This document shows positions 1 to 64,000 of a stretch of 64,000 bases of DNA, piece after piece. This DNA comes from Myroides albus (GTDB taxonomy: Bacteria; Bacteroidota; Bacteroidia; Flavobacteriales; Flavobacteriaceae). The position numbers were made by a program, and so were the translations under genes. The first letter of the stretch is position 1. The number at the start of each line of letters is the position of its first letter. The stretch is from assembly GCF_009711045.1 (NCBI RefSeq), contig NZ_WMJX01000001.1, forward strand, positions 124,001-188,000, read 5' to 3'. Under the pieces are notes generated by a model. That model searched no databases, was not told the DNA's origin, and saw nothing but the letters and a program-made list of their open reading frames with translations.

Positions 1-626
1 TTTAACACTTCGTATAAAAAAGTTGCTTTGTGCAAACCGTCATTCGAAATGCGCTCATTGCGTGAACTCATTGCTAAACCATCTTCACCGCGGAAAATTG
101 GCACACCTACAATTGTTACGGGGATGTGTTTTTTTTCTACCAATTTCTTGATGATTAACAATTGTTGAAAATCTTTTTCTCCAAAGTATGCTTTTGTGGG
201 AAGTACTAATTCAAAAAGTTTGCTTACAATAGTACCTACCCCATCAAAGTGTCCTGGGCGTGAAGCTCCTTCCATTTCATTTTCTAATCCGTCAAAATCA
301 AATGATTGAGCTACTGCATTGTCACCGTAGATTTCTTCCACTGAAGGCGCAAATACAACAATTTGTTCAGAAAGAGAGGATATTGTCTCAATATCTCTTT
401 CTAATGTACGCGGGTATTTTGCTAAATCGTCTGCATTGTTGAATTGCGTTGGATTGACAAAAATACTCACTACCGTACAATCATTTTCATTTAATGATTG
501 TGCCATTAATGACAGGTGACCATTGTGAATAGCCCCCATCGTAGGTACCAAACCTATAGCCTTATTTGCATCACGTAATGGTTTTAAATACGCTTGTAAA
601 TCGGCTTTTGTACTAAAAAGAAACAT
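1..626 (-). CDS. panC: Pantoate--beta-alanine ligase, C-terminal end missing
   Basis: Joins pantoate and beta-alanine with ATP to make pantothenate, in the cytoplasm. Read on the minus strand from the ATG at 626, the protein begins MFLFSTKADL. It carries the nucleotide-binding motif PTMGAIHNGH (residues 28-37), FGEKDFQQ near residue 155, and AMSSRNER further on, all typical of PanC. The 208 codons present run off the left edge; the family is about 280 residues, so roughly 70 are outside the window. It diverges from the glycogen synthase-like gene, with about 110 bases between the two starts. Confidence 0.95.
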   Translation of the reverse strand, partial: MFLFSTKADLQAYLKPLRDANKAIGLVPTMGAIHNGHLSLMAQSLNENDCTVVSIFVNPTQFNNADDLAKYPRTLERDIETISSLSEQIVVFAPSVEEIYGDNAVAQSFDFDGLENEMEGASRPGHFDGVGTIVSKLFELVLPTKAYFGEKDFQQLLIIKKLVEKKHIPVTIVGVPIFRGEDGLAMSSRNERISNDGLHKATFLYEVL

Positions 627-688
627 CCGCTTCGTGTTTAAAATAATGGCAAAATTAGTTATTTAAGAAATAACTCCATAAAATTTTG

Positions 689-696
689 TAAATTTG
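689..696 (+). promoter_or_regulatory. -7 promoter element for the 736-5090 gene group
   Basis: TAAATTTG matches the Bacteroidetes -7 consensus TAnnTTTG. Transcription would begin near 703, so an in-frame ATG at 694 lies inside the promoter. This favours the ATG at 736 as the start of the first gene. No clear -33 TTG was seen. Confidence 0.6.
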
Positions 697-735
697 CAAC
701 GTTTATTTATTTCACAAAAGAAATTAAAAATCAAG

Positions 736-1539
736 ATGAAAGATAAGAGGATATTATACGTATCATCTGAAGTGGTACCGTATTTAGCAGAAAATGAAGT
801 TTCATTAATGTCTTATGACGCTCCAAAGATGATCAACGATCAAGGTGGGCAAATAAGAATTTTTATGCCGAGATATGGTAGTATTAACGAAAGAAGACAT
901 CAATTACACGAAGTAATTAGACTATCGGGTATGAACTTGGTAGTGAATGATATGGATATGCCTTTGATTATTAAAGTTGCTTCAATTCCAAAGGAGCGTA
1001 TCCAAGTGTATTTCATTGATAATGATGAGTACTTTAAGCGCAAGTCTACGTTTACAGATGATGATGGAAAACTTTTTCCAGACAATGATGAAAGGGCAAT
1101 CTTCTTTACAAAAGGAGTTATAGAGACAGTTAAGAAATTAAATTGGGTACCTGATGTTATTCACGTTCAAGGGTGGATGGCTTCTTTATTACCAGTTTAT
1201 TTAAAACACTACTACAAAGACGAAACAATCTTTGCAGATACAAAAATTGTTACATCTGTATTTGAAAAAGGGTTTGAAGGTGACTTGAGCAACAATATGA
1301 AAGCAAAAGTTGCGTTTGATGAGTTACCAGAGGAAGTGATTTCTGAATTTGGTGAATCTACTTACGATAATATTATGAAGAATGCGATTAACCATTCAGA
1401 TGGTGTAATCATCGCTTCAGAGAATGTAGATTCAAATTTAACAAAATATATAGAATCTATTGAAAAACCTTTTTTACCTTACGTCGGTAAAGATCAATTT
1501 GCAGAGGCTTATTCAGAGTTTTACAAGAAATTCTTTTAA
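736..1539 (+). CDS. Glycogen/starch synthase-like protein, N-terminal GT5 half only
   Basis: Begins MKDKRILYVSSEVVPY, the opening strand of GT5 glycogen synthases, and VIHVQGWMASLLPVYL near residue 140 matches the family's DVIHxHDW segment. At 267 residues it covers only the N-terminal Rossmann half; the C-terminal ADP-glucose-binding half is absent. The usual KTGGL substrate loop after the first strand is replaced by AENEVSL. Known: such short proteins occur in flavobacteria next to panC and DUF4270 genes. Inferred: it is probably not a working synthase and may bind a sugar nucleotide or act as a regulator. It is followed after 33 bases by the DUF4270 gene. Start chosen because the earlier in-frame ATG lies in the promoter. 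Confidence 0.85.
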   Translation: MKDKRILYVSSEVVPYLAENEVSLMSYDAPKMINDQGGQIRIFMPRYGSINERRHQLHEVIRLSGMNLVVNDMDMPLIIKVASIPKERIQVYFIDNDEYFKRKSTFTDDDGKLFPDNDERAIFFTKGVIETVKKLNWVPDVIHVQGWMASLLPVYLKHYYKDETIFADTKIVTSVFEKGFEGDLSNNMKAKVAFDELPEEVISEFGESTYDNIMKNAINHSDGVIIASENVDSNLTKYIESIEKPFLPYVGKDQFAEAYSEFYKKFF

Positions 1540-1572
1540 GATAAACTAATTAAAAAATTCTGTTATTAATAC

Positions 1573-3225
1573 ATGAATCAGAAAAATATCATCAAAGGGT
1601 TATTCCTTTCGTTAGGTTTAATTACACTACAGGCTTGTGACAGCGATTTTACAGAGACTGGCGCAGACATTATTGGAGGTGGAGAATACCAAGTAGAGTC
1701 ATATATCGTAGAAGATATTAAGGCATATAACCAACCTTATGGACCAACAGATGCTTCAAGATTACCTGAGGTTTCGATAGGTTCTTATGATGATGGTATT
1801 TTTGGAGTTAAATCTAAAAGTATTGCTCTAAACTTTGCTACTCCAAGTATCTTGAACGAGATTGACAATACAATCCAGGTGGATTCAGCTTATATCTATT
1901 TGCCTTATTACAATACGGAAGTAGAAAAAGTGGAGAACGATGTTACTTCTTATAAGTTGAAAAGTAGATACGGGAATGGAATATTTAAGTTGGAAGTTTT
2001 TCAACATGATTACCTAATGACTAATGATGATCCATTAGGAGGAGGTAGAAAATACTTTAGCAATCAAAGTAAACTTTTTGAAAATACGCCTAATGGCCTT
2101 TCAAGTGTTTTGAATGAGAACACAACGGTTCTTGTGGACAATAGAGGTATTGTGTTGTATAAGAAAGACAAGGATGGCAATGATCAGGTAGATGATAATG
2201 GAAAGAGAATAGTAAAAGAGGTATTACCTGCAGGAATGTGGATAAACTTGGATAAAGCACACTTTCAAAGCAAGTTAGCTGATATTGCAAGTGCTGATGA
2301 ATTTCAGAATAAATTTAGAGGATTATACCTAAAAGCTTCTTCTATGGGAAGTGGAGAGGGAACAATTCTACTTGTGAACCCAGCTCAAGGATATTTGAGA
2401 GTAGCTTATACGCAAGAGGAGAAAAAGAAGAATGAAGATGGTACTGAAACGACTAATAAAATTCGTCGTGAGGTAAAATTACCTTTGTTAACTTATGCAA
2501 ATCCAAGTGTTGCTAATTTAGCTGTTTCGAAAAATATTTTAGTGAATTTAGAAGAAAATGATACTAAGGTAGAAGATGTGTATGAAAGTGCACCAAATAA
2601 AGAATTAGGTGATGACAAGTTGTTTGTAACTGGAGGAGGAGAAGGTAGTATTGCTGTTATCGAGTTGTTCAAAGAAAACGATTTTGCTGAGTTAAAAGCT
2701 TTAAGAGAACAAAATGTCTTAATTAATGACGCTTTCTTAACGGTATATACTGATGAGGCATCTATGGCCGGTCAAATTAATCCAGAAAGATTGTATTTAT
2801 ACAATTTTGATAGCACTTCTAACATTCCTGATTTTATTGCAGATGCTGCTACATCAAAACCTATTTATGGTGGGGCCTTTGAAAAAGGAGGTGAGGATTC
2901 TAAAAAAGCTAAGAATTCTTATACATTTAGAATAAAAGACCACATTCAGAATTTAATTAAATCGAAAACATTAGTGAGTCCAAAATTGGCCATTAGTGCA
3001 TCAAATAGTTTTACTTCCACAATTGGTCAAATCAATTATAAAGATTTGTACACTGGTGGAGAGGATGGTGATTCGAAAGTAATAGAGAATACACCGAAGA
3101 ATATAACGCAAATGCCTTCTATTACAATTACAACTCCTATTGGAACTGTAATTAATGGTACAACAGGTGCTGCGGGAGTGAAAAAAATGAAATTAGAAAT
3201 TTTCTATACAAAAACTGTTAAATAA
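1573..3225 (+). CDS. DUF4270 family lipoprotein
   Basis: 550-residue exported protein. A hydrophobic N-terminus ends in the lipobox LQAC with the acylated Cys at residue 22, so it should be an envelope lipoprotein. The segment DSDFTETGADIIGGGEYQVE and the later beta-rich body are typical of DUF4270, a Bacteroidetes family of unknown function. It lies between the glycogen synthase-like gene (33 bases upstream) and glmS (20 bases downstream), probably in one transcript. The link with glmS suggests envelope or polysaccharide work, but that is only context. Confidence 0.85.
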   Translation: MNQKNIIKGLFLSLGLITLQACDSDFTETGADIIGGGEYQVESYIVEDIKAYNQPYGPTDASRLPEVSIGSYDDGIFGVKSKSIALNFATPSILNEIDNTIQVDSAYIYLPYYNTEVEKVENDVTSYKLKSRYGNGIFKLEVFQHDYLMTNDDPLGGGRKYFSNQSKLFENTPNGLSSVLNENTTVLVDNRGIVLYKKDKDGNDQVDDNGKRIVKEVLPAGMWINLDKAHFQSKLADIASADEFQNKFRGLYLKASSMGSGEGTILLVNPAQGYLRVAYTQEEKKKNEDGTETTNKIRREVKLPLLTYANPSVANLAVSKNILVNLEENDTKVEDVYESAPNKELGDDKLFVTGGGEGSIAVIELFKENDFAELKALREQNVLINDAFLTVYTDEASMAGQINPERLYLYNFDSTSNIPDFIADAATSKPIYGGAFEKGGEDSKKAKNSYTFRIKDHIQNLIKSKTLVSPKLAISASNSFTSTIGQINYKDLYTGGEDGDSKVIENTPKNITQMPSITITTPIGTVINGTTGAAGVKKMKLEIFYTKTVK

Positions 3226-3245
3226 CATTATAGCAATTACTAAGT

Positions 3246-5090
3246 ATGTGTGGAATCGTAGGTTATATTGGGCATAGAGATGCTTATCCAGTGATTATAA
3301 AAGGGTTGTCAAGATTAGAGTACAGAGGATATGACAGTGCAGGTCTTGCAATTTTTGATGGCGAACAAATCAATTTGTGTAAAACAAAAGGAAAGGTAGC
3401 GGACTTAGTAGAGAAGAGTGATGAAGCTATAAAAAAAGGTACAATAGGAATTGGACATACACGTTGGGCTACACACGGGGTTCCAAATGATGTTAATTCA
3501 CATCCTCATTTTTCGAACTCTGGTGAATTAGTAATTATTCACAATGGAATTATAGAGAATTACGATACTCTAAAACAAGAGTTGATTAAGAGAGGTTATG
3601 TTTTTCATTCAGATACAGATACTGAGGTATTAGTAAACCTGATAGAAGATGTACAAAAGACACAAGGTGTAAAATTAGGTAAGGCTGTTCAGATTGCATT
3701 GAACCAAGTTGTTGGAGCTTATGCAATTGCAGTTATGGATATTAAAAAGCCAGATGAAATAGTGGCGGCTCGTTTGGGAAGCCCATTGGCAATTGGTATT
3801 GGTGATAATGAGTATTTTATTACTTCTGATGCATCACCTTTTATTGAGTATACTAATAACGCCATCTATTTAGAAGATGAAGAAATGGCTGTTATTCGCT
3901 TGCACAAACCATTGCGTATCCGCAAGATTAAAGATGATTCTTTAGTGGATCATTATGCACAAGAGTTACAATTGAATTTAGAGCAAATTGAGAAAAATGG
4001 TTATGACCATTTTATGCTTAAGGAAATATACGAACAACCAGAGGTTATCAAGGATACATTCAGAGGACGTTTATTAGCGGATCAAGGGATTATCAGAATG
4101 GCTGGTATCGAGGACAATATTGATAAGTTCTTGAATGCAAAGCGAATCATTATTGCCGCTTGTGGTACTTCATGGCATGCTGCTTTAGTAGCAGAGTATG
4201 TTATTGAGGAGTTTGCAAGGATTCCGGTAGAGGTTGAATACGCTTCAGAATTTAGATATAGAAATCCAATTATCGATAGTGGTGATGTTATTATCGCTAT
4301 ATCTCAATCAGGAGAAACAGCAGATACGTTGGCAGCTATTAAATTGGCTAAGTCTAAAGGAGCATTTGTATTTGGTGTTTGTAATGTGGTTGGGTCATCT
4401 ATTTCGAGAGAGACACACGCAGGAGCATACACGCATGCAGGACCAGAGATTGGTGTTGCATCTACAAAAGCATTTACAACACAGATTACAGTGTTGACTT
4501 TAATAGCATTGAGATTGGCTAAGGCAAAAGGAACTTTAGCAAATTCTGAATATTTAAAATACCTACACGAATTAGAGTTAATTCCAGAACGTGTAGAAGA
4601 AGCATTGACAAAGAACGAGGAGATATTAAAGATTTCTGAAGTCTATAAAGATGCTACAAACTGTTTGTATTTAGGTAGAGGGTATAATTACCCAGTTGCC
4701 TTAGAAGGAGCCCTTAAATTAAAGGAAATCTCTTACATACATGCAGAAGGATATCCAGCTGCAGAGATGAAGCATGGGCCTATTGCTTTAATTGATGAAC
4801 ACATGCCTGTTATCGTGATTGCTCCAGAGCAAGAGCACTATGACAAGGTAGTTAGTAATATTCAAGAAATTAAAGCGAGAAATGGTAAAATAATCGCAAT
4901 TGTTACTAAAGGTGATAAGCAAGTTCGTGAATTAGCGGACCACGTTATCGAAGTTCCTGGAATATCAGAATCTTTAACGCCGATTATCACGACAATTCCA
5001 TTACAATTGTTATCATATCACATTGCAGTTTTAAGGAACTGTAACGTTGACCAGCCTCGTAATTTAGCGAAGTCGGTGACGGTAGAGTAA
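3246..5090 (+). CDS. glmS: Glutamine--fructose-6-phosphate aminotransferase (isomerizing)
   Basis: Makes glucosamine-6-phosphate from fructose-6-phosphate and glutamine, the first step to UDP-GlcNAc for peptidoglycan and lipopolysaccharide. Starts MCGIVGYIG with the catalytic Cys at residue 2 once Met is removed. The N-terminal Ntn glutaminase domain covers about residues 1-220, followed by two SIS sugar-isomerase domains (CGTSWHAALVAEY and ISQSGETADT near residues 300-360). It ends DQPRNLAKSVTVE, the hallmark GlmS tail. 614 residues, full length. A hairpin terminator follows at once. No leader ribozyme was seen; the 20-base gap to DUF4270 leaves no room for one. Confidence 0.98.
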   Translation: MCGIVGYIGHRDAYPVIIKGLSRLEYRGYDSAGLAIFDGEQINLCKTKGKVADLVEKSDEAIKKGTIGIGHTRWATHGVPNDVNSHPHFSNSGELVIIHNGIIENYDTLKQELIKRGYVFHSDTDTEVLVNLIEDVQKTQGVKLGKAVQIALNQVVGAYAIAVMDIKKPDEIVAARLGSPLAIGIGDNEYFITSDASPFIEYTNNAIYLEDEEMAVIRLHKPLRIRKIKDDSLVDHYAQELQLNLEQIEKNGYDHFMLKEIYEQPEVIKDTFRGRLLADQGIIRMAGIEDNIDKFLNAKRIIIAACGTSWHAALVAEYVIEEFARIPVEVEYASEFRYRNPIIDSGDVIIAISQSGETADTLAAIKLAKSKGAFVFGVCNVVGSSISRETHAGAYTHAGPEIGVASTKAFTTQITVLTLIALRLAKAKGTLANSEYLKYLHELELIPERVEEALTKNEEILKISEVYKDATNCLYLGRGYNYPVALEGALKLKEISYIHAEGYPAAEMKHGPIALIDEHMPVIVIAPEQEHYDKVVSNIQEIKARNGKIIAIVTKGDKQVRELADHVIEVPGISESLTPIITTIPLQLLSYHIAVLRNCNVDQPRNLAKSVTVE

Positions 5091-5093
5091 TAG

Positions 5094-5130
5094 AAAAAAT
5101 GCGTTCCTATTGTAGGTTCGCATTTTTTAT
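5094..5130 (+). terminator. Rho-independent terminator after glmS
   Basis: Arms AAAAAATGCG (5094-5103) and CGCATTTTTT (5119-5128) pair perfectly, with an inner CCTA/TAGG pair, and the descending arm carries the T run. Confidence 0.85.
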
Positions 5131-5173
5131 TTAAAATAAAAATTCAATCATTTTAATTTTCAGAGAAAAAAAC

Positions 5174-5182
5174 TATCTTTGC
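5174..5182 (+). promoter_or_regulatory. -7 promoter element for atpD-atpC
   Basis: TATCTTTGC fits TAnnTTTG. It lies after the glmS terminator and about 60 bases before the atpD start, so atpD-atpC have their own promoter and a roughly 55-base leader. No obvious -33 TTG. Confidence 0.65.
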
Positions 5183-5239
5183 ACTCTGAAAAACAAGAAT
5201 TTTTCAATAAACGTAAATAGCTGTTAAATAAATACATAA

Positions 5240-6757
<1,518 letters not shown>

Positions 6758-6777
6758 TCACTTAAAAACAAATCATT

Positions 6778-7059
6778 ATGAAATTAGAAATAGTATCACC
6801 TGAAGCTACCTTATTCTCTGGAGAAGTTACTTCTGTATCAGTACCAGGAGTTAAAGGTGAGTTTCAAATGCTAAATAACCACGCGCCAATTGTGTCAATC
6901 TTGACTAAGGGTGATGTGAAGTTTACAGGAACTAACATTTCTATTGAAGATGCATTTATTTCTAAATTCCAAAAAGTAAGTAATGATACGTATCACTTAC
7001 CTATTAATCTTGGAACTATTGAACTAAGTGACAACAAGATTATAATCTTAGCTAACTAA
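6778..7059 (+). CDS. atpC: F1 ATP synthase subunit epsilon, short form
   Basis: Central-stalk subunit of F1. Starts MKLEIVSPEATLFSGEV and has GVKGEFQMLNNHAPIVSIL, matching the N-terminal beta-sandwich of epsilon. At 93 residues it lacks the C-terminal two-helix domain that inhibits ATP hydrolysis in E. coli-type enzymes (about 135 residues). This short form is usual in Bacteroidetes, so it is probably not a truncation. It sits 20 bases after atpD, and a strong terminator follows. Confidence 0.95.
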   Translation: MKLEIVSPEATLFSGEVTSVSVPGVKGEFQMLNNHAPIVSILTKGDVKFTGTNISIEDAFISKFQKVSNDTYHLPINLGTIELSDNKIIILAN

Positions 7060-7080
7060 TTGTTAGTTTTCAAAATAAAT

Positions 7081-7115
7081 AAAAGACCTACTCATTGAGT
7101 AGGTCTTTTTTGTTT
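7081..7115 (+). terminator. Rho-independent terminator after atpC
   Basis: Arms AAAAGACCTACTC (7081-7093) and GAGTAGGTCTTTT (7097-7109) pair perfectly around a 3-base loop, followed by more T. Confidence 0.9.
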
Positions 7116-7481
7116 ATAGTAGGTTTGCTTTTATTCTAAGACATAAGTTTTTTAATAGATAATGGCCAGTTAACTATTGCCAAATTGTTTAGACGTGTCC
7201 TTTGTCATTCCCTGTTTACACCTGCACATACGATTAATCATAGTAGGTGTTTGGCTTATTTTAGGTTTCAGTTTATCCACTTCGTTAGAGGTTGTTCCCT
7301 TGCTTGTTTAGTGTGATTTTCTTTTTATTATGCATTAAAGTAGTTTTTCTTAAAATATCGTGCGAGGCTATAATTGTATTGTTGCTAGGTTTTGAGTCTT
7401 ATAAATTGGTGGTAAATTAGTTCAAGTTTGAGTATTAATATTGTAAATTTGAATGACTAGATATTAATTTTTTATAGAATA
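7116..7481. other. Intergenic stretch between atpC and radA
   Basis: About 365 bases without a supported gene. It holds a short inverted repeat ACACCT/AGGTGT (7218-7223 and 7245-7250) and, near its right end, a promoter element for radA. No RNA gene or convincing gene remnant was recognised. Confidence 0.5.
7444..7451 (+). promoter_or_regulatory. -7 promoter element for radA
   Basis: TAAATTTG, a full match to TAnnTTTG, 30 bases before the radA ATG. No -33 TTG at good spacing was found; a TTTG at 7427-7430 is too close. Confidence 0.5.
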
Positions 7482-8852
7482 ATGGCAAAAGTAAAGACGG
7501 CTTTTTTCTGTCAGAGTTGTGGTACACAATACGCTAAATGGCAAGGACAATGCAATGCTTGTAAAGAGTGGAATACGTTAGTAGAAGAGGTAATCCAAAA
7601 AGAAGAAAAGACAGCGTGGAAAGCAGTAAGTAGTTCTCCTAATACCATGAAGAAGGTAGCAAAGCCTCTAAAGGTACGAGAGATTGACAGTACAGAGGAG
7701 ATTCGTATGAATACGATGGATGGGGAGCTTAATCGTGTTTTAGGAGGTGGACTGGTACCTGGTTCTATGGTACTTTTAGGTGGTGAGCCTGGGATAGGAA
7801 AAAGTACATTATTATTACAGATATCTTTGCGTTTACCTTTTAAAACTCTTTATGTATCAGGAGAGGAGAGTCAGAAACAGATAAAGATGAGAGCAGAGCG
7901 TATTAATCCTGCTAATGACAACTGTTATATCCTCACAGAAACGAATACACAGAACATCTTTCGTCAAATAGAGGAGATACAGCCTGATGTATTAATCATT
8001 GACTCTATTCAAACTTTGCATACAGAATATATTGAATCTTCTGCTGGGACAGTGTCTCAGATCAAAGAGTGTACAGCAGAGCTAACCAAATTTGCTAAAG
8101 AAACTGGAACTCCAGTGTTGATCATTGGACATATAACAAAGGATGGAAGTATAGCAGGGCCTAAAATGCTTGAGCATATGGTAGATACCGTATTGCAGTT
8201 TGAAGGGGATAGAAATCACGTGTATCGAATACTAAGAGCACATAAAAATCGTTTTGGTTCTACAGCAGAACTTGGTATTTATGAGATGCAAGGAAGTGGT
8301 CTTAGAGAGGTGTCTAACCCGTCTGAAATACTAATATCGCATAAGGAAGAAGAATTATCAGGTACAGCTATTGCGGCAACATTAGAGGGAATGAGACCTT
8401 TGATGGTAGAGGTGCAGGCTTTAGTGAGTACAGCTGTATATGGTACTCCACAGCGTAGTGCTACGGGATATAATCTGAAACGACTGAATATGATCCTTGC
8501 CGTATTAGAGAAAAGAGCTGGATTTAGATTAGGGCAGAAAGACGTATTCTTAAATATCACAGGTGGAATTACAGTAGATGATCCAGCTATTGACTTAGGA
8601 GTAGTAGCGGCAATATTATCATCTGATCAAGATGTATCGATAGGTAAAGATTTTACATTTGCAGGGGAAGTGGGGTTATCTGGTGAGATAAGACCTGTAA
8701 ATAGAGTAGATCAACGCATACAAGAAGCAGAGAAGCTTGGTTTCTCTACTATTTTTGTTTCAAAATATAATAAGATTAGTCATACAGGAAGAGGAATTAA
8801 GGTTGTTCTAGTGACTAAGATTGAAGATGTAGTCGAATACCTCTTCGGATAA
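7482..8852 (+). CDS. radA: DNA repair protein RadA (Sms)
   Basis: RecA-like ATPase that processes branched recombination intermediates. Order of parts: C4 zinc finger (Cys10, 13, 24, 27), Walker A GGEPGIGKST at 100-109, the RadA signature KNRFGS near residue 255, and a C-terminal Lon-like domain (GGITVDDPAIDLGVVAAILSS region). 456 residues, normal length. The start ATG lies after its own promoter element. The MuiA-like gene follows after 16 bases and may be co-transcribed, though the functions look unrelated. Confidence 0.97.
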   Translation: MAKVKTAFFCQSCGTQYAKWQGQCNACKEWNTLVEEVIQKEEKTAWKAVSSSPNTMKKVAKPLKVREIDSTEEIRMNTMDGELNRVLGGGLVPGSMVLLGGEPGIGKSTLLLQISLRLPFKTLYVSGEESQKQIKMRAERINPANDNCYILTETNTQNIFRQIEEIQPDVLIIDSIQTLHTEYIESSAGTVSQIKECTAELTKFAKETGTPVLIIGHITKDGSIAGPKMLEHMVDTVLQFEGDRNHVYRILRAHKNRFGSTAELGIYEMQGSGLREVSNPSEILISHKEEELSGTAIAATLEGMRPLMVEVQALVSTAVYGTPQRSATGYNLKRLNMILAVLEKRAGFRLGQKDVFLNITGGITVDDPAIDLGVVAAILSSDQDVSIGKDFTFAGEVGLSGEIRPVNRVDQRIQEAEKLGFSTIFVSKYNKISHTGRGIKVVLVTKIEDVVEYLFG

Positions 8853-8868
8853 CTTAAAATTGAATACT

Positions 8869-10512
8869 ATGAAAAAGAACTTAACGATTGTTGCATTAGC
8901 TTTGACTACGGTTATGACATGGGCACAGAAGCCTGTATTTACTCCTGCTAAGCTAGAGAGTGCTCGAGTGTACTTTAACAGTGCAGAATTAACGCATAAG
9001 GCTAAAGTGAAGCTGCCTAAGGGAACTTCAGAAGTGGTGATCACTAATGTAGCTGATTATCTAAACGAGTCTACTATACAGATCGGATCTATATCTGAGG
9101 TTACAGTAATGGCTATACAGTATAGTAATCGCTATGTAGAAGAATATGATAGTGCAGTAGACTCTCCATTGTTGAAGCCTGTAAGGGATAGTATTAAATT
9201 AGTTCAAACTGAATTAAAGAAAGTGAATAATGCTATTGATGTAGAAAGTAGAACAATTGATTTATTAGACTCTAATCAGAAAGTAGGTGGAGAACAAGGA
9301 ACAACTACTGCAGAAGTGATGAAGATGGTAGACTATTATAAAACAAAGAGACTACAGCTGAGTACAGAGTTAGATAAGTTAAACGAGAAGAAGGAAGACC
9401 TTAATACTCGACTAACCAATTTACAAGATAAGCTTGCTTTTAACGAAGGCAAAAGTGAGAAATCTAGCAAGGGTAAACTGATTATACAAGTAATGAATGA
9501 CAGAGAGGGTGAAGTGCCTTTTCAGATTAAGTATTTAACGAATGCTGCGTCATGGAAGCCTTTTTATGACCTAAGAGTAGAGAAGATTAACTCTCCTGTG
9601 AAGGTCGTGTATAAAGCGGATGTAAAGCAGAGTTCTGGTATTGATTGGAGAGGTGTGAATCTTAGTTTGACAAGTGGTGTAGCGAATCAGAGTAATGTTA
9701 TCCCTACTTGGAGAACGTGGTTCCTTGATTATAATACTTATGTAACGACTTCTGCATATAATAGAAATGCAAATAAAAAATTAAATGTAATGGCAGATAT
9801 GTCTGCTAAAATGAGTTATGAAACAGAGTCATCTTCTATGCTAAAGGATGCTGTTGTATATGAAGAGAGTACAATGAGTACTTTTACCCAAGTCAATGAA
9901 TCACAGTTAAACGTATCATTTGATATAAATATTCCATACACGGTGATGTCTAATAATAAGTCACATAGTGTTACACTTAACGACTTTTCTATTCCTGCGG
10001 AGTATAAATATTATGTAGCTCCTAAGCTTGACCTAAATGCTTATTTAGTAGCAACGATTAAGGATTATGGTAATTATAACTTATTAACAGGGGAGGCAAA
10101 CGTAATCTTTGATGGTGTATATGTTGGTAAGACAACCTTGAACCCTGCAAACACAGAAGAGGAAATGAAACTAAACATGGGTAAAGACCCTAAAGTAGCA
10201 GTTACTCGTATCTTATTAAAAGATAAATCAGGTACTAAGATGTTATCTTCTAAAAAGTCTCAAAACTTCGTATACGATATTACTGTCCGCAACAACAAAG
10301 CTGAGCAGATCAATATACAAGTAGAAGATCAATATCCTATCAGTTCTAATAAAGACATAGAAGTAGAATTAACAGAGACTTCATCAGGAAAGCTTAATGA
10401 AGAGAAAGGGCTTGTGAAGTGGGATCTTAGATTGAAAGGAAATGAAAGTAAGTCTGTTCGCTTTGGTTATCAAGTGCGATCAGATAAGAATCAAATATTA
10501 GACCTGAAATAG
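8869..10512 (+). CDS. MuiA-like exported protein (DUF4140/DUF4139)
   Basis: 547 residues. A signal peptide ends near TWAQ (residues 17-20). Then comes a DUF4140 beta domain (AKLESARVYFNSAELTHKAKV), a coiled coil at about 95-190, and a C-terminal DUF4139 beta domain with TNAASWKPFYDLRVE and SSGIDWRGVNLSLTSG. This layout matches the 'mucoidy inhibitor MuiA' family; its biochemical role is not settled. The ATG at 8869 was chosen over an in-frame TTG at 8860, because it puts MKKN directly before the signal peptide. A strong terminator follows. Confidence 0.85.
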   Translation: MKKNLTIVALALTTVMTWAQKPVFTPAKLESARVYFNSAELTHKAKVKLPKGTSEVVITNVADYLNESTIQIGSISEVTVMAIQYSNRYVEEYDSAVDSPLLKPVRDSIKLVQTELKKVNNAIDVESRTIDLLDSNQKVGGEQGTTTAEVMKMVDYYKTKRLQLSTELDKLNEKKEDLNTRLTNLQDKLAFNEGKSEKSSKGKLIIQVMNDREGEVPFQIKYLTNAASWKPFYDLRVEKINSPVKVVYKADVKQSSGIDWRGVNLSLTSGVANQSNVIPTWRTWFLDYNTYVTTSAYNRNANKKLNVMADMSAKMSYETESSSMLKDAVVYEESTMSTFTQVNESQLNVSFDINIPYTVMSNNKSHSVTLNDFSIPAEYKYYVAPKLDLNAYLVATIKDYGNYNLLTGEANVIFDGVYVGKTTLNPANTEEEMKLNMGKDPKVAVTRILLKDKSGTKMLSSKKSQNFVYDITVRNNKAEQINIQVEDQYPISSNKDIEVELTETSSGKLNEEKGLVKWDLRLKGNESKSVRFGYQVRSDKNQILDLK

Positions 10513-10533
10513 GTTTATAGGATAGTAAGTACT

Positions 10534-10576
10534 TTATAGAAAAAGCGAAACAAACTCTGTTTCGCTTTTTCTATAA
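10534..10576 (+). terminator. Hairpin terminator after the MuiA-like gene
   Basis: A long perfect stem: TATAGAAAAAGCGAAACA pairs with TGTTTCGCTTTTTCTATA around a 5-base loop. The T run lies in the descending arm. Confidence 0.8.
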
Positions 10577-10636
10577 AAAGACAGTCCTTTTTACTCATTC
10601 TGTCAATGGAGTAGTTAGAGCAATCATTTTTTAATC

Positions 10637-10644
10637 TACATTTG
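10637..10644 (+). promoter_or_regulatory. -7 promoter element for the M48 peptidase gene
   Basis: TACATTTG fits TAnnTTTG, with a weak TTAG at 10613-10616 as a possible -33 element (20-base spacer). Transcription near 10651 would make an ATG at 10655 almost leaderless, which favours the ATG at 10667. Confidence 0.55.
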
Positions 10645-10666
10645 TATATGTAAAATGTTAACAAGT

Positions 10667-11464
10667 ATGAAAAAAATTTTATTAACTGCAGCGGTTGTCT
10701 TTTTGGGTATGACAACAGCTCAAGCTCAATTTGGTAAATTGGGTGGTAAGAAAGTAGAAGCTTTAACTACAGCTGTATCAGCTTTTACAGTGTCTGATGC
10801 AGAGATTCAACAATCGGCAAGAGAAGCTGTAAAATGGATGGATGAGAACAATCCTGTTTGTGAGTTAAACTCTAAGCAAAAAGATATGCGTGAATATGCT
10901 GAACGTCTTGAGCGCATCTTCGGTCCTTATAAAAATTATGATGGATTAGACTTAAACTACAAAGTGTATTACGTTACAGACATTAACGCATTTGCTTGTG
11001 CAGATGGGAGTGTACGTGTTTTTTCTTCTTTAATGGACATCATGACTGATGATGAATTATTGGGTATCATTGGTCACGAAATTGGTCACGTGAAATTAGA
11101 GCATACTAAAAATGCTTATAAACAAATCCTTTTAACAGAAGCAGCAGCTAAATACGTTGGATCTACGAAGGGAACTGTTGCTGATTTGATGAATTCGGAT
11201 TTAGGAGGAATGTCTCAAAAATTAATGGGAGCATCTTTCTCGAGAAAGCAAGAAACGGATTCGGATGATTATTCTTATAAATTCTTAGTTTCTAATGGAA
11301 AGAACCCACAAGCATTAGCAGATGGTTTTCAGAAATTTGTAGATATGGAAAAAGAGTATGGCGCTGATAAATCTTTAGGAGCAAAAATGTCTTCAAGTCA
11401 CCCTGATAGTGAGAAACGCGTAAAACGTGTAGAAGATAAAATTAAGAAAGAGGCTAAGAAGTAG
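10667..11464 (+). CDS. M48 family zinc metalloprotease, exported
   Basis: 265-residue peptidase probably acting in the periplasm or at the outer membrane. Signal peptide MKKILLTAAVVFLGMTTAQA ends before Gln21. The zinc motif HEIGH is at residues 137-141, and ETDSDDYSYKFL supplies the likely third ligand Glu. This arrangement resembles LoiP/YcaL-like M48 proteins. Known: relatives degrade or help assemble outer-membrane proteins; that role here is inferred. It has its own promoter and terminator. Confidence 0.9.
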   Translation: MKKILLTAAVVFLGMTTAQAQFGKLGGKKVEALTTAVSAFTVSDAEIQQSAREAVKWMDENNPVCELNSKQKDMREYAERLERIFGPYKNYDGLDLNYKVYYVTDINAFACADGSVRVFSSLMDIMTDDELLGIIGHEIGHVKLEHTKNAYKQILLTEAAAKYVGSTKGTVADLMNSDLGGMSQKLMGASFSRKQETDSDDYSYKFLVSNGKNPQALADGFQKFVDMEKEYGADKSLGAKMSSSHPDSEKRVKRVEDKIKKEAKK

Positions 11465-11487
11465 TCTAACAGAGTTTTATAATAAAG

Positions 11488-11520
11488 AAGAGTCGCTCCT
11501 ATTGGAGTGACTCTTTTTGT
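11488..11520 (+). terminator. Terminator after the M48 gene
   Basis: AAGAGTCGCTCC (11488-11499) pairs with GGAGTGACTCTT (11504-11515) with one G:U, followed by T5. It may also serve the convergent flippase gene, although its T run on that strand is weak. Confidence 0.8.
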
Positions 11521-11546
11521 TTTATCAGTATTTTGCAGAAGTTAAA

Positions 11547-13004
11547 CTATCTCTTGAGCATCATTTTCAGCATATTTCTCTCATTGATACAGATCACTAT
11601 ACCAAAAATTATAATTGTCCCTATTCCAATAAAATAGTTTTCTCTGAAACAATAGAAATAGATAAATGACAATAATATAGATAATCCCATATATCCCGTA
11701 ATAGCTTTTTTATCATAAGGGATAGGGTAGTGTTTTTGTCCAAGTACATACGATATGAGCATCATAGATCCATACGCAATTAGCGTGGCAATAGCTGAAC
11801 CCATATAGCCCCATATTGGAATAAGCAAATAATTAAATACTAAGGTGAGTATCGCTCCTAAAATAGAAATATAAGCACCTACCATTGTCTTATCTCTAAG
11901 TTTGTACCAAACGGATAGATTTGTGTATATTCCCATACACAAGTTAGCTAAAATGATGAGTGGCACTACGATCATCGCATCCCAATAAGATTCATTGCGT
12001 ATGAATAGTACTTTTAAAATATCTGAAAAGACTATGACTCCTAACATAATAGCACTTCCAAAAATTGTAAAGTATTTTGTAATCGTTGCGTACTTCGTTG
12101 GAGCGTCATCGTTCTTTGCATAGTTAAAGAAGAATGGTTCAATTCCCAAAGTATAAGCTTGTCTGAATAGCACCATGAATAAGCCTAATTTATAACAAGC
12201 AGCATATTTTCCTACTTCTGATAATGCAATATCCGCTGGGAGTAGGCGCTCAAGTAATATCTTGTCAAAGCTTTCGTTAATTGCAAAAGCAAGTCCACCA
12301 ATCATTATTGGGAAACTGTATTTGAGCATCTCTTGTATTAGAGATTTGTCTATGCGCAGTTTGATATTCAGGTAATCTTTGTAAAAAACTAAGAACGTAA
12401 ATAAACTTGCTGTAAGATTGGCTATAAAAATATAAGATACTTGGTAATCCTCAATATAAATAGACTGGAAGACACTATTTGGATACTTTGTACTAAGCAA
12501 AGGCAGTAAGTATAGGAAGAATACATTTAAAAAAGTATAAATACAGACATTTGCTATTCTTATGATGCTATAAAAGACAGGTCGCTGATCTGCTCTTAAC
12601 TTGGCAAATGGGACAATTACTAATGCATCTAAGATTAGAATACCCAAAACATACTGTAAGATGTCAATAGGGATATTTAGAAGGGCTACCCAATAATCTA
12701 TAGTTAATAAGCCTATACATGCAAAGACTAATGTCGTACAGGTCAAGAATAATAAACTATTGTTTACTACTTCTTGCTTGTTCTCTTTCTTATTGTAGAA
12801 TCTAAAAAAAGCAGTTTCCATTCCAAATGAGAGAATCACATTTAAGAACATCATAATAGAAAAAATGACACTGTATTGCCCATAAGCATCATTTTTCATT
12901 AAATCTGTGTGAAAAGGAACAAGGAAGAATCCTATTACTTTTGGAAAAACAGCTGCTAAACCATAAATAGCAGTTTGTTTAAATATCTTTTTATATATAC
13001 TCAC
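11547..13004 (-). CDS. Polysaccharide (O-antigen-type) flippase, Wzx-like membrane protein
   Basis: 485-residue integral membrane protein with about 12-14 hydrophobic segments. The start GLAAVFPKVIGFFLVPFHTD is typical of the MOP-superfamily oligosaccharide flippases. It should move lipid-linked sugar units across the inner membrane. The start is GTG at 13004 (reading GTGAGTATATAT); no nearby in-frame ATG fits. It follows the DUF3298 gene after 42 bases on the same strand and may be co-transcribed. No glycosyltransferase cluster lies nearby, so its substrate cannot be told from context. Confidence 0.85.
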   Translation of the reverse strand: MSIYKKIFKQTAIYGLAAVFPKVIGFFLVPFHTDLMKNDAYGQYSVIFSIMMFLNVILSFGMETAFFRFYNKKENKQEVVNNSLLFLTCTTLVFACIGLLTIDYWVALLNIPIDILQYVLGILILDALVIVPFAKLRADQRPVFYSIIRIANVCIYTFLNVFFLYLLPLLSTKYPNSVFQSIYIEDYQVSYIFIANLTASLFTFLVFYKDYLNIKLRIDKSLIQEMLKYSFPIMIGGLAFAINESFDKILLERLLPADIALSEVGKYAACYKLGLFMVLFRQAYTLGIEPFFFNYAKNDDAPTKYATITKYFTIFGSAIMLGVIVFSDILKVLFIRNESYWDAMIVVPLIILANLCMGIYTNLSVWYKLRDKTMVGAYISILGAILTLVFNYLLIPIWGYMGSAIATLIAYGSMMLISYVLGQKHYPIPYDKKAITGYMGLSILLSFIYFYCFRENYFIGIGTIIIFGIVICINERNMLKMMLKR

Positions 13005-13046
13005 GTGTTATTCTTTTGTATTCACTTTGCAGTTGGAGGGGCAAAT

Positions 13047-13799
13047 TTATTGATCTTCGTCTTCTAATTCTTGAATATTAATTTTAAAGTATGGCGCAAT
13101 GTCCTCTTTTAAGAAAACAATTTCGTCTTTTTCATCCGTAAAGGGAAAATTAGAAGGATTTACATAAGTCATGATTACACTGTCGTCTTTGATAAAGAGA
13201 TCTTCAGGGTACTCAACTATTCCTTTACTATCTTTTAAATCGTTTATATAAGCTATTTTCGAACTTAATAGTCTTGAAATACTCTCCCAGTCCTTGTATA
13301 AATCTTTTTGATTGAGAAGTACTCCCTGTTTCATATCAAAGATTAAACTCTTTTTTCCCTTATACCCATGTGCCCCACCGGCAAACGTATAGTATTCTAT
13401 TTTAATAGAGAGAATATCGTTGTTTAAAAATGTTTTATCAGCTTTTACTTTTGCTTTCCAGGGTAAGTTATCATCTGGAAACTTTTGCGAAAAGTCTTTG
13501 TAAGCCTCAATAAAAGATTCAGTTAAATCGATGTAAGAAGTAGTTTGTGTTAAATCACTTTCAAACGAAACGAGTTCAGTGATTTCCTCTAAAATTACTT
13601 TGTTTATATTATCGTAGATCAAGTTTTCGTGAGCTGTGATTATAGGAACTTTTATTGTAACTTCTGTGTTTCCTTCCTCATTTGTATAGCTTGCTTCAAA
13701 TTCCTCATCTTCAAAAGAAATTGGCAAGGATTCGGTTGTTTTGTCTGTACAGCTTACGGCAATTAAGCTCAAGAAAAGAATGCAAAATAGTTTTTTCAT
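13047..13799 (-). CDS. DUF4163/DUF3298 lipoprotein (RsiV-like)
   Basis: 250 residues. Lipobox AVSC places the acylated Cys at residue 17. The body has the DUF3298 signature FAGGAHGYKGKKSLIFDMKQ, preceded by a DUF4163-like half. The same two domains form the extracytoplasmic part of the anti-sigma factor RsiV, but there is no cytoplasmic anti-sigma segment here, so it is more likely a plain envelope lipoprotein. Acidic C-terminus. Promoter element just upstream; the flippase gene follows. Confidence 0.8.
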   Translation of the reverse strand: MKKLFCILFLSLIAVSCTDKTTESLPISFEDEEFEASYTNEEGNTEVTIKVPIITAHENLIYDNINKVILEEITELVSFESDLTQTTSYIDLTESFIEAYKDFSQKFPDDNLPWKAKVKADKTFLNNDILSIKIEYYTFAGGAHGYKGKKSLIFDMKQGVLLNQKDLYKDWESISRLLSSKIAYINDLKDSKGIVEYPEDLFIKDDSVIMTYVNPSNFPFTDEKDEIVFLKEDIAPYFKINIQELEDEDQ

Positions 13800-13813
13800 A
13801 GTTTCATTTTTTA

Positions 13814-13821
13814 CAAAGCTA
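13814..13821 (-). promoter_or_regulatory. -7 promoter element for the DUF3298 gene
   Basis: On the minus strand this reads TAGCTTTG, matching TAnnTTTG. It implies a very short leader before the ATG at 13799. Confidence 0.45.
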
Positions 13822-14013
13822 TATAATATAGTAGAATAGTGCTTTATATTTTCTTAAATATACTTAATCGCACGCATTTTATTGCAAAAAAGTTTATCAT
13901 ATCATTTGTGGTTTAAGTATGCTTTCCTCATGGAGGTATAGTATTTTTTGCTAAGGAAGTGTTTTGTGTAGTTTATTAAAAAAGAAGAAGTAGCAACTCA
14001 GGTATATGTAGCG

Positions 14014-14021
14014 TATATTTG
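14014..14021 (+). promoter_or_regulatory. -7 promoter element for recO
   Basis: TATATTTG matches TAnnTTTG, 54 bases before the recO start. The rest of the 275-base gap between the divergent genes shows nothing else. Confidence 0.5.
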
Positions 14022-14074
14022 GAGAGTGCTTTTTCAGAGCCAAAGAAGGAGAGGGAATTTAAAGAATAATTTGT

Positions 14075-14791
14075 ATGTTAGTCAAAACAAAGGCTATTGT
14101 ACTAAGTGCAATAAAATATCAAGAGAAAAGCTTAATAGTCAAATGTCTAACGAGAGAAGTGGGGGTACAAACTTTTTTTGTTAGAAATGCTTTTGCAAAA
14201 GGGAAAAACGCACAAAAGAACGCTTACTTTCAGCCCTTGATGAATCTTGAGGTAGAGTTTACTTTTAAGAATAAAGGGGCTATGGAATATTTAAAAGAAA
14301 TAAGAGTAAGTCATATTTATCAAGATATGTACTATGATTTCTCAAAGAATAGTATAGCCATTTTTGTGGGGGAGGTTTTGCATCATATAGTGAGTGAACA
14401 GGAGAGAGATGAACATTTTTTTGATTTTGTTGAGACTGCTTTGATGTGGCTTGATACACACGATGAAACTCAAAATTTTCACTTGATTCTCTTAAAAGAA
14501 CTGACAAAGTATTTTGGTTTTTACCCTGATGACACCTTTTTAGATTGTTTTTACTTTAATTGGGTAGAGGGTGTATTCTGTATGGAATACGATTCCCGTT
14601 GTTTTGATGCTGAGGAGACAATAGTATTTAAACGACTGTTAAGCTTAGGCTTTGAAGATGATCAAAAGGTTTTCACAGGACGAGATAGGAAATTATTATT
14701 AGAGTTGATGATGCGTTATTTTGAAGAGCATTTGAGTTCATTTAAGAAGCCAAAATCACTTGAAATATTAAAGGAAGTATTTAGCAATTAG
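14075..14791 (+). CDS. recO: DNA repair protein RecO
   Basis: Anneals DNA strands and helps load RecA in the RecFOR pathway. The N-terminal OB-fold reads KTKAIVLSAIKYQEKSLIVKCLTREVG, followed by a helical domain. 238 residues, normal length. The C-terminal half lacks the four-Cys zinc finger of some RecO proteins, as is common outside that subgroup. It has its own promoter element. Confidence 0.92.
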   Translation: MLVKTKAIVLSAIKYQEKSLIVKCLTREVGVQTFFVRNAFAKGKNAQKNAYFQPLMNLEVEFTFKNKGAMEYLKEIRVSHIYQDMYYDFSKNSIAIFVGEVLHHIVSEQERDEHFFDFVETALMWLDTHDETQNFHLILLKELTKYFGFYPDDTFLDCFYFNWVEGVFCMEYDSRCFDAEETIVFKRLLSLGFEDDQKVFTGRDRKLLLELMMRYFEEHLSSFKKPKSLEILKEVFSN

Positions 14792-14824
14792 TATTTTTAA
14801 TCTTTTTCCAACCAATTAATTAGG

Positions 14825-14853
14825 TTGTATTTAAAGGAAAATGCTTAAATTCG
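14825..14853 (+). promoter_or_regulatory. Promoter for ileS
   Basis: TTG (14825-14827), an 18-base spacer and TAAATTCG (14846-14853), one base off TAnnTTTG. An upstream in-frame ATG at 14841 overlaps this promoter, which supports translation from 14886. Confidence 0.55.
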
Positions 14854-14885
14854 CGCAATTGATAAAAAATAGTATAATAATAACG

Positions 14886-17800
14886 ATGAGCACTAAATTT
14901 AGAGAATATAAAGGTCTTGATTTGACAGGGGTAGCATCTGAGATGCTTGATTTTTGGAAAGAACAATCAATATTCGAGAAAAGTATTAGTACGAGAGAAG
15001 ATAATAAGCCTTTCGTATTTTTTGAAGGACCACCTTCAGCAAATGGTAAGCCAGGAATTCACCATGTTATGGCTCGTGCGATTAAAGATATTTTTTGTCG
15101 ATATAAAACATTAAAAGGATATCAAGTAAAGCGTAAGGCTGGATGGGATACTCACGGATTACCTGTTGAGTTAGGTACCGAGAAAGAATTGGGAATTACA
15201 AAAGAAGATATTGGCGTTAAGATTACAGTAGAAGAATACAACCAAGCTTGTAAGCGAACTGTAATGCGCTATACAGATTTATGGAACGACCTAACTGAAA
15301 AGATGGGGTATTGGGTTGATATGAATGACCCTTATGTTACTTATAAGTCTAAGTATATGGAGTCAGTATGGTGGTTGTTAAAACAGATTTACGACAAAGA
15401 TTTGTTGTACAAAGGATATACAATTCAGCCATATTCTCCAAAAGCAGGTACGGGATTATCCTCTCACGAGATTAATCAACCGGGTGCTTATAAAGATGTT
15501 ACAGATACTACGATCGTGGCTCAGTTCAAGGCGATCGAAGAAACTTTGCCTTCTTTTCTACAAGGATTTGGGACTGTTCACTTTTTAGCTTGGACAACTA
15601 CACCTTGGACATTACCTTCGAATACTGCATTAACAGTAGGACCTAAGATTGATTATGTATTAGTCAAGTCGTTTAACCAGTATACGGGTGAGGCGATCAA
15701 TGTCGTGTTAGGAAAACCATTAGTAGGTAAGCAATTTGCAGGTAAATTTGCTGCAGTTGAAACAGAGGAAGAATTAAACGCATATAAAGAAGGTGACAAG
15801 AAGATTCCTTACTTAGTAGTAAAGGAGTTTAAAGGTGCAGACTTGGTGGGTATTAAATATGAGCAATTATTGCCATATACATTGCCTTACCAGAATCCAG
15901 AGAATGCGTTTAGAGTAATATCAGGTGATTTCGTGACTACAGAAGACGGAACAGGAATTGTGCATACAGCTCCTACATTTGGTGCGGATGATGCTAAAGT
16001 AGCAAAAGAGGCTTCTCCAGAAGTTCCACCAATGCTTATCTTAGATGCAGACGAGAATCTAGTTCCGTTAGTTGACCTACAAGGTCGTTTCGTAAAAGAG
16101 ATGGGAGACCTTGGAGGTAAGTACGTGAAGAATGAATACTATGATGAGGGACAAGCTCCAGAGCGTTCAGTTGACGTAGAAATAGCTATTCGCTTAAAAG
16201 AAGAAAACAAGGCTTTTAAAGTAGAGAAGTACGTTCACAGTTACCCACATTGTTGGAGAACAAATAAACCTGTATTATACTATCCATTAGATTCTTGGTT
16301 TATTAAAATTACGGAAGTTAAAGACCGTATGTTTGAACTAAACGAAGAAGTGAATTGGAAACCAAAAGCGACGGGAGAAGGGCGTTTTGGAAATTGGCTG
16401 AAGAATGCCAATGACTGGAACCTTTCAAGATCTCGTTATTGGGGTATTCCATTACCTATTTGGAGATCTGAAGATAAAACAGAAGAATTAGTGATTGGTT
16501 CTGTAGAGGAGTTAATCAATGAAATAAATAAATCTATTGCTGCAGGCGTACAAAAGACTAATCCTTTTGAAGGGTTTGTTGTTGGTGACATGTCAGAAGA
16601 TAACTATGAAAAAGTTGATTTACACAAGAATGTTGTAGATCAGGTAGTACTTGTATCTTCATCAGGTAAACCGATGTATCGCGAGACAGACCTTATCGAT
16701 GTATGGTTTGATTCTGGTTCGATGCCTTATGCACAATGGCATTATCCGTTTGAAAACAAAGATTTAATTGACAACAATAAGTCATATCCTGCTGATTTTA
16801 TTGCAGAAGGAGTAGATCAAACAAGAGGATGGTTCTATACATTACACGCAATTGCGACATTAGTATTTGATACAAAAGCATATAAGAACGTAGTGTCTAA
16901 TGGATTGGTATTAGATAAGAATGGACTAAAGATGTCTAAGAGTTTAGGAAATACGATAGACCCTTTTGCTACATTAGCAGAACATGGGCCAGATGCAACG
17001 CGCTGGTATATGATTTCAAATGCTAATCCTTGGGATAACCTTAAGTTTGACTTAGAGGGTATTACAGAGATCAGAAGAAAATTCTTCGGTACATTATACA
17101 ATACATATTCATTCTTCGCTCTATATGCCAATATTGATGGATTCAAATACGAGGAGGCTGATGTACCTTTAAAAGACAGACCAGAGATCGATCGTTGGAT
17201 TTTATCTGAATTGAATACTTTAATTCAAAAAGTAGATGAGTGCTATGCAGAGTATGAACCAACTAAAGCAGCTCGCGCAATTACAGAGTTTGTTACAGAG
17301 AACTTGAGTAATTGGTATGTTCGTTTATGTAGAAGAAGATTCTGGAAAGGAGAGTATGGACAAGATAAATTGGCAGCTTACCAGACACTATACACGTGTT
17401 TAGAGACAATAGCTAAGTTAGGTTCCCCTATTGCTCCATTCTTTATGGATAAGCTTTACAGAGACTTAACATTAACTTCATCTAAGGAAAGCTTTGAGTC
17501 TGTACATTTGGCTAAGTTCCCTGAATTTGATGCGAATGTAGTAGATGCAGGTTTAGAAAGTAGAATGCACAAAGCCCAGACTATTTCTTCGCTTGTGTTA
17601 TCACTTCGTAAGAAGGAGATGATTAAAGTTCGTCAACCATTACAAAGAGTGATGATTCCTGTTTTAGATCAGAATCAAAGAAAAGAGATAGAAGCTGTAG
17701 CTGATTTGATTAAAGCTGAAGTAAATGTAAAGGAAATAGAGTTGTTAGATGATGCTTCAGGTATCTTAGTGAAACAGATCAAACCAAACTTTAAAGTATT

Positions 17801-18287
17801 GGGACCTCGTTTCGGAAAAGATATGGGATTGATTTCTAAGGAAATACAGAATTTTAATGCTGATCAAATCAATGAGATTGAAAAAAACGGAGAGATTTCA
17901 TTAAAATTAACAGAAAAAAGTATTATCTTAACATTGGAAGACGTGGAAATCACTTCACAGGATATCGAAGGTTGGTTAGTTGCTAATGAAGGTGGTATAA
18001 CAGTAGCATTAGATATTCAAATAAGTGATGATTTGCGCAAAGAAGGTATTGCACGTGAGATTGTAAATAGAATCCAGAATATTAGAAAAGATTCTGGTTT
18101 TGAAGTAACAGATAAGATTGCAATAACCTTAGAAGAACAAAAAGAAATAAAAGAGGCGGTTTTAGCAAATGAAGATTATATAAAATCGGAAACATTAACT
18201 TCGACATTAAGTTTTGTACCTGAATTGGCGGAAGGTGTAGAATTAGAATTTGATGGGCTAAGTACGCGAGTGTTGGTTATAAAATAA
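14886..18287 (+). CDS. ileS: Isoleucine--tRNA ligase
   Basis: Charges tRNA-Ile, with editing of valine. The class I signature region GPPSANGKPGIHHV is at residues 48-61 and KMSKS at 682-686; between them lies the CP1 editing domain (AWTTTPWTLPSNTAL). An anticodon-binding domain follows (ENLSNWYVRLCRRRFWKGEY). At 1133 residues it is longer than the E. coli enzyme and has no C-terminal Cys4 zinc finger. This resembles the eukaryote-like, type 2 IleRS group common in Bacteroidetes; the type is inferred. Start at MSTKFREYKG. A DksA-like gene follows after 9 bases. Confidence 0.97.
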   Translation: MSTKFREYKGLDLTGVASEMLDFWKEQSIFEKSISTREDNKPFVFFEGPPSANGKPGIHHVMARAIKDIFCRYKTLKGYQVKRKAGWDTHGLPVELGTEKELGITKEDIGVKITVEEYNQACKRTVMRYTDLWNDLTEKMGYWVDMNDPYVTYKSKYMESVWWLLKQIYDKDLLYKGYTIQPYSPKAGTGLSSHEINQPGAYKDVTDTTIVAQFKAIEETLPSFLQGFGTVHFLAWTTTPWTLPSNTALTVGPKIDYVLVKSFNQYTGEAINVVLGKPLVGKQFAGKFAAVETEEELNAYKEGDKKIPYLVVKEFKGADLVGIKYEQLLPYTLPYQNPENAFRVISGDFVTTEDGTGIVHTAPTFGADDAKVAKEASPEVPPMLILDADENLVPLVDLQGRFVKEMGDLGGKYVKNEYYDEGQAPERSVDVEIAIRLKEENKAFKVEKYVHSYPHCWRTNKPVLYYPLDSWFIKITEVKDRMFELNEEVNWKPKATGEGRFGNWLKNANDWNLSRSRYWGIPLPIWRSEDKTEELVIGSVEELINEINKSIAAGVQKTNPFEGFVVGDMSEDNYEKVDLHKNVVDQVVLVSSSGKPMYRETDLIDVWFDSGSMPYAQWHYPFENKDLIDNNKSYPADFIAEGVDQTRGWFYTLHAIATLVFDTKAYKNVVSNGLVLDKNGLKMSKSLGNTIDPFATLAEHGPDATRWYMISNANPWDNLKFDLEGITEIRRKFFGTLYNTYSFFALYANIDGFKYEEADVPLKDRPEIDRWILSELNTLIQKVDECYAEYEPTKAARAITEFVTENLSNWYVRLCRRRFWKGEYGQDKLAAYQTLYTCLETIAKLGSPIAPFFMDKLYRDLTLTSSKESFESVHLAKFPEFDANVVDAGLESRMHKAQTISSLVLSLRKKEMIKVRQPLQRVMIPVLDQNQRKEIEAVADLIKAEVNVKEIELLDDASGILVKQIKPNFKVLGPRFGKDMGLISKEIQNFNADQINEIEKNGEISLKLTEKSIILTLEDVEITSQDIEGWLVANEGGITVALDIQISDDLRKEGIAREIVNRIQNIRKDSGFEVTDKIAITLEEQKEIKEAVLANEDYIKSETLTSTLSFVPELAEGVELEFDGLSTRVLVIK

Positions 18288-18296
18288 GTTTTAATT

Positions 18297-18683
18297 ATGA
18301 AAGAAGCAGGTGAATTAGTACGCTACTCTGATGCAGATTTAGCGGAGTTCAAAGAGCTTATTCAGGCAAAGATTGTGAAAGCACAAGCTGATTTAGAATT
18401 GATCAAGAGCGCTTACATGAATGACTTAAACAACGGAACAGATGATACATCTCCTACGTTTAAAGCATTTGAGGAAGGTAGTGAAACGATGTCTAAGGAA
18501 GCAAATTCACAATTGGCAATTCGTCAGGAAAAGTTTATTCGTGATTTGAAGAATGCCTTAATACGCATTGAAAACAAGACGTATGGTGTTTGTAAAGTGA
18601 CAGGGAAATTAATAGACAAAGAACGATTGAAATTGGTTCCTCATGCCACAATGAGTATTGAAGCAAAGAACATGCAACGTTAA
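18297..18683 (+). CDS. TraR/DksA-family protein with degenerate zinc finger
   Basis: 128 residues. An N-terminal helical hairpin is followed by a C-terminal YGVCKVTGKLIDKERLKL and VPHATMSIEAK segment, which aligns with the DksA zinc finger (CxxC then LCIxCK). Only one of the four cysteines remains; the others are Thr, Ser and Ala, so zinc binding through this site looks unlikely. Known: DksA/TraR proteins insert into the RNA polymerase secondary channel. It lies 9 bases after ileS and before a terminator, so it is probably co-transcribed with ileS. Confidence 0.88.
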   Translation: MKEAGELVRYSDADLAEFKELIQAKIVKAQADLELIKSAYMNDLNNGTDDTSPTFKAFEEGSETMSKEANSQLAIRQEKFIRDLKNALIRIENKTYGVCKVTGKLIDKERLKLVPHATMSIEAKNMQR

Positions 18684-18697
18684 TCTTTAATAAATTT

Positions 18698-18726
18698 AAA
18701 ACGCTCAGTATTGAGCGTTTTTTTTA
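18698..18726 (+). terminator. Terminator after the ileS-dksA-like pair
   Basis: AAAACGCTCA (18698-18707) pairs with TGAGCGTTTT (18712-18721) around a 4-base loop, followed by T4. Confidence 0.88.
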
Positions 18727-18741
18727 TATCCTAATTTAAAT

Positions 18742-18749
18742 TACATTTG
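18742..18749 (+). promoter_or_regulatory. -7 promoter element for lspA
   Basis: TACATTTG fits TAnnTTTG, 19 bases before the lspA ATG and downstream of the preceding terminator. Confidence 0.55.
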
Positions 18750-18768
18750 TCAGGATAAAAAAGAAAAA

Positions 18769-19368
18769 ATGTCATTAAAGAAAGCAAGTCTACTTATATT
18801 GGTTGTATTGGTCTTGGATCAATGGTTAAAGATTTATATCAAAACTAATTTTCTATATGATGACTACTACCTCGTATTTGATTGGTTTAGAATTCATTTT
18901 ATTGAGAATGAGGGAATGGCCTGGGGAGTAGCTTTACCCGGAATGTATGGAAAATTAGCCTTAACTACTTTTCGCATTGTCACTGTTTGTGGTATTTTTT
19001 GGTGGTTAAATGATTCAATAAAAAAGAGACAGTCAAATTATTTGATAGTGGCGATTGCTTTGATATTAGCTGGGGCTTTAGGAAATATAATTGATTCTGT
19101 TTTTTATGGTGTAATATTCAATGAGAGTACGCCTTCACAAATAGCGACATTGTTTTCGGATGATCCTTATGGTACTTGGTTTCACGGAAAGGTTGTAGAT
19201 ATGTTTTATTTCCCTATTTGGAGAGGTACATTGCCAGAGTGGTTACCTATATGGGGAGGTAAGTATTTTACCTTTTTTAATGCTATATTTAATTTAGCTG
19301 ATGTGGCAATATCTGTCGGAGTAGGTATCCTAATCGTATTTAATAAAAAGATTTTTAAAAATTCATAA
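18769..19368 (+). CDS. lspA: Lipoprotein signal peptidase (signal peptidase II)
   Basis: Cleaves signal peptides of prolipoproteins in the inner membrane. Four hydrophobic segments. The catalytic Asp pair is Asp109 (GALGNIIDS) and Asp178 (FNLADVAISVG), and ENEGMAWG matches the conserved NxGxAF/W box. At 199 residues it is longer than E. coli LspA (164) because of an insert at about residues 115-165, a form common in Bacteroidetes. Many lipoproteins in this window are likely substrates. Confidence 0.96.
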   Translation: MSLKKASLLILVVLVLDQWLKIYIKTNFLYDDYYLVFDWFRIHFIENEGMAWGVALPGMYGKLALTTFRIVTVCGIFWWLNDSIKKRQSNYLIVAIALILAGALGNIIDSVFYGVIFNESTPSQIATLFSDDPYGTWFHGKVVDMFYFPIWRGTLPEWLPIWGGKYFTFFNAIFNLADVAISVGVGILIVFNKKIFKNS

Positions 19369-19402
19369 AAAAATGAGCTTCCATTTGGAAGCTCATTTTT
19401 GT
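19367..19402. terminator. Bidirectional terminator between lspA and the tricorn-like gene
   Basis: AATGAGCTTCCA pairs with TGGAAGCTCATT around a 2-base loop, flanked by A and T runs on either side, so it can stop transcripts from both converging genes. Confidence 0.88.
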
Positions 19403-19409
19403 TATAGGG

Positions 19410-22400
19410 CTATTTGATTTCTTTTAAAATTTCTTGTACAGCTCTTTCAAGTTGAGGATCATTGTTGTTTAATCTATCTACGAAAGTGTTTTTAACGTAA
19501 ATATCTGGTGCAACACCTGTTTTTTCTAAGTTTTGCCCGTCTAAAGTATATGTACCCCACGAAGGTAGTCTATACGAAGAACCGTCAACTAAGCTCTTGC
19601 CAGAGGTAAAGATAATCCATCTATAAGTCTCTTGACCGATAATTTTACCAAGCTTTAACGCTTTAAATCCTGCAGCAGTCATCTCGGCATCACTCAGAGA
19701 TGATTCATTGATAAGCAGTACTATTGGTTTGCCACTTGGAGTGAAGTTACTCTGTACTGTTAACTTCCCTTCTCTGTATTTCCATTGTAAATATGGTCTT
19801 TGTGATAAGAAGTTTAATACCTTGTCGTGTACGTTGCCCCCAGTATTGTAACGCAAGTCTAAGATAACCCCTTCCTTGTTAGCTTCTTGTTCTACCATAT
19901 CAAGTAAGAATCTGTCTAACTCAGTTGACGTCATATTTTTCATATACGAATAGGCAATGCGATTGTTGCTAAGGTCATTTACGCGTTGTTTGTTTGTATA
20001 TATCCATTCGTCATACAAAAGTGATTTCATTTCTATGAAGGAAATTGGATGTAGTTTAGAGGTAATTTCTTTACCTGCTCTATTGAAAGTTAAGCTTATT
20101 TCTTCTTGTGTATTTGCGAAGGTAAAATAAGTATCTCTATTCACTTTGTCTGCTACCTCTTGGCCATTCACTTTGGTTAATACATCCCCTGGTTTAATGT
20201 TTATATCTGTGGCATAAGCTGGAGATTTACGCACAATGCGTTCTACTTCATATGGCTTGTCCGTACTAAATACAATACCTGTGTCGTATGTTCTATAGTT
20301 CAGTTTGGTTTTCTCCTCCGTTCCCGTAGTATTGAATCCCAAGTGAGAAGATCCCAATTCTCCCAACATATCGTTCAGTAAGATACGGAGGTCACTTCTA
20401 CTGTTTACATGAGGTAAATACTGAGCGAAATGGTCTTTCATTTTATTCCAATCTATGCCGTGAAACGTCTCATCGTAGAAGTTTTCCTCTACACCAGCCC
20501 ATGTTTCATAATACATTTGGTTAAACTCATCTGCTAAGTTTTTTGTAAAGTTGTGCTTGATTTTAATCTGCTCAGGTTTTCCTTTACTTAACTCGAAGCT
20601 ATAGATATTACCTCCGATTAAAGCGTACACATTCTTATTTCGTTTCAGCAATTGATCAGCGCGTTTGTCAAATACTTTTTCACTTTTGTTATCTTCAAAG
20701 TCCTCGTAAACTGTCTTGTATAAATTGCTTTTTCCGTTTTCTTGATTTGTGTTATAGAATACCACTTCTTTCGTATCATCTGCAAATACGATCGGATTAT
20801 ATTGATTGCCAAAGCGATCACTTACTAATTCTATTCGGTCAAGTAATCCATCCGTATTTACTTTGATAGAAGTGACGATCTTGCCGTCTATCTTTGTTGA
20901 ATTTGCCTTTTTATCTTGTGTTTTTTTATCCTTCTTTGTTATTTCACTTTTGATTTCCTCTTTCTTATCGACAAATAACTTGTCAAATTGATCAGATTTA
21001 AAGGCTTCTGTTTGCCAATCAACAGCGAAACGGTAGATACTCGGATTCTGCATTCCCAATGGATAAGAAGGATTAAGTCGATCACTCATAAAGTAGATAT
21101 GCTTGCCATTAGGAGACCAATATGGCGCAGACTCGGCTACTCCAGTATTCGTTAAGTTGATTGTCTCATTCTTTGTGATGTGGTGAATAAAGATGTCCTC
21201 TTCAAAATTGCGCTTAGCAGTGAATAGTACATATTCCCCATTAGGAGAGAAAGAAGGAGTTGAGTTTTGGAATGCCCATATTTCGTCTTTGACAATTACT
21301 TTAGAAGTATTGTCCTTTAGGTTTAATAGTCTCACTTCATCTCGTCCACTAAGATAGACCGCCTTAGTCATTTCTTTGTTTAAAGTAATATCTCTGTTGT
21401 TGCGATTATCATTAGTTAATTGAGTGGGATTTCCCTTGCCATTAGCGGATCTTTTAAACCAGTTTTGATATCCATTAAAAGTCTGACTATACAACAAAGT
21501 CTCGTTGTCTTTTAGCCACTTTACTTCCATAACGCGTTCTTTGCCATCCGTTACTGCTTGAATGAATTTTCCTTCGATGTCAGATACGAATAATATCCCA
21601 CGACTAACGAATGCAATCTTCTTTGTATCGGGTGAAACATCGAAGTAGCTGATATTATCTTCAACTACATAGGACTGTTCCTTTTCAATAGCCTTATTTG
21701 TATTTACAGTAGTAGTTAACGGAGTGACAGATTTCGTAGCTGTGTCAAATACGTAAATCATATAGTCTTTTTCAAAGACAACTTTGCTACCATCAGCAGA
21801 TACATAAGGCTTTTTGATAGAAGTATCGAAATTAGTCAAGGCTACTTTTTTCCCGTTGTCGAAGGTGTATAAGTTATAGTTACCATTGTTCTCATCTGAA
21901 ATAAAGTATATTTTACCTTGCTTATCAACGGTAGGATTAAAATCCTTTCCTTCATAATCTGTGTAGGATTTGAATTCTTTCGTAGTTGGATTATAGCCAA
22001 GTATGTCTGGGTTGTTCTCTCCTTTATAGCGCTTACGAGTCGTCTGACTTGCGCTTTCCATAGAGCTTGTAAAAAGGTATTCACCAGATGGAGTAACGAC
22101 TAATCCATTTGTGTTGTTAAAGTAGTTGGTAAATAAGGGTTTTGGAGTACCGCCATTTAGGTCAATCACATAGGAGCCAAAGTTGTTATTGGCATTTGAG
22201 GTAATGTATATTTGTTTGCTGTCCCAGCTCCAGCTTTCTACTTCGTCAGAGGCCTGGTGGTAAGTTAGCTGTGTGATTTGTCCGCCAGTTAGGGGCATCA
22301 AGAAAACATCTTTATTGCCGTATTGCCCTGAGGTGAATGCTAACCACTTGCCATCAGGTGACACGCGGGGATTAGTTTCATTGCCTTCTAATGCTGTTAT

Positions 22401-22574
22401 TCTTAAGGCTTCTCCTCCAGCAGTTGGAGCTTGCCATATATCGCCGTTATAGCTAAAGTAAGTAGTTTTGCCATCGGGACTTAGCGATGGAGTTGAAGCA
22501 AATTTTGGCGAATGCTGTCCCCATGCTACACTTAGAAGAGAAAGTGTTAGTAAAGTGATTGTATTTTTAATCAT
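19410..22574 (-). CDS. Tricorn-like S41 protease with beta-propeller
   Basis: 1054-residue exported protein: signal peptide ending near residue 19 (AWGQ); WD/PD40-type propeller repeats (SLSPDGKTTYFSYNGDIW, VSPDGKWLAFTS, FSPNGEYVLFTAK) over about 20-540; a Lys-rich linker near 550; a second propeller section; then a PDZ domain (KPGDVLTKVNGQEV) and the S41 core with LRYNTGGNVHD and NESSLSDAE (Ser961 the likely nucleophile). This is the layout of tricorn protease. Known: tricorn trims peptides; in this lineage such proteins are exported. It ends at a shared terminator. Confidence 0.93.
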   Translation of the reverse strand: MIKNTITLLTLSLLSVAWGQHSPKFASTPSLSPDGKTTYFSYNGDIWQAPTAGGEALRITALEGNETNPRVSPDGKWLAFTSGQYGNKDVFLMPLTGGQITQLTYHQASDEVESWSWDSKQIYITSNANNNFGSYVIDLNGGTPKPLFTNYFNNTNGLVVTPSGEYLFTSSMESASQTTRKRYKGENNPDILGYNPTTKEFKSYTDYEGKDFNPTVDKQGKIYFISDENNGNYNLYTFDNGKKVALTNFDTSIKKPYVSADGSKVVFEKDYMIYVFDTATKSVTPLTTTVNTNKAIEKEQSYVVEDNISYFDVSPDTKKIAFVSRGILFVSDIEGKFIQAVTDGKERVMEVKWLKDNETLLYSQTFNGYQNWFKRSANGKGNPTQLTNDNRNNRDITLNKEMTKAVYLSGRDEVRLLNLKDNTSKVIVKDEIWAFQNSTPSFSPNGEYVLFTAKRNFEEDIFIHHITKNETINLTNTGVAESAPYWSPNGKHIYFMSDRLNPSYPLGMQNPSIYRFAVDWQTEAFKSDQFDKLFVDKKEEIKSEITKKDKKTQDKKANSTKIDGKIVTSIKVNTDGLLDRIELVSDRFGNQYNPIVFADDTKEVVFYNTNQENGKSNLYKTVYEDFEDNKSEKVFDKRADQLLKRNKNVYALIGGNIYSFELSKGKPEQIKIKHNFTKNLADEFNQMYYETWAGVEENFYDETFHGIDWNKMKDHFAQYLPHVNSRSDLRILLNDMLGELGSSHLGFNTTGTEEKTKLNYRTYDTGIVFSTDKPYEVERIVRKSPAYATDINIKPGDVLTKVNGQEVADKVNRDTYFTFANTQEEISLTFNRAGKEITSKLHPISFIEMKSLLYDEWIYTNKQRVNDLSNNRIAYSYMKNMTSTELDRFLLDMVEQEANKEGVILDLRYNTGGNVHDKVLNFLSQRPYLQWKYREGKLTVQSNFTPSGKPIVLLINESSLSDAEMTAAGFKALKLGKIIGQETYRWIIFTSGKSLVDGSSYRLPSWGTYTLDGQNLEKTGVAPDIYVKNTFVDRLNNNDPQLERAVQEILKEIK

Positions 22575-22684
22575 TGGTTAATATTTTTATTAAACATAAA
22601 AATATTTTCGGTAATGGACTAATATAGAATGCCTTTTATGTAATCATATTATGCTAAGTGTAACGTTGTCTGATGAAATGAACT

Positions 22685-22723
22685 TAAAAAAAGAACGAGA
22701 CAATAATTTAATAATGTCCCGTT
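22685..22723 (-). terminator. Terminator after the formyl-THF cyclo-ligase gene
   Basis: On the minus strand AACGGGACA pairs with TGTCTCGTT (one G:U) and is followed by a run of seven T. Confidence 0.75.
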
Positions 22724-22733
22724 TTATAATGAT

Positions 22734-23297
22734 TTAAAATCGATATACTTCTGTTGGTGTGATGCAATAGTCAAGGGGGATATCTCCTTCTCTTACATCG
22801 ATGACAAGGTCTTCTGGAGGGAAGAAACTTAATCCTACTTTAATTACATCAGGCTTGCATTTTGCTAAGAATCTATCATAGAACCCCTTGCCATAACCGA
22901 TTCTATTTCCCTTCTTGTCATAGGCTAATAGAGGAACGAAGATTACATCAAGTTGTTGTTCGCTTACTTGGATGCCGTCTATAGGTTCTGGAATCCCATA
23001 ACTATTGACTTTTATTGTAGTGTTATCCGTCAAGAGGTAGTGTGATAATGTTCCCTCTTTAAAATTAGATTTAGATAAGACTACATTCTTATCCTTGCCC
23101 GCTAATATCTGCAGTAGGTATTCTGTATCTATTTCTTTCTTGTTGCGAATACTTAGAAATAGATGGTAGTTCACTTTATCCCAAATGGGTAATTGTAATA
23201 CTTGATTGGCAATCTCTAAACTGAGGTCATCTATTCTATTGAGTTCTAAGTTATCGCGTAAGGTTTTATATTTTAATCTTAATTCTTCTTTATTCAT
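22734..23297 (-). CDS. 5-formyltetrahydrofolate cyclo-ligase
   Basis: Converts 5-formyl-THF to 5,10-methenyl-THF with ATP, recycling a folate storage form. 187 residues. Basic N-terminus KEELRLKYKTLRDNL, FLSIRNKKEIDTEYLL, and the signature GNRIGYGKGFYDRFL near residue 135 identify the family. Its ATG overlaps the stop of the upstream aspartoacylase-like gene by four bases (ATGA), so the two are translationally coupled. It ends before a terminator. Confidence 0.95.
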   Translation of the reverse strand: MNKEELRLKYKTLRDNLELNRIDDLSLEIANQVLQLPIWDKVNYHLFLSIRNKKEIDTEYLLQILAGKDKNVVLSKSNFKEGTLSHYLLTDNTTIKVNSYGIPEPIDGIQVSEQQLDVIFVPLLAYDKKGNRIGYGKGFYDRFLAKCKPDVIKVGLSFFPPEDLVIDVREGDIPLDYCITPTEVYRF

Positions 23298-24244
23298 TTT
23301 TTTAATGTTTTTGAGATGTGAAATACAGCATCTCCTTGATAGACAATAGGGGCATCATTAACATTGATGATATAGCCTGCATTAGGTGCTTTAATTGCAG
23401 TATTTTCCTTTCCATAAGGATCTGAAATTTCAGCTAATACAGCTCCTTTTTCTACATACGAACCTATTTTAACCTGATCGTGTAGTAAGCCTGATCGCTT
23501 TGCTCTAACCCAAATAGAGTTGGTGATAATAGTCATTTTCTCTTTAGGCAGACAGGTACTAAATTCGTCTTTCAACATATCAAAAGAATGCAAGAATCGC
23601 TTAGTTCCTTCAACTCCCATTTCTGATACCTCAGAATTGATATCCAAGGACTTTCCTCCTTCGAATAACAACATCTTGATTCCTTTCTTGGCACAAGCAT
23701 TTCTAAAAGATCCCGCAATCTGTGCTGAGTACAATAAGAAGGGAGGGTGGAAGATGGTTGCTAATTCCTCTAACTCCAAGTTTTCTGGAGCGATTCTAAT
23801 CTGCGGAGCATTAAATCTGCTCGCACCTCCAGCGTGAAAGTCAATTGCGTAATCCACATGTGGTAAGATATAGTTCACGAGATAATGAGCAAAACGCCCT
23901 GCAAGTGACCCCGTTTTACTACCAGGGAACACCCTATTCATGTCTCTACCGTCAGGAAATTCTCTTGACTGGTTGATGAATCCGAATATATTAATAACTG
24001 GGATACAGATAATAGTTCCTCTTTTAGGAACATTCATTCCGCGATGTACAATCTGACGTACGATATCTACTCCATTTAATTCATCTCCATGTAGTCCAGC
24101 AGAGAGCAATACTGTAGGGCCTTCTATTCTTGCCCTTGATACTATAACAGGTATTTTAAGTTTCGTCGCTGTATGTAGTCGTGCGATTTCGAGGTTCAGT
24201 GTTTTAGTTTCTCCCGGTTGTATCGTTTCTTCAAGTATCTTCAT
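23294..24244 (-). CDS. Succinylglutamate desuccinylase/aspartoacylase-family protein
   Basis: M14-like zinc hydrolase of 316 residues. GLHGDELNG gives zinc ligands His52 and Glu55; DFHAGG supplies the third His; LLFEGG holds the likely catalytic Glu. The C-terminal part (about 240-316: GSYVEKGAVLAEISDP, IKAPNAGYIINV) looks like a biotinyl-lipoyl-type beta sandwich, as in the ATP-grasp-linked members of this family. Substrate unknown; N-acyl amino acid or glutathione-like amide cleavage is possible. The ATG at 24244 is preferred over an upstream in-frame TTG. It overlaps the formyl-THF cyclo-ligase gene. Confidence 0.85.
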   Translation of the reverse strand: MKILEETIQPGETKTLNLEIARLHTATKLKIPVIVSRARIEGPTVLLSAGLHGDELNGVDIVRQIVHRGMNVPKRGTIICIPVINIFGFINQSREFPDGRDMNRVFPGSKTGSLAGRFAHYLVNYILPHVDYAIDFHAGGASRFNAPQIRIAPENLELEELATIFHPPFLLYSAQIAGSFRNACAKKGIKMLLFEGGKSLDINSEVSEMGVEGTKRFLHSFDMLKDEFSTCLPKEKMTIITNSIWVRAKRSGLLHDQVKIGSYVEKGAVLAEISDPYGKENTAIKAPNAGYIINVNDAPIVYQGDAVFHISKTLKK

Positions 24245-24350
24245 AGTACTCTTGCTTTTCAAAATGTGAAGATATTAAAAGTTTCGGATTTGCGTTTTAA
24301 TCGACCCAGACAAATCATGAATAATGGTGTTTTTAGCTTTTATTTAAAGG

Positions 24351-24418
24351 GTGGTCGGCTTGTGGTCGGCTATTGATAGGCTTGTGGTCGGCTAAAAAGT
24401 ACCATAATAAGCCTATCA
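24351..24418. repeat. Short direct and inverted repeats, GC-rich
   Basis: GTGGTCGGCT occurs at 24351, 24362 and 24384. The last two copies extend to a 16-base exact repeat (24357-24372 and 24379-24394, offset 22). TGATAGGCTT at 24374-24383 is inverted as AAGCCTATCA at 24409-24418. The segment is clearly richer in G and C than its flanks. Confidence 0.85.
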
Positions 24419-24574
24419 CTATGCTATCATCTGCCGAACATATAGGGATGATAGGGAGTAGAGTATCATGGATTTTAAATCTGTGATATCGGGAACTCGA
24501 CAGTAGAGATATAATATATTGCGTCTAACAGTTCTCGTAGATTTGTAATCCGTATGGAGTATAAATAGTTTTAG

Positions 24575-24582
24575 TATTTTTG
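24575..24582 (+). promoter_or_regulatory. -7 promoter element for uvrC
   Basis: TATTTTTG matches TAnnTTTG and lies 18 bases before the uvrC ATG. No -33 TTG at normal spacing. Confidence 0.45.
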
Positions 24583-24600
24583 TGAGTATAATATTTACTT

Positions 24601-26397
24601 ATGCAAGTTTCCCCTTCTTTAGCGATTCAGATACAGACATTACCTGATCAACCAGGCGTTTATCAATACTATGATAAGGACGATAAGATATTGTATGTCG
24701 GTAAGGCAAAGAATCTAAAAAAGAGAGTTAGTTCTTATTTTAACAAGGTTCACGATAACGCGAAGACGAACGTATTAGTGAAGAAAATTGTGACCATAAA
24801 GCATATCGTCGTACCCACAGAGACGGATGCCTTATTGTTGGAGAATAATTTGATTAAAAGACTTCAACCGCGCTATAATGTATTGCTTAAAGATGACAAG
24901 AGTTATCCTTGGATTTGCATAAAAAGAGAGCCCTTTCCCCGTGTTTTTATGACCAGGAGAATGGTTAAGGATGGATCTGAGTATTTTGGACCATATACAA
25001 ATATTAAGACCGTACACACTTTGATTGATTTAATCAAAGAGTTGTATCCTTTGCGTACTTGTACTTTAGATTTGACATCGAGTAATATTCGTTCTGGTAA
25101 GTTTAAAGTTTGTTTAGAATATCATATTGGAAATTGTATGGGACCCTGTGAGGGCTATGAAACGGAGCAACAGTATGAAAAGAAAATTTTAGAAATCCGC
25201 GATATTTTAAAGGGTAATTTCAAAGAGAGTTTAAAAGGGTTCAAATCCTATATGCTTGAATTAGCTTCGGATTTAAGGTTCGAGGAAGCTCAAAAGGTGA
25301 AAGATAAAATAGACTTGTTGGAAAATTATCAATCCAAATCGACTATTGTCAATCCTAAAATTAGCAATGTTGATGTTTTTAGCATCATTTCTGACGAATC
25401 TGCAGCCTATGTCAATTTTTTGCAAGTGTCTTATGGGGCTATTATTCGATCACATACTATGGAGTTGAAGAAGAAGTTAGACGAGACCGATGTAGAGTTG
25501 CTTGAACTGGCTATTACGGAGATGAGAACGCGTTTTAATTTGAATTCAAAAGAGATTATCGTTCCGTTTGAGGTTGAGGTGGCAGATAGTATAAAAGTGA
25601 CTGTACCCAAATTAGGTGATAAGAAACAGCTGTTAGATTTGTCTGAACGCAATGCTAAATATTACCGTGTTGACTTGATGAAGCAGATTAAAATTGTCGA
25701 TCCAGAACGCCATGTAAATCGAATAATGCAACAAATGCAAAAGGATTTGCGCTTGAATCGCGAACCAAGGCATATTGAATGTTTTGATAACTCGAATATT
25801 CAAGGGACAAATCCCGTTTCTGCTTGTGTTGTATTTAAAGATGGAAAGCCAAGCAAAAAGGATTACAGACACTTTAATGTGAAGACTGTAGTTGGGCCAA
25901 ATGACTATGACACAATGGAGGAAATCGTTTATCGCCGTTATAAAAGGGTGATTGAAGAAGGCGAGGCATTACCGGATTTGATTGTCATAGATGGAGGTAA
26001 GGGACAATTAGGTGTCGCATTAAAAAGTCTTGAGAAGCTCGGAATTAGAGGAAAAGTTCCTATTATTAGTTTGGCAGAGCGATTAGAGGAGATTTTTTAT
26101 CCTGGAGACAGCATTCCGATGTATTTAGACAAGCGTTCTGAAACGATGAAAGTAATAATTCACCTTCGAGATGAAGCGCATCGATTTGGGCTTACCTTTC
26201 ACCGCAATCAACGCAGTAAAAATGCGATCACGAGTATATTGGATAATATACCAGGAATAGGTGAAAAGACAAAAGTAACATTGATGAATCATTTTAAATC
26301 TACCAAAAAGATTAAAGAAGCTTCAGAAGAAGAGTTAGAAAAGGTGGTAGGAAAATCAAAAACTAAACTATTAATTGAATATTTTAAAGTAAATTAG
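24601..26397 (+). CDS. uvrC: UvrABC excinuclease subunit C
   Basis: Makes both incisions around DNA lesions in nucleotide excision repair. GIY-YIG domain at the N-terminus (QPGVYQYYDKDDKILYVGK), a Cys-containing segment, a UVR motif (FEEAQKVKDKIDLLENY near 230), an RNase H-like nuclease domain (ECFDNSNIQGT, VIDGGKGQL) and C-terminal helix-hairpin-helix (ILDNIPGIGEKTKVTLM). 598 residues, full length. The patatin gene follows after 19 bases. Confidence 0.98.
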   Translation: MQVSPSLAIQIQTLPDQPGVYQYYDKDDKILYVGKAKNLKKRVSSYFNKVHDNAKTNVLVKKIVTIKHIVVPTETDALLLENNLIKRLQPRYNVLLKDDKSYPWICIKREPFPRVFMTRRMVKDGSEYFGPYTNIKTVHTLIDLIKELYPLRTCTLDLTSSNIRSGKFKVCLEYHIGNCMGPCEGYETEQQYEKKILEIRDILKGNFKESLKGFKSYMLELASDLRFEEAQKVKDKIDLLENYQSKSTIVNPKISNVDVFSIISDESAAYVNFLQVSYGAIIRSHTMELKKKLDETDVELLELAITEMRTRFNLNSKEIIVPFEVEVADSIKVTVPKLGDKKQLLDLSERNAKYYRVDLMKQIKIVDPERHVNRIMQQMQKDLRLNREPRHIECFDNSNIQGTNPVSACVVFKDGKPSKKDYRHFNVKTVVGPNDYDTMEEIVYRRYKRVIEEGEALPDLIVIDGGKGQLGVALKSLEKLGIRGKVPIISLAERLEEIFYPGDSIPMYLDKRSETMKVIIHLRDEAHRFGLTFHRNQRSKNAITSILDNIPGIGEKTKVTLMNHFKSTKKIKEASEEELEKVVGKSKTKLLIEYFKVN

Positions 26398-26416
26398 CGC
26401 TCAAAATGAGCAATAT

Positions 26417-28654
26417 ATGAAAAAAATATACCTATTTGTTTTACTTTTTCTGTTGGGTTCCGCAGGAGTTAAAGCCCAGAATGATACGTTGACAAATCAC
26501 AAGCCTAAAATAGGACTTGTTTTAAGTGGAGGAGGTGCGAAAGGGTTAGCACATATTGGGGTGTTGAAAGTTTTGGAAAGAGAAGGGATAAAGGTAGACT
26601 ATGTTGCAGGTACGAGTATGGGTGCAATTGTTGGAGGACTTTATGCTGCAGGGTATACTTCTTCGGAGCTGGATTCCATTTTTAACTCAATTGATGTGTC
26701 GGCTCTTATAAAGGATTATATTCCTCGTATTTCCAAGTCATTCTATGAAAAGAAGAATGACGAAATATACGCTTTGACGCTGCCATTTAACAATTTTAAA
26801 ATAGGTTTTCCAAAAGCTTTATCACGTGGGATGTACAATTATAACTTGATGAATAAGTTGTTGGCACATGTCCGTCATATAAGAGATTTTAGCGAATTAA
26901 AGACCCCGTTTTTATGTATTGCTACAGATGCTGAGACAGGGGAGGCGGTTGTATTAGATAAAGGGTATCTGCCCCAAGCTATTTTGGCCAGTGGTGCTTT
27001 TCCTTCATTATTTGCGCCAGTAGAGATCGACGGTCGATTTTTAATTGACGGAGGAGTTGTTAATAACTACCCACTTCACGAGCTTAAGAAGATGGGGGCT
27101 GAGGTTATTATCGGGGTTGATGTGCAAGATGGTTTGAAAACGAGTGAAGAGATGGAAGGCGCTCCAGATTTGTTATTGCAGATTTCAAATTTCTCGACAA
27201 TCAACCAAATGAACGCTAAAAAGCCTTTTACGAATATTTATATTAAACCTGATATTGTAGGGTATTCTGTGGTATCTTTTGACTCCGGTGAGGTGATTAT
27301 TAAAAGAGGAGAGGAAGCGACAGAAAAGGTGATAGATGAACTTAGAGCGATAGGTGGTACTCCAAAAGTAAAGGAGAATCACTATGTTGAGAAATACACT
27401 GACTCTCTGAATATAAAAGATATTAATATTGATGGTTTAAGCAAGTACACTCAGCGTTATGTTCACGGTAAGCTTGGTTTTAAGCCATTTAGCAAAGTTT
27501 CTTTTGATCAGTTAGACAAGGGGATTACACAATTGAACGGAACAGAAAACTTCAGTAGCATTTCCTATAAGTTTAATCGCAGTACTACTGGAGAAGGAGA
27601 TGACTTAGATATGGATCTTGTAGAGAATCCGGTGAATCGCTATTTAAAATTAGGGGTGCATTATGACGCTTTGTATAAAGCAGCTGCATTAGTAAATGTT
27701 ACACAGAAGAAGCTATTCTTGAAAAGTGACGTTGCCTCGATTGATTTAGCTCTTGGCGATAATGTGCGATATAATTTTAATTATTTTGTCGATAACGGTT
27801 TTTATTGGAGTGTTGGAATCAATTCAAAGTACAATAAGTTTAGTCGAGATTTACCTTATAGCATGATGGTAGAAGCAACAGGCGGGGATCTTGATATAGA
27901 TGGTGCTCCAAGTAAGTTCAATGTCGATTATGCAGATCTTGAAAACAGGTTGTACTTTCAGACTTTTTATCAACAAAAGTATTTGTTAAGCGTTGGATTT
28001 GAGCATAGATATTTAGATATAAAGAGTAAGACCTTAAGGCAAGAAGATGCGCGTTTTGACGCGAGTCATTATTTGGGAGGTTTTGTAAATGTCTTAGTTG
28101 ATACCTATGACAATATGTATTTTCCTCGCAGCGGTTTTCTGTTGAAGGGAGAGTATAGGAATTTCTTCCTTTCCAGTGATTTTAGAGATAATTTTAAGAA
28201 CTTTTCTACTATAACTGGTCAAGTAGGGTATGCAACGCGCATAACGGACAAATTAGCGATTGATTTAAAATCAAGATTAGGTGCAGTAATCGGAAATCTA
28301 CCGAGCTTTGGATTTGGATATGCTTTGGGAGGCTATGGTTTTGCAGATCGCGATAATTTGATTCCATTCTATGGATATGATTTGTTGGGGATTGGAGGAG
28401 ATTCATTTATTGCTGGTACCATACAGTTAGATTATGAAATTTTTAAAAAGCACCACATCAATTTTTCAGCAAACTACGCTAATGCAGGAGAAGATATTTT
28501 TTCAACTTCGAATTGGTTTTCGAAGATTAAATACTCTGGATATGCTGTAGGATATGGTATGCAAACCGTTTTGGGACCAATCGAAGCAAAATTTACGTAT
28601 TCGCCTGATACGGGTCGAACTTACACAGTATTTGCCGTTGGTTTTTGGTTTTAG
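26417..28654 (+). CDS. Patatin-like phospholipase with outer-membrane barrel
   Basis: 745 residues with a signal peptide (cleavage near KAQN, residue 20). The patatin domain has the oxyanion motif SGGGAKG (37-43), nucleophile elbow GTSMG (Ser67) and DGG with Asp211 as the dyad partner. After about residue 330 come a POTRA-like stretch and a C-terminal beta-barrel of the Omp85/D15 type, ending in aromatic FAVGFWF. This is the PlpD-like fused layout: lipase on the periplasmic or secreted side of an outer-membrane barrel. Probably transcribed with uvrC; a terminator follows. Confidence 0.92.
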   Translation: MKKIYLFVLLFLLGSAGVKAQNDTLTNHKPKIGLVLSGGGAKGLAHIGVLKVLEREGIKVDYVAGTSMGAIVGGLYAAGYTSSELDSIFNSIDVSALIKDYIPRISKSFYEKKNDEIYALTLPFNNFKIGFPKALSRGMYNYNLMNKLLAHVRHIRDFSELKTPFLCIATDAETGEAVVLDKGYLPQAILASGAFPSLFAPVEIDGRFLIDGGVVNNYPLHELKKMGAEVIIGVDVQDGLKTSEEMEGAPDLLLQISNFSTINQMNAKKPFTNIYIKPDIVGYSVVSFDSGEVIIKRGEEATEKVIDELRAIGGTPKVKENHYVEKYTDSLNIKDINIDGLSKYTQRYVHGKLGFKPFSKVSFDQLDKGITQLNGTENFSSISYKFNRSTTGEGDDLDMDLVENPVNRYLKLGVHYDALYKAAALVNVTQKKLFLKSDVASIDLALGDNVRYNFNYFVDNGFYWSVGINSKYNKFSRDLPYSMMVEATGGDLDIDGAPSKFNVDYADLENRLYFQTFYQQKYLLSVGFEHRYLDIKSKTLRQEDARFDASHYLGGFVNVLVDTYDNMYFPRSGFLLKGEYRNFFLSSDFRDNFKNFSTITGQVGYATRITDKLAIDLKSRLGAVIGNLPSFGFGYALGGYGFADRDNLIPFYGYDLLGIGGDSFIAGTIQLDYEIFKKHHINFSANYANAGEDIFSTSNWFSKIKYSGYAVGYGMQTVLGPIEAKFTYSPDTGRTYTVFAVGFWF

Positions 28655-28685
28655 AAGAAGATTCAATGATGAAATTATAATTTTC

Positions 28686-28719
28686 GGGGCATTTGGTTTT
28701 ACCAAGTGCCCCTTTTTTG
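28686..28719 (+). terminator. Terminator after the patatin gene
   Basis: GGGGCATTTGGT (28686-28697) pairs with ACCAAGTGCCCC (28701-28712) with one G:U, then T6. Confidence 0.9.
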
Positions 28720-28934
28720 TGATATAGTTAATGTTGAGGTATTAAAATTGTGGTATGTGAAATAATATTTGGATAAAAATTTGCATAAGATAAAATTATT
28801 TCGATATTTGTGATATTATGAAAATACAATGGGACGGTTTATTGGCTTATTTAAAGTTCCTCATCAAGAGAAATCCTGAATGAGGTAACATTACTTTTAT
28901 ATTATCTATTACCAACCAAAAAATATAAATAAGT

Positions 28935-30101
28935 ATGCCTTTATATCATCAATTAGGGAAAGTTCCCCCTAAACGTCACACCATTTTCCGAAAAGAGAAT
29001 GGGGACTTGTACTACGAACAATTATTCGGTACCATTGGATTTGACGGAATGTCTACCAATATGTACCATGTACACCGACCTACACAGGTAAAGAAGATTT
29101 TGGGGCAGTATAGTGTTGCGCCAAAAGTAGCCAAATCAAATAATATTCAATCTTATCGTTTTAGAGGGTTTGAAGTTCGACCGGAGGATGATTTTTTAGA
29201 AAGCCGTAAAGCTGTCTTGACCAATAGCGACTGTACCATTGTTTTGGCTGCTCCTAAGAAATCAACTGAGGATTACTTTTATAAAAATACGGATTCAGAT
29301 GAGTTAATCTTTGTTCATCGTGGCACGGGAACGTTGCGCACCATGTTGGGTAACTTAAAATTTGAATACGGAGATTACCTATTAATTCCCCGTGGAATAA
29401 TTTATAAAATGGACTTTGATACGCAGGACAATAGATTGTTTATTGTCGAGTCGCGTAGGCCTATTTACACACCGAAAAGATACCGCAATTGGTTTGGACA
29501 ACTACTTGAACATTCACCTTTTTGTGAACGCGATATTCGCAGACCAGATAAACTTGAAACACACGATGAAAAAGGTGATTTCTTGATTAAGGTACGCAAA
29601 CAAGATGAGATATTTGATATGATCTATGCTACACATCCATTTGATGTCGTGGGATATGATGGTTATAATTATCCATATGCTTTTTCTATTCACGATTTTG
29701 AACCTATTACAGGGAGGATTCACCAACCACCTCCTGTGCATCAAACATTCGAAACCGATGCCTTTGTAATTTGTTCATTTGTGCCAAGACTATATGACTA
29801 TCATCCAGAAGCGATACCTGCACCATATAATCATTCAAACATAGATAGTGATGAAGTTCTCTATTATGTAGATGGTGATTTTATGAGTAGAAATGATATT
29901 GCTGCGGGACATATTTCACTTCATCCTGCCGGAATCCCTCATGGACCACACCCTGGTGCGGCAGAGCGATCTATTGGTAAAGTTAGCACGGAAGAGTTAG
30001 CCGTGATGGTTGATACATTTAAGCCATTGATGGTAACAGAAGAAGCGATGAAGATTGCTGATGAGCAATATTACCAGTCTTGGTTAGATCCAGAAAATTA
30101 A
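28935..30101 (+). CDS. hmgA: Homogentisate 1,2-dioxygenase
   Basis: Opens the ring of homogentisate to maleylacetoacetate in tyrosine/phenylalanine breakdown. 388 residues in a cupin fold: an N-terminal barrel and a C-terminal iron site. Conserved stretches include MSTNMYHVHRPTQV, HSPFCERDIRRP and LHPAGIPHGPHPGA. Likely iron ligands are His and Glu in NHSNIDSDEVLYY and a His in the HGPHP motif; this is inferred from the family pattern. It is shorter than the human enzyme (445). hppD, the preceding step, is 30 bases downstream in the same operon. Only a weak -7 candidate (TACTTTTA, 28892-28899) was seen upstream. Confidence 0.93.
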   Translation: MPLYHQLGKVPPKRHTIFRKENGDLYYEQLFGTIGFDGMSTNMYHVHRPTQVKKILGQYSVAPKVAKSNNIQSYRFRGFEVRPEDDFLESRKAVLTNSDCTIVLAAPKKSTEDYFYKNTDSDELIFVHRGTGTLRTMLGNLKFEYGDYLLIPRGIIYKMDFDTQDNRLFIVESRRPIYTPKRYRNWFGQLLEHSPFCERDIRRPDKLETHDEKGDFLIKVRKQDEIFDMIYATHPFDVVGYDGYNYPYAFSIHDFEPITGRIHQPPPVHQTFETDAFVICSFVPRLYDYHPEAIPAPYNHSNIDSDEVLYYVDGDFMSRNDIAAGHISLHPAGIPHGPHPGAAERSIGKVSTEELAVMVDTFKPLMVTEEAMKIADEQYYQSWLDPEN

Positions 30102-30131
30102 GAAAAACAACAACTTAAAAAACTATAAATT

Positions 30132-31292
30132 ATGAGTAAAGAAGTCAAGTCTGTAGAATTTGGCTTGGAAAAAATATTTGAGGGAGCTCAAGATTTTTTG
30201 CCATTGTTAGGAACAGATTACGTTGAATTTATTGTTGGGAATGCGAAACAAGCAGCCCATTTTTATAAAACCGCTTTTGGTTTTCAGTCTTTAGCTTATG
30301 CAGGATTGGAAACGGGAGTGAGAGATAGAGCATCTTATGTATTAGTACAGGATAAAATACGCATTGTTTTGACTACTCCGTTGACTGCAGAATCTGAATT
30401 GAATAATCATATTGTACAACATGGAGATGGTGTAAAAGTCGTGGCTTTGTGGGTTGAAGATGCGCGTAAAGCTTATGAGGAAACAACAAGCCGTGGTGCG
30501 AAATCTTATTTGGAGCCAATCGTAGAGAAGGATGAATTTGGTGAAACCGTTAGAGCGGGTATATATACATACGGAGAAACGGTTCATATGTTTGTAGAAC
30601 GCAAGAACTACAATGGTGTATTTTTGCCTGGTTTTGTAAAGTGGGAAACAGATTATAACCCTGAACCAGTAGGATTAAAATATGTCGATCACATGGTGGG
30701 AAATGTTGGTTGGAACCAAATGAATACTTGGGTAAAGTGGTATGAGGATGTCATGGGGTTTGTAAACTTCTTGTCTTTTGATGACAAACAAATTAATACT
30801 GAGTACTCTGCACTGATGAGTAAAGTAATGTCGAATGGAAATGGAAGGATTAAGTTTCCAATTAATGAACCTGCAGAGGGAATGAAAAAATCTCAAGTCG
30901 AGGAGTATCTTGACTTCTATAATGGGGCGGGGGTACAACATATTGCTGTAGCTACAGATGATATTATCAAGACAGTTGCTGCTATGAAGCGTAGAGGTGT
31001 TGAATTTTTATCAGCTCCACCGCAATCTTACTACGATATGATTCCCAATCGCTTAGGTGTTCACATGGACATGATGAAAGAAGATATTAAAGAATTGCAG
31101 AAGTTAGGCATAATGATTGATGCTGATGAGGAAGGTTATCTATTGCAAATATTTACAAAACCTGTAGAAGATAGACCGACATTGTTTTTTGAAATAATCC
31201 AAAGAATGGGTGCCCGCGGTTTTGGTGCTGGTAACTTTAAGGCGTTATTTGAATCAATTGAAAGGGAGCAAGAAAAGCGAGGAACCCTTTAA
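30132..31292 (+). CDS. hppD: 4-Hydroxyphenylpyruvate dioxygenase
   Basis: Turns 4-hydroxyphenylpyruvate into homogentisate, the substrate of the upstream gene product. 386 residues with two vicinal-oxygen-chelate halves. The iron triad is His187 (YVDHMVGN), His270 (VQHIAVATDD) and Glu354 (LFFEIIQRMG); the C-terminal GARGFGAGNFKALFESIE is the family signature. It forms an operon with hmgA. No fumarylacetoacetase or maleylacetoacetate isomerase gene is in the window, so the pathway is completed elsewhere. No terminator directly follows. Confidence 0.97.
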   Translation: MSKEVKSVEFGLEKIFEGAQDFLPLLGTDYVEFIVGNAKQAAHFYKTAFGFQSLAYAGLETGVRDRASYVLVQDKIRIVLTTPLTAESELNNHIVQHGDGVKVVALWVEDARKAYEETTSRGAKSYLEPIVEKDEFGETVRAGIYTYGETVHMFVERKNYNGVFLPGFVKWETDYNPEPVGLKYVDHMVGNVGWNQMNTWVKWYEDVMGFVNFLSFDDKQINTEYSALMSKVMSNGNGRIKFPINEPAEGMKKSQVEEYLDFYNGAGVQHIAVATDDIIKTVAAMKRRGVEFLSAPPQSYYDMIPNRLGVHMDMMKEDIKELQKLGIMIDADEEGYLLQIFTKPVEDRPTLFFEIIQRMGARGFGAGNFKALFESIEREQEKRGTL

Positions 31293-31368
31293 AATTCAGT
31301 TAATTAAAACTTAAAAAACCAACATTTGAGAACTATTAAGTTAAATGTAAGTTAAAGCTAATTATGAG

Positions 31369-31399
31369 TTGACTTGCTAATGAAAAAGTTATACATTTG
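31369..31399 (+). promoter_or_regulatory. Strong promoter upstream of a candidate small RNA
   Basis: TTG (31369-31371), a 20-base spacer and TACATTTG (31392-31399) give a full match to the Bacteroidetes TTG-N17-23-TAnnTTTG pattern. Predicted transcription start is near 31405. Confidence 0.7.
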
Positions 31400-31404
31400 C
31401 ACTC

Positions 31405-31519
31405 GCAAAAATAAGGTCGTCATAAGCTTTATTTGAGTGTAATAAATTTTTCATAATTTATAGTTTTTTGGTTGGTTAATAGCATAAAAACTCAGTCATT
31501 TATTTGGCTGGGTTTTTTT
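31405..31519 (+). ncRNA. Candidate small non-coding RNA, about 115 nt
   Basis: A consensus promoter (31369-31399) is followed about 90 bases later by a hairpin terminator with a T7 run (31486-31520). The stretch between has no usable start codon or open frame. It contains an internal hairpin, ATAAATT (31442-31448) with AATTTAT (31455-31461). The next gene at 31553 has a separate promoter overlapping the terminator, so this transcript need not be its leader. I recognise no RNA family. It could instead be the 3' end of the hppD transcript. Existence is inferred from signals only. Confidence 0.45.
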
Positions 31520-31520
31520 G
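31486..31520 (+). terminator. Terminator of the candidate small RNA
   Basis: AAAACTCAGTC pairs with GGCTGGGTTTT (two G:U pairs), with loop 31498-31505, followed by a T run to 31518. Confidence 0.75.
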
Positions 31521-31533
31521 TTTGCTATTTTTG
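31503..31533 (+). promoter_or_regulatory. Promoter for DUF3108-kynA and following genes
   Basis: TTTG (31503-31506), a 19-base spacer and TATTTTTG (31526-31533). It overlaps the preceding terminator and gives a leader of about 14 bases before the ATG at 31553. Confidence 0.65.
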
Positions 31534-31552
31534 AATAAAATTAGAATCAACT

Positions 31553-32332
31553 ATGAAAAAACTATTTCTTCTTCTTGTAATCTTCTTCCAAATTGGAAGT
31601 GTTGCAGCTCAGAAAAATGTAAAGGCATTTGACGCCGGTGAGTTTTTGAAGTTTCGTATCAGCTATGGAATTTTGAATGCGGGTATTGCAACATTGAAAT
31701 TAACAGAGACCGTTCAGAATGGTGTTCCTGTATTTCATGCACAAGGAATTGGCTATACTACTGGAGTGCCAAAGATGTTTTTTAAAGTATATGATGATTA
31801 TCAAAGTTATTTTGAACGCGATAAAGTGATCCCACATCGCTTTGTTCGAAAAATTGACGAAGGAGGATATACGAAGGATCAAGAAGGTTTTTTTGATTAC
31901 AAATCCAATAAAGTTTTAGTGAAAGACTACGAAAAGTCTAAGGAGAATACTTATCCTATCGTGAAAAACGTACAGGATATTGTTTCTGCATTTTACTATT
32001 TGAGAAAATATCCCAAGTTGAATGAACTGAAAAAGAATGAATCAGTAGAAATTGATATGTTCTTTGATGGGGAGGTATTTCGATTTAAGTTGAAATATTT
32101 AGGAGAGGAGACTTTAAAGACTAATTTTGGAAAAATAAAAACACTAAAGTTTAGACCTTACGTTATGGCAGGTCGCGTTTTTAAGGAAAAGGAAAGTTTG
32201 ACAGTATGGGTTTCGGCTGACAATAATAAAGTGCCTTTGCGAATTAAAGCCAGTTTAGCAGTAGGGTCTTTGAAAGCAGATTTGGAAGAGTTTAGTGGTT
32301 TAGTGTCGAAGTTGGAAGTTATAGGTAAATAG
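31553..32332 (+). CDS. DUF3108 exported protein
   Basis: 259 residues with a signal peptide (GSVAAQ, cleavage near residue 20). FDAGEFLKFRISYGILNAGIATLKL is the start of the DUF3108 domain; the rest is beta-rich, ending LRIKASLAVGSLKADLEEFSG. Function unknown; it is probably periplasmic. It is followed after three bases by the tryptophan 2,3-dioxygenase gene, and the run DUF3108-kynA-M23-pgi appears to be one transcript from the promoter at 31503. Confidence 0.83.
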   Translation: MKKLFLLLVIFFQIGSVAAQKNVKAFDAGEFLKFRISYGILNAGIATLKLTETVQNGVPVFHAQGIGYTTGVPKMFFKVYDDYQSYFERDKVIPHRFVRKIDEGGYTKDQEGFFDYKSNKVLVKDYEKSKENTYPIVKNVQDIVSAFYYLRKYPKLNELKKNESVEIDMFFDGEVFRFKLKYLGEETLKTNFGKIKTLKFRPYVMAGRVFKEKESLTVWVSADNNKVPLRIKASLAVGSLKADLEEFSGLVSKLEVIGK

Positions 32333-32335
32333 TTT

Positions 32336-33250
32336 ATGGAACACGATAAAATGTTAGATGCGCTAAAGGATAAGTTTGGTGCTATTAATCAGAATTTAGA
32401 TACGCATTTAGAAGGTCTGGTATATGCTAAGCCGCTTACCTATTGGGACTATATTCAAGTTGATTCTCTGTTGTCCCTGCAAACACAACGAACTACTGTG
32501 AAAGACGAAATGGTCTTTATCCTGTATCATCAAATAAATGAACTTTTGTTCAAAATGATTTTATGGGAGATTGATCAAGTGGGGAGTCAAGAAAACATAA
32601 CAGCTGATTTTTTTGTCGAGCGTTTACAGCGTATCACACGTTATTTTGATATGCTTACTTCCTCTTTTGATATCATGGGGGATGGTATGGATCGAAATCA
32701 GTATATGCAATTTCGAACGACACTAACTCCAGCAAGTGGATTTCAGAGTGCTCAGTACCGTTTAATAGAGTTTGGCTCTACGGATTGGAGAAATTTGATT
32801 GATTTTCGCTTTAAAAGTACACTAAGTCAAAATATTTCAGAGGAGGATGCGTTAGAATTGATGTATTGGCAGGCAGCCGGTAAAGACTATAAGACAGGTA
32901 AAAAGTCATATTTGTTAGCTGAGTTTGAAAATAAGTACAAAAAAGTTTTCATTAATGCCATGAAAGATTATGAAAAAACAAATTTATGGCAGAAATTTGT
33001 TGAATTGCCTCAAGAAGTAAGAGATACCCCTTCTTTGATTGAGGCGATGAGGTATTATGATAGGACAGTTAATATTACTTGGGTAATGGGTCATTATAAT
33101 GCTGCTTTAAAGTATTTGGAAGGACCAGAAGGTACCTCTGAAGCAACGGGAGGAAGCGATTGGAAGAAGTATATGTTGCCTCAATACCAAAAGCGAATTT
33201 TCTTTCCAGAACTTTGGTCTTCTGAGGAAATTGAGAATTGGGGAAAGTAA
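32336..33250 (+). CDS. kynA: Tryptophan 2,3-dioxygenase
   Basis: Haem enzyme that opens the indole ring of tryptophan to N-formylkynurenine. 304 residues, nearly all helical. Family features: LTYWDYIQVDSLLSLQ, EMVFILYHQINELLFKMILWE, FRTTLTPASGFQSAQYRLIEF, and GTSEATGGSDWKKYM. His253 in WVMGHYNAAL is the likely haem ligand. Later kynurenine-pathway genes are not in the window. It sits between an unknown envelope gene and a peptidase gene, so co-transcription seems coincidental rather than pathway based. Confidence 0.93.
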   Translation: MEHDKMLDALKDKFGAINQNLDTHLEGLVYAKPLTYWDYIQVDSLLSLQTQRTTVKDEMVFILYHQINELLFKMILWEIDQVGSQENITADFFVERLQRITRYFDMLTSSFDIMGDGMDRNQYMQFRTTLTPASGFQSAQYRLIEFGSTDWRNLIDFRFKSTLSQNISEEDALELMYWQAAGKDYKTGKKSYLLAEFENKYKKVFINAMKDYEKTNLWQKFVELPQEVRDTPSLIEAMRYYDRTVNITWVMGHYNAALKYLEGPEGTSEATGGSDWKKYMLPQYQKRIFFPELWSSEEIENWGK

Positions 33251-33280
33251 GTAAAAGTTAAGTTGAAAAAAAGATAGGGT

Positions 33281-34528
33281 TTGAAGCGAGTTTTTTGTGG
33301 TTTTTTGATGGTTTTATCTCTTTATGCTTGTAAAGAGAATAATAATAATGATGTTATAATTGAGGAGAGTGATAATTCGGAACATATTGATGAAGTAGTC
33401 GCTGAATTATATGGATTTAGTTTAAAGGATTTTGAAGTTGTCGATGATACGATTCGCAGTGGAGATAACCTTGGAAAGATATTTGGAGAGAATAATATTG
33501 GAGCTACTGAAGTTCACAATATCGTAACTAAAGTAAAAGATACGATTAATGTGCGTGGTATGCGTGTAGGACAGCCTTATTCTTTAGTGAAGTATAAAAA
33601 TGATCCAGAGAAGTTAGCTGCATTTATATACCATCCGAGTATTGCTGGATATCAAGTGATAGATTTGCGCGATTCTATTACTGCATATACAATCACTTAT
33701 CCTGTTACGATAAAACGAAGAACTATAGCGTCAACTATTGAAGGGTCTCTATCAATGAGTCTTCAGAAGGAGGGTGTGGATCAATCTTTGGCAACGCGAA
33801 TGTCGCAGATTTTTGCATGGTCGATTGACTTTTTTAAGTTGCAACCAGATGATCGATTTGCTGTTACGATTGAGGAAAAGTATATCAATGATACTGTGTA
33901 TGTTGGTATTTCAAAAATTGATGCTGCGTACTTTAATTACAGAGGTAAGGATTTATATTCATTCCCATATAAACGATCTGGTGCTAAGAGTACTGATTAT
34001 TACGATGAAGAAGGTCGTCCAATGAAGAGTATGTTCTTGAAAGCTCCTTTGAAATTCTTTAGAATAACATCGCGATATACTAAGAATCGTTTTCACCCCG
34101 TACAAAAAAGATGGAAATCTCACAATGGTACTGATTATGCGGCTCCTACAGGAACACCTATTATGTCAACTGCTTCAGGAGTAGTTGAAAGAGCTGGTTA
34201 TACTGCTGGGAATGGAAATTATGTAAAAGTTAGACATAACGGAACATATTCAACACAGTATCTACACATGTCAAAGATTTTAGTGAAAGTTGGTCAGTAT
34301 GTTGACCAAGGGCAAACAATTGGTTTAGTTGGTAGTACTGGTTTAGCAACAGGCCCTCACGTTTGTTATAGATTTTGGAAAAATGGCGTGCAAGTAGATC
34401 CACTTTCACAAGTTTTACCTAATTCTGAACCAATGGATAAAAAAGATATACCGTCATTTAAAGAACATATCGTACCTTTGAAAGCAGAATTAGATAAGGT
34501 TATACAAACAAAATTTTTACAAGAGTAG
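33281..34528 (+). CDS. M23 (LytM-type) peptidoglycan endopeptidase, lipoprotein
   Basis: 415 residues. Starts at TTG (33281): a stop codon lies just upstream, and this start gives the basic signal MKRVFCGFLMVLSLYAC with the lipobox Cys at residue 17, while the first ATG would lose the basic part. The N-terminal region resembles the LysM-like/opacity domain of MepM-type proteins. The LytM core has HxxxD (His281, Asp285), YLHMS and GPHVCYRFW. Cys362 stands where the second His of the usual HxH zinc motif is expected. Likely cleaves peptide cross-links. pgi follows after four bases. Confidence 0.9.
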   Translation: MKRVFCGFLMVLSLYACKENNNNDVIIEESDNSEHIDEVVAELYGFSLKDFEVVDDTIRSGDNLGKIFGENNIGATEVHNIVTKVKDTINVRGMRVGQPYSLVKYKNDPEKLAAFIYHPSIAGYQVIDLRDSITAYTITYPVTIKRRTIASTIEGSLSMSLQKEGVDQSLATRMSQIFAWSIDFFKLQPDDRFAVTIEEKYINDTVYVGISKIDAAYFNYRGKDLYSFPYKRSGAKSTDYYDEEGRPMKSMFLKAPLKFFRITSRYTKNRFHPVQKRWKSHNGTDYAAPTGTPIMSTASGVVERAGYTAGNGNYVKVRHNGTYSTQYLHMSKILVKVGQYVDQGQTIGLVGSTGLATGPHVCYRFWKNGVQVDPLSQVLPNSEPMDKKDIPSFKEHIVPLKAELDKVIQTKFLQE

Positions 34529-34532
34529 TTAC

Positions 34533-36143
34533 ATGTTGAAAAGTGTTAATCCATCAAGAACAGATGCTTGGAAGAAGTTAAGTGAGCATTTTAAATCGAT
34601 GGAATTTGTACAGATGCAGCATTTGTTTGCTGAAAATGCTGATAGAGTTAATGACTTTCATGTAAAATGGAATTCATTGTTGTTAGATTATTCAAAGAAT
34701 AAGGTGACTGCAGAAACAATGAAGTTGCTGCTGGATTTAGCTAATGAAGTAGATTTAAAACAGTCTATAGAGGCTCTGTTTACGGGTGATAAGATTAATG
34801 TAACTGAAGATAGGGCGGTTCTTCATACTGTATCAAGAGATTTTTCTCAGCAACCTATTTTTGTCGACGGAGAGGATGTTTCAAAAGAGGTTTACAAGAC
34901 AAGAGAAAAGATAAAGTTATTTTCGAATGATGTCATTTCAGGCAGGTATCTTGGAGCTACAGGTAAGGCAATAACAGATGTTATAAATATCGGTATAGGT
35001 GGATCTGATTTGGGGCCAAAGATGGTTGTCGAGGCATTGGATAATTATAGTAATCAGCTCAACGTTCACTTTGTATCGAATATAGATGATGATTATTTGT
35101 TTCCTCTATTGGCAAAACTAAATGCTGAAACTACTTTGGTTTTGGTTGTATCTAAAACATTTACTACGCAAGAAACAATTGAAAATGCTAAGCATGTCAA
35201 AGCTTGGTTAGATTCAAATATTATAGGGAGTGTTGAACAGCACTTTGTTGCTGTAACTTCTGCCAATCAAGAAGCGATTGCTTTTGGTATTAAAGAAACT
35301 AATATTTTCCCTATGTGGGATTTTATTGGGGGAAGATTTTCTTTATGGAGCTCAGTAGGTATTTCTATTTCTTTGGCTTTAGGGTATGACAATTATGAGC
35401 GATTGTTGAAGGGGGCTTATCAAATGGATACGCACTTTAGACAGTCTGATTTTGATCAAAATATTCCTGTTATTCTGGCATTGCTTAGTGTATGGTATAA
35501 TAATTTCTATCAATACGAGACTGAAGCTATTGTGCCTTATAGCAGTTTACTACGCAGTCTGCCTGCTCACTTACAGCAGATGATCATGGAGAGCAATGGC
35601 AAGGATAAAACCAGAGAAGGTCAGCCTGTAAATTATCAAACAGGTACTTTGATATGGGGAGAAGTTGGAGCTACAGCCCAACACGCATTTTTCCAATTAT
35701 TTCATCAGGGTACGAAGGTTGTTCCTATTGACTTTATTGGATTTATAAAACCATTTCACGACAAGGACAAGACAAACCACGATATATTGATGTCTAATTT
35801 TTTTGGACAAACTGAAGCTTTGTTAAAAGGGAAGCGCGGTCGAAAAAGGCAAGAAGGCGAATTAGAAATGTTGAGGAATTTCAGAGATTTTGAAGGAAAT
35901 AAGCCAACAAATACCTTTTTGTTTGAACAGTTGACCCCTGAAACTTTAGGTCAGATTATTGCAATGTATGAACACAAGACTTTTGTTCAGGGAATTATTT
36001 GGAACATTTTTAGCTTTGATCAATTTGGCGTGGAGTATGGAAAAGTTTTAGCAAAGAATATTCAGGAGGAGATAAAGTCAAAAAAAGTCAGTGAGCACGA
36101 CTGTTCTACAAGCTTCTTAATCAACTATTATTTATCGAATTAG
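34533..36143 (+). CDS. pgi: Glucose-6-phosphate isomerase
   Basis: Interconverts glucose-6-phosphate and fructose-6-phosphate. 536 residues with two SIS domains. Family features: DVINIGIGGSDLGPKM, VSKTFTTQETIENA, GGRFSLWSSVGISISLALG, and the C-terminal FDQFGVEYGKVLAKNI. With glmS and fbp in this window, it supplies fructose-6-phosphate for amino sugars and gluconeogenesis. It lies directly after the M23 gene, probably co-transcribed. No clear terminator follows. Confidence 0.98.
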   Translation: MLKSVNPSRTDAWKKLSEHFKSMEFVQMQHLFAENADRVNDFHVKWNSLLLDYSKNKVTAETMKLLLDLANEVDLKQSIEALFTGDKINVTEDRAVLHTVSRDFSQQPIFVDGEDVSKEVYKTREKIKLFSNDVISGRYLGATGKAITDVINIGIGGSDLGPKMVVEALDNYSNQLNVHFVSNIDDDYLFPLLAKLNAETTLVLVVSKTFTTQETIENAKHVKAWLDSNIIGSVEQHFVAVTSANQEAIAFGIKETNIFPMWDFIGGRFSLWSSVGISISLALGYDNYERLLKGAYQMDTHFRQSDFDQNIPVILALLSVWYNNFYQYETEAIVPYSSLLRSLPAHLQQMIMESNGKDKTREGQPVNYQTGTLIWGEVGATAQHAFFQLFHQGTKVVPIDFIGFIKPFHDKDKTNHDILMSNFFGQTEALLKGKRGRKRQEGELEMLRNFRDFEGNKPTNTFLFEQLTPETLGQIIAMYEHKTFVQGIIWNIFSFDQFGVEYGKVLAKNIQEEIKSKKVSEHDCSTSFLINYYLSN

Positions 36144-36217
36144 GATTTAGAATTTTTCTAAATAGAAGTAAAAAGTTAAAATTAATGTCTACATAACATT
36201 AAGGTTATATGTTTTTG

Positions 36218-36225
36218 TACATTTG
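36218..36225 (+). promoter_or_regulatory. -7 promoter element for the TonB-dependent receptor
   Basis: TACATTTG matches TAnnTTTG, 37 bases before the receptor ATG. The -33 region has no clean TTG. Confidence 0.55.
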
Positions 36226-36261
36226 TTGCGAAAAAAATAATTTATCACTTACACTTTTACA

Positions 36262-39036
36262 ATGAAAAATTTGAAGAACTGGATGCTATCTTGCGTAGTT
36301 GTACTCGCATCAGCATCTGCACTTTCACAAAACAAAGTAACAGGTATTGTAGTAGACCATGAGTTTAAACAAGGTTTACCAGGTTCTACAGTATTAGTTA
36401 AAGGTAGTCAAAATGGTACATCGACAGGAATGGATGGAGATTTTGAACTAAATGTTTCAAAAGACAGTGGTGAGATTACGATCTCTTTCATTGGATTTAA
36501 AACAAAAACAGTACCTTTTAAAGTTGGGGCTGACAATAAAATTAACTTGGGAACAATTGTTCTAAACGCAGATGAAAATATGCTTGAGGACATTGTTATT
36601 ATGGGAGTTGCTGACGTAGCAAAAGACCGTAAGACACCAGTAGCTGTTTCTACAATTAAAGCTTCTGTTATTCAAGAAAAACTTGGTTCTCAAGAGTTTC
36701 CTGAAATTTTAAACACTACTCCATCAGTGTATGCTTCTCAAGGAGGAGGAGGATTTGGAGATTCTAAAATTAATATCCGTGGATTTGACCAAAAGAACGT
36801 TGCTGTATTAGTTAATGGTATGCCTGTTAACGATATGGAAGGTGGTTCTGTGTATTGGTCTAACTGGGCTGGTGCTCAAGATGTGGCTTCAGCAGTACAA
36901 GTACAACGTGGATTAGGATCTTCTAAAATTGCTATTTCTTCTGTAGGAGGTACAATGAATATCTTGACAAAAACGTCTGATATGAAAGAAGGAGGTTCAT
37001 TATCTGCTGGTATCGGTAATGATAACTATTTCAAAGGATCAGCTTCGTATAATACAGGAATTTTAGATAACGGATTGTCTGCTTCTATCTTGATGTCTTA
37101 TACAAGAGGTGATGGTTATGTTCAAGGGACAGATTTCGAAAGTGTTGCTTATTTCTTAGGTTTAGGGTATAGATCAAAAGATAGTAAACACAATGTACAG
37201 TTTACTTTTACAGGTGCAAATCAATGGCACAATCAAAGAAGTACTAACCCAACAATTGAAGATTACTTAAAGTATAGTGGAGACGGTAAGCCAAATAGAA
37301 GATATAATCCTGATTATGGAACGTATAATGGAGAAGGTTATTCTTGGGCTCGTAACTTCTATAACAAACCAGTAGCTTCATTAAACTGGGATTATAAAAT
37401 TAATGATATTTTTACTTTGAATACTGTTGCTTATGGTTCTTGGGGCCGTGGAGGAGGAAATGGTTCAATTGGTAAAATCAACGGTAAAAGCCAAAGAGAT
37501 GCAATGTTTAAGGACATGTACGGTAATATTCGTTTCGATGATATCGCTGCTTGGAACTCAGGAAAGCATGTAGCAGATTTTGGAGCTGATAAAAAGCGTA
37601 TCAACGGAGAGTATTATTCTGATAAAAACAATGGTTTTGTTCGTCGTACAAGTGTAAATTCACATGACTGGTATGGAACTGTGATGAACTTAAACGCTAA
37701 AGTTAACGAGAATTGGAATTTTGATATTGGAGTTGATGCTCGTACTTATGTTGGATACCACTTCCAAGTTTTAGATGATTTATTAGGTGCACAAGGGTAT
37801 GTGGATGTTGAACACAAAACTGATGGACAAAGAGTTATTTCTTCTACTTATAACAGTAAAGCTCCTGCTAATCCTTGGGTTGATTGGAGTAAAAGAGATA
37901 AAGTTGCTTATGACAATGACGGTAACGTTAAATGGTTAGGTGGATTTGGTCAAGTAGAGTACAGCAAAGACAATTTAACTGTGTTTGTTCAAGGGTCTAT
38001 CTCAAATCAGTGGTTCAGAAGAATTGACTATATGAGATATAATAGAAATGAAGCTGAAGGTGCTGATACATATAAAACTTCTTGGAAAAGTCTTTCAGGA
38101 GGTAGTGTAAAAGGAGGTTTTAACTACAATATTAACGAGAACCACAATGTGTTCGTTAACTCTGGGTACTTCTCTCGTCAGCCATTTATGAACAATGGTG
38201 TTTATATCAATAATAGCAATGATATTAACCCAAGTTTGAAAAATGAAAAGATTTTTGGATTAGAGTTAGGGTATGGTTTGCGTCTTGATAACTTCAGAGC
38301 TAACCTTAACTTATACCGCACATCTTGGAAAGATAGAATTCAACGTGTATTTGAAAGAGATATCTTTGGTGTAGGAAAAGATGGTGTACAGACTCCAGGT
38401 TATGCTAACCTTTATGGAATTGAACAAGTACACGTGGGAATGGAACTTGACTTTATTTATAATCCAATTGATCGTTTAGATATTACAGGATCTTTATCTT
38501 GGGGAGATTGGCAATATAAAGGTAATGTTTCTGCAGATTTCTTAGATGAGGGAACTAATCAACCAATTCTTGATCCAAATACAAATGCTCCAATGAACAA
38601 GACTTTATACTTAGATGGTGTTAAAGTTGGTGATGCACCACAGTTTATCTTCAATTTAGGAGCAGCTTATGAAATTTTACCAGGATTAAAAGTAGATGGT
38701 AACTTCCGTTACAATGATAAATTCTATGCAGCTATTAATCCAAATGACTTTGGTACTTCAAAACATAAAGGATCTATTAAGTTACCTGCATTCAATTTAT
38801 TTGATGCTGGATTATCTTATAAAATGGAAGTAGGAAAAGAAAAACAAAATAGCGTTACTATGCGTGTAAACGTAAACAACGTATTTGATACTACTTATAT
38901 TTCTTATTCAAGAACTAATATTCACGAAGGTGATTCAAAAGCAACAGGTAACAACTGGAAAGGTGTTGACACTGCTAACGAAGTTTTCTTCGGAAACGGT
39001 AGAGCTTGGAACTTTACATTGCGTTATAACTTCTAA
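36262..39036 (+). CDS. TonB-dependent outer-membrane receptor
   Basis: 924 residues. Signal peptide ends near ALSQ (residues 20-23), then a CarboxypepD_reg-like domain (VTGIVVDHEFKQGLPGSTVLVKG, about 25-105), a plug (NTTPSVYASQGGGGFGDSKINIRGFDQKNVAVLVNGMPVND) and a long beta-barrel ending in aromatic FTLRYNF. It should import a large substrate using TonB energy. There is no SusD-like partner next to it, so it is not a classical SusCD polysaccharide locus. Substrate unknown. It has its own promoter and terminator and is transcribed alone. Confidence 0.95.
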   Translation: MKNLKNWMLSCVVVLASASALSQNKVTGIVVDHEFKQGLPGSTVLVKGSQNGTSTGMDGDFELNVSKDSGEITISFIGFKTKTVPFKVGADNKINLGTIVLNADENMLEDIVIMGVADVAKDRKTPVAVSTIKASVIQEKLGSQEFPEILNTTPSVYASQGGGGFGDSKINIRGFDQKNVAVLVNGMPVNDMEGGSVYWSNWAGAQDVASAVQVQRGLGSSKIAISSVGGTMNILTKTSDMKEGGSLSAGIGNDNYFKGSASYNTGILDNGLSASILMSYTRGDGYVQGTDFESVAYFLGLGYRSKDSKHNVQFTFTGANQWHNQRSTNPTIEDYLKYSGDGKPNRRYNPDYGTYNGEGYSWARNFYNKPVASLNWDYKINDIFTLNTVAYGSWGRGGGNGSIGKINGKSQRDAMFKDMYGNIRFDDIAAWNSGKHVADFGADKKRINGEYYSDKNNGFVRRTSVNSHDWYGTVMNLNAKVNENWNFDIGVDARTYVGYHFQVLDDLLGAQGYVDVEHKTDGQRVISSTYNSKAPANPWVDWSKRDKVAYDNDGNVKWLGGFGQVEYSKDNLTVFVQGSISNQWFRRIDYMRYNRNEAEGADTYKTSWKSLSGGSVKGGFNYNINENHNVFVNSGYFSRQPFMNNGVYINNSNDINPSLKNEKIFGLELGYGLRLDNFRANLNLYRTSWKDRIQRVFERDIFGVGKDGVQTPGYANLYGIEQVHVGMELDFIYNPIDRLDITGSLSWGDWQYKGNVSADFLDEGTNQPILDPNTNAPMNKTLYLDGVKVGDAPQFIFNLGAAYEILPGLKVDGNFRYNDKFYAAINPNDFGTSKHKGSIKLPAFNLFDAGLSYKMEVGKEKQNSVTMRVNVNNVFDTTYISYSRTNIHEGDSKATGNNWKGVDTANEVFFGNGRAWNFTLRYNF

Positions 39037-39057
39037 GAGTTATACAAAATATATCAT

Positions 39058-39091
39058 AAAAAAGGAGGTCAGTAATGATCTCCTTTTTTTA
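39058..39091 (+). terminator. Terminator after the TonB-dependent receptor
   Basis: AAAAAAGGAGGTCA (39058-39071) pairs with TGATCTCCTTTTTT (39076-39089), one G:T, around a 4-base loop. Confidence 0.9.
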
Positions 39092-39126
39092 TTGTGTAAT
39101 TTAGAGAGGTAAATGATAAGTAAATT

Positions 39127-40077
39127 ATGAGTAAATATAGATTAGGTAAATCGGACTTAATGGTTCCAAGGTTGTCGTTTGGGGGCAATGTATTTGGTTG
39201 GACATTAGATGAAAGGGAATCATTTCGGATGTTAGATCAGCTTTTTGATAATGACTTGGTATTCATAGATACGGCAAATAATTATTCTCATTGGGTAACA
39301 GGAAATTCAGGAGGCGAATCAGAAACTATAATAGGTAAGTGGTTAAAGCAAAATAAACGTCGTCACGACATTGTGCTATCTACTAAAGTAGGAGGAAGTA
39401 TGAAAGGCGTTGAACGTGGTTTATCAACAAAACAGATCATAGAGGGTGTTGATGCTTCCCTAAAGAGATTAAACACAGACTATATCGATTTGTATTTCTC
39501 TCATCACGATGATTTGGGTACAAGTGTTGAAGAGACGATGAATGCTTTTAATGACTTAGTAAGAGCAGGTAAAGTTAGATATCTTGGTGCATCTAACTTG
39601 GAGGTTGACCGCATACAAAGTAGTAACTCTATTGCCAGAGATAAAGGCTGGTCTGAGTATATTGCGCTCCAGCCATTGTATAACCTTTATGACCGCCAGA
39701 AGTATGAGCAAGAGTATATTGACTTTGTTACACAAGATAAGCTGGCTGTAATGCCTTATTTTGCCTTAGCGAGTGGCTTCTTAAGTGGGAAGTACCAATC
39801 ATTAAAAGATATTGAAGGTAGTTCGAGAGGAGAAATGGTTAAGGGATATATCAATGAAAGGGGACTTCGCATAATCGCTCAATGCGAGGATGTAGCAAAG
39901 CAGCATAATGCAACAATTGCAGAAATAGCGATTGCGTGGCAATTACATCAACCAACAATAAGTACTCCCATAGTGAGTGCTACTTCTGATAAACAATTGA
40001 ACAGTTTGTTTAAGGCATTAGAAATTGCGCTAACAAGTGATGAATTAGTGTTGTTAGATAAAGCAAGTGAATATTAG
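39127..40077 (+). CDS. Aldo/keto reductase
   Basis: 316-residue NAD(P)H-dependent oxidoreductase in a TIM barrel. YRLGKSDLMVPRLSFGG start; FIDTANNYSHW with the catalytic Asp and Tyr; VLSTKVGG with the catalytic Lys; YIDLYFSHHDD with His; and the C-terminal cofactor segment STPIVSATSDKQLNSL. It resembles the AKR group related to YghZ/potassium-channel beta subunits. The natural substrate cannot be told from the sequence. A weak terminator follows. Confidence 0.93.
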   Translation: MSKYRLGKSDLMVPRLSFGGNVFGWTLDERESFRMLDQLFDNDLVFIDTANNYSHWVTGNSGGESETIIGKWLKQNKRRHDIVLSTKVGGSMKGVERGLSTKQIIEGVDASLKRLNTDYIDLYFSHHDDLGTSVEETMNAFNDLVRAGKVRYLGASNLEVDRIQSSNSIARDKGWSEYIALQPLYNLYDRQKYEQEYIDFVTQDKLAVMPYFALASGFLSGKYQSLKDIEGSSRGEMVKGYINERGLRIIAQCEDVAKQHNATIAEIAIAWQLHQPTISTPIVSATSDKQLNSLFKALEIALTSDELVLLDKASEY

Positions 40078-40115
40078 GTGATTTCGAATAATACCATATT
40101 GGATAGCAAAATAAT

Positions 40116-40146
40116 AAAGGGATGCGTACTGTGTCCCTTTGTTGTT
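40116..40146. terminator. Weak terminator between converging genes
   Basis: AAAGGGA (40116-40122) pairs with TCCCTTT (40134-40140) with an 11-base loop and only a mixed T-rich tail. Confidence 0.45.
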
Positions 40147-40171
40147 TATTATTCTCTTAAAAACTAATATT

Positions 40172-40870
40172 CTACTGAAGTGAATTAATTATTCTTTTAT
40201 TTTTAGTTTTCGTATAGTAGTACAAAAGTATGATCATATCATATAAATAGATTATCAAAGCGATACCAGATAAGATATGTATAACGATACTCAAGGGATA
40301 ATCTATGGATTCTTCAGTTACAGACTGATAAAGGGTTATATTAGTATAGATGATAAGTGCAGCTAAAGGAGTGTAAAATAGTGGTTTAAATAAGTAGATA
40401 TACAATAGATAAATAAACTTAAACTTCGTACTTAATAGCTTTCTGAGTTTAGACATTAAGAAAAAAACAACTAACAATCCAAAACCTATCTGAATTATCA
40501 GGTATATTTGGGTTTCCAAATCAAAGACATAAGTTTCTTGACTGAAAGGATTTTGGTAATAAGTTATCTGTTTGCCTGTTTTGTAGAAATCGTATTCGTT
40601 AGAATCTACTTTGTGTTTTATGTATTCCCCTTTCTCATTGAGTAGACCTATATGTTTCTCAATCTCTCTCCTATTTTGTTTTATATCTTGTACTGTTCCT
40701 TTTAATTTGTCATAAGAGGTAATTGCTATGATATGCTTACCTAATGGCATTTCTGAAGAAGAAATCATATTGACAAATGCCATCGGAAAGTGACGATAGG
40801 GATATAGTACAAAGATTAAGAATAAAACTAACGCAATAAGTGGAATCTTCTTGATAATATATTTTTTCAT
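40172..40870 (-). CDS. Membrane protein of unknown function, paralogue of its neighbour
   Basis: 232 residues. One N-terminal membrane segment (about 8-25), an extracytoplasmic stretch, then three to four membrane segments. The stretch YDFYKTGKQITYYQNPFSQETYVFD lines up with YYQLGDQVNLYRDTKTSKQYIFD in the upstream neighbour at 40886-41569. The 'duct for a flag, then KxY.FD' pattern resembles DUF3592 proteins, but weakly. The gene lies 15 bases after its neighbour, surely in one operon. No function recognised. Confidence 0.7.
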   Translation of the reverse strand: MKKYIIKKIPLIALVLFLIFVLYPYRHFPMAFVNMISSSEMPLGKHIIAITSYDKLKGTVQDIKQNRREIEKHIGLLNEKGEYIKHKVDSNEYDFYKTGKQITYYQNPFSQETYVFDLETQIYLIIQIGFGLLVVFFLMSKLRKLLSTKFKFIYLLYIYLFKPLFYTPLAALIIYTNITLYQSVTEESIDYPLSIVIHILSGIALIIYLYDMIILLYYYTKTKNKRIINSLQ

Positions 40871-40885
40871 ATTTAGGAAATGAGC

Positions 40886-41569
40886 TTATTTGTCTTTTTT
40901 AGCTTCTGAGATATAGAGATAAAGCTTAATAATAAAGACTATGTATAGGATACTTCCAAAGAATGTAACTAAATATATTGGTATCCTATCTCCATTTTCT
41001 ACCCTATTGGCCAGATCGATATTGAGATATATTAACAAAAGCATTAGACAAGTAAATGTAGGAAGTCTAAGTATATATTGAACACCTACAATTATAAGAC
41101 TTCCATAGCGTCCTTTTAACGAGGTGGACATTTTACCAATAGAGTAAAGAACTAATTGAATAACTGCGAGTTGTATTAGTATGTCAGTTTGCTGATCATA
41201 ATCGAATATATATTGCTTACTTGTTTTGGTATCGCGATATAAGTTTACTTGATCTCCTAATTGATAGTAATTTATACCGTCTCTAACTGTTACATATTCG
41301 AAAACCTCTTGATCAGCTGTTTGCAGTTTTAAAGTAACCTGTTCTGGTTGATACGAAAATACAGTTATATCAGATTCTATTCTCCCTTTTGCAATAATTG
41401 TCGTTTCATACTTTTTGTAAGTAACCATTTTCTTTATAGCTGTTGGTATAGCTGATTCTGTTGAAAAGAACTCCTTGTATACTTTATACATAAAAGGTGC
41501 AGTATCCTTTAATAAATAGTAAAGAAATACACCTACAGCAAGAAGGAAAATATATTTAAAAAACTTCAA
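40886..41569 (-). CDS. Membrane protein of unknown function, DUF3592-like layout
   Basis: 227 residues, starting at TTG (41569); no ATG fits, and this start puts MKFFKYIFLLAVGVFLYYLL as the first membrane segment. A middle segment with GRIESDITVF...YYQLGDQVNLYRDTKTSKQYIFD (about 60-125) resembles DUF3592, followed by three membrane segments. It is first in a two-gene operon with a shorter-identity paralogue. The same architecture appears in the pair at 52424-54121. Function unknown. Confidence 0.68.
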   Translation of the reverse strand: MKFFKYIFLLAVGVFLYYLLKDTAPFMYKVYKEFFSTESAIPTAIKKMVTYKKYETTIIAKGRIESDITVFSYQPEQVTLKLQTADQEVFEYVTVRDGINYYQLGDQVNLYRDTKTSKQYIFDYDQQTDILIQLAVIQLVLYSIGKMSTSLKGRYGSLIIVGVQYILRLPTFTCLMLLLIYLNIDLANRVENGDRIPIYLVTFFGSILYIVFIIKLYLYISEAKKDK

Positions 41570-41633
41570 TGTTAAATTTGTATATATAGTTTATTTAATT
41601 GAAGTTAAAAGTAGTTATTATAATTTAATTTAT

Positions 41634-41669
41634 AAAAAAAAACGAACAACTTAAATTGTTGTTCGTTTT
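41634..41669 (-). terminator. Terminator after metG
   Basis: AAAACGAACAAC and GTTGTTCGTTTT pair perfectly around a 7-base loop; on the minus strand the stem runs into eight or more T. Confidence 0.88.
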
Positions 41670-41689
41670 ATATTTAGAAATAAATTCTT

Positions 41690-43750
41690 TTAATTGATTG
41701 TTGCTCCGTTTTGAACCTTGTCTTCGTCAGGATTAACGAATACTAATTTACCATCTTGGTCTTCTGTCATTAGTATCATACCTTCACTTTCAACGCCTCT
41801 TAAAGCTCGTGGAGCAAGGTTTGCTAATACAGTGACTCTTTTGCCAATGATATCTTCAGGTTTAAAGTGTTCTGCAATTCCTGATACGATTGTACGAACA
41901 TCCATACCAGTATCTACTTTTAATACTAAAAGCTTATTTGCTTTAGGCATTTTTTCTGCTTCTACAATGGTACCAACTCTCAAGTCTAATTTAGCAAAGT
42001 CTTCATAGACAGCTATGTCTTTTTGAGGCTCTACTGTTTTTGCAGCAGCGGCATTTGCTTTTTTAGAAGCTTCTAATCGGTCTAACTGTTTTTGTACTTC
42101 TTCATCTTCTATCTTAGCGAACAGTAATTCTGCCTGTCCAATAGTATGTCCTGCAGGAATTAATACCTTGTCTTCAGTAATAGTCTCCCATTTAATAGGA
42201 GTATCTATTTTTAGAATAGATTTCAGTTTATTAGCAGTGAATGGTAAGAACGGTTCAGCTAAAGTACTTAGTGCAGCAGCTATTTGTAAAGCTACATACA
42301 TTTGAGTTTTTACTCTTTCTGGGTTCTCTTTGATTAGTTTCCATGGTTCTTCATCTGCTAAGTACTTATTACCAAGACGAGCTACATTCATCATCTCTGA
42401 CAATGCCTCTCTGAATCTATAGCGTTCTACAGAACTTTCGATAACATTTGGATAAGCTCTTAATTCTGTCAATGTAGCAATATCTACATCAGAGAACTCA
42501 TTCGGTTGAGGAATTACTCCTTCATAGTACTTGTTTGTTAATACTACCACACGGTTAATAAAGTTACCGAAGATAGCTACTAACTCATTGTTATTTCTTG
42601 CTTGGAAGTCTTTCCAAGTAAAGTCGTTGTCTTTTGTCTCAGGAGCATTAGATGTCAAGGCATAACGCAATACATCTTGTTTACCTGGGAAGTCTTCTAA
42701 GTACTCGTGTAGCCATACTGCCCAGTTTTTAGACGTAGATAGTTTGTTTCCTTCTAAGTTTAAGAACTCATTTGCAGGTACGTTATCTGGTAAGATATAG
42801 CTTCCTTCTGCTTTCAACATCGCAGGGAATATCACACAGTGGAATACAATATTATCTTTACCGATGAAGTGTACTAACTTCGTATCTTCAGATTTCCAAT
42901 ACGGTTCCCAATCTTTGCCTTCTCTTGCAGCCCATTCTTTAGTCGAAGAGATGTATCCGATAGGAGCGTCAAACCACACATAAAGAACTTTTCCTTCCGC
43001 ACCTTCTACAGGTACAGGGATACCCCAATCCAAATCACGAGTTACAGCACGAGGCTTTAATCCATCTTCTAACCATGATTTTACTTGTCCGTATACATTA
43101 GGTTTCCAGTCATTTTTATGACCTTCTAATATCCACTCACGTAAGAATGTATCGTATTGGTCTAATGGTAAGAACCAGTGTTTTGTTGACTTTAAGACTG
43201 GTTTGGTTCCTGTGATTGTCGATTTAGGATTGATTAAATCTGTCGCATTTAATGAAGTACCACATTTTTCACATTGATCTCCATAAGCCTCTTCATTAGC
43301 ACATTTAGGACAAGTACCTGTTACGAAACGGTCAGCTAAGAACTGATCAGCTTTCTCATCATATAATTGTTCTGTAACTTCTTCTATGAATTTACCTTCA
43401 TTGTATAACTTCTTGAAGAACTCAGAAGCTGTTTGATGGTGGATCGAAGATGAAGTACGAGAGTAATTGTCTAATGAAATACCAAAATCGATAAAAGACT
43501 GCTTGATAATACCATTGTATTTATCAATTACTTGTTGAGGAGTAATTCCTTCTTTTTTCGCTTTCATAGAAATAGCTACTCCATGTTCATCACTTCCACA
43601 TATAAAAGCGACATCTTTTCCTTGCAGTCGCAAAAATCTCGCATAAATATCAGCAGGTACATATACACCAGCTAAGTGCCCAATATGGATAGGACCATTT
43701 GTATAGGGTAATGCTGCTGTAATCGTATATCTTTTAGGATCTTGTATCAT
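41690..43750 (-). CDS. metG: Methionine--tRNA ligase with C-terminal tRNA-binding domain
   Basis: Charges tRNA-Met. 686 residues: HIGH at 22-25 (PIHIGHLAG), a zinc knuckle with CPKC and CEKC near 145-160, the KMSKS-like loop KLSTSK at 336-341, a helical anticodon-binding domain, and from about 575 an OB-fold Trbp111/EMAP-type domain ([27 protein letters not shown]) used for tRNA binding and dimerization. Start ATG at 43750 follows a -7 element. Confidence 0.98.
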
Positions 43751-43790
43751 ATATCATTACTGTTAATCTCAAACGAATTAAATAAGAATG

Positions 43791-43798
43791 CAAAAATA
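43791..43798 (-). promoter_or_regulatory. -7 promoter element for metG
   Basis: Reads TATTTTTG (then C) on the minus strand, a full match to TAnnTTTG, giving a leader of about 35 bases. Confidence 0.55.
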
Positions 43799-43854
43799 AG
43801 CATTCAGAATGGAATTAATGAATTTTATTTAGCTTTAAACACGTCATTTGCAAA

Positions 43855-43885
43855 TAAAAAAGATCTTCTGTAAGGAAGATCTTTT
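43855..43885 (-). terminator. Terminator of the 43889-45216 gene group
   Basis: AAAAGATCTTC (43858-43868) and GAAGATCTTTT (43875-43885) pair perfectly; the minus-strand T run follows. Confidence 0.82.
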
Positions 43886-43888
43886 GTG

Positions 43889-44131
43889 TTATTTATTCTT
43901 TTCTTGCTGGATCATTTGTTTCATATCATTGCTTACTTCAAATCGTTTATTTGACGAAGAAGAGCTGTTTTCACTTGTTCCATGCATTGGTATTTCAACT
44001 TTTTTATCATCTTGCTTAACAGAATGCTCTTTAGTTTGAGTTGTATCTCCACTCTCTTGTTTTTTGTCATTGCACGAAAGAGTCACAAGAGATACTGAGG
44101 CAATAAAAAGTAATTTTTTGTATGACATCAT
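43889..44131 (-). CDS. Small lipoprotein of unknown function
   Basis: 80 residues. Hydrophobic N-terminus with the lipobox LVTLSC, so it should be lipid-anchored. The mature part is short, polar and low in complexity (Lys, Ser, Glu, Asp rich), with no domain recognised. It is the last gene of a minus-strand group with 44167-44646 and 44653-45216, and a terminator follows at once. Two adjacent ATG codons (44131 and 44128) could serve as start. Confidence 0.7.
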   Translation of the reverse strand: MMSYKKLLFIASVSLVTLSCNDKKQESGDTTQTKEHSVKQDDKKVEIPMHGTSENSSSSSNKRFEVSNDMKQMIQQEKNK

Positions 44132-44166
44132 GTATTGTAATTTGAGTTTGTTGCAATATAGCTAAA

Positions 44167-44646
44167 TTAGTTAGTAGGCTTTTCTTCTTGTTCTTCTTTT
44201 CGCTCTTCGTTAACAATATCGAGCTGATGCAAAGGCAGTTTCTTTTTGCGTAAAAACATGAAGAATAAACATGTTATCGTCCAACTACCCCAAAATAAAT
44301 AACTCCCAATGCGAAACATTGTCCCCATTGTTTTGTGAGATGTTGTTGTAAGATCTAAGAATGTATAATAAGCCCCAGCAAAACCAGCTAATAAAGCAAA
44401 GACTATAACAGTGATACTAATATATCTCGCCGTGAAAAACTTAAACATGGCAAGAATCAGAATCAATATTAATTGAATAGAAAAAATAATTAAAGCGGTT
44501 TTCCAAGGAGTTTTAAGTACGGTATATTGGGTATAAACAAAGTTAATGCCTTGCCTGCCAATGAACGACATCCTACCCATGAGTTCAGCTGAAACATAGG
44601 ACAGTATGAGTTGTACCAAAGCGAGAATTGTAATATTCTTTCCCAT
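44167..44646 (-). CDS. Four-helix membrane protein of unknown function
   Basis: 159 residues with four predicted membrane segments (about 5-22, 48-68, 73-95 and 110-132) and a highly charged C-terminal tail (NEERKEEQEEKPTN). The order of hydrophobic segments with SFIGRQGINFVYTQYTV between the first two suggests a small inner-membrane protein. No family recognised. It starts six bases after the upstream lipoprotein gene. Confidence 0.7.
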   Translation of the reverse strand: MGKNITILALVQLILSYVSAELMGRMSFIGRQGINFVYTQYTVLKTPWKTALIIFSIQLILILILAMFKFFTARYISITVIVFALLAGFAGAYYTFLDLTTTSHKTMGTMFRIGSYLFWGSWTITCLFFMFLRKKKLPLHQLDIVNEERKEEQEEKPTN

Positions 44647-44652
44647 TTTATA

Positions 44653-45216
44653 TTAGTTTACAGACCAACCAGTAGTCTCGCTATAGCGTAGTTTAAATTT
44701 TTTGGTAATGAATTTAGTGTTGGGATTCTTATCTTTAGCTAAGGCTATAAATGGCGTATACTCCTTATTCAACATAACAGAAGCTGTTGCAGATTTTTTA
44801 CTGTTATTGTTTAATTGTAAGTTACTGCTATCCCCAAGTGTGTAAAGTATTGTCTTTACTGTTACCTTATCATTTTTTTGATCAATGACATAAGGATGAG
44901 CTTTTTCTGCCAATTTTATGGTTACATTCCAAATACTATCTTTAGATAACCATTTCTTTTTTGAGTTCTCATCTTCGAATTCTAAATACCCACCTTTTTC
45001 AAGCGTTTTATATTGTTCGATTTGAAGGCTGTCTTTTCTCATTCTTAGTTTTTTTTTGCCAAGCGTTAATGTAGTGCTTTCAAATTCTGGCTTTTCATTT
45101 AGGTAGGCCCCGATAGTATCAAAGGCTCTCGATGAGCTAATGTCTTTATTGTTACATGCAGTAAGCGTAAATAGCGTAACTAAGGTAAATACAGTTAGTA
45201 AAGATTTTATTTTCAT
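44653..45216 (-). CDS. Lipoprotein of unknown function
   Basis: 187 residues. Lipobox LTAC with acylated Cys at residue 21 and a beta-rich, Lys-rich mature part (KKKWLSKDSIWNVTIKLAEKAHPYVI). No domain recognised. First gene of a three-gene minus-strand group (lipoprotein, four-helix membrane protein, small lipoprotein), all probably in the envelope. A -7 element lies just upstream. Confidence 0.72.
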   Translation of the reverse strand: MKIKSLLTVFTLVTLFTLTACNNKDISSSRAFDTIGAYLNEKPEFESTTLTLGKKKLRMRKDSLQIEQYKTLEKGGYLEFEDENSKKKWLSKDSIWNVTIKLAEKAHPYVIDQKNDKVTVKTILYTLGDSSNLQLNNNSKKSATASVMLNKEYTPFIALAKDKNPNTKFITKKFKLRYSETTGWSVN

Positions 45217-45538
45217 ATCTTAAATTTTAATCAAAATTACAAAAAAACTAATATGAGTGTTAAAAACTTTGTGTTATTTAAGTTCTTGGTTCTTTTAGCT
45301 TTAGGTGTTGAAGAATGACTGTATCCAACTTTATTACTGCTATTCTTAGGAGTGTATACGTTTGAGGTTAATTGCTAACGGAACGGATGATCCACACCGT
45401 TTAAGTATCTGATCTTTTCTGTCTATTTGTAGCTTGTATTTCCGCCTTAGGTTATCCGTTATTGAAAAAGCTTGTGTAATTGAAATTGTGTTTCACTTTT
45501 TCCATCTTTATCGGGGAATTGTTAAACTTGTTTAACCC
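45217..45538. other. Intergenic stretch, nothing recognised
   Basis: About 320 bases between a lipoprotein gene and the terminator of the DUF5074 gene. Apart from the promoter element at 45232 I see only a short AACGG/CCGTT inverted repeat (45382-45386 and 45397-45401) and no open frame of useful length. Confidence 0.5.
45232..45239 (-). promoter_or_regulatory. -7 promoter element for the lipoprotein at 44653-45216
   Basis: Reads TAATTTTG on the minus strand, fitting TAnnTTTG, with a leader of only about 10 bases. Confidence 0.45.
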
Positions 45539-45580
45539 AAAAAGAAAAGAGCACTGAATGACTATTTCATTCAGTGCTCT
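45539..45580 (-). terminator. Terminator after the DUF5074 gene
   Basis: AGAGCACTGAATGA (45548-45561) pairs perfectly with TCATTCAGTGCTCT (45567-45580); the minus-strand product ends in a T-rich run. Confidence 0.9.
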
Positions 45581-45607
45581 CATTATGATACTTTAGCAAG
45601 ATTTAAA

Positions 45608-47113
45608 TTATTCTCTAACCCAAACCTCAATGTCTTTTTTAGCAACTTTACCATTCGAAAGGGCTTCTAAGGTAAAATGTGCTTTTCCTATCTTAGTATT
45701 AGTTGTGAAAACCAAGCTTTCTTTGGTAACTGTTTTGCCATTTTCCGTAAATTCTCTGTTTTCAATACGCACTGTTCCCAAGTCATTACTTAGGTTACTC
45801 GCTGTTTTCTCGATTAGTTCCCAAGGAGAATCTTGATCAATTAGGAACTGATCCAAGGCGATAGCAAATTCTTTGTTGGATTTTAAAATCACTTGATTTG
45901 TAAAAATCTGAGGAGCATTGTTATCTTCAAATAAAACTTGTGAAGGAAACCAAAAATAGCCACCATCCGGATTGTAAGAAGATGATTCCTCAGTACCTCC
46001 TCTTAGGAAGATGTCTTGTATGATACCTCCCTGTTGATTTATGATACGCACCCAGTTATACGATCCTGCTGAGCCGAATTTCTCTCTTTTGATTGTCAAA
46101 ACAAGGTTGTCAGTATGTGGGTCAATTCGCATTGAAGAGCCATAAAAAGCTAATTTTACTTCCGTTGAATCATGGCCTAAGTCATAGAACTCTGGGTTAA
46201 CTACTCCCGTAGAAGTGTTTAATTGCGCTATCTTATTTCCACCATTCCACGAGCCACCGTTTGAATTCCAATAAACAAATTCACCGTCATTTGAAACAGT
46301 CATAGAACCAGCATTCCACGCACCCCACTGTCCCTTAATGGAAGAAATGCCTAAGTCATAACTTGTCATGTTTATATTACCCAAGTCATTCTTATCAATG
46401 GTTTTTGTGTCTAATCTTTTGATTTCTTTATCGTGTCCTAACCACAGTATTCCGTTGTTATCCAGTGTTAGTTGAGTATAATTATCTTGTAGGGAAATTA
46501 ATAGTTTGTCTGTTTCTACATCAATGATATGTAATTCTTTTTTGTTAGTTACGGCAAAAAGTAATCCATTAGCAACAGCCATATTTCCAGTTTCTGTTGC
46601 TATCCCAGCAATTGATCCTTCGACTTCAAGGGTATTGATGTTAAAAATACTTATTCCGCCTGAAGTTGAGATATAGCCTTTACTGGCAGTAGCTCCTACA
46701 AAGGCTCTACCATCGCCTCCTATATCTGTTAAGGATTTTACTTCTTTGAGATCTTTGTCAGTTACTACAAGTCTATTGCCCTGTTTAGACACAAAGTAGT
46801 AGTAGTCTCCATAAGTAGTGGCAGATTGTGTTGTCACTCCAAATCTTTTACCAGGATTCGCCTCTCTAAAAACGCGATAGAAAGGTTTGTAATTCTTGTC
46901 AATGAAGTTTAATGTTCCGTTACTACCGTCATGCCCAAACCAATCTTCGTTAGCAATATAAAATCCTGAAGGTTGTATTAATGGCACAATTTCGTCTTGA
47001 GGAATTAGTTTAAAGCCGTCTTCATTTTTCGTTGCTGTGTCATCACTTGAACAAGCAAAAGAAAGGGTTAATAAACCCAACGAAAAAGCTTTTAAATAGG
47101 GGATTTTAATCAT
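45608..47113 (-). CDS. DUF5074 beta-propeller lipoprotein
   Basis: 501 residues. Lipobox LSFAC (Cys at residue 21), then repeated blades such as GFYIANEDWFGHDGSNGTLNFID and YYYFVSKQGNRLVVTDKDLKEV, a YncE-like surface propeller. A final Ig-like part (about 420-501) carries an N-terminal-like TNTKIGKAHFTLEAL stretch. Known: DUF5074 propellers are Bacteroidetes envelope proteins, some next to TonB-dependent transporters. No transporter is adjacent here. Transcribed alone from a strong promoter. Confidence 0.83.
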   Translation of the reverse strand: MIKIPYLKAFSLGLLTLSFACSSDDTATKNEDGFKLIPQDEIVPLIQPSGFYIANEDWFGHDGSNGTLNFIDKNYKPFYRVFREANPGKRFGVTTQSATTYGDYYYFVSKQGNRLVVTDKDLKEVKSLTDIGGDGRAFVGATASKGYISTSGGISIFNINTLEVEGSIAGIATETGNMAVANGLLFAVTNKKELHIIDVETDKLLISLQDNYTQLTLDNNGILWLGHDKEIKRLDTKTIDKNDLGNINMTSYDLGISSIKGQWGAWNAGSMTVSNDGEFVYWNSNGGSWNGGNKIAQLNTSTGVVNPEFYDLGHDSTEVKLAFYGSSMRIDPHTDNLVLTIKREKFGSAGSYNWVRIINQQGGIIQDIFLRGGTEESSSYNPDGGYFWFPSQVLFEDNNAPQIFTNQVILKSNKEFAIALDQFLIDQDSPWELIEKTASNLSNDLGTVRIENREFTENGKTVTKESLVFTTNTKIGKAHFTLEALSNGKVAKKDIEVWVRE

Positions 47114-47145
47114 TTGGTGTGGTTTTAGTTATTTAGTTTTGGTGA

Positions 47146-47176
47146 CAAATGTAGCTTCAACAAGTAAGAATTGCAA
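47146..47176 (-). promoter_or_regulatory. Promoter for the DUF5074 gene
   Basis: On the minus strand: TTG (47176-47174), 20-base spacer, TACATTTG (47153-47146), a full consensus match. Confidence 0.7.
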
Positions 47177-47258
47177 AAAAAAAGGAGAAAACACTCATTG
47201 TACTGTTCAATCCTATAAATATGTGTATTTTTAAGCAACATTAAACAACTATACTATA

Positions 47259-48359
47259 ATGAAATATATTGGATTGATTGGTCTTGTATGTCTTGGATTG
47301 ATTGGCTGTGATTCAAAGGAAGGGAAACAGAAAAAAGTGGAAATAACTGATATCAAGTCAACGAAGTTAGGGGTAGAAGAAGCACAGAAAATAATAGAAT
47401 TGCCTTTGCACTGTATTGAGTTAGAATACCCTAACAGATTGGGGCAGACTTTGGGTAGTGATAGCGATTTAAAAACTCCTAAAACGTTAAGACCTATCTT
47501 CTATGGTTGTTACGACTGGCACTCCTCTGTACATGGATTTTGGTCTATTGTTGTTCTGATGCAAAAGTTTCCCGAATTGGATAAGGATGGGGAAATTCGA
47601 AATAGACTGAATCGATTAATTACCAAAGAAAACTTAGCTGTAGAGCTTGCTTTTTTCGATGATGTAAACAATAAGAGCTTTGAGCGTACTTACGGGTGGG
47701 CTTGGTTTTTCGAACTTCACTCTGCACTCCTACAGTGGGAAGATGAAGATGCACAAAGATGGGCAAGAGTACTACAACCTTTGGCGGATAAATTAGTAGA
47801 TCGCTATGAAGAATACTTACCTAAATTGTTGTATCCAATTCGTACAGGGACACATAATAATTCTGCCTTTGGACTTTCATTAGCTTTAGAGTACGCGAGG
47901 AATACAAACAACTCTACGTTTGAACAAGTCATCATAGAGAGCTCAAAGCGTCTCTATGAAAAAGATATAGACTGTAGCCTTAGTTATGAGCCAAGTGGCA
48001 GTGATTTTTTATCTCCTTGTTTTGAAGAAGCAAGACTGATGAGTAAAGTGTTGACTATTTCAGAGTTTGAGCATTGGTTAAAAGCATTTTTGCCCTCAAT
48101 CTTCGAAAGTAATTTTTCTTTAGATGTGGCTCAAGTATCAGACCGTACAGATGGACAACTGGTACACTTAGATGGTCTAAATTTTAGTAGAGCTACTTGT
48201 TTGTACGATATAGCTAAACAGGTACCCTCTCTGACAGAAGTGTTATTGCCTATAGCTGATAAACACTTTGACTCAGCATTTAAAAATATATCAGGTGACG
48301 ATTATATGGGGAGCCATTGGTTAGGGTCCTTTGCACTGTATACTTTGTTGCACAAATAA
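47259..48359 (+). CDS. DUF2891 family lipoprotein
   Basis: 366 residues. Lipobox GLIGC (Cys at residue 17). The mature protein is helical with DUF2891 features: LRPIFYGCYDWHSSVHGFW, TYGWAWFFELHSALLQW, YPIRTGTHNNSAFGLSLALEYAR, SYEPSGSDFLSPCFEEARLM and YMGSHWLGSFALYTLL. The repeated aromatic/His pattern is like an (alpha/alpha)6 barrel glycosidase or hydrolase, but the activity is unknown. The unrecognised gene at 48366 begins seven bases after its stop, so the two share a transcript. Confidence 0.85.
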   Translation: MKYIGLIGLVCLGLIGCDSKEGKQKKVEITDIKSTKLGVEEAQKIIELPLHCIELEYPNRLGQTLGSDSDLKTPKTLRPIFYGCYDWHSSVHGFWSIVVLMQKFPELDKDGEIRNRLNRLITKENLAVELAFFDDVNNKSFERTYGWAWFFELHSALLQWEDEDAQRWARVLQPLADKLVDRYEEYLPKLLYPIRTGTHNNSAFGLSLALEYARNTNNSTFEQVIIESSKRLYEKDIDCSLSYEPSGSDFLSPCFEEARLMSKVLTISEFEHWLKAFLPSIFESNFSLDVAQVSDRTDGQLVHLDGLNFSRATCLYDIAKQVPSLTEVLLPIADKHFDSAFKNISGDDYMGSHWLGSFALYTLLHK

Positions 48360-48365
48360 GATTGA

Positions 48366-50018
48366 ATGATGGTACTAAAGGATTTGTTTGGCAATCAAAG
48401 AGAAGAAAGCTTATTATCAGTACAAACACTGTTGGAAATCTACAATCTGCCAATAGTGGCTGATATTTACCATAATCAACTTTTAGATTTAAAAAGTGAT
48501 GATCGCGTGGCAGATATTACAAATTCATTTAGTGAATTGTATGACAATGAGCTGGATAGTTTAGAGTTACAAAACTTTTTGTTTTACTTTCATCAAGAAG
48601 GTTCTATCTTGAATCTCACTATTTCTTATTGTCATTTATTAGCTGTGAACGAAGCAGTATTTGAGCAGATTCACTTTTACTTTGATGTGTCTTCCAAAGC
48701 TTTTGATGAGGTCCTTGTCGGTTATCAAGAAAATAGCAATATTAACAAGGCGCCTGATTATCTCGATAAGAAATCCCAGATCTATCAAGAAAAAGCATTC
48801 CCTTGGTTTGTATTTATGTATGACTATCTTTTGTTGCTCAATGACTATGTCAACTTTGACGATAGCGTGTCTGCTTTAGTCAATAACAATAGGGAAGAAG
48901 CTTCGCTTGATCTCGATAGGGAATATCATATAAAAAGTGTTTTTCATCAGGGAATATGGTTTAAAGTTGTCAGTCCAAGAGAGGGACTTGCTTTGTTGAA
49001 AGAGATAAACAGTGTTAAGATAGGCGATGGCCTCTTGTTTGATGAAGATAGTTTTAATTTTGAAAATGAAGATGGATTTTTCTTAGTAGCTGAAGACGAT
49101 GTTACTGTTGATTACTTAGACATACAATATGCTGTCGAAGGTTTTAATATAATAGCACTCGGGTATATTTTCTTGGGTAATTTAAGAGTTAAAACGTCTC
49201 TATTCAGTCGAGAGGTAGATGCTGCTCCAAGTTTGATCGTGATGAAGGAGCTATATGCCCAAAATACTTTTCTATGTGGTAATACACATTATATTGGCGG
49301 AGATGTACGAGGAGAGATGTTATATGCCAAAGGCAAATATGGAAGTTTGTATGTTAAAGGAACACTATTGGTTACTTGTATTGTAACTAATGATATGGCT
49401 TGTTATATCAATAAGGTTAATGCAGGGGTTATTATTAGTGATAATAATGTGTATGGTATTGATTTATTGAGAGATGAACATGGTTTTCCTTTGTTTCATT
49501 TGAATTTGTATCCTACTACGCATCGCGCTAAAGAGGTTTTTATTGATGAAATTCAAATTGAAGAACGCTGTGGGCAAGGCTTTCCCAATGAAGAAAACTT
49601 GATTGACTGTTTTATCGAAGGAAGAAGTGTACTAAAAAGCCCTGTACATAACAATTATGATACCTTTGAAGGCTCTATTGACAAGAGGTTTGACGATATA
49701 TTTAATCTCATAAGAACCGACAGTTTAAAGATTGATGATGGTCATTTCAATGAGTATTTTTATACTATTTTTGAGTATGGTGATAAACACTATCGAGAGG
49801 TCGGAAGACTGGATAAACTGGGACACTATCAGGTCCGGATTCTCCATTGTTTAGAGGATTACGCTTATGAGGCGATGGTAGAATTTTATCAAGATGACAA
49901 TAAGACTTTTATCAGTGCCTTCAAATCAAGAATGTCTGATAACTTTACGTCAACAAATACAGCCAAGTGTACATTTAATATTGCCGAAGAACTTATTTTT
50001 AAAAAGTTTAAGGGATAA
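48366..50018 (+). CDS. Unrecognised 550-residue protein with beta-helix-like core
   Basis: No signal peptide or membrane segment, so probably cytoplasmic. The first 200 residues are mixed alpha/beta. Residues about 240-360 have short alternating hydrophobic strands with Gly and Asn turns (GYIFLGNLRVKT, TFLCGNTHYIGGDVRGEM, GSLYVKGTLLVTC, GVIISDNNVYG), which suggests a right-handed or bactofilin-like beta-helix. The last 100 residues look like a separate alpha/beta domain. Similar shapes occur in pentapeptide-like and immunity-type proteins, but I cannot name a family. Follows the DUF2891 gene. Confidence 0.72.
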   Translation: MMVLKDLFGNQREESLLSVQTLLEIYNLPIVADIYHNQLLDLKSDDRVADITNSFSELYDNELDSLELQNFLFYFHQEGSILNLTISYCHLLAVNEAVFEQIHFYFDVSSKAFDEVLVGYQENSNINKAPDYLDKKSQIYQEKAFPWFVFMYDYLLLLNDYVNFDDSVSALVNNNREEASLDLDREYHIKSVFHQGIWFKVVSPREGLALLKEINSVKIGDGLLFDEDSFNFENEDGFFLVAEDDVTVDYLDIQYAVEGFNIIALGYIFLGNLRVKTSLFSREVDAAPSLIVMKELYAQNTFLCGNTHYIGGDVRGEMLYAKGKYGSLYVKGTLLVTCIVTNDMACYINKVNAGVIISDNNVYGIDLLRDEHGFPLFHLNLYPTTHRAKEVFIDEIQIEERCGQGFPNEENLIDCFIEGRSVLKSPVHNNYDTFEGSIDKRFDDIFNLIRTDSLKIDDGHFNEYFYTIFEYGDKHYREVGRLDKLGHYQVRILHCLEDYAYEAMVEFYQDDNKTFISAFKSRMSDNFTSTNTAKCTFNIAEELIFKKFKG

Positions 50019-50060
50019 GATAATAAAAGAATAAGTATCACTTTTTCTTTTATTATCTCG
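50019..50060. terminator. AT-rich hairpin, possible bidirectional terminator
   Basis: GATAATAAAAGAA (50019-50031) pairs perfectly with TTCTTTTATTATC (50045-50057) just after the stop of the 48366 gene and before the convergent CsaA-like gene. The tail is not a strong T run. Confidence 0.55.
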
Positions 50061-50099
50061 TTTGATGTAGGGGATATATCCTGTATGGAAATTATCCAT

Positions 50100-50447
50100 C
50101 TATCCTATTCTCAGTCCATTCTTTGTAGGCTTATCCATTGTCATTAAAGTAACTTCTTTGCCTTCTACTGCTCCCATAACTAAACATTCACTCATTAAGT
50201 TAGCAATTTGTTTTGGTGGAAAGTTAACTACTGCTACGACTTGTTTGCCAATTAGTTCTTCAGTTGTATAAAGCTTGGTAATTTGTGCAGATGATTTGCG
50301 TTTACCTATTTCTTCCCCAAAGTCTACAATTAGCTTATAGGCAGGGTTTCTCACTTCAGTGAATACTTCTGCTTCTACAATAGTTCCCACTCTCATCTCT
50401 ACTTTCGAAAACTCGTCCCAAGTCAATGTATTGTTGTTATTCTCCAT
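50100..50447 (-). CDS. CsaA-like tRNA-binding protein
   Basis: 115 residues in one OB-fold domain: [42 protein letters not shown] and QVVAVVNFPPKQIANLMSE are the CsaA signature. Known: CsaA relatives bind tRNA or act as export chaperones in Bacillus. It resembles the C-terminal domain of MetG in this window ([14 protein letters not shown]). It is transcribed alone from its own -7 element. Confidence 0.92.
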   Translation of the reverse strand: MENNNNTLTWDEFSKVEMRVGTIVEAEVFTEVRNPAYKLIVDFGEEIGKRKSSAQITKLYTTEELIGKQVVAVVNFPPKQIANLMSECLVMGAVEGKEVTLMTMDKPTKNGLRIG

Positions 50448-50469
50448 TTTTTTTGATTGTGATTAAATT

Positions 50470-50477
50470 CAAAAGTA
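50470..50477 (-). promoter_or_regulatory. -7 promoter element for the CsaA-like gene
   Basis: Reads TACTTTTG on the minus strand, fitting TAnnTTTG, with a leader of about 15-20 bases. Confidence 0.5.
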
Positions 50478-50657
50478 ATGAAATAATTGTTTTTTTGCTA
50501 TCCAGTTGCATGATAATTCAAGGTGAGTAAGTACTTACTTATACGCTTTTTCGGAATGTTTTCAGGGGTGTTTTTGTTTGTAAAACAATGACATTTAGCG
50601 CTTTGTGTTATTCGCTAATAATGGATAAGAATGCGATTATCTGATCTATTTGAAAAA

Positions 50658-51218
50658 TTAAAATAGGGATAACTGCTCTGGTTCACTTGATGGTAAGTTC
50701 AAGAAAGGGAAGATACTGATGATATCGTACTGTCCACGTTCAGGGTTGAATTGACGAAGGGCAACTTGTTCACATATGAAAGAAATGGCTGGTTGGTCAA
50801 AAGTAGATTGAGCGATAGATAGCTTTTCAGTGTTTAATTTCCGAGCGATTGACAAGTGAGGTTCACTATTTTTGTAGGAATTAGGGACTGTTATTCTTGC
50901 TTGAATATTTTTGGCATAGTCCTGTAATATTGGTTTCGAAAAGGGATCTACTCCCAAGAAGAAAGCGCCATTGGGATATTGACCAAAGTGATCTAAGGTA
51001 ACTTTTACTGGTTGGTAAGTAGCACATAATTGTTCGACTAAGGCAGCCATCTTATTGATTCCCGTACTATCGGATTTGAATTCAACAATAGTTATGTGAG
51101 CTAAAGCATTTTTACTATTGTACCATCCTATTGCCTCAGCGAGTTTTAACTTCATTTGTTTGACTACGTCAATAGTTGTTTCGTCAGGTTGAAAACAGAG
51201 GGAATACTTATTAATCAT
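50658..51218 (-). CDS. 2H phosphoesterase, 2'-5' RNA ligase family
   Basis: 186 residues. The paired histidine motifs of the 2H superfamily are HITIVEF (His41) and HLSIAR (His121), about 80 residues apart as in ThpR/LigT proteins. They act on 2'-5' or cyclic phosphates in RNA; the substrate here is unknown. A -7 element (TATTTTTG, 51246-51253 on the minus strand) precedes it. Confidence 0.88.
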   Translation of the reverse strand: MINKYSLCFQPDETTIDVVKQMKLKLAEAIGWYNSKNALAHITIVEFKSDSTGINKMAALVEQLCATYQPVKVTLDHFGQYPNGAFFLGVDPFSKPILQDYAKNIQARITVPNSYKNSEPHLSIARKLNTEKLSIAQSTFDQPAISFICEQVALRQFNPERGQYDIISIFPFLNLPSSEPEQLSLF

Positions 51219-51245
51219 ACGTCGCTTATTCGATACTTAGAAAGA

Positions 51246-51253
51246 CAAAAATA
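51246..51253 (-). promoter_or_regulatory. -7 promoter element for the 2H phosphoesterase gene
   Basis: Reads TATTTTTG on the minus strand, 28 bases before the ATG at 51218. No matching -33 TTG was seen. Confidence 0.45.
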
Positions 51254-51347
51254 GATAAATTGTCCAGGCATTGCTAAATTGTCTGCAATTATACACTAGT
51301 CAGATGGCTTTTTATAAGGATTCGAAATTGTGGATAGGTTGGTATTG

Positions 51348-51391
51348 ACTCAACAGCAGTAACAGGTTCTACTGTATTACTGCTGTTGAGT
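51348..51391. repeat. 15-base perfect inverted repeat without T run
   Basis: ACTCAACAGCAGTAA (51348-51362) is exactly inverted at 51377-51391, with a 14-base loop that contains a further CAG/CTG pair. Neither side runs into a T stretch, so it is not a plain terminator. It lies between the 2H phosphoesterase promoter and the small gene at 51436. Confidence 0.85.
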
Positions 51392-51435
51392 AATCTTAGT
51401 GGGTTTTACACTATTTATATTTTTTCGGTTTTGTT

Positions 51436-51654
51436 CTATAAGATAACCATTCGCCCATGGAAAGGTTCTTTAACGGAAATATTAATATTGTGGGCTTTGG
51501 AAATGTATATTTTACAAGGCTCTACCTGGTAAACGAATTCATCTATTAGGCGTGATACCTGCACAATTGGATTTTCAATTTGGTGATTTTTAAAATCAAT
51601 ATTTAATGCATTACTGTCAAAGTCTAAGGCAGAAAATTCTACAACGTATTTCAT
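51436..51654 (-). CDS. Small protein of unknown function
   Basis: 72 residues, starting ATG at 51654: MKYVVEFSALDFD onward. No signal peptide, membrane segment or Cys pair beyond a single Cys; a mixed beta/alpha pattern (KIYISKAHNINISVKE). It looks coding because the composition is not AT-biased noise and it starts with a clean MKYVVEFSA, but no family is recognised. No convincing promoter; a 15-base inverted repeat lies just downstream. Confidence 0.5.
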   Translation of the reverse strand: MKYVVEFSALDFDSNALNIDFKNHQIENPIVQVSRLIDEFVYQVEPCKIYISKAHNINISVKEPFHGRMVIL

Positions 51655-52423
51655 AATTAATGGGTTTTTAGATTTAACAGTAAGATACGAAATTTTAGTT
51701 GGAGAACTTAGTCATTTAGATTATTTAACGTGAATTCGATTCAAATCTGCAGTTTATGACTTCCTCCTATCTATTCCCAACCAGCCTATAAGTTTATACC
51801 GATATGCTTCGGTGTTGCGTGATATTTTCTTGCACCTTTCTTCGACAAAAGTGCCCTCTGGGCAAGAAAACCCCTAGAAAAGTGCAAGGAATCCCTAAGG
51901 AAGTGCAAGAAAACGCCCCTAATAAAGCATGCTAATCTACTTTGCAAACTACGTTTGACTTATCTTTAACTTCGGTTATTCTGTTACTATATAAGATAGG
52001 ATTAATCTTTTAAGAAAGATAAGTTCCTATAAATCATTGTTTTAAATAATATTGGCTTTTTTAATCTCTTATATTAAACTCACGTTATTTATATTTTTTC
52101 GGAGTTTTATTCGACAAGAGAATGCTTTTTGAAAGTTTCACGTTTGTGCTGATACTGTTTGTTCTTGAGATTATACCATTTCTGTTTGAGGTTAGTATTT
52201 AAAAATGGATTTACAAAGGGATTATCTTTAAGGTAAGTAAGGCTATTTTATTGCAATATATTTGGTGGTGGGTTTAAAATATTTATTAATGAAATAGGTG
52301 TTTTGTTGTTTATTCATTTGATTTATTGCTTGTTAATAAATAATAATTTCGTTAATTTGTGTGAAATAGTTTTTTACATTTTTGTTTTTTGAAAAATCAC
52401 GAAATCAAGGATGTGAAATAGAA
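51655..52423. other. Gene-poor 770-base stretch with repeated short motifs
   Basis: Between the 72-residue gene and the membrane protein at 52424. It contains GTGCAAG-type repeats (51825-51913), a 17-base repeat shared with the end of the 51436 gene, and a Lys-rich minus-strand frame without a start (52107-52244). I see no clear gene, RNA or mobile element. Confidence 0.6.
51825..51913. repeat. Cluster of GTGCAAG(AAAA) motifs, one inverted
   Basis: TTTTCTTGCAC (51825-51835) is inverted as GTGCAAGAAAA (51903-51913). Further direct copies are GTGCAAG at 51882-51888 and GGGCAAGAAAA at 51860-51870. Confidence 0.7.
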
Positions 52424-53239
52424 ATGTTATCAGAAAAAATCATGCAACTAAAAGAACAACATCTTAAGAAGGGTGTAAATACAGTACAAATCGTTGTGGC
52501 TGTTATTGTTTTGTATTTTATATTCCCATGGCTTATTTCTTTTGGAGAATCGCCGTACAAAGGTTTTATTGCGTTAAGTAAGGGTGTGGAGTATACAGGA
52601 GTTCTTGAAACAAGACCCAGTGATTTTGGAAGTGATTTAACGGGAATTGAAGTGACTTATCCAAATGGGAAAACTGATTTTATTATGTCTGATTTAATAA
52701 CGGACCTTTCTCAAGAGGTATTTTTGGGTAAAGAACACACTGTTTTTATAGATGAAAACGGCAATCAGTTTTGGTTTATATATGAAAGTTTAGTGATTAT
52801 TTTCTTTAGTCTTTTTGTGTTCTTCTTTTTCCTGAGAATAGTTTTGTCATTGCTTGCTGTTATTATAAGTAAATTGAAAGTAGGGCAAGATAATAGGATA
52901 ATTGAGAGAACGAATCAAATTACTTTGCTTTTTAAACCATTAACACTCTTATTCTTTGGATTTTTTCTGTATGCATTCTCTCAGTATCGCATTTTTGGTT
53001 TTGAAGATGAGAAAGAGTTCTTTTTTATCGCCTTGTATATATATGCTGCTTTCACAGTATTCGTATTCATACGTCGACTAATGCGTTTGAAAAATGACGT
53101 TGTTGTCAAAAAAGAGCAAGGTAGTTATGCTAGTTCAAGGAGTACTGAAGAAGTAGACGTAATTACTCCTATCAATAACGATTTGATCAAAAGAGACAAG
53201 GTAAAGTACAAACATCAAACATCTCGTTTTGATAGATAA
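52424..53239 (+). CDS. Membrane protein, DUF3592-like layout
   Basis: 271 residues from the ATG at 52424 (an upstream in-frame TTG at 52382 was rejected because the extra residues are polar and no ATG supports it). One membrane segment at about 20-42, an extracytoplasmic part of about 70 residues with EYTGVLETRPSDFGSDLTGIEVTYPNGKTDF and GKEHTVFIDENGNQFWF, then three segments and a basic cytoplasmic tail. It resembles the pair at 40172-41569. Ten bases before the next gene. Function unknown. Confidence 0.7.
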   Translation: MLSEKIMQLKEQHLKKGVNTVQIVVAVIVLYFIFPWLISFGESPYKGFIALSKGVEYTGVLETRPSDFGSDLTGIEVTYPNGKTDFIMSDLITDLSQEVFLGKEHTVFIDENGNQFWFIYESLVIIFFSLFVFFFFLRIVLSLLAVIISKLKVGQDNRIIERTNQITLLFKPLTLLFFGFFLYAFSQYRIFGFEDEKEFFFIALYIYAAFTVFVFIRRLMRLKNDVVVKKEQGSYASSRSTEEVDVITPINNDLIKRDKVKYKHQTSRFDR

Positions 53240-53248
53240 AACGACTGT

Positions 53249-54121
53249 ATGAGCTATTTACCATTAATATTCACTTTATATAGTGGGGCAAGGATATTGA
53301 CTCTTTTGTTTAGCTTGTGGTTGACTTTTAAGATGACTACTGTCATTGGTAAAAGAAATGTCATCGAAGGTAGAGGTAGGATAAATCGCTTCAGGGTTGT
53401 CTATGTTTTTATTGTTGTATATTTTTTATTAGAATTAGCTTTAGGATTAATTCTGGCTTTGAGTTCGAAGATATACGCTGATGCGACTTTTTTTGTTCAA
53501 GGGGATTACTACGATGCAAAGATTGTGTCTTTTGATTCTCATAGAAGTAGGGGCTCTGGTTCAAGTCAGACGATGTATACGCCAATAGTAGAATTTCAAA
53601 CTCGGGCGGGTGAAAATGTACTACACAAGTTATCTTATTCTACCAGTACTAAGCCTCAATTAGGAGATCGTATTTCTCTTTTTTACAAAGAAAAGACCAA
53701 TGAAGCAGTTAGTTTTGGATTTATAACCACCTTACTTTTTTTGGGTTCATGTTTACTATTGTTTTTTCTTTTGTATTTGCTATGGGGGGCTCTGTTGTAT
53801 GCTACCGATGCCGAAATGCAGAGATACAATCGTGTTATCAAATTTGTAGGGCTTTGCATCATCATTCCTGCTATAATGATATTTTTTGAAGGGCTTTTAA
53901 TTATGGCATTATTTTATGGAAACAAAGTGCCTTGGTATGTATCACTTATATTGGTCTTGTTTATTTTGATATTAATGTTTGGTATTTGGGGATACATCAA
54001 AATGATACAGTCCAACGATATTAAATGGGTAAGAACAGGGGGCGGAAGTTGGTCTGGAGTGGCAGTTCCTAAGGAGAGTAATGCAAAGAGAAAAGAAAAC
54101 CCCCTAATTAAGAGAAAGTAA
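53249..54121 (+). CDS. DUF3592 domain membrane protein
   Basis: 290 residues. Two membrane segments in the first 75 residues, then a DUF3592-type extracytoplasmic part (YDAKIVSFDSHRSRGSGSSQT, TPIVEFQTRAGENVLHKLSYS, QLGDRISLFYKEKTNEAVSFGF), then three membrane segments and a basic tail. Known: DUF3592 occurs in many bacterial membrane proteins without a settled role. Forms an operon with the gene 10 bases upstream. Confidence 0.82.
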   Translation: MSYLPLIFTLYSGARILTLLFSLWLTFKMTTVIGKRNVIEGRGRINRFRVVYVFIVVYFLLELALGLILALSSKIYADATFFVQGDYYDAKIVSFDSHRSRGSGSSQTMYTPIVEFQTRAGENVLHKLSYSTSTKPQLGDRISLFYKEKTNEAVSFGFITTLLFLGSCLLLFFLLYLLWGALLYATDAEMQRYNRVIKFVGLCIIIPAIMIFFEGLLIMALFYGNKVPWYVSLILVLFILILMFGIWGYIKMIQSNDIKWVRTGGGSWSGVAVPKESNAKRKENPLIKRK

Positions 54122-54177
54122 ATAGTGGAGATCACTACAAATTGAAAGTCAAATGGCAGTGTGGTAAGACTATCTTC

Positions 54178-54627
54178 TTATAGCGTTTTTTCAAAACAAA
54201 TACTACTTTCAATTTCTTGGTATTGACCATAGTTCGGAATTAGTGTATAATTGTTTTTTCGGTAGAGTATTTCAGCTTGTGTTTGACGTTTACCCATTTC
54301 GAGAATACAACGCGAATAGCCCAGCGCTTTACTCCATTTTTCTAATTCGGTTAGTATAGTAGAGGCAACACCTTTTCCTCGTGCGTTTGGTTTGGTATAC
54401 ATTCTTTTTATTTCTATAGTATGCTGGTCATAGGGCTTTATAGCTCCACAACCTATTGCAATATTGTCGAAATAGATAATAATGACATGATTAATCTGAT
54501 CCAATTTGTTGTATTGATCAAAGAAGTCGTGTTCATCTCCATCAGTTGTCTTTAAGTAGTCGTCTAACTCTTTGGTTAGATTGATGAAATCTTCGTTTGT
54601 TGCATCTGTTCGGATAATATTTAGCAT
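54178..54627 (-). CDS. GNAT family N-acetyltransferase
   Basis: 149 residues in the GNAT fold: core motif A at IEIKRMYTKPNARGKGVASTILTELEKWSKALGY, the acetyl-CoA loop (RGKGVA), and ILEMGKRQTQAEILYRKNNYTLIPNYG. It should acetylate an amine or amino acid, substrate unknown. Start ATG at 54627. It converges with the DUF3592 gene. Confidence 0.9.
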   Translation of the reverse strand: MLNIIRTDATNEDFINLTKELDDYLKTTDGDEHDFFDQYNKLDQINHVIIIYFDNIAIGCGAIKPYDQHTIEIKRMYTKPNARGKGVASTILTELEKWSKALGYSRCILEMGKRQTQAEILYRKNNYTLIPNYGQYQEIESSICFEKTL

Positions 54628-54778
54628 AGTTGTAGCGATAAATTTATTGGTGTAAAGTTACAGGTTTTTGAAAGTAAGGTAGAGCGCCTGCTGATTGTGT
54701 TGCAGTAGATGATGTAAACTACAGTTGACGATAACTTTGATTGTAGAATGATTTTATTGTAATTGTTTGATTATCTTA

Positions 54779-54809
54779 TTGTTGTTGTTTTTTTGTTGAG
54801 GTAATTTTA
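54779..54809 (+). promoter_or_regulatory. Likely promoter for the 66-residue membrane protein
   Basis: TTG (54779-54781), a 20-base spacer and TAATTTTA (54802-54809), one base off TAnnTTTG. Confidence 0.45.
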
Positions 54810-54835
54810 TCAGAATAACTTTAAAAACAATTGCG

Positions 54836-55036
54836 ATGAAGTATGTAGTTTACACACTGATTACCTCAATGGTATTTTACGGTTTTTATAAGTTCTATTT
54901 CCTAAGTAGTACTGTTTGCATTAGAGATTATGCATGTTATCTTAAAGACCCTATATTTTATGGCGCGTTATGTATCACTGTATTAGTTGATATTCTAATT
55001 CTTCACCTTATCACTAAGACACATCAAGAGTTTTAA
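54836..55036 (+). CDS. Small two-helix membrane protein
   Basis: 66 residues: MKYVVYTLITSMVFYGFYKFYFL as one membrane segment, a short loop with three Cys (VCIRDYACYLK and LCITVL), and a second segment ending HLITKTHQEF. No family recognised. Support for being a real gene: a promoter with near-consensus elements upstream, a strong terminator directly downstream, and coding-like hydrophobic pattern. It stands alone between two unrelated minus-strand genes. Confidence 0.62.
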   Translation: MKYVVYTLITSMVFYGFYKFYFLSSTVCIRDYACYLKDPIFYGALCITVLVDILILHLITKTHQEF

Positions 55037-55055
55037 ATTGTTTAATTGATATATT

Positions 55056-55088
55056 GAGGGAGCCCCATAGAGCTCCCTTATTTTTATT
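55056..55088 (+). terminator. Terminator after the 66-residue gene
   Basis: AGGGAGC (55057-55063) pairs with GCTCCCT (55072-55078) followed by TTATTTTTATT. Confidence 0.85.
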
Positions 55089-56337
55089 CTTTAGTGACAA
55101 TCTGCATTGTTTCTCTATTTACTTGTTTGAGTAATAGTGTTTTTCCTGTTAGGATTCGCTCGGCAGAGTTATTGTCAAAGTGTCTTACGGTATACAAAGA
55201 TACATTCTCGTTATAGCTTACTTTGTAATCATTGACTAATCGAAGTCTTAAATCCTCAAAGTGATTAAACTTATCCTCTACGCATACCGAGAAGCTAATT
55301 GCGGAGTTTTGAATTACATTCACCTTGATATTGTATTCACAAAAGAGTTTGAATATATCACTGATATTCTGTTCCATGATGAAAGAGAAGTCCTTAGATG
55401 AAAGCGAGATTAACAATTGATTTTTCTTGACAATAAAACAAGGAACTTGCGGAGTTAAAGGTGCCCCTTTCGAGACATTAGTTCCCGCCAAAGTCGGGTT
55501 CAGAAAAGACTTGACATATAATGGAATCTCTTTTTGTCGAAGAGGTTGTAACGTTTTTGGATGAATCACTGATGCACCATAGAAGGCTAACTCTATAGCT
55601 TCTTGGTAAGAAATATGCTGTAATAATGTGGTATCTTCAAAATAGCGAGGATCAGCATTTAATACACCAGGAACATCTTTCCAAATGGTCACACTTTGCG
55701 CTTCTAACGCATAAGCAAAAATAGCTGCAGAATAATCAGATCCTTCTCGACCAAGAGTAGTCGAGAATCCATTGTAATCCGATCCTATAAAACCTTGTGT
55801 GATACACAAGTCATCAGTGTTTATTTCTCGTTTAATATTTTCTACTGTTATGTCCCAATTCACATTGGCATCTCGATAAACAGTGTCCGTTTTTAGTGCG
55901 TTACGGGCATCAATCCACTTGTTTGTTATGCCGCATTCTTGTAGATAAAAGTGGAGTATTGTGGTGGAGATTATTTCACCGTAGCTTACAATTTGATCGT
56001 AAACGAAATTGTAGTTTGGTGATTTGTTGTTTAACAAGAAATAAGTAATCGAATCGAAAAGCTCTTTCAATCGCACAAATACTTGGTGTTCTTTGTCCGT
56101 AAATAGTTCGTTTACTATGTCGAAGTGATATTTTTTTACTACTTCTACTGATTCAGCTAAGTCAAAGCGATTTTGGAAATAATTGTGAACCACTACTTCC
56201 AGTGCATTTGTTGTTTTCCCCATTGCTGAGGCAACGATAAGGCTATCTTTGTAGCCTACTGTCTGTAATACACGACAAACGTTTTTTACATTTTCTGCAT
56301 CGCGTACTGAGGCTCCCCCAAATTTGAATACCCTCAT
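55084..56337 (-). CDS. Aspartate kinase, monofunctional
   Basis: Phosphorylates aspartate at the start of lysine, threonine and methionine synthesis. 417 residues: KFGGASV (residues 5-11), ASAMGKTTNAL, FIGSDYNGFSTTLGREGSDYSAA and KDVPGVLNADPR form the kinase domain; tandem ACT-like regulation domains follow from about 300. It has no homoserine dehydrogenase domain. The gene lies three bases after a GNAT gene in one operon. Feedback regulation through ACT domains is likely but not shown. Confidence 0.95.
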   Translation of the reverse strand: MRVFKFGGASVRDAENVKNVCRVLQTVGYKDSLIVASAMGKTTNALEVVVHNYFQNRFDLAESVEVVKKYHFDIVNELFTDKEHQVFVRLKELFDSITYFLLNNKSPNYNFVYDQIVSYGEIISTTILHFYLQECGITNKWIDARNALKTDTVYRDANVNWDITVENIKREINTDDLCITQGFIGSDYNGFSTTLGREGSDYSAAIFAYALEAQSVTIWKDVPGVLNADPRYFEDTTLLQHISYQEAIELAFYGASVIHPKTLQPLRQKEIPLYVKSFLNPTLAGTNVSKGAPLTPQVPCFIVKKNQLLISLSSKDFSFIMEQNISDIFKLFCEYNIKVNVIQNSAISFSVCVEDKFNHFEDLRLRLVNDYKVSYNENVSLYTVRHFDNNSAERILTGKTLLLKQVNRETMQIVTKE

Positions 56338-56340
56338 GGA

Positions 56341-56811
56341 TTACTGTTTGATAATATTATTTATTCCGTTCTCATTCATTTGTACAGTGTACCAATCTTC
56401 TAATACGGTAGCACCTGATTTTTCATAAAATTCAATAGCAGGTGTATTCCAATTTAGAACGACCCATTCCACTCTTCTTACCCCTTGCACTTTAGCGATT
56501 TTCATTACCTCATTATAAAGTGCTTTGCCTGCACCAGTTCCTCTGTGGTCTTTGCTGACAATTAAATCCTCTAAGTGGATTGTCTTTCCCTTCCACGTGG
56601 AATATCGATTATAATAAAGTGCTATGCCGATTATTTCGTCATTCACTTCAGCGACAATAGCTTCGAAAAGCGGACGTTCACCAAAACCATCTCTGACTAA
56701 ATCATCCACTGTCAATACTACTGCTTCAGGTTCTTTCTCATAAAAGGCAAGTTCTTGTATTAGTTCTAATACACGAGGCATATCTGTAGCGATAGCTTTT
56801 CTAATGTTCAT
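56341..56811 (-). CDS. GNAT family N-acetyltransferase
   Basis: 156 residues, GNAT fold with LEDLIVSKDHRGTGAGKALYNEVMKIAK as motif A and the acetyl-CoA loop (RGTGAG). The N-terminal RKAIATDMPRVLELIQELAFYEKEP and YYNRYSTWKGKTIHLEDL resemble spermidine/diamine acetyltransferases, so a polyamine or small amine is a reasonable guess. It precedes aspartate kinase in a shared transcript. Confidence 0.9.
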   Translation of the reverse strand: MNIRKAIATDMPRVLELIQELAFYEKEPEAVVLTVDDLVRDGFGERPLFEAIVAEVNDEIIGIALYYNRYSTWKGKTIHLEDLIVSKDHRGTGAGKALYNEVMKIAKVQGVRRVEWVVLNWNTPAIEFYEKSGATVLEDWYTVQMNENGINNIIKQ

Positions 56812-56854
56812 GGTTTTATTTGATTTTAGTTTGGTTATTAGTTCTGTAGAATAA

Positions 56855-56862
56855 CAAAATTA
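56855..56862 (-). promoter_or_regulatory. -7 promoter element for the GNAT-aspartate kinase pair
   Basis: Reads TAATTTTG on the minus strand, matching TAnnTTTG, with TTG 24 bases upstream (56889-56887). A weaker plus-strand element, GATATTTG at 56866-56873, may serve fbp, so two divergent promoters overlap here. Confidence 0.5.
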
Positions 56863-56907
56863 ACGATATTTGCAGAATTAAAGACACAACTAAGAATCAT
56901 TTTTAAA

Positions 56908-57924
56908 ATGACAACAGAAAGAAACCAGACTTTAGGAGAGTTCATTATTGATAAACAAGAAGATTTTAAATATTCTTCGGGTGAGTTTACAAGATTAATT
57001 AATTCTCTACGATTAGCTGCCAAGGTCGTAAGTCACCAAGTAAATCAAGCAGGTTTAGTTGACATCGTAGGTGCTTTTGGAAAACAAAATGTACAAGGTG
57101 AGCAACAACAGAAATTAGATGTTTATGCAAACGAGGTTTTTATTAAAACTTTGATAAACAGAGAAATTGTATGTGGAATTGCCTCGGAAGAAGAAGATGA
57201 TTTCATTGCAATTAAAGGGAAAAATGGAGGAAACGACAATAAGTATGTTGTACTTATGGATCCTCTTGACGGTTCTTCAAATATTGATGTAAACGTTTCT
57301 GTGGGTACAATATTTTCAATTTATAGACGTGTTACACCAATTGGTACGCCTGTTACGCAAGAAGATTTCTTACAAAAAGGATCAAATCAAGTTGCTGCAG
57401 GTTATATTGTTTACGGTTCATCTACTATGTTAGTGTATACAACAGGAAACGGGGTAAATGGCTTTACACTGAACCCTGCAATCGGTACATTCTATTTGTC
57501 ACATCCTAATATGAGCATCAGTCAAGATGGTCACATTTATTCTATTAACGAAGGAAACTACGTACACTTCCCTCAAGGAGTAAAGGATTATATTAAGTAC
57601 TGCCAAGCAGAAGAAAACGATAGACCTTATACATCTCGTTATATCGGTAGTTTAGTATCAGATATTCACCGTAACATTCTCAAAGGAGGTATTTATATTT
57701 ACCCAACAAGTACAAAAGCGCCGAAAGGAAAGTTGAGATTGTTGTACGAGTGTAATCCAATTGCATATATCGTTGAGCAAGCTGGAGGTAAAGCTTCTGA
57801 TGGATATAATCGCATCATGGATATTGAACCTACTGAACTTCATCAGCGTGTTCCTTTCTTTTGTGGAAGTAAGAACATGGTCGAGAAGGCAGAAGAATTT
57901 ATGGCACAGTATCCTCAAATATAA
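56908..57924 (+). CDS. fbp: Fructose-1,6-bisphosphatase class 1
   Basis: Removes the 1-phosphate from fructose-1,6-bisphosphate in gluconeogenesis. 338 residues. The metal site [15 protein letters not shown] is at about 117-131, and ASEEEDDF before it; [35 protein letters not shown] is the substrate-binding signature. With pgi it supplies glucose-6-phosphate. Transcribed toward TerB with a shared hairpin between. Confidence 0.97.
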
Positions 57925-57947
57925 GGAGGAGTTTTATAAAGATAATA

Positions 57948-57988
57948 ACAACAAAGGCGATTCACTTTTAGTGAATCGCCTTTGTTGT
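57948..57988. terminator. Long hairpin between fbp and the TerB gene
   Basis: ACAACAAAGGCGATTCACT (57948-57966) is perfectly inverted at 57970-57988 around a 3-base T loop. Its GC-rich stem could stop transcripts from both converging genes, although the T run is short. Confidence 0.75.
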
Positions 57989-57990
57989 CA

Positions 57991-58419
57991 TTATCTCTTT
58001 AAGCTTTTAATTTCGTAGATAAAAGTTTCTAAATCAACGTCTAATACTAAAAGCGATAAAGCTTTGTCAACAAGGTAATCTACTTCAGTAGTAAAGCCTA
58101 AAGCCACTGCGAATTTCTTCAAAATATCCTTTTGCTTCTTACCGAGTACATGGTCAACGTAAACCATTCTTGCCAAATCGTATAATCGCTCAATCCTGTG
58201 AATTTCTAAATAGGGAGGATTGACAGGAAACTTTTCAGGGTTTTCCAAGATTTTGATATAATCGTCCTCGGAGATCTCTAAGCGATCAGCTAATTGATCT
58301 ATAAACTTCTTTTCTTCAATACTAAAGTTTCCATTGGCAAATGCCACTCTTACTATCGAGGCAAAATGGCCTCTGTTGCGGTCTTTAAATCCCGTATCAA
58401 ACAAATCTGAGTATGCCAT
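57991..58419 (-). CDS. TerB-domain protein
   Basis: 142 residues, all helical. ASIVRVAFANGNFSIEEKKFIDQLADRL matches the TerB/DjlA-like fold with an acidic metal site. Known: TerB belongs to tellurite and stress-resistance gene sets, but no other ter gene is near, so it is more likely a solitary stress-linked protein. Start ATG at 58419. Confidence 0.88.
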   Translation of the reverse strand: MAYSDLFDTGFKDRNRGHFASIVRVAFANGNFSIEEKKFIDQLADRLEISEDDYIKILENPEKFPVNPPYLEIHRIERLYDLARMVYVDHVLGKKQKDILKKFAVALGFTTEVDYLVDKALSLLVLDVDLETFIYEIKSLKR

Positions 58420-58580
58420 CTTATTGAATTATTTGGTTGTTAATATTCTTTGTATAGTAAATTAGTGAAATTATTTTTATTAATTGTTAATTTAAAATAA
58501 AAATATAGTCGATGGTTTATCAATAATGTAATGCCTCTAATTTGAAAATAGAATACTAAAGTAAATAGCAAACTTATATG

Positions 58581-58588
58581 TATTTTTG
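58581..58588 (+). promoter_or_regulatory. -7 promoter element for dCMP deaminase-protease pair
   Basis: TATTTTTG fits TAnnTTTG, 42 bases before the ATG at 58630. No -33 TTG at good spacing. Confidence 0.45.
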
Positions 58589-58629
58589 TTTAACTTGTTT
58601 AAAACTCAGAAACACAATTAAAAAACGAT

Positions 58630-59058
58630 ATGAGCAATCCTAAGATTACAAAATATGACAAGGCCTACCTAAAAATGGCTAAGGAATGGGGACAACTATC
58701 TTATTGTAAACGAAAAAAGGTAGGAGCTATCATTGTAAAAGATCGCATGATAATTTCCGATGGATATAACGGTACGCCAAGTGGTTTTGATAATTGTTGT
58801 GAAGATGGAAACGACGCTACCTTTTGGTATGTATTACATGCTGAAGCCAATGCAATATTAAAAGTTGCTCGATCTACTCAAAGTTGTCAAGATGCGACAC
58901 TTTATATCACGATGTCTCCTTGTCGTGACTGTAGTAAATTGATTCATCAAGCAGGTATTAAAAGAGTTGTTTACCTTGAAGGGTATAAGGATTTAGAAGG
59001 AGTTCACTTTTTAGAGAAAGCAGGTGTAGAAGTCCTCCAGATTGCTGAACTTGATTAA
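58630..59058 (+). CDS. Deoxycytidylate (dCMP) deaminase
   Basis: Makes dUMP from dCMP, feeding thymidylate synthesis. 142 residues in the cytidine deaminase fold: zinc ligands His70 (HAEANA, with catalytic Glu72) and Cys98/Cys101 (PCRDC). YCKRKKVGAIIVKDRMIISDGYNGTPSGF is typical of ComEB/DCTD proteins. The protease gene follows after eight bases, so they share a transcript. Confidence 0.93.
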   Translation: MSNPKITKYDKAYLKMAKEWGQLSYCKRKKVGAIIVKDRMIISDGYNGTPSGFDNCCEDGNDATFWYVLHAEANAILKVARSTQSCQDATLYITMSPCRDCSKLIHQAGIKRVVYLEGYKDLEGVHFLEKAGVEVLQIAELD

Positions 59059-59066
59059 TGTATTAA

Positions 59067-60656
59067 ATGAAAAAGTTTTTTTGGCCTCTTATCATTACTA
59101 TTTCACTGTCCTTAGGTATTCTCTTGGGAGGATTCATTACGTCTGCTTCTTATCGTGCCAAAGGCGTTTATTTTACTAATCACAATAAGCTGAAATTAAA
59201 TAGACTCATTGACTTTATTGAACAAGAATATGTTGATAAAGTCGATACAGATTCTATTGTTGATAAAACGGTTACCAATATTTTAGAACAGCTTGACCCA
59301 CACTCTGTTTACATTGCGAATGAACAAATGAAAAGTGTTTCTGAATCTATGCAGGGAAGTTTTGTAGGAATTGGTATAAACTATTATTTCTATCGCGATT
59401 CAATTGCTGTTATTAAAAGTGTTGCAGATGGACCTGCTCTAAAAGCAGGTATTATGGCTGGAGATAGAATATTAGCTGTGGATGGTTATAAATTGTTTGG
59501 CAAACAAGTTACAAATGACACTATTACTGATCGATTAAGGGGAGAGGAAAATACGAAAGCGGTATTGTCTGTTTATAGAAAGAAAACCAATGAAGAATTA
59601 GCTATTTCTTTAGCTCGCAATGTCATTCCATTGAAGAGTGTGGATGTTGCTCTTAAACTCGATAATAATTATGGTTACATCAAGTTAAATCGCTTTTCCA
59701 GTACTACGTATACGGAGTTTAATACTAAGCTAAAAGAGTTGTTGAACAAGAACATCGAAGGGCTTATTCTCGACGTTAGGAATAATGGTGGTGGCTATTT
59801 AGACCAGTCTATCAAGATATTAGATGATTTATTAGATGAGGGACAAGTTATTGTCAAGACGGTAAATAAAGGAGGAGTTGAAAAAGTAACGTATGCAAAA
59901 GGCAAAGGACTTTTTAGAGATAAACCCATTTATGTTTTAGTTAATGAAAGTAGTGCTTCTGCCAGTGAGATTATTGCCGGAGCTATACAAGATAATGACA
60001 GAGGTGTTGTGGTTGGGCGTAGAACCTTTGGAAAGGGATTAGTGCAAAGAGAGTTAATGTTAGGGGATGGTTCGGCAATTAGATTAACAACAGCAAGGTA
60101 TTATACACCTTCTGGGCGGTCAATTCAAAAACCATATAAGAATGGCATAGAGGAATACAATAATGATTTAAGGGCAAGGTACACACACGGAGAGTTGTAT
60201 GCCTCTGATAGTATTAAGGTTGCTGATAGTTTACAGTTTAAAACCCTTAAAGGTCGAATTGTATATGGAGGTGGAGGAATTGTACCAGATGTATTTATTC
60301 CCATTAAAGGGAAGCATGGTGAAGATACAACCATTATGTTGATGAGGTCTGGAATCACGAGTTATTTTGTCTTCGAGCAAATAGATAAAGATCGATTAGC
60401 TTATGAGCAAATGAGTTCGGAATCATTAATAGATTTTGTTATGAATGACAATCGACTTTACAATCGCTTTATAAAACACCTCGAACAAAATAAACTATAC
60501 TTTAAATTAGATAGGAGAAAAGAGTTAGTAAAACACTATATCACAGCTGAATTTTTGAATCAACTATTCGACGAAGAAAACTATTATAGATGGTTGATTA
60601 AAAGCGATGATATGTTAGAGAAAGTCGATAAGCTTATTAGGAATAACGTAGAGTAA
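59067..60656 (+). CDS. S41 C-terminal processing peptidase (Ctp/Prc-like)
   Basis: 529 residues. An N-terminal membrane segment or uncleaved signal (FFWPLIITISLSLGILLGGF), a PDZ domain (ALKAGIMAGDRILAVDGYKL), and the S41 core with Ser298 (SSASASE) and Lys323 (FGKGLVQ) as catalytic dyad, 25 residues apart as in CtpA. The C-terminal extension of about 130 residues is typical of Bacteroidetes members. It likely trims or degrades periplasmic proteins. Follows the dCMP deaminase gene; ends at a bidirectional terminator. Confidence 0.95.
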   Translation: MKKFFWPLIITISLSLGILLGGFITSASYRAKGVYFTNHNKLKLNRLIDFIEQEYVDKVDTDSIVDKTVTNILEQLDPHSVYIANEQMKSVSESMQGSFVGIGINYYFYRDSIAVIKSVADGPALKAGIMAGDRILAVDGYKLFGKQVTNDTITDRLRGEENTKAVLSVYRKKTNEELAISLARNVIPLKSVDVALKLDNNYGYIKLNRFSSTTYTEFNTKLKELLNKNIEGLILDVRNNGGGYLDQSIKILDDLLDEGQVIVKTVNKGGVEKVTYAKGKGLFRDKPIYVLVNESSASASEIIAGAIQDNDRGVVVGRRTFGKGLVQRELMLGDGSAIRLTTARYYTPSGRSIQKPYKNGIEEYNNDLRARYTHGELYASDSIKVADSLQFKTLKGRIVYGGGGIVPDVFIPIKGKHGEDTTIMLMRSGITSYFVFEQIDKDRLAYEQMSSESLIDFVMNDNRLYNRFIKHLEQNKLYFKLDRRKELVKHYITAEFLNQLFDEENYYRWLIKSDDMLEKVDKLIRNNVE

Positions 60657-60663
60657 GAATACA

Positions 60664-60696
60664 AAAAAAGGAGGACATTAAGTCCTCCTTTTCTTT
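60664..60696. terminator. Bidirectional terminator between Ctp and M13 peptidase genes
   Basis: AAAAGGAGGAC (60666-60676) pairs with GTCCTCCTTTT (60682-60692), with A and T runs on the two sides. Confidence 0.88.
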
Positions 60697-60713
60697 ATGA
60701 TCACATTTTGGGA

Positions 60714-62783
60714 TTACCAAATTTTTACTCTTTCTTCAGGTTTGATGTAAAGTTTGTCTCCTTCTTTGATATCGAATGCTTGGTAAAAAGCATCAACATT
60801 TTGTAGAGGAACATAAGCTCTATAATGTCCTGGAGCATGTGGGTCAGTTTTTACTTGGTTTTTGATCGCTTCATCACGAGCTTTCGTTCTCCAAATAGTT
60901 CCCCATGAAATAAAGAAACGTTGTTCTGGTGTGAATCCGTCAATATTTCCAGGATGATTACCTTCTTCTTTAAGATAGATTTGTAAACCGTCATAAGCAG
61001 CATTTACACCACCTAAGTCTCCGATGTTTTCTCCTAATGTAAATTTACCATCAACAAATACTCCTGGTAATGGCTCTAATGCACTGTATTGTGCCGCAAG
61101 TTTGTTTCCTAATGTTGTGAATTGCTCTAAATCAGCATCAGTCCACCAGTTGTTTAAGTTACCATCTTTGTCATATCGAGCACCAGAATCGTCGAAACTA
61201 TGAGAAATCTCATGCCCGATTACAGCACCAATACCACCGTAGTTGATAGCTTCGTCTGCTTTGTAGTCATAGAATGGAGGTTGAAGAATAGCTGCAGGGA
61301 ATACAATCTCATTATAGATTGGATTGAAATATGCATTCACTGTTTGAGGAGACATCCCCCAACGTGATTTATCAACTGGTTGTCCATAATCAGCATTGTT
61401 TTTCATTACTTCCCATCTCTCTGCATTTTTCATATTGTCGAAGTGATTTCCTCCTTCAGCAGGTGATTTGATTACCATTGCAGAATAGTCTTCCCATTTG
61501 TCAGGATAACCAATTTTTACAGTCGTTGTAGCTAATTTTTCTAATGCCCCTTTTTTAGTTTCTTCTGCCATCCAAGGTAAAGCCTTGATGCGCTCACCAA
61601 AAGCTGTCAGTACATTTTTAATCATTGCTTGTGCTTTAGCTTTAGCTTCAGCAGGGAACTTTTTCTCTACGTACAATTGCCCTAATGCTTCTCCAACAGT
61701 ACCGTTAACAACTGCTAATGCTCTTTCCTCTACAGGTCTTTGTTCTTTTGCACCTTCAAGTGTTTTTGAATAGAACTCCCAGTTAGCTTTTTCTATCTCA
61801 GTAGAAAGGTAAGATGCATTGCTGTTAATTAAAGTCCATTTTAAATAAGCTTTAATGCTGCTGATATTCTTGTCAGCAAGAATATTGTTTAGCGCTTTCA
61901 TGTATTTTGGTTGTGAAACCACAACTTTATCAATATTCTTTAATCCTTTAGCTTCAAAGTAAGCTGTCCAATCTACGATAGGCAATACTTTTTGAAGTTC
62001 TGCAATCGTCATTGGGTTGTAAGTAAGACGGCTATCTCTTCTTTCAACTCTTGTCAAACGAGGTTCTGCCATTTTTGTTTCTAAAGCTAAAACAAGTTTT
62101 GCTTCTTCTTCAGCTTGTTTACTATCAGCTGTGATCATTGATAACATACGAGTAACGTGAGCAACATATTGTTCGCGTTTCGTCTTCATATCTTCGCTAT
62201 CCTCTAAGTAATAGTCACGGTCAGGTAGGCCTAAACTACCAAGGCTAACGTAAATTGTATTTGCTTTTGAGTCTTTGGCATCAGCGTATACATATGAAGA
62301 ATAGAATCCTAAACCACCCTCATCAGCAAGGTCGTTGATAAATTTTGTAACGTCTTTTGCTGTAGCAATTGCGTTAATTTTATCTAAGTAAGGTTTTAAT
62401 GGATCTACTCCTAATTTGTTTCTTGTCGCTTCATCTAAGTATGTTTCGTAAACTGCAACAGCCTTCGCTTGATCAGATTTTGAATCAAGGTTGTGATTTT
62501 TAGCAGCTTCGTCTAAGATTGCCAAAGCGTCTTTGTCTGTGTTTTTTCTCAATTCGTCAAAGCTTCCCCATCTTGTTCTATCACTTGGAATTTCAGTTTG
62601 GTCATACCAAGTACCGTTTACATAACGAAAGAAGTCATCACCAGGTTTTACTAATGTATCCATATACTCTAATGTGATACCGTGATTCTCTTGGTTTTTT
62701 GACTCGTCAGCTTTTTTGCCGTCTTTGCAAGCTACTAAGGTTGCTATAGCAAACGCAGAAGTCAACAATACTTTTTTGTTCAT
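60714..62783 (-). CDS. M13 (neprilysin-type) metallopeptidase, lipoprotein
   Basis: 689 residues. Lipobox LVAC (Cys at residue 19) anchors it to the envelope. N-terminal helical M13 domain (YMDTLVKPGDDFFRYVNGTW), the NAYFNP motif, zinc motif HEISH at 524-528 and third ligand Glu in GENIGDLGG. PNLK-like C-terminal end replaced by EERVKIW, close to the usual xxCxVW end without the Cys. Cuts peptides outside the cytoplasm. A -7 element lies upstream. Confidence 0.95.
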   Translation of the reverse strand: MNKKVLLTSAFAIATLVACKDGKKADESKNQENHGITLEYMDTLVKPGDDFFRYVNGTWYDQTEIPSDRTRWGSFDELRKNTDKDALAILDEAAKNHNLDSKSDQAKAVAVYETYLDEATRNKLGVDPLKPYLDKINAIATAKDVTKFINDLADEGGLGFYSSYVYADAKDSKANTIYVSLGSLGLPDRDYYLEDSEDMKTKREQYVAHVTRMLSMITADSKQAEEEAKLVLALETKMAEPRLTRVERRDSRLTYNPMTIAELQKVLPIVDWTAYFEAKGLKNIDKVVVSQPKYMKALNNILADKNISSIKAYLKWTLINSNASYLSTEIEKANWEFYSKTLEGAKEQRPVEERALAVVNGTVGEALGQLYVEKKFPAEAKAKAQAMIKNVLTAFGERIKALPWMAEETKKGALEKLATTTVKIGYPDKWEDYSAMVIKSPAEGGNHFDNMKNAERWEVMKNNADYGQPVDKSRWGMSPQTVNAYFNPIYNEIVFPAAILQPPFYDYKADEAINYGGIGAVIGHEISHSFDDSGARYDKDGNLNNWWTDADLEQFTTLGNKLAAQYSALEPLPGVFVDGKFTLGENIGDLGGVNAAYDGLQIYLKEEGNHPGNIDGFTPEQRFFISWGTIWRTKARDEAIKNQVKTDPHAPGHYRAYVPLQNVDAFYQAFDIKEGDKLYIKPEERVKIW

Positions 62784-62819
62784 AGTATAAAATAGTTTTC
62801 GTTTTTAAAGATATTGTAA

Positions 62820-62827
62820 CAAAAATA
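62820..62827 (-). promoter_or_regulatory. -7 promoter element for the M13 gene
   Basis: Reads TATTTTTG on the minus strand, 37 bases before the ATG at 62783. Confidence 0.5.
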
Positions 62828-62904
62828 GAAAATATCTTTGGTTTATATTTTTTTTGTCAAATTTATTTGTAACTAATGTATTTATAAAGACTTTAACCAA
62901 TTTA

Positions 62905-62912
62905 TACCTTTG
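62905..62912 (+). promoter_or_regulatory. -7 promoter element for the SCO gene
   Basis: TACCTTTG fits TAnnTTTG; transcription would begin near 62919, next to the palindrome at 62921. Confidence 0.55.
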
Positions 62913-62920
62913 AATTTGTA

Positions 62921-62934
62921 AGTTTGTACAAACT
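62921..62934. promoter_or_regulatory. 14-base perfect palindrome, possible operator
   Basis: AGTTTGTACAAACT equals its own reverse complement and is flanked by outer ATTTG and CAAAT. It sits at the predicted transcription start of the SCO gene, where a bound regulator would block transcription. No regulator gene is nearby; regulation is inferred. Confidence 0.5.
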
Positions 62935-62942
62935 CAAATGAT

Positions 62943-63653
62943 ATGTTCGATTTCTTTAAAAAATACAGATTGTTCTTCCTTTTCTTCTTCCTTTTATGCG
63001 CAGGAATAATGGTCATGTTTTATTCTGCATTGAAAACAAGAAAGTCACTTCCAGTGTACACCCCTTCAATGGTAAATCCTGAGATGGTAGATAGTTTGAT
63101 TCAACATCAAGCTAATAAGAGAACGCATCGTATTGCTCCTTTCAAATTCGTTAATCAGAATGGAGATACTATTACAAATAAAGATTATTTGGGCCATATT
63201 TATGTCGCCGATTTCTTTTTTACTACTTGTCCTACTATTTGCCCTATTATGGGGGATAATATGGTCTGGTTACAAGATAAAATTAAAGATTTACCGGGCG
63301 TTAAGTTATTGTCGCATACGGTTACTCCAGATATTGACTCTGTTCCTGTATTGAAGCAATATGCACTGGATAAAGGTGTGAATGACGATATATGGAATCT
63401 GGTTACTGGAGATAAAAGAGATATTTACTTTATTGCCCGAAATTCTTATTTAGCTGTAAAAACTGGGTCAACAGAAGAATTGTATGATATGGTTCACACA
63501 GAGAATTTTATTTTAGTTGATAGTGAGGGCAGTATACGAGGTTTTTATGACGGAACTAATTTTGATACCAAAGACCCTGAGAGTAAGAATATGCAAGAGC
63601 TATGGGAAGATATTCAGTGGCTATATGAAAATGAGAAAAAAGAGAAAAAGTAG
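62943..63653 (+). CDS. SCO1/SenC family copper-handling protein
   Basis: 236 residues. A membrane anchor at residues 10-28, then a thioredoxin-like domain with CPTIC (Cys96, Cys100) and a downstream His in YDMVHTENFILVD, the three copper ligands of SCO proteins. Helps load copper into cytochrome oxidase. ATG at 62943 chosen; an overlapping ATG at 62938 is in another frame. A strong terminator follows. Confidence 0.95.
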   Translation: MFDFFKKYRLFFLFFFLLCAGIMVMFYSALKTRKSLPVYTPSMVNPEMVDSLIQHQANKRTHRIAPFKFVNQNGDTITNKDYLGHIYVADFFFTTCPTICPIMGDNMVWLQDKIKDLPGVKLLSHTVTPDIDSVPVLKQYALDKGVNDDIWNLVTGDKRDIYFIARNSYLAVKTGSTEELYDMVHTENFILVDSEGSIRGFYDGTNFDTKDPESKNMQELWEDIQWLYENEKKEKK

Positions 63654-63689
63654 AGAATACAGTTTAGTTACTTTATTTGTTAGTATAGT

Positions 63690-63720
63690 AAGAGGAGCTC
63701 CATCGAGCTCCTCTTTTTTT
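63690..63720 (+). terminator. Terminator after the SCO gene
   Basis: AGAGGAGCTC (63691-63700) pairs with GAGCTCCTCT (63705-63714) around a 4-base loop, then T6. Confidence 0.9.
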
Positions 63721-63956
63721 GTATAATAGCCAATAGAAGGGTATAATAATGGTCAAAAACGATACTTCTTGCCTACTTTACTGCTTGGTCAGCTGTGTTT
63801 TGTAGTAAATCGTGTGGTAGAATAATTGAAAAGTGTATTTTTCTATTTTCTTTGAAATCCTTTACTATTACTTAAACTGAGGTATAGATGTTTGATTTAG
63901 TATCAATTCTAATAATAAAACTTTTATAACTAATGGGATAAGTTTTGATATTTGTT

Positions 63957-63964
63957 TATTTTTG
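63957..63964 (+). promoter_or_regulatory. -7 promoter element near the right edge
   Basis: TATTTTTG (then C) fits TAnnTTTG. Transcription from near 63971 would lead into the GTG at 63989. The rest of the 63721-63956 stretch holds nothing I can name. Confidence 0.45.
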
Positions 63965-63988
63965 CAATATAAACTAAATCTAAATAAA

Positions 63989-64000
63989 GTGAGTACGACT
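63989..64000 (+). CDS. Possible start of a gene cut by the right edge
   Basis: GTG AGT ACG ACT runs in frame to the last base, 24 bases after a consensus -7 element. Four codons are too few to identify a product. The alternative is that no gene begins here. Confidence 0.25.

Follow-up and report, generated by a model that had tools for sequence, protein, structure and literature searches.

Few trans-acting small RNAs (sRNAs) have been described in the Bacteroidetes, and how such RNAs act without Hfq or a Shine-Dalgarno sequence is an open question. In the text of PMC7366714, GibS of Bacteroides thetaiotaomicron is a largely unstructured RNA of 145 nt with a 5' seed; it pairs across the start codons of its targets, an adjacent operon is among the repressed genes, and its authors present it as the first trans-encoded Bacteroidetes sRNA with targets from a genome-wide screen. 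The text of PMC9723704 describes Rfp18 of Flavobacterium psychrophilum as a structured, genus-wide RNA whose third stem-loop is predicted to pair with metalloprotease and adhesin mRNAs; deletion of rfp18 lowered two protease mRNAs, which is positive regulation, and a homologue is expressed in F. columnare. In the same account Rfp13 and Rfp15 are also conserved and structured, and Rfp11 has a different (SM6) promoter. In the openly licensed literature covered here, at the level of titles and the first parts of abstracts, no RNA is described at an hppD-DUF3108 locus.

Between these two genes in a 64,000-nucleotide stretch of Myroides albus DNA (the window) lies what is almost certainly a conserved, stand-alone and intrinsically terminated small RNA gene of ~115 nt, judging from comparative sequence data. 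The best reading of its function, to which we give a probability of about 0.6, is that of a trans-acting, Hfq-independent sRNA that would pair at start codons in the manner of GibS. No Rfam family matches the predicted sRNA, which occurs almost throughout the genus and sits at the same locus in those relatives of the wider family that were examined. Its features are listed in Table 1.

Table 1. Coordinates of the predicted sRNA gene, its signals, its neighbours and its predicted target sites in the window, with the loci that lack an upstream hppD.
Feature	Position	Strand	Basis or remark
Predicted target site, hmgA 5' UTR and start (ATG 28935)	28903..28938	+	pairs with sRNA ~31452-31486
Predicted target site, hppD translation start (ATG 30132)	30111..30136	+	25 pairs with sRNA 31450-31474
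hppD-type gene, upstream	30132..31292	+	orthologues via tblastn; name from the earlier note
Tandem GTTAAA-N5-GTTAAA, 11-bp spacing	31340..31356	+	exact match; presumably the operator for an activator of the sRNA promoter
-7 box TACATTTG (TAnnTTTG, primary sigma factor type)	31392..31399	+	sequence; consensus from PMC9723704
Predicted sRNA	31404..31519	+	start 31404/31405 from box position; end ~31519
Stem-loop 1	31404..31439	+	fold; sequence variable but stem covarying; inner helix 31409-31417 / 31426-31434
Stem-loop 2	31442..31461	+	fold; AU-only stem 31442-31448 / 31455-31461; loop UUUCAU (anti-AUG)
Linker / weak stem-loop 3 (AGUUUUUUGGUUGGUUAAUAGCAU)	31462..31485	+	near-invariant; main predicted pairing segment
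Stem of stem-loop 3	31471-31474 / 31480-31483	+	fold and covariation analysis
Intrinsic terminator hairpin and T run	31486..31519	+	hairpin 31486-31517, 13 pairs; T run to 31519
Separate DUF3108 promoter box TATTTTTG	31526..31533	+	sequence
DUF3108 gene, downstream	31553..32332	+	Pfam PF11306, E 3.4e-56
Loci without hppD upstream	L051-L053, L063, L066, L085, L091, L104, L111		fetched stretch only

Taken as a single sequence the region is inconspicuous: a scan for sigma-70-type promoters returned nine against 10.8 expected in 3 kb, no better than chance, and a terminator scan returned two against 1.1 expected, which is weak. With such scans near chance, the reality of the gene is settled by comparison, through conservation, the TAnnTTTG box and covariation. 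The 115-nt RNA folds at -27.1 kcal/mol (z -4.78), a value reached by none of 200 shuffles, and the interval holds no open frame of at least 60 aa, where an earlier note made from the window sequence had seen no open frame; the internal AT-rich hairpin and the terminator that it listed are likewise present, and the terminator covaries among relatives.

The promoter proposed in the earlier note, a TTG (31369-31371) separated by 20 nt from the -7 box, is present as described and is conserved in its downstream half only. TAnnTTTG lies just 5' of the predicted start in 76 of 76 copies (60 from genus genomes, 16 from named contigs, although loci L048 and L101 are apparently from one genome), and the TTG at -33 is not part of what is conserved, a TTG being found 17-21 nt 5' of the box in just 16 of 77 loci. 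The start was placed at 31404/31405 because the sigma-A box is located at -12 to -5 in the text of PMC9723704. What the loci share upstream is a GTTAAA element, whose first base lies from -55 to -51 in 76 of the 77; its profile was drawn from 72 distinct sequences, and simple shuffles carry GTTAAA anywhere within 110 nt in 7.5 loci. Family loci from other genera have GTTAAA upstream in 28 of 28 cases, 19 of which show GTTAA repeated in tandem; the tandem element in the window is not significant alone (three matches with at most one mismatch, against 1.73 expected). Direct repeats at 11-bp spacing are typical of OmpR/PhoB-class regulators.

The covariation analysis took in 66 distinct sequences and scored 30 pairs; 95.6% of the cells are paired and 13 pairs have two-sided changes. 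The score of 0.229 compares with 0.131 for shuffled alignments (0 of 500 as high) and with 0.02-0.09 for shifted registers, none of which exceeds 0.086. The two helices that covary are stem-loop 1, with two-sided changes in all six counted pairs and 85.6% of cells paired, and the terminator, with such changes in seven of 13 pairs and 99.4% of cells paired. Stem-loops 2 and 3 are near-constant within the genus and neither has a two-sided change there (94.2% of cells are paired in stem-loop 2); among the loci viewed from other genera, UUUCAUAAUUUA and GUUGGUUA are retained and stem-loop 2 has a stem of different sequence. Conservation of the hairpins in relatives had been named beforehand as one of the points on which the sRNA proposal could fail, and two helices are conserved with compensatory changes.

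All of 61 genus genomes have a match to the intergenic DNA, and 383 of 398 to the sRNA by itself (E <= 1e-8). With genomes restricted to a completeness of 90% or more and a contamination of no more than 5%, coverage is 331 of 333, and 13 of the 15 genomes lacking a match are less than 90% complete. Of 249 family genomes, 116 have a match (E <= 0.01) to a covariance model built from the 66 distinct copies of the genus; the weak matches among them may be chance, and the other 133 genomes have none at that threshold. This is the search across the Flavobacteriaceae that the earlier note had called for, and it returned matches at the same locus in other genera: the best 28 matches outside the genus all share the layout as judged by eye, with DUF3108 within 1.5 kb in 27, hppD in 24 and a patatin-like gene in three, and in one relative (L167) another gene lies between the sRNA and hppD. 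Eight named Flavobacteriaceae contigs (L054-L061) have no motif upstream of DUF3108, and the best match of the first model there (E 0.0087) is far from the DUF3108 site. The predicted sRNA gene is kept in much of the Flavobacteriaceae beside DUF3108.

A second model, applied at the level of the order, has matches in 39 of 196 genomes at E <= 0.001, and all 22 matches with E below 1e-11 are in the sRNA's own family. Homologues throughout the order were considered and not accepted: the 11 genomes from outside the family have weak matches only (E 4.4e-5 to 8.7e-4), and the eight weak loci inspected, four outside the family (L244, L246-L248) and four within it (L241-L243, L245), have no hppD or DUF3108 within 1.5 kb. 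Two of the latter (L241 and L243) carry GTTGGTTAATAGC 5' of a terminator, and these elements are possible paralogues of the sRNA. In three genomes the model matches are paired and adjacent (G128:C1 245387-245673, G238:C7 237925-238321 and G284:C122 29495-29924), a possible tandem duplication.

Membership of a described RNA family was also considered. Rfam gives no family at gathering thresholds (best sub-threshold E 0.74, 6S not included), and neither 6S nor any other Rfam family was accepted as the identity of the sRNA; the loci of five relatives gave just one distant Flavo-1 RNA (RF01705; L162:2955-3035), ~1.4 kb from the sRNA. A tRNA remnant, to which the 5' end and GGTTGGTTAATAGC bear some likeness by eye, was set aside when ARAGORN returned no tRNA or tmRNA for the sRNA, a search that a decayed remnant could escape.

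The core of the sRNA, which consists of the UUUUCAU loop and UUUUUUGGUUGGUUAAUAG, is an antisense of the translation starts of flavobacteria, and we think it quite probable from this complementarity that the RNA base-pairs there. When pairing at -35 to +15 was compared with that of 40 dinucleotide shuffles, the core beat every shuffle both for the 43 window genes other than hmgA and hppD (z -2.9) and for 70 genes elsewhere (z -5.6). At +100 it has no advantage, 18 of 40 shuffles being as good for the window genes and nine of 40 for the genes elsewhere; at -150, 12 of 40 shuffles are at least as low for the window genes, and the core beats all 40 for the set of 67 genes elsewhere (z -2.1). For the pairing to form, stem-loop 2 would have to open its AU stem. 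The CAU and the U runs alone are expected to produce part of the pattern at start codons, since AUGAAAAA starts are common in AT-rich flavobacteria, and a genome-wide count of AACCAACC-N-ATGAAA gives 210 matches, of which 30 are the sRNA itself, where three controls give 140, 109 and 90, a modest excess.

Apart from the sRNA itself, 26 antisense matches cover the core at E <= 0.001 (L122-L147; 25 in other genomes and one in its own), among them the orthologues L122/L129, L132/L138, L135/L137/L143 and L140/L141; four more cover the terminator only (L148-L151). By eye, 23 of the 26 lie on or beside the start of an open frame of at least 50 aa (the exceptions are L127, L134 and L144), which is partly expected because the antisense of the query contains ATGAAAAA. 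Weaker matches in the sRNA's own genome (L152-L161, E 0.07 to 0.8) fall on starts in six of ten cases. A Pfam scan of 19 candidates, significant and weak, names an M43 peptidase, a SusF/SusE protein with a T9SS tail, a sulfatase, an AhpC-TSA (redoxin) protein, a fasciclin, a lipocalin-like protein, a DUF885 protein and a rhodopsin among the significant matches, and a subtilase with a T9SS tail and an OmpW among weak own-genome matches at chance-level E (0.8). Lipoproteins or secreted proteins account for many of the matched starts, and several of the proteins are predicted lipoproteins as read from their N-termini.

The best own-genome lipoprotein match has E 3.5e-5, and its family was chosen for that reason; of 17 genomes that carry an sRNA of Myroides type, 15 have relatives of this lipoprotein. 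For 27 distinct starts of this family (30 loci) the mean pairing is -16.7 against -11.3 for the 43 window genes, with a Mann-Whitney p of 7.8e-6 that is too small because the starts are related sequences; with the linker against the upstream region only, p is 0.004. The family (L126, L154 and L256-L285) is large and divergent, with many copies in Myroides-type genomes and starts complementary to the sRNA, and it has a LapA-domain match below Pfam's cut-off.

Among the 45 window genes the two strongest partners of the core are close neighbours of the sRNA. Pairing energies are -25.9 kcal/mol for hppD (rank 1) and -24.6 for hmgA (rank 2), with the next gene at -17.0, and BLAST finds sRNA residues 31451-31469 perfectly antisense to the hppD start (19/19 identical at 30117-30135). 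Cofolding net of internal structure keeps these ranks at -22.2 and -15.2, hmgA then being barely ahead of the next gene (-13.9); in the cofolds stem-loop 1 stays intact and the terminator nearly so. On balance, we think it more likely than not that hmgA and hppD are real targets in this organism.

This pairing is strong in one group of loci. In the 14 loci classed as Myroides-type on the closeness of their DUF3108 and hppD, mean pairing is -22.9 for hmgA, -19.1 for hppD and -12.7 for TDO, against weak means in the remaining loci of -9.8 for hmgA (49 loci) and -10.9 for hppD (51 loci), where only three hppD starts reach -18 to -20 (L049, L062 and L069). Because the complementarity is weak outside the Myroides-type loci, hmgA and hppD were rejected as a family-wide target, and their pairing cannot explain conservation across the family. 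We also considered a link between the CAU loop and hppD, as the loop has AAU instead in six of the nine hppD-less loci; these are possibly one clade, the string test is imperfect (L081, which has hppD, scored CAU from an upstream match and its loop reads UUUAAAAAUU), and nothing was drawn from it. Just 5' of hmgA, at 28818-28883 in the window, is a 21-codon frame (MKIQWDGLLAYLKFLIKRNPE), and a string resembling its end (AATCCnGArTrA) lies within 320 nt 5' of hmgA in 51 of 61 loci, which suggests a conserved small protein.

Explanations that tie the element to a neighbouring gene have to contend with its behaviour across the 76 loci, in which it lies 3' of patatin, hmgA or hppD genes and, in 74, 5' of DUF3108. 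That constancy, together with DUF3108 on the 3' side in 27 of the 28 family loci, is what a 5' leader of DUF3108 would produce, an attenuator or riboswitch whose terminator stops transcription unless a signal permits read-through, and the linker AGUUUUU might compete with the AAAAACU of the terminator. We regard such a leader as improbable: the terminator is paired almost throughout, DUF3108 has a putative promoter of its own, the one described in the earlier note (a TTTG at 31503-31506 within the terminator, upstream of the separate box), and a second TAnnTTTG follows within 25 nt of the terminator in 73 of 76 loci. The sRNA also persists in L077 and L088, which have no DUF3108 in 3.3 and 5 kb downstream, and is therefore probably not its leader. 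Position directly 3' of hppD in most of the 76 loci would suit a terminated 3' UTR of hppD, the alternative that the earlier note had itself raised, or an sRNA processed from the hppD transcript. This we consider very improbable, for the sRNA has its own conserved promoter box and GTTAAA element and is kept in nine of the 76 loci without hppD in the 2.8 to 5 kb fetched upstream, and in L083 hppD is 3.1 kb away; it is not the tail of hppD, and its conserved, covarying hairpins support the independent sRNA that had been proposed. Nor is a coding function apparent: on the plus strand of the 76 loci the closed frames run from 3 to 23 codons without a common length and no frame is conserved. The reverse complement (AACCAACCAAAAAACTATAAATTATGAAAAA) reads as a typical start region for a small protein, so that a gene beginning on the minus strand might be imagined, and its ATG is kept in 69 of 76 loci. 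However, 54 of these frames stop after 2 to 29 codons, the other 15 reach the edge of the stretch at 29 to 32 codons without a stop, again with no common length, and both the promoter box and the terminator belong to the plus strand, making this the least probable of the explanations.

An sRNA that is conserved for a different activity is a more serious competitor, although we still judge it unlikely. It could act through a protein, whether RNA polymerase, as 6S does, or an RNA-binding protein, or as an RNA sponge, with the complementarity to starts reflecting AU richness. Four compact hairpins and a near-invariant core would suit a protein ligand, and the start-site signal comes in part from the CAU and U runs, with only a modest result in the pattern test. 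Against this, the peak at start sites is not reproduced by dinucleotide shuffles, and hppD is an extreme outlier in pairing with hmgA second; for the 6S form in particular there is no Rfam 6S match, and the fold has several hairpins and no single rod.

Under the GibS-like reading that we favour, an activator bound at the GTTAAA repeats would switch the sRNA on, and the UUUUCAU loop and the UUUUUUGGUUGGUUAAUAGC linker would pair across the start codon and the A-rich upstream region of target mRNAs. The duplex over the start would block ribosome loading and lower target expression without Hfq, a family for which the genome of the window has no match; repression is assumed because of the position of the pairing at the start. 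Its targets would in general be lipoproteins and proteins that are secreted or lie in the membrane, to which the neighbouring tyrosine-degradation genes hmgA and hppD would be added in the Myroides-type lineage. Specifically, this reading predicts a testable duplex of 25 pairs spanning the start of hppD, and the conserved promoter element could lead to the regulator. More speculatively, and with some doubt on our part, the sRNA may be a core regulatory RNA of the Flavobacteriaceae, controlled through GTTAAA, with an invariant core that serves as a general antisense of starts lacking a Shine-Dalgarno sequence and with targets determined by 5' UTR drift. If so, one Hfq-free RNA would gain and lose targets, such as hmgA and hppD in the Myroides-type lineage, as their 5' UTRs drift towards the consensus.

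RybB/MicA-type enterobacterial envelope sRNAs depend on Hfq and sigma-E. The sRNA described here resembles them as a single RNA predicted to pair near the starts of many mRNAs for envelope proteins, and differs in the absence of an Hfq match and in a promoter box of the TAnnTTTG type. The 6S-Flavo and Flavo-1 RNAs are flavobacterial noncoding RNAs as well, and neither matches it. Closer to hand is Rfp18, likened here by its description in the text of PMC9723704: both have wide genus conservation, the near-invariant pairing segment here includes stem-loop 3, and the start of an M43 metalloprotease gene is among the antisense matches (L136, E 3.2e-4), as a metalloprotease mRNA is among the predicted Rfp18 targets. 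Rfp18 acts positively, whereas pairing over start codons would normally repress. We put the chance that the two are orthologues at about even, with Rfp13 and Rfp15 as alternative identities; if the sRNA is Rfp18, its reach across the family, its locus, its promoter element and the hmgA and hppD sites would be additions to the text of PMC9723704. With GibS, as its published text describes it, the sRNA shares an intergenic position, a Rho-independent terminator and a place in a Bacteroidetes lineage that has no obvious homologue of Hfq or ProQ, as well as pairing over start codons and neighbouring genes among its targets, both predicted in the present case. It differs from GibS in having a 5' hairpin and a central to 3' pairing segment, and in belonging to the Flavobacteriaceae.
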